Below, piece by piece: positions 1 to 10,500 of a DNA stretch of 10,500 bases (positions are counted from its first letter, which is position 1; each line of letters begins with the position of its first letter). Position numbers and translations under genes: made by a program. Below the pieces are notes generated by a model. The model was not told the DNA's origin. It worked only from the letters and a program-made list of their open reading frames with translations, and did not search any database. The stretch lies in assembly GCA_031254255.1 (NCBI GenBank), contig JAIRUT010000052.1, positions 1 through 10,500 on the forward strand. Direction: 5' to 3'. Origin of the DNA: Coriobacteriales bacterium (GTDB taxonomy: Bacteria > Actinomycetota > Coriobacteriia > Coriobacteriales > UBA8131).

Positions 1-1273
1 CCTCGATGACCTTGCCGGCGTATTCGCTCGGGACATCGACTGTGGCCTCCTCGATCGGCTCGGTCTTCTTGCCTTGGTCGTCCTTGCGAAAGAGCACCCG
101 CGGGCGGCCGACCTGAAACTCAAAACCCTCGCGACGCATCGTCTCCATCAAAACGGAGAGATGGAGGACACCGCGCCCGGCCACCTCCACACCAGCGCCA
201 TTATCCAACGGAGTAATGCGCATGGAGATGTTCGATTCGGCCTCGCGCAGCAGGCGTTCATTGAGCTGACGGGCTCCGACGATGTTGCCCTCCCGACCGA
301 CCAGCGGTGATGTGGAGGCCGAGAAGACCACGGCCATCGTCGGTTCCTCGACTTCAATCGGGTCCAGCTCCTGGGGCTGTTCCGGGGAAGTCACCATGTC
401 GCCGACATCGGCATCTTCCACGCCGACCACGGCCACGATGTCGCCGGCTTGGGCGCTGTCGGTCTCTATCCGACCGAGCGCCTCAAAGGTGAAGAGCTGC
501 TTGATGTTGGTACTGTAGCGCTCGCCGTTATTCTTGATGATCAGGACCCTCTCCCCCTTGCTCAGGCTGCCGGAGAAGATGCGGCCGATGCCGATGCGGC
601 CGACATAGTCGGAGTGATCGATGGTGCAGACCTGCAAGGCCAAGGGGCCCTCGGGGTCGACATCCGGCGCCGGTACCTCTTGGGCTATGATCTCCAGAAG
701 GGGCAGCATGTCCATGTTCTCGTCGTCAATCTCATAGCGGGCGTAGCCGTTGACAGCCGATGCATAGATGACTGGGAAGTCCAGCTGGGCATCGCTGGCG
801 CCGAGCTCCAGCATCAGCTCGAAGACCTCGTCGAGGACCTCAAGGGGACGGGCACCTTGGCGGTCGATCTTGTTGATCACCACGATCGGCTTGAGGTCGA
901 GGCGCAGCGCATGGCGGAGCACAAAGCGCGTCTGCGGCATCGGGCCATCAAAGGCATCGACGATCAGCAGGGCACCGTCGGCCATCTTCAGGACGCGCTC
1001 CACTTCGCCGCCGAAGTCAGCATGCCCGGGCGTGTCGATAACGTTGATCTTGATGTCTGTACCTTGGGCATCTTGATAGTGGACAGCGATGTTCTTGGCC
1101 AGAATAGTAATGCCACGCTCGCGCTCCTGGTCGTTGGAATCGAGGATGCGTTCGGCGACCTGCTGATTCTCGCGAAAGACATGCGTGCTGAAAAGCAAGC
1201 GGTCGACCAAGGTAGTCTTGCCGTGGTCAACGTGGGCGATGATGGCGATATTGCGTAAATGTTGCTGTTTCAT
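1..1273 (-). CDS. typA: Translational GTPase TypA/BipA (3' end outside window)
   Basis: TypA/BipA is a ribosome-binding translation-factor GTPase linked to 50S subunit assembly and stress adaptation. About 424 of the usual roughly 610 residues are present; the C-terminal part lies beyond the window start. The start is ATG at 1271-1273 ([20 protein letters not shown]). Visible GTPase motifs are the P-loop AHVDHGKT at residues 13-20, switch I RGITI at 53-57, DTPGH at 80-84 and NKID at 134-137, followed by the TypA-typical YASAVNGYA segment. Domain II ([13 protein letters not shown]) and an EF-G domain III-like stretch ending around [17 protein letters not shown] follow. The window stops near the start of the EF-G C-terminal-like domain ([16 protein letters not shown]). 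The gene lies 14 bp after the J-domain gene on the same strand, so co-transcription is likely. A GAGG about 12 nt before the ATG is a modest ribosome site. No frameshift is seen. Confidence 0.96.
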
Positions 1274-1287
1274 TAGTGGTTTAAACC

Positions 1288-1956
1288 TCACAAATCCTCT
1301 AACTGCTTTTCGTACTTCTTGCGTTCTTTGCTTAGGCGCTCCAAATGAGCACGCACAGCCCTTATGTTAGCTTGGGCGTTGAAGATCTGGATGACTCCCC
1401 AGATCAATGCGGCACCGCCCAGCCCATCGATAAGACGCATACCAAAGCGCTCGCCGATAAAAAAGGCGATCACCCCGCCGACCATCAGAAGGATGCCGAT
1501 GCGCCTGAGATCCCTTTCGTGGTCAAACTGGGCGATCAGCTGGACACGCGCCGCCGCTAATCCAGCCAAACGGGCCTTCAAGGCATCGGCAAAATCCGAC
1601 TCAGAGGAAGCTGCGTAATATGTGGAGGATGTGGGGGAACCGTATGTTTTATCCCCATTACCGCCCTTGCTGCCTTTATTGCCTCCGTTGCCCTTGTTGC
1701 TGGCCTTGCCGCCGCTTCTGCCACCCCTGCCGCTTCCCGGAGATCCGGAGTATGCCGAGGATGAATTCCTGCGCAGATACTCACTAGCTTCGTTGACACG
1801 TTTCAGCTGTTCTTCCGCCCGGCTGGCAAGCTTGCGATTACCTGCATACTTATCAGGATGCAAAATCTGAGCCAGCTCTTTGGCGGCCAGCCTGACCTGC
1901 TCTTCACTGGCATCCTCTTCCAAACCAAGGATTCGCAGAGCTTCACTACGATTCAT
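1288..1956 (-). CDS. Membrane-anchored J-domain (DnaJ-like) protein
   Basis: The 222-residue protein starts with a J domain (about residues 3-65) that holds the diagnostic HPD triad at 33-35, in ILHPDKYAGN. J domains stimulate the ATPase of Hsp70/DnaK. A Gly/Ser/Lys/Asn-rich flexible linker follows (about 66-105). After a helical stretch come two hydrophobic segments (about 153-167 and 177-192, GILLMVGGVIAFFIG and LGGAALIWGVIQIF) and a charged C-terminal helix ending KERKKYEKQLEDL, probably a coiled coil. It lacks the zinc-finger and substrate domains of true DnaJ, so it is a specialised co-chaperone probably held at the membrane. GGAG lies 11 nt before the ATG. It precedes typA by 14 bp in the same direction, so the two are probably co-expressed; no functional link between them is proven. 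Confidence 0.85.
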   Translation of the reverse strand: MNRSEALRILGLEEDASEEQVRLAAKELAQILHPDKYAGNRKLASRAEEQLKRVNEASEYLRRNSSSAYSGSPGSGRGGRSGGKASNKGNGGNKGSKGGNGDKTYGSPTSSTYYAASSESDFADALKARLAGLAAARVQLIAQFDHERDLRRIGILLMVGGVIAFFIGERFGMRLIDGLGGAALIWGVIQIFNAQANIRAVRAHLERLSKERKKYEKQLEDL

Positions 1957-2103
1957 GAAACAAATAACTCCGTTAGCTTTGAGATGGATGTTCTCGGCAA
2001 TCTTTTGATGGTTGAAACTCTCTTATATAGTAACTCTAGGTGGTTTCCGGTGTTTTTCGAATGGATCTTCGGCTCGAATCCACTTCTTTGACCTTCAACC
2101 CGC

Positions 2104-2135
2104 ATTTGTCAATTATTTTTATTGACCTGACAAAT
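2104..2135. repeat. Nested inverted repeat around the tRNA-Ile promoter
   Basis: ATTTGTCA (2104-2111) is repeated inverted as TGACAAAT (2128-2135). Nested within, GTCAAT (2108-2113) is mirrored by ATTGAC (2121-2126). The plus-strand -35 candidate lies inside, and the minus strand of the left arm reads TTGACA, so divergent -35 elements are also possible. An operator is possible but no binding protein is suggested by the sequence. Confidence 0.45.
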
Positions 2136-2148
2136 GAGGTAGTATAAT
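2122..2148 (+). promoter_or_regulatory. Probable promoter of tRNA-Ile
   Basis: TTGACC (2122-2127) and a consensus TATAAT (2143-2148) are separated by 15 bp, a short but usable spacing. Transcription would start near 2155, about 50 bp before tRNA-Ile. The rest of 1957-2206 holds only the upstream region of the minus-strand J-domain gene (a TATATA-like -10 near 2020-2026 on that strand) and no gene. Confidence 0.6.
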
Positions 2149-2206
2149 CTATTTCGGTGCCTTTTTCAGGACAAACGGTTCAACCCGTTGTCTGGCGCAA
2201 TCCTTG

Positions 2207-2283
2207 GGGCCCGTAGCTCAGTTGGTTAGAGCGCACGGCTGATAACCGTGAGGTCATTGGTTCGAATCCAATCGGGCCCACCA
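2207..2283 (+). tRNA. tRNA-Ile (anticodon GAT)
   Basis: All four arms pair cleanly. The acceptor stem is GGGCCCG (2207-2213) with CGGGCCC (2273-2279). The D-arm is GCTC/GAGC, the anticodon stem CACGG/CCGTG with loop CTGATAA (anticodon GAT at 2241-2243), and the T-arm ATTGG/CCAAT with loop TTCGAAT. Discriminator A2280 is followed by an encoded CCA (2281-2283). It is a solitary gene, not part of an rRNA operon in this window. Confidence 0.98.
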
Positions 2284-2387
2284 TCCCCCAACGGAAACTT
2301 AGTATAAAGTCGATCTCTTCGAACTCAGAGAGCTCGGTACTTCGACGATTTCGCATGTCAAAAAGCATGTCACAGTGGCGCGAGTGC

Positions 2388-2417
2388 TTGACAGGCATCC
2401 TGAAAGCTTGGTAGACT
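2388..2417 (+). promoter_or_regulatory. Promoter candidate upstream of the 2431-2460 hairpin
   Basis: A consensus TTGACA (2388-2393) is followed after 18 bp by TAGACT (2412-2417). Transcription would start near 2424, a few bases before an 11-bp hairpin. It could be a second, distal promoter for tRNA-Lys or could drive a short RNA. Upstream, GCATGTCA occurs twice (2353-2360 and 2365-2372), 12 bp apart. Confidence 0.5.
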
Positions 2418-2430
2418 GGCTGAACATTTG

Positions 2431-2460
2431 GGGGCCTTGTTTTTATTAGAACAAGGCCCC
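2431..2460. other. Strong 11-bp hairpin between the tRNA genes
   Basis: GGGGCCTTGTT (2431-2441) pairs perfectly with AACAAGGCCCC (2450-2460) around an 8-nt loop. No T-run follows on either strand, so it is not a classical intrinsic terminator. It may still end or stabilise a transcript from the 2388 promoter or from tRNA-Ile. No coding sequence is seen between 2284 and 2575. Confidence 0.6.
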
Positions 2461-2549
2461 GCACATTTTCTCCACCTGAAAATCCAGCATGTTGGCAATT
2501 TGGCAACATTTCCCTTGAAATGGCACAAGCAGAAAAACAAGCTTTGCAT

Positions 2550-2555
2550 TATAAT
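2550..2555 (+). promoter_or_regulatory. -10 element of tRNA-Lys
   Basis: A consensus TATAAT lies 20 bp before tRNA-Lys and predicts a start near 2562 with a very short leader. No convincing -35 hexamer stands 16-18 bp upstream; TTGAAA (2515-2520) is too far away. Confidence 0.5.
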
Positions 2556-2575
2556 TTCATGCTCGGTGGTTGAAC

Positions 2576-2651
2576 GGGCCGTTAGCTCAGTTGGTAGAGC
2601 AGAGGACTTTTAATCCTAAGGTCGCGGGTTCGATTCCCTCACGGCCCACCA
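2576..2651 (+). tRNA. tRNA-Lys (anticodon TTT), with two stem mismatches
   Basis: The acceptor stem GGGCCGT (2576-2582) pairs fully with ACGGCCC (2641-2647), followed by A and an encoded CCA (2649-2651). The D-arm is GCTC/GAGC. The anticodon loop CTTTTAA carries TTT at 2609-2611. Two stem positions do not pair: G2602 against A2618 (top of the anticodon stem, 27-43) and C2625 against T2639 (second pair of the T-stem, 50-64). The rest is canonical, so it is probably functional, but two mismatches are unusual. Its last 20 stem and loop bases before the final CCC recur inverted at 5146-5165. Confidence 0.93.
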
Positions 2652-2664
2652 TTTTGACCAAATT

Positions 2665-2719
2665 CGAACCACCGACCAAATGAACACAACTCACACGGTC
2701 GGTGGTTCGTTTCATTTCC
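2665..2719 (+). terminator. Long hairpin terminator after tRNA-Lys
   Basis: CGAACCACCGACC (2665-2677) pairs perfectly over 13 bp with GGTCGGTGGTTCG (2697-2709), leaving a 19-nt loop, and is followed by a T-rich TTTCATTTCC. It lies 13 bp after the tRNA. The loop is longer than usual for an intrinsic terminator. Confidence 0.65.
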
Positions 2720-3077
2720 TGACCAGCGGAAACATGTGCGGAAACTGACACATCCTCAACCACTTCATTCACCATAGCTTTCGGGACAGTCCGCGCAATT
2801 CGCGAAATCATGTTGCAGCAACCTTTGGTTGCCGCTCAGTCGCCCATCACTGTCTCACTTTGCATTTTCGGGTTCGGTAATTGGTTCAATCAAGACCACC
2901 TCAGTAATTTTGGACATTCCCGCAATCCATGCTATATTTGTAGTGTTATTTGATGCAACAGAGCAACTTTGACATTAAATTAGGCTGCGCAAAATCAATC
3001 AATTATTACTTGATTGTTGCAATTAGCATCTGGCGTATTTATTAATGGTATATTTATCGTACTTAATGCAGTAAATA
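2720..3077. other. Non-coding stretch before the toxin-antitoxin module
   Basis: I see no credible gene in these 358 bases. The sequence becomes AT-rich toward the right. The clearest structure is CAATCAA (2996-3002) mirrored by TTGATTG (3010-3016) around a 7-bp spacer, a possible operator 61 bp before the -35 of the downstream promoter. GATGCAACA (2952-2960) also has an imperfect inverted partner TGTTGCA near 3014-3020. Confidence 0.5.
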
Positions 3078-3106
3078 TTGTTTGGGATTGAAGATTATGC
3101 TATAAT
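3078..3106 (+). promoter_or_regulatory. Promoter of the zeta toxin-antitoxin operon
   Basis: TTGTTT (3078-3083) and a perfect TATAAT (3101-3106) are separated by exactly 17 bp, with a TGC just before the -10 (extended -10 like). Transcription would start near 3113, about 23 bp before the first gene. Confidence 0.75.
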
Positions 3107-3135
3107 ACTTATATGATCCAGAAGGGAGGAATAAA

Positions 3136-3444
3136 ATGACTGAAAGATTGACTGGCGGAGAAACATACCTGTTCGGCGTGGATTACGAAGTAGCACACGA
3201 CAGGATAAACAACGAGATCGGCTATCACACGAATGCAGCGCGAACAGAAGGCCATGACTCGCCTGCTGGACAGCGTCATATGGCATTGGCCAAGTGCTAT
3301 GCCCAGTTGAGACGGTCAGTAAGACCTGATGATCCGGCGGGTCTGGAAATCCTTTCCATTGCCTTGGATGCGGCACAGCTAAGCCGCTATGAAAATCAGG
3401 CGATTGATTCTGACACGGAGAACCACTACGTTGCCTCAGCCTGA
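3136..3444 (+). CDS. Small protein upstream of zeta toxin, putative antitoxin
   Basis: This 102-residue protein (MTERLTGGETYLFGVDYEVA...) is not one I recognise. The start is well supported: a strong GGGAGGA (3124-3130) lies 5 nt before the ATG, downstream of a good promoter. It is soluble and probably largely helical, with no signal peptide, membrane segment or visible DNA-binding motif. In zeta/PezT systems the antitoxin is encoded immediately upstream and blocks the toxin's ATP site; position, size and gene overlap fit that role. The overlap with the next gene suggests translational coupling, with the antitoxin made first from the better ribosome site. The antitoxin role is inferred from context only. 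It does not look like PezA, which carries an N-terminal helix-turn-helix. Confidence 0.75.
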   Translation: MTERLTGGETYLFGVDYEVAHDRINNEIGYHTNAARTEGHDSPAGQRHMALAKCYAQLRRSVRPDDPAGLEILSIALDAAQLSRYENQAIDSDTENHYVASA

Positions 3445-4300
3445 ACTACAAGGCTCTGTCAATTCCCATGAACTCTCACCCGAGCAAAACCGGGTGGTCT
3501 ATGAGACAGAAATATTCCCAATCAATTACGCAGATTTACACGGAGTGCCAAATCCATCCGTACATTTCTTCGGCGGTCAGCCCGGTGCCGGAAAGAGCGT
3601 GGCAGAGGATAGGATCATCACAGAGCTGGAATCCGTAGATGGCAAAAACAGTATTGCAGAAATCAGCATAGACAATTACCGCCCACAGCATACAGCGTAT
3701 AGTCAATTATTGGCCACGGATGAAGAGAACCTTGGAGCCTACACGAACCAAGATTGCTGGCTTTGGTCAGAGCGGGCCAAGGATTATGTGCTTCAATTGA
3801 AACCGCATGTTATCCGAGAAGGCACTCTGCGAAATCCTGACCAGACACTGACCGATGTGGGTAGTTATCTTGAAAGTGGATTCAGGGCAGAACTGCATAT
3901 CGTTGCCGTCCATGAGTTTATCAGTCGTTTACGTTATCTGAGTCGCTATATTGATGAAGTTGAGTATTATGGCGGTGGTCGTTTGGTGCCACGCTCGCTG
4001 CATGACGAAGCATATCAGCAATTGCCGGAATCGGTTGCAGCAATGACTGATGCTCGAATGTTTCACAAGATTTCTATCCATAATGGTAACGGTCACATAA
4101 TCGAAGAAGTTGAACTAACTGATCTGGACGCAACACGCAAAACGTATATGGCCGTTATGTCCGAACGTGATTCAGGTAAAATGGACAAGCAGGCGCTTAT
4201 AAGAGACATTGATCAACAACTTGAACGTGCTCATCTAATCGGCCGACCAAATATTGCTGAGGAATTGCAGGTATTGCGCAATGAGGTTGTAGAAGCTTAA
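3389..4300 (+). CDS. Zeta/PezT-family toxin kinase
   Basis: Zeta toxins phosphorylate UDP-N-acetylglucosamine (and related UDP-sugars), blocking peptidoglycan synthesis. The fold is visible: Walker A GGQPGAGKS (residues 62-70), the substrate-side IDNYRPQHTAY with D95, R98 and H101, IREGTLRNPDQT (142-153) matching the zeta E-x-T-x-R region, and GGRLVPRSLHDEAY (196-209), a motif typical of the family. The 303-residue length is normal. The ATG start gives a 56-nt overlap with the upstream gene but has no clear ribosome site. TTG at 3431 (residue 15), with GGAG 10 nt upstream and only a 14-nt overlap, is a credible alternative. Its basic N-terminus (MKIRRLILTRRTTT) may be an artefact of the early start. 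All key residues appear intact. Confidence 0.9.
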   Translation: MKIRRLILTRRTTTLPQPELQGSVNSHELSPEQNRVVYETEIFPINYADLHGVPNPSVHFFGGQPGAGKSVAEDRIITELESVDGKNSIAEISIDNYRPQHTAYSQLLATDEENLGAYTNQDCWLWSERAKDYVLQLKPHVIREGTLRNPDQTLTDVGSYLESGFRAELHIVAVHEFISRLRYLSRYIDEVEYYGGGRLVPRSLHDEAYQQLPESVAAMTDARMFHKISIHNGNGHIIEEVELTDLDATRKTYMAVMSERDSGKMDKQALIRDIDQQLERAHLIGRPNIAEELQVLRNEVVEA

Positions 4301-4467
4301 AGATTCTCACAACTTCAAAAATTATACCGGGAGACCTGACCGGAAACGAGTCGGAAGCTGTGCAGGAAGAATACAAGACAAGGCATTACCGACGCTATCT
4401 CGAAGCCAAAACCATCGAGGAATTCGCCAAGGCGCTGATGAAGCTGGACGCTCAGGGCGGGAGTTAA
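4285..4467 (+). pseudogene. Short orphan reading frame, possible 3' gene remnant
   Basis: After the toxin stop, an open frame continues to TAA at 4465-4467, encoding ...LTGNESEAVQEEYKTRHYRR..EAKTIEEFAKALMKLDAQGGS. The composition (charged, amphipathic helix) looks protein-like rather than random. No ATG with a ribosome site is available: the only ATG is near the end and a GTG at 4360 has GGAAG too close. It may be the tail of a lost gene. Family unknown. Confidence 0.3.
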
Positions 4468-4566
4468 AAGCCTCCGGTGGTGCTTGCGGACTGCCATTGG
4501 GCTTCGCTGGCAATCTGCGCAATCTTGAATGTTGTGATAACTTTTGGCCATGCGCTCGCTTTTGAC

Positions 4567-5067
4567 CTACTGAAACCCTGCTCTTTCTTTGCTTGCATAC
4601 CTATGCGGTCGCCTAATGGTCGCACCAGCTTTCCTGAGCGTCTTTGTCACCGTCGACTCACAGATGCCAAGCTGCCTGCTGACCTGTTTTAATGTTAGTC
4701 CATCGGAATAAAGTTTTTTGGCTTGTTTGATTTGGTTTTCATCCATGCGATTTCTGGTGACAGTTACACCGTTGCGTTTCAAGACATTGCTGATGGTTTG
4801 CCGACTGCAACCGTATTTTTCCGCAAGTTGATTGACAGTCAATCGGTTCTGAGTGTAACCAATGATCAGGTGGTTTATTTCTTCTTTGCTGAAATAGGTC
4901 TTGTGTTGCTGGGCCGTCTTTTTTGCTACTGTTGCATTTTCCGGCAATTGGTTTTCGTATGTCTTTAGAGATGAATTAGCTGGTATTTTGCTAGATTTAT
5001 CATTCGTGCTATATTGGTTTGTGGTGAATGTCGCCTGTTTGGTATTGGCACTGTTGGCGCGAGTCAT
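4567..5067 (-). CDS. Double helix-turn-helix DNA-binding protein (resolvase-type HTH)
   Basis: From the ATG at 5065-5067 the protein has 166 residues. The first 55 or so are Asn/Thr/Ser-rich and probably disordered. Two similar HTH units follow: LTVNQLAEKYGCSRQTISNV with its recognition helix and RNGVTVTR (about residues 76-104), and LTLKQVSRQLGICESTVTKT with RKAGATIRRP (about 125-153). This resembles the C-terminal HTH of serine resolvases/invertases, but no catalytic resolvase domain is present, so it is likely a small DNA binder or a recombinase-derived regulator. A GTG at 5098-5100 would extend it by 11 residues, but that start touches the base of the long hairpin, so I prefer the ATG. 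Neither start has a clear ribosome site. The gene is AT-richer than typA, consistent with acquisition. Confidence 0.7.
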   Translation of the reverse strand: MTRANSANTKQATFTTNQYSTNDKSSKIPANSSLKTYENQLPENATVAKKTAQQHKTYFSKEEINHLIIGYTQNRLTVNQLAEKYGCSRQTISNVLKRNGVTVTRNRMDENQIKQAKKLYSDGLTLKQVSRQLGICESTVTKTLRKAGATIRRPHRYASKERAGFQ

Positions 5068-5098
5068 ATTGTTTACGTCAGCGTTACCCAGTGCCACC

Positions 5099-5142
5099 AC
5101 GATTCGGCTCTGGGAGCTTTTTAGCTCTCAGAGCCGAATCGT
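5099..5142. terminator. 20-bp hairpin, left end of the palindromic element
   Basis: Arms 5099-5118 and 5123-5142 pair throughout, with one G-T wobble, around a TTTT loop (AAAA on the other strand). It lies just upstream of the HTH gene start. There is no T-run after it, so it may act as a bidirectional transcription block or as an element boundary rather than a textbook terminator. Confidence 0.6.
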
Positions 5143-5246
5143 ATTCCGTGAGGGAATCGAACCCGAGAGGGGTCCAGCCGTTAAACGGAGGCGCCAGTGG
5201 CGCGTCCGTAGGCTGGACGGCCGAGCAAACGGAGTTTGCGAGGTCT

Positions 5247-5301
5247 GGAGAGCGTGTGCCCCGAAGGGGCGCACGATCGGCGAATCCCTATCTCTCCGCC
5301 A
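5247..5301 (+). other. tRNA-Ser-like 3' end / pseudo-tRNA fold
   Basis: GGAGAG (5247-5252) can pair with CTCTCC (5292-5297), leaving GCCA: a serine-tRNA-like discriminator G plus CCA. Between them are a long variable-arm-like hairpin (5254-5274) and a T-arm-like GATCGG...CCTATC with one C-T mismatch. CGAATCCCTATCTCTCCGCC reads like a normal tRNA-Ser 3' end, but the TTC of the T-loop is lost and no proper D-arm or anticodon arm is present. It is therefore not a functional tRNA; it could be a degraded tRNA or a tRNA-like RNA domain. Confidence 0.4.
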
Positions 5302-5339
5302 GTACTCCCCAGCTAGCCTTTGGCTAGCTGGGGAGTACT
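5301..5339. terminator. Perfect 18-bp hairpin, right end of the palindromic element
   Basis: AGTACTCCCCAGCTAGCC (5301-5318) pairs perfectly with its complement at 5322-5339 around a 3-nt TTT loop. It starts directly at the final A of the tRNA-Ser-like GCCA, the arrangement expected of a terminator placed after a tRNA gene. There is no long T-run after it. Confidence 0.6.
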
Positions 5340-5428
5340 TCAAACTCAAATTCCCGATAGGTATTCACTTGATGCATATTCTGCATGAGCAACGGGGCCT
5401 TTTCCCGATAATGTATTCCATAGGAAGA

Positions 5429-6052
5429 TTATGCAAATAGATGGCCGAGCGCTATTATCGCAACACCATCAGGGCGGATATAGCTGTACTCACCCGCAGT
5501 GACAACGACACACATTGCAAGGTTTTCTAATTTTTCTTTCGTAAGTCGGGCTTTTAGCTTTTTAAAATTGGCGATGGCTTCATCTACGGCTTTTTCTCCG
5601 CCGAGTTTTACCTCTATGGCTGACCAAACCCCATCACGTCGTTCGACTATCGCGTCAATTTCAAGATTTGTGGAGTCGCGGTAATGGAAAACCTTTGCAT
5701 TGTGTGCATCGGCGTATACTCTGATGTCGCGAACCGCCATTGACTCGAAAAGTAATCCTATTGTGTTGAGGTCATCGAGCAGAGAGGGTGCTGTTGCATA
5801 AAGAGCTGCGGTCGCAAGTGAAGGATCAACGAAATGCCATTTGGGTTTCACGCGCATACGAATACTTGAACGTAGATGGATTCCCCAGGCAGGTAATTCC
5901 TCCAAAACAAAAATCTGCGTCAATTGGTCGAGATACTTTCTTACGGAAGGCCGTGATATACCTTCATAATCTAACCCGGCCTCTTTCGCTAGAAGTTCAA
6001 TAGATGCTTCTGTCGAAACGTTTCGTGAAAGAGCTCGAATCAGTGCAGCCAT
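5429..6052 (-). pseudogene. DUF4143/COG1373 ATPase, N-terminal AAA domain missing
   Basis: The 207 residues correspond to the C-terminal half of predicted ATPases with an N-terminal AAA domain plus DUF4143 (usually about 400-430 residues). A winged-helix-like region (about 14-65, SVRKYLDQLTQIFVLEELPAW) leads into KWHFVDPSLATAAL. A PD-(D/E)XK nuclease-like part follows: E103 in LLFES, D133 in NLEIDAIVE and the pair E147/K149 in AIEVKLG. The expected C-terminus (YIRPDGVAIIALGHLF) is intact. The Walker motifs are absent. An in-frame TGA lies four codons before the ATG, and no ribosome site is seen. I therefore call it an N-terminally truncated remnant; expression as a small protein cannot be excluded. 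Confidence 0.75.
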
Positions 6053-6230
6053 TTTTAGCGCTCATTTTTCATTTTGCAACATTCCTATTTAGCAGATTGC
6101 AACCTAAAATACCTAAAATACTACTCGGGCGGTGAGCCGGAGCTTATTGAGGGTTGTGTGTTCAAGACCATCGTTCCGCTCAAAGGTATCGGTGCTATCG
6201 GATCTACCGGAGATGACACCGATGCAGGAG

Positions 6231-6286
6231 TTGCCGAAAAGTTGCCGAATAGACTTGCCGAATACTTGCCGAATGGAGTTGCCGAA
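6231..6286 (+). repeat. Tandem TTGCCGAA repeat (24-bp period)
   Basis: TTGCCGAA starts at 6231, 6242, 6255, 6266 and 6279. The spacings alternate 11, 13, 11, 13, so the true unit is 24 bp (two 8-mers). In the plus reading frame it encodes alternating VAE/LPN 8-residue repeats. Confidence 0.8.
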
Positions 6287-6297
6287 AGCCTAACAGT

Positions 6298-6323
6298 CGC
6301 CAGTGGCGCGTCCGTAGGCTGGA
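6298..6323 (+). repeat. Second copy of the palindromic-element core (26 bp, identical)
   Basis: These 26 bases are identical to 5192-5217 and in the same orientation, including CGCCAGTGGCGCG and CCGTAGGCTGGA. The flanking pairing arm and hairpins of the first copy are absent. It sits exactly where the LPN-repeat remnant loses resemblance to its family. Confidence 0.8.
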
Positions 6324-6575
6324 GAGGCCATATAAGTAGAACTCACTAAATAGTATATGACTATATGCTTTAATTGTTGTAAAATACCATATATAGTGTA
6401 TATTGTATGAAGTATAACTGTAAGCAACGAATCTTGTACAGTGCTTTGCAAGTTTCTGCCTAACAAATGCAGTATCTACCTGTTATAACGTTAATTTATA
6501 TGCAGGAGCTCACAGAACGCCGCACTAAGATTCAGTTGACCCAGTTGGTTGTCACTGAAAGGGTGGGGTTAGAAC
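6324..6575. other. AT-rich non-coding stretch before the XRE gene
   Basis: No gene is seen. The region 6350-6420 is strongly AT-rich with TATA-type repeats and a short inverted repeat ATAGT-atatg-ACTAT (6350-6364). TTGCAA (6446-6451) with CAGTAT 18 bp downstream, or TATAAC (6484-6489), could serve as promoter elements for the downstream regulator, but neither is convincing. Self-binding by the regulator is possible. Confidence 0.4.
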
Positions 6576-6806
6576 ATGAAGTTTGGAAATCTTAAAGCAG
6601 AGATGGCTCGCAACGGTATAACTCAGATACAGATCGCCAAGGCGCTGAGCATGTCACCTGACAACTTCCGCGGGAAGTTAGCCGGACGCGTTAAATTCTC
6701 ATTGGACGAGGCGCAGGAGATAAAGAATGCCTTCTTTCCTCAGAAGTCGCTTGACTATCTCTTTGCCGACGATGAGGCAGGAAATACCTCTCCCAGCAAC
6801 GAATAA
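6576..6806 (+). CDS. XRE/Cro-CI-type small regulator
   Basis: This 76-residue protein has a single phage-repressor-type HTH over about residues 5-55. ITQIQIAKALSMS gives the first two helices and PDNFRGKLAGRVKFS the recognition helix, followed by LDEAQEIKNAFFPQKSLDYLF, a layout typical of prophage or plasmid Cro/CI-like regulators. There is no effector or peptidase domain. The start is ATG after a G-rich GGGTGGGG whose spacing is acceptable. It stands alone, convergent with the lipoprotein gene, and may be a leftover of a mobile element or an autoregulator. Its targets are unknown. Confidence 0.85.
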   Translation: MKFGNLKAEMARNGITQIQIAKALSMSPDNFRGKLAGRVKFSLDEAQEIKNAFFPQKSLDYLFADDEAGNTSPSNE

Positions 6807-6862
6807 GCAGACACCAATGGGCTGAAGTTCAAGATGGCATAAATTGGAGAGGGCAGGATGGC

Positions 6863-7411
6863 TTACTTGAGAGCAGGCGCTGGCAAGCGCTTTTCTTCAA
6901 CCTTGTCTATGTCGACGATGACTTCATTGGATTCGACATCATAGATGAAGATCGCCTCCTGAGTGCCATCGTCAAAGCCAATGATGTTCAGATTGCTACC
7001 ACCAGCGTTTTTCAGAGCTACGCGACACTCCTTGACCGAAGCGTCGGTGATCTCTTGTCGCTTCTGATCGCTCAGTGACGACCAATTGGCCTCAGCTTTG
7101 ATATAAACGTGATACTCAATATAATCGACCCCATCCGAGGATTTGTTCTGTGCCTCTATCCTCGAGATATTTGGGTTTGAGATGCCGGTACCATCGGGTT
7201 CGGGGGATTTTGCTTTTGACGTACAGGCCGCAAGGGATGCGATAACAGCCACTGCCAACAACAGTCCGATAAAATTCAAGGCCAGTGTCTTCAGAGGAAA
7301 CGGGGAGCCAGCGGCAAGGTGCTGCTTGATAGCCGCACAGTCAGTGGCAGGATGCCGCTCAATTAATGTGGCACCTACGACAGGGCATCTCTTGGTCACC
7401 GATGGCCGCAA
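6863..7411 (-). CDS. Putative lipoprotein of unknown function
   Basis: The 182-residue reading frame starts at TTG (7409-7411), with AGGGGA six bases upstream. A hydrophobic segment (about residues 42-62, NFIGLLLAVAVIASL) ends in the lipobox SLAAC with Cys63, which suggests an exported, lipid-anchored protein. The 40 or so residues before the segment are unusually long for a lipoprotein signal. Either the true start is internal (a TTG codon directly before NFIG is possible but lacks positive charge) or the protein is simply membrane-anchored. The exported part (about 120 residues, YIEYHVYIKAEANWSSL... IIGFDDGTQEAIFIYDV) looks like a small alpha/beta domain with no motif I recognise. It has no operon partner and converges with the XRE gene. 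Confidence 0.65.
   Translation of the reverse strand: MRPSVTKRCPVVGATLIERHPATDCAAIKQHLAAGSPFPLKTLALNFIGLLLAVAVIASLAACTSKAKSPEPDGTGISNPNISRIEAQNKSSDGVDYIEYHVYIKAEANWSSLSDQKRQEITDASVKECRVALKNAGGSNLNIIGFDDGTQEAIFIYDVESNEVIVDIDKVEEKRLPAPALK
6877..6894 (+). terminator. Short hairpin plus T-run, possible XRE terminator
   Basis: GCGCT-GGCA-AGCGC followed by TTTTC lies about 70 bp after the XRE stop. It overlaps the 3' end of the convergent lipoprotein gene. The stem is only 5 bp, so support is modest. Confidence 0.35.
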
Positions 7412-7812
7412 TCTGTTCCCCTTTCTAGAGCATCTCTGCGTACAACTTAATAAATAACCAACGAAATGCTTGTTTTACATATATTAACCATTTTAACGCC
7501 TAAGTACAGGTGTAAAGCAGTGGAAAAGAAATGACCTATGGTCATTCGTTGAAGCTATGCTGATCGGGCAAGTGGGTGGGGTGCGGCGGCGGCGGGGAGG
7601 TTGGTGCTTGTTGACATACAGGGCTGCTAGCCGGGCGTTGAGGGAAAGACATGATTGTTGGCTAGGTTAGCAAACGGGCCAATGAGGTGAAGGTTTGGTT
7701 ATTGGCGGAGTGCTGGATACCATTTATCCGGATGGATGGCGATTTCTAGATTATCCTTATATTTTTACTGCATAATAATTAATTATCTACATAATACGTA
7801 GAATAGCATATA
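7412..7812. other. Non-coding stretch with a G-rich tract
   Basis: No gene is recognised in these 401 bases. The left part is the upstream region of the lipoprotein gene. At 7566-7600 the plus strand has four G runs of three or more (7566-7568, 7574-7576, 7578-7581, 7594-7597) around GCGGCGGCGGC, giving imperfect G-quadruplex potential with one long loop. The rest is G/T-rich without clear structure, becoming AT-rich after 7740. Confidence 0.45.
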
Positions 7813-7842
7813 TTGACAAAGTTGCTTGAAAAAAGCTATAGT
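7813..7842 (+). promoter_or_regulatory. Strong promoter of the subtilase gene
   Basis: A perfect TTGACA (7813-7818) is followed after 18 bp by TATAGT (7837-7842). Transcription would start near 7849, giving a leader of about 234 nt before the protease ATG. Confidence 0.75.
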
Positions 7843-7908
7843 CTACGACTCCAAGCTCTAGTTTTCAGGCTTCAGCCACGGTGGGAGTATTGGATAAAGA
7901 AAACGATA

Positions 7909-8007
7909 GACTGCCAAGTAAAGGCGAAGTTCCGGCATGGGTCGGCATGGGCGAAATGCCGACGACTGCCAAGTAAAGATGAAAGCCCGGCATGGGTGAA
8001 ATGCCGG
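7909..8007 (+). promoter_or_regulatory. Tandem hairpin repeats in the subtilase leader, candidate cis-RNA
   Basis: Two units each begin with GACTGCCAAGTAAAG (7909-7923 and 7964-7978) and end in a hairpin. Unit 1 has GTCGGCAT (7941-7948), loop GGGCGAA and ATGCCGAC (7956-7963). Unit 2 has CCGGCAT (7987-7993), loop GGGTGAA and ATGCCGG (8001-8007). The second arm base changes T to C while its partner changes A to G, so pairing is kept, and the loops differ at one base. Unit 1 also carries an extra CGGCATGGG copy (7933-7941) that could pair alternatively. I do not recognise a known riboswitch class. Confidence 0.55.
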
Positions 8008-8082
8008 ATCAAACTTTCTATAGTTTTGGACATGGGTTAATGAAAGGTTTCAGGGGCTGTATGTTACAAGGGGGCTATATAA

Positions 8083-10500
8083 ATGGGGCTAAAGGGGCAC
8101 CATGAGTATGCTGGGTTAACGATATCCATAGAGCAAAGATTTCTCGCGGTTCTTATGGTATTTGTTCTAGTGCTGGCTTTTTCGTCAGTCGGGCCAATCC
8201 CATTGTCGTTGGGTCAAATCCTGAACTGGAACTCTGAGGTTCACGGAGCTCAGAACACCAGCGCCCCAAGTGCCAGCGCCCAAAGCGTTGGAGTCCCAAG
8301 CAGCAGCACCCAAGCCCCAAGCAGCAGCACCCCAAGCACCAGCACCCCAAGCACCAGCACCCAAGCCCATCCCAGTTCAAGTGTTGGAGCATATGATGGT
8401 GTTGCCTGCAGCACTCTGAGCGAGGCTGTCGTGTCTGGCCTTGCTGCTCCGGTTCCTGCGAATCCAGCCAGTTACGTGAACAATCAAATACTGGTTGTCC
8501 TGCCGAGCCAGGATACGCAAGATCAAGCCGCTGCCAATTCCGATTTCGAGCAAGTCTTGCAGGCGGTAAATATGGAGTCCGTTGCTGCGTCCCAAGCTGC
8601 GGCCCAAAACACCCAAAGTAACTCAGCCTCCCCTGAAAACGCTAACGTCAACGCTTCCGCCGGTCTGGCATCAATCAACCGACTCTCTACTACTTCTAAC
8701 GGCGATACGATCGCCTTGCTCACTCTTCCTGAGAATGTTTCGGTAGAACAAGCCTTGCTGGCATCTGTGAACAGTGGCGTCGTGGTCTTTGCCCAGCCGA
8801 ACCACCTTTACCGAAGCGAGACGTCTGATGATGTGACACAGCAACAGTCAAACTTGCTGCTATCGGACTCTTTGCAGATGGAGCCCCAGTTACCGAGTCC
8901 CCAGGAACAAAACCTCCTGCAACAAAATGGGCAGACTGATTCACAACAGTCTGGCGCCAAAAAGTCCGATGATCAACAGCAGCTCGACCAGTGGCAGATA
9001 GACCAAAACCGTGCCGAGTCCAGCACAAAATCCAACTCTGAGCAGCCGGCACCAGTGAATGATCCTTATTTGGACCAACTTTGGGGGCTTAAGGCCGTCA
9101 ACGCTTTTTCGGCCTGGGAAAGGCAGATGGTAAATGGTTCCGTGACTGTTGCCGTCTTTGACACAGGGGCGCGCCTGACACACCAGGATCTGTCAAACAA
9201 TCTCTGGGTCAATGATGCCTGGGATGCCACCTATGTCAGCCAGGATCGCAATACGTATATTCAGGGACGTCCGCTCATGGATTCCATAGCAGCTGGCGCA
9301 CTGCAGAACAAGGGAGATTCGAATGGACATGGGACCGCCGTCAGCGGTGTGATTGCCGCTGTTGCCAATAACGGCATTGGCATTGCTGGCGTCTCTGGCA
9401 ATGCCAAGGTCCTGCCGGTGCGAGTCAGTACCGGTGACTCAGATTACATGAGCGATGCCGCCGTTGTCGTAGCTGTTGACTACGTTATAAGCAAGAAGGA
9501 TGAATTGAACATTCATGTGGTCAATATGAGTTATGGGTCTACTACCGAAAACACTGCCGAAGAGAATTTTATGCTCAATTCGCAAAAGAATATTGAATAT
9601 CGAAAAATTCTCGACCTGAACAATGCTGGCATTCTTGTGGTTGCCAGTGCGGGAAATGACAGTGGGGTCCAGGGTAAGGTCAACCCGGAGACCAAGCAAA
9701 ACTACAAGCACTTTCCGAGCGATTATCCAGAGGTTGTCGGTGTGACATCGGTTCAAGAGAATCGGAACAGTTTTGGGGATACAACCTATATCACAGCCTA
9801 CGATAGCAACCATAATCCGGAGGCCAGCCTCGCCGCTCCGGGAGTCGATATCAAGACCCTCTCTAACCTCAGCGACACGGCGATCTATCCCTATGACGAT
9901 CCTTCGGCTTCCTATATCGCTAACCAGGCAGAGATAGTCAACTCGCCAGGATCCGCAAAGGCGAAGACTTCTTCGGTGAGCTCCACACCAAACCAGGCCA
10001 TCGGGCGCAGCGGCAGCTCCTATGCCAGTCCGATGGTTGCCGGTATTGCGGCACTGCTCTATGCTGCCGACCCCAGTCTGACACCGGCCGCAGCGCGAGA
10101 CATTTTAGAGCAGACAGCCCTGGACATCGGGGATGCGGGCTGCGACCCATATTATGGCTTTGGCTTGGTGGATGCTGGGGCAGCGGTTGCGATGGTTCAA
10201 GCGCGGGCAGAATATGCAGCTTCTATTCATGTTGCGGCAGTCAGTCTGGATAGGGCTGCTTTGACTTTGTGCGTTGGGCATACTGACACCCTGGTGCCAA
10301 CGATCCTGCCTGCCGATGCTACGGACCAAAGTGTGGCCTGGACATCCAGCGATACCAGAATCGCCTCTGTTGACAGTTCGGGCAATGTGGCCGGCCTCGG
10401 AGTTGGCAATGCAACCATCAGCGTAGTGACCAACGATGGTGGAAAAATCGCGACTGCCGAGGTCGCGGTCAGTGCGCCAACAGTGAGCGTGGGATTCAAG
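8083..10500 (+). CDS. Secreted subtilisin-like (S8) protease with Big_2 domain (3' end outside window)
   Basis: An exported serine endopeptidase; 806 residues are visible and the stop is beyond the window. The ATG at 8083 has AGGGGG 8 nt upstream and an in-frame TAA directly before it. Domains in order: a signal-type hydrophobic segment (about 18-36, FLAVLMVFVLVLAFSS); a Ser/Thr/Pro-rich low-complexity stretch (about 57-100); an inhibitor-I9-like propeptide (about 130-243, NNQILVVLPS to VVVFAQPNHLY); a Gln/Ser-rich linker (about 245-325); and the S8 catalytic domain from about 327. The triad is complete: D360 (VFDTGA), H416 (NGHGTAVSG) and S646 (GSSYASPM), with oxyanion N525 (ASAGND). The domain closes with DAGCDPYYGFGLVDAGAAV. 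From about 713 a Big_2 Ig-like domain follows (LVPTILPADAT, VAWTSSDTRIASVDSSGNVAG), pointing to cell-surface or matrix association. A sorting signal, if any, would lie outside the window. Confidence 0.95.
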   Translation, partial: MGLKGHHEYAGLTISIEQRFLAVLMVFVLVLAFSSVGPIPLSLGQILNWNSEVHGAQNTSAPSASAQSVGVPSSSTQAPSSSTPSTSTPSTSTQAHPSSSVGAYDGVACSTLSEAVVSGLAAPVPANPASYVNNQILVVLPSQDTQDQAAANSDFEQVLQAVNMESVAASQAAAQNTQSNSASPENANVNASAGLASINRLSTTSNGDTIALLTLPENVSVEQALLASVNSGVVVFAQPNHLYRSETSDDVTQQQSNLLLSDSLQMEPQLPSPQEQNLLQQNGQTDSQQSGAKKSDDQQQLDQWQIDQNRAESSTKSNSEQPAPVNDPYLDQLWGLKAVNAFSAWERQMVNGSVTVAVFDTGARLTHQDLSNNLWVNDAWDATYVSQDRNTYIQGRPLMDSIAAGALQNKGDSNGHGTAVSGVIAAVANNGIGIAGVSGNAKVLPVRVSTGDSDYMSDAAVVVAVDYVISKKDELNIHVVNMSYGSTTENTAEENFMLNSQKNIEYRKILDLNNAGILVVASAGNDSGVQGKVNPETKQNYKHFPSDYPEVVGVTSVQENRNSFGDTTYITAYDSNHNPEASLAAPGVDIKTLSNLSDTAIYPYDDPSASYIANQAEIVNSPGSAKAKTSSVSSTPNQAIGRSGSSYASPMVAGIAALLYAADPSLTPAAARDILEQTALDIGDAGCDPYYGFGLVDAGAAVAMVQARAEYAASIHVAAVSLDRAALTLCVGHTDTLVPTILPADATDQSVAWTSSDTRIASVDSSGNVAGLGVGNATISVVTNDGGKIATAEVAVSAPTVSVGFK

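What the first reader, a model, noticed from the sequence alone, without database searches (positions are those of the whole stretch)
5099..5340. Compact structured element with tRNA-like ends facing outward, each capped by a long hairpin
In 240 bp the element combines a 20-bp hairpin (5099-5142), a minus-strand tRNA-Lys-like T-arm/acceptor end (5146-5165), at least four inner hairpins, a plus-strand tRNA-Ser-like GCCA end (5247-5301) and a perfect 18-bp hairpin (5301-5339). The layout is symmetric: on each strand a tRNA 3' end is followed directly by a hairpin. No protein-coding explanation fits. It could be a non-autonomous mobile element built on tRNA 3' ends, a tRNA-like structured RNA, or a recombination scar of two tRNA loci.
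Basis: partly seen in the sequence, partly recalled or inferred. Interest (0 to 1): 0.72.

Follow-up and report, generated by a model that had tools for sequence, protein, structure and literature searches.

The report
Hairpin units copying tRNA gene ends
The element is one copy of a family of gene-less DNA hairpin units that sit behind tRNA genes in gut bacteria and carry copies of the local tRNA's 3' end; the repeats behind two E. coli tRNA genes have the same layout, so a common laboratory bacterium can be used to learn how such units spread.

Summary
A unit reads: tRNA 5' part (a) | 21-nt tRNA 3' end (b) - short gap, often a terminator - reversed b - about 110-nt core of four hairpins - second b. 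In the window's family (Coriobacteriales) 31 of 33 genomes carry it, in the order 129 of 297; Clostridia have it too. Copies stand behind 35 tRNA anticodon types, tmRNA, and once 5S rRNA. Cores at different tRNAs of one genome are up to 97% identical, yet flanked by the local tRNA's sequence in both orientations. The window copy is a displaced chimera: Lys-type left flank, Ser-type right flank. Long core stems are almost purely Watson-Crick, unlike neighbouring terminators, so selection seems to act on DNA. In 12 carrier genomes, reverse transcriptase was found in 2 and Y1 transposase in 6. I favour spread by host DNA synthesis with template switching; that is inference. E. coli tyrT and proK repeats (RtT) share the layout but not the sequence. 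Family: firmly supported. Mechanism: open.

The parts
5099..5142 (.). Left outer hairpin (position of the gap hairpin in intact units)
   Evidence: 20-nt arms, 95% complementary; a second copy, 98% over 42 nt, on contig C150 of the same genome
5146..5159 (-). Reversed tRNA 3' half, rc(b), Lys type
   Evidence: 14 nt identical to the reverse complement of the T-arm/acceptor of the tRNA-Lys gene at 2576-2651
5160..5280 (+). Core (AACCC...GG), about 120 nt, four hairpins
   Evidence: covariance model hits R1 5150-5291 and core-only R2 5162-5280
5162..5171 (+). P1: CCC-GAGA-GGG hairpin
   Evidence: alignment A3, 98% of cells paired
5172..5218 (+). hpA: two-part stem with an asymmetric internal loop and CC-AGT-GG tip
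   Evidence: inverted repeats I3 and I8; 16 of 18 stem pairs with changes on both sides
5219..5245 (+). hpB: stem with GA/GA internal loop and short loop
   Evidence: fold; 9 of 10 pairs with changes on both sides, but only 72% of cells paired in this alignment
5252..5276 (+). hpC: last hairpin of the core
   Evidence: fold; poorly alignable between copies
5281..5301 (+). Second tRNA 3' end, b2, Ser type with CCA
   Evidence: identical 22-nt stretch at the end of tRNA-Ser-GGA of relative G049
5301..5339 (.). Right outer hairpin following CCA
   Evidence: 18-nt arms, 100% complementary
6295..6323 (+). Fragment resembling part of the core, 29 nt, 97%
   Evidence: own-genome search
2576..2651 (+). 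tRNA-Lys(TTT), source type of the left flank; no unit directly behind it
   Evidence: ARAGORN; sequence

Best explanation
Shown: the element is a displaced copy of a family of roughly 150-215-bp units, without an apparent gene, that lie behind tRNA genes (also tmRNA, one 5S rRNA). A unit reads b - gap - rc(b) - hairpin core, placed so that the tRNA stays intact (a|b) and a second b follows the core; b is the local tRNA's 3' end from about T-loop position 56 to its gene-encoded end. Similar cores occur at different tRNAs of one genome, each with the local tRNA's end on both sides, inverted and direct. Inferred: the core works as DNA. When single-stranded its hairpins stall host DNA synthesis; the stalled 3' end folds back or switches strand on the near-palindromic T-arm, copies the local end in reverse, jumps onto a core, and returns to the tRNA end, copying it again. 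Re-copying gives tandem units; stopping near a hairpin foot gives the common partial last unit. Recombination between copies then gives solo remnants and chimeras such as the window copy.
For: Family and layout. Target copying at new tRNAs: same-genome cores mean 0.78 identity (25 pairs) against 0.61 for same-tRNA pairs of different genomes (42) and 0.61 for the rest (1339); in G005 the cores behind eight tRNAs are 0.80-0.97 identical and a ninth (Ala) 0.72-0.78, with the local tRNA end as second b, exact in 7 of 9. DNA-level stems: 3 G.T per 1466 Watson-Crick pairs in cores, 19 per 510 in the neighbouring gaps, Fisher 6e-9. Template is gene DNA or precursor, not mature tRNA: 6 of 6 CCA-less tRNA genes found have a second b without CCA. 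No standing need for a reverse transcriptase (found in 2 of 12 carrier genomes) or Y1 transposase (6 of 12). Repeats behind the second b end in rc(b) or in the first 16 nt of the core in 25 of 60 cases. Presence/absence with exact borders in Collinsella-type genomes and at E. coli proK. A 5S rRNA copy suggests that a T-arm is not essential.
Against: No step of template switching was observed. Tyrosine and serine recombinases were not searched for or excluded, and the sharp left border (T55/C56) fits one. The second b is far better conserved than the duplicated gap (5 mismatches seen, 83 expected in 25 loci), which template switching does not predict unless units turn over often. Part of the within-genome similarity of cores could be gene conversion. 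The tRNA-flanking stem leans towards G.T over A.C (20 to 9, p 0.06), and a free RNA fold gives 5.5% G.U sense against 3.7% antisense, so some RNA role remains possible. E. coli RttR is annotated as an sRNA.
Confidence: 0.42

Rival explanations
1. Site-specific recombination: a host or element-borne tyrosine (or serine) recombinase excises the unit [b-gap-rc(b)-core] as a small circle, perhaps in folded single-stranded form as integron cassettes do, and inserts it at the T-loop of the matching tRNA.
For: Exact presence/absence of one 187-bp unit between a and b with an 18-nt tRNA end as direct repeat (Collinsella-type haplotypes E and EF); the unit carries its own terminator; the second b stays intact; tandem arrays.
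Against: It does not by itself explain how similar cores come to carry a new tRNA's sequence on both flanks, nor the 5S rRNA copy, nor truncated last units. No gene is apparent in the units.
Confidence: 0.28
2. Expressed structured RNA: the unit is an RNA gene or tRNA-tail regulator, as RttR of E. coli is annotated, kept for function and moved passively.
For: Strong covariation (26 of 31 pairs with double changes, score 0.451 against shuffled 0.171); the second b keeps the full tRNA end; RttR annotated as ncRNA in E. coli.
Against: Near absence of G.T in long stems; a terminator often stands between tRNA and core; presence/absence between close relatives; cores at the same tRNA of different genomes are no more alike than other pairs.
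Confidence: 0.15
3. Retroelement: the core RNA is reverse transcribed at a nicked tRNA gene (target-primed), with tRNA 3' ends as template or primer.
For: rc(b) looks like a tRNA primer-binding site (recalled comparison); some repeats end within the gap.
Against: RVT_1 found in 2 of 12 carrier genomes, none in single-contig G105 (14 matches at E up to 0.01) or G116 (10); no CCA added where the gene lacks it; long stems not RNA-like.
Confidence: 0.06
4. REP/BIME-like palindromes moved by a Y1 (RAYT-type) transposase, or host-useful gyrase or termination sites.
For: DNA-level palindromes; a published REP survey lists rttR as containing a REP (table row seen in a passage of PMC12306157).
Against: Y1_Tnp found in only 6 of 12 carrier genomes, not in single-contig G105, G261, G102 and G165; REPs are not known (recalled) to copy their target.
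Confidence: 0.09

Closest known systems
E. coli tyrT/tyrV repeats, RttR/RtT RNA (Rfam RF00391), and the proK copy
   Same: Seen directly: tRNA 3' end (19 nt) - gap - reversed end (exact 10 nt in each of 3 tyrT units) - hairpin core - exact second end, in tandem; at proK one full unit plus a partial unit in MG1655 and four other strains, partial unit only in two strains; 1 to 14 tyrT-type places per matching genome.
   Different: Core sequence not related above chance (best score 15.5, shuffled maximum 15.0); RF00391 finds E. coli but none of 9 element loci; border about 2 nt further 3'; known in print (recalled) as a tyrT peculiarity and an sRNA; the reversed end is short at proK (6 nt by eye).
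tRNA-integrating genomic islands and ICEs
   Same: The tRNA stays intact and a second copy of its 3' end stands at the far side.
   Different: No apparent gene, about 0.2 kb, an inverted copy of the end as well, and similar cores at many tRNA types.
Integron gene cassettes / attC sites (recalled)
   Same: Small tandem units with folded-DNA features and structure kept over sequence.
   Different: No integrase tested, several hairpins instead of one, target is an RNA gene end.
REP/BIME elements with RAYT (recalled)
   Same: Intergenic DNA palindromes, multi-copy.
   Different: Fixed place behind stable RNA genes, target copying, Y1 gene not always present.

Membership tests
E. coli tyrT-type (RtT) repeats | Repeat of the tRNA gene's 3' end after each unit | tested here: met
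   56 of 69 R1 matches with an upstream tRNA have a second b within 3 mismatches, 13 do not; among 105 distinct copies selected by layout, 0 mismatches in 68 and at most 1 in 84
E. coli tyrT-type (RtT) repeats | Reversed tRNA end before a hairpin core | tested here: met
   for the family, for E. coli tyrT; short at proK
E. coli tyrT-type (RtT) repeats | Match to Rfam RF00391 | tested here: not met
   RtT hits only L325 (E. coli) among 10 sources; none in the window
E. coli tyrT-type (RtT) repeats | Expressed sRNA | not testable with these tools
   no RNA-seq available
tRNA-integrating island/ICE | Encodes an integrase | tested here: not met
   collected cores are 82-127 nt (the collection allowed 75-140); larger relatives with genes were not searched for
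tRNA-integrating island/ICE | Direct repeat of the tRNA 3' end at both ends | tested here: met
REP/REPIN with RAYT | Y1 transposase in the genome | tested here: not met
   PF01797 in 6 of 12 carrier genomes
Retroelement / SINE | Reverse transcriptase available | tested here: not met
   PF00078 in 2 of 12 carrier genomes
Integron cassette | Mobilised by IntI at attC | not tested
   no integrase search was made
Structured non-coding RNA | Covarying helices | tested here: met
Structured non-coding RNA | G.U pairs tolerated as in RNA helices | tested here: not met
   with gap hairpins as control; searches are less clear

The most novel reading that the evidence does not exclude
A cross-phylum class of selfish DNA without genes or an enzyme of its own: hairpin cores that use the near-palindromic T-arm (or the end of another stable RNA gene) as a landing site and are propagated by host DNA synthesis through serial template switching, writing the local RNA gene's end into themselves in both orientations each time. 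The E. coli tyrT and proK repeats would be the laboratory representatives.
Probability: 0.33. Interest if true: 0.92.

Novelty: new variant of a known kind. Interest (0 to 1): 0.82.

Why it matters
tRNA gene ends are known landing sites for islands and phages with integrases. Here units about 190 bp long, without an apparent gene, occupy that place behind 35 tRNA anticodon types, in Coriobacteriales and Clostridia, and carry the local tRNA sequence on both flanks. I know of no described element that copies its target in both orientations. The layout also fits the tyrT repeats of E. coli, unexplained as far as I know, and a proK copy that is unannotated in MG1655, so a curiosity becomes one case of a class and can be tested in E. 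coli K-12. The units lie at several contig ends and in chimeric arrangements, and they leave partial tRNA ends that annotation can misread.

Tried and rejected
Rfam families: none at gathering score for the element, only chance-level matches at E up to 5. A tRNA-like RNA folding as a cloverleaf: the 'tRNA-Ser' part is only the last 21 nt. Priming by mature CCA-tailed tRNA: contradicted by CCA-less genes. Reverse transcriptase and Y1 transposase as standing requirements. Phage or plasmid origin of the window core: no match; 4 IMG/VR pattern hits showed no tRNA and no b copy. An empty palindrome rc(b).b without a core, by one pattern: none in 343 loci. Snap-back at the terminator as the sole origin of rc(b): rejected by eye, since the sequence between terminator and rc(b) is not the reverse of the CCA trailer. 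Sequence homology between E. coli and element cores: none above chance. ORFs that overlap the element were not searched as proteins; compensating changes and frequent length changes in the core speak against coding. Literature: searches found no description of this family; passages of PMC8040213, PMC12306157, PMC4606813 and PMC9897764 were read, the other hits as search listings only. Only open-licence papers are searchable, so print in subscription journals cannot be excluded. Recount: no collected second b was the end of a separate, real tRNA gene (0 of 126 copies in L001-L177, 0 of 203 up to L324); on these slightly smaller sets the tests give 3 G.T per 1400 against 18 per 490 (Fisher 2e-8), 5 seen against 74 expected in 22 loci, and 23 of 56.

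Full report
Observation. Between them lies a core of four hairpins (5160-5280).

It is a family. A DNA search of 60 genomes (own included) found matches in 19. The copies share one plan. Writing a for the tRNA up to T-loop position 55 and b for the last 21 nt (C56 to CCA), a locus reads: a|b - gap - rc(b)|core|b. A covariance model R1 from 21 copies finds it in 31 of 33 genomes of the window's family, 129 of 297 of the order, 58 of 107 genera, and 10 of 346 sampled over the phylum, of which 8 are in the same order, own genome included (the last two searches used stricter filters). Of the two genomes outside the order, both show the layout behind tRNAs, and one (G494) has a clearly different core. 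A core-only model R2 without tRNA-derived letters gives nearly the same result, 30 of 33. Of 126 pattern matches in all 117 stretches it returned, 103 lie within 700 nt behind a tRNA or tmRNA gene, 67 of them with a second b of at most 3 mismatches; 23 do not, 11 of which have less than 700 nt upstream held (one search shows 86 of them in detail, some plainly random). Contig names and lengths identify relatives G021, G028, G030 and G015 as Coriobacteriales or Coriobacteriia MAGs; that their sample codes are termite guts is my recollection. I take genus g35 to be Collinsella because named Collinsella contigs carry the same copies.

Place. Of 78 R1 matches in 65 loci, 69 have a tRNA gene upstream on the same strand (one of them 1.1 kb away, several as later units of arrays). 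Of the 9 others, 8 start within 400 nt of the end of the stretch held; only the window copy has long upstream sequence without one. In 13 of the 69 no second b within 3 mismatches was found. A layout-based collection gave 134 copies, 105 distinct, behind 35 tRNA anticodon types. Three Collinsella-type loci (L127, L135, L137) follow tmRNA by sequence, and so does L330; Rfam confirms tmRNA in the two I tested, L127 and L135. Locus L344 follows a 5S rRNA gene with the same plan: end, reversed end, core, 10-nt second end. In a further sample of 21 cores, about half chosen because only R2 had listed them, 13 have a tRNA within 260 nt upstream. The others are the 5S case, two near tRNAs on the other strand (L350, L352), orphans or decayed copies, one at a contig end, and other hairpin elements. 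That sample is deliberately biased towards exceptions.

Target copying. The second b equals the first in 68 of 105 distinct layout-selected copies, at most 1 mismatch in 84. The reversed b matches the local tRNA at its variable positions; it is often 8 nt long and up to 21, and in a minority it is poor. Cores of one genome at different tRNAs average 0.78 identity (25 pairs), whereas cores behind the same tRNA in different genomes average 0.61 (42 pairs), the same as the other pairs (1339, 0.61) (pairs between two loci of the order-wide set were left out of these means, among them the closest pair, two tRNA-Ala loci of G105 at 0.96). In G005 the cores behind Thr, Val, Gln, Glu, Cys, Leu, Met and Lys tRNAs are 0.80-0.97 identical, the one behind Ala 0.72-0.78; the second b equals the local tRNA end in 7 of 9 (Glu 3, Leu 1 mismatches). 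Gaps are locus-specific there by eye, so between tRNAs the core moves and the flanks are made from the target. Among Collinsella-type species, by contrast, orthologous copies look alike and paralogous ones differ (by eye), so vertical persistence also occurs. Part of the within-genome similarity could be gene conversion.

Presence and absence. At a tRNA-Gly(GCC) locus searched in 30 Collinsella-type genomes, 22 were printed: no full unit but a partial tail (E: 7 genomes), E plus exactly one unit (EF: 3), a truncated unit only (8), a full plus a truncated unit (1), no trace (3); 8 were not examined. In EF the unit is 187 bp and the direct repeat is the last 18 nt of the tRNA. Direction, gain or loss, cannot be told.

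DNA or RNA. Helices covary strongly: 26 of 31 pairs change on both sides, score 0.451 against 0.171 shuffled and at most 0.122 when slid. But the long core stems contain 3 G.T and 0 A.C mismatches per 1466 Watson-Crick pairs, whereas the hairpins of the gaps beside them, treated identically, have 19 G.T and 2 A.C per 510 (Fisher 6e-9). The gap hairpins show the G.T excess expected of RNA and so serve as positive control. Against this: one pair beside the hpA internal loop is often G.U, a free RNA fold gives 5.5% G.U on the sense and 3.7% on the antisense strand (tRNAs 8.5%), and the flanking stem has 20 G.T to 9 A.C (p 0.06). I conclude that the long stems are mainly kept as DNA palindromes; a role of the flanking stem in RNA is not excluded.

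What the copying template is. In 6 of 6 loci whose tRNA gene lacks an encoded CCA, the second b lacks it too (a seventh listed case was an ordinary neighbouring tRNA). So the copy comes from DNA or precursor, not from mature tRNA. In 25 loci whose gap is recognisably duplicated but has diverged by at least 10% (mean 19.5%), the second b shows 5 mismatches in 17 positions where 83 would be expected. The collection required at most 3 mismatches, which inflates this, but hardly enough to explain it. The second b is therefore constrained or often renewed; frequent loss of the unit, which turns the second b into the tRNA's own end, would do this. That is inference.

Machinery. Reverse transcriptase (PF00078) was found in 2 of 12 carrier genomes and Y1 transposase (PF01797) in 6 of 12. 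Single-contig G105 (14 element matches at E up to 0.01), G261, G102 and G165 have neither, nor does G005; G116 (10 matches) has Y1 only; G271 has a reverse transcriptase only. Recombinases were not searched. Near-identical repeats behind the second b end inside the gap (21 of 60), in rc(b) (5), within the first 16 nt of the core before the first long hairpin (20), at core 17-30 (5), later (7), or cover a whole unit (2); 3 more run into contig ends. The cluster before the long hairpin suggests polymerase stops. With the flank copying and the 5S case it leads me to replication-linked template switching, at 0.42. A recombinase working on folded DNA is the main rival (0.28).

E. coli. The tyrT/tyrV repeats have the same plan: 19-nt tRNA-Tyr end, gap, exact 10-nt reversed end, hairpin core, exact second end, three units. 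RF00391 (RtT) matches these and none of nine element loci, and the cores are not alike above chance, so this is the same layout, not shown to be the same lineage. An RtT annotation behind tRNA-Pro in another strain led to proK: MG1655, DH1 and three other strains carry a full and a partial unit with the Pro end, while E7-1N7 and EC958 have the partial unit only. The MG1655 record shows no unit annotated there. Of 5,426 E. coli genomes, 4,695 match the tyrT unit, 1 to 14 places each, and 2,661 have a place covering at least 80% of the proK core; the tyrT-type rows listed there cover at most 69%, so most of the 2,661 are probably proK copies.

The window copy. Its left flank is Lys-type and its right flank Ser-type, and no tRNA stands next to it; the tRNA-Lys gene is 2.4 kb away. 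I read it as a recombinant or displaced copy. The genome is 51% complete, so its Ser source may be missing.

Verdict. Family, anatomy and target copying: firmly supported. DNA-level selection: well supported for the long stems. Mechanism: inferred. Absence from print is claimed only for the searches named.

Noticed in passing
window 3389-4300 (+), with 3136-3444 (+) before it: Zeta-toxin family protein (PF06414, E 3e-33) preceded by a small ORF without Pfam match, possibly its antitoxin; lies between tRNA-Lys and the element.
   Followed up: no
window 4567-5100 (-): 177-aa protein with helix-turn-helix domains, one of resolvase type (PF13384, PF02796), whose ORF begins at the left outer hairpin; what looks like a degenerate relative and a second copy of that hairpin lie on contig C150 (L002, by eye).
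   Followed up: partly
window 5429-6052 (-): DUF4143 protein (PF13635, E 3e-28) right of the element.
   Followed up: no
window 8083-10500 (+): Long ORF that looks like a secreted subtilisin-type protease with a low-complexity Ser/Thr/Pro stretch (from its translation; not searched).
   Followed up: no
L163, core of the tRNA-Asn copy (G015); L216 and L232 in Clostridia: Cores carrying a further insert of roughly 100-300 nt inside or beside hpA; in L163 the insert itself looks hairpin-rich, in L232 it bears T-arm-like ends (by eye).
   Followed up: no
L158 (tRNA-Met), L174 (tRNA-Pro), L344, L346, L347, L352: A second, related hairpin module (CCAGTGG-type hairpin followed by a GCGAGCTTGCG- or GCGCTTGCGC-type hairpin) nested in some units or standing alone, once inside a longer imperfect inverted repeat (L346; exact pieces of 13 and 9 nt, longer by eye).
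   Followed up: partly
L336 (G494): Two tRNAs (Pro, Arg) of a distant genome of the same phylum followed by the same layout with a different core and a CCAGTGG-type hairpin in the gap.
   Followed up: no
NC_000913.3 around 3708616 (L365): The proK unit of E. coli MG1655 is unannotated, while other strains carry it as 'RtT sRNA, processed from tyrT transcript', probably an annotation carry-over.
   Followed up: partly
L350: A copy whose core lies in the opposite orientation behind a tRNA-Ser gene, so insertion orientation may be reversible.
   Followed up: no
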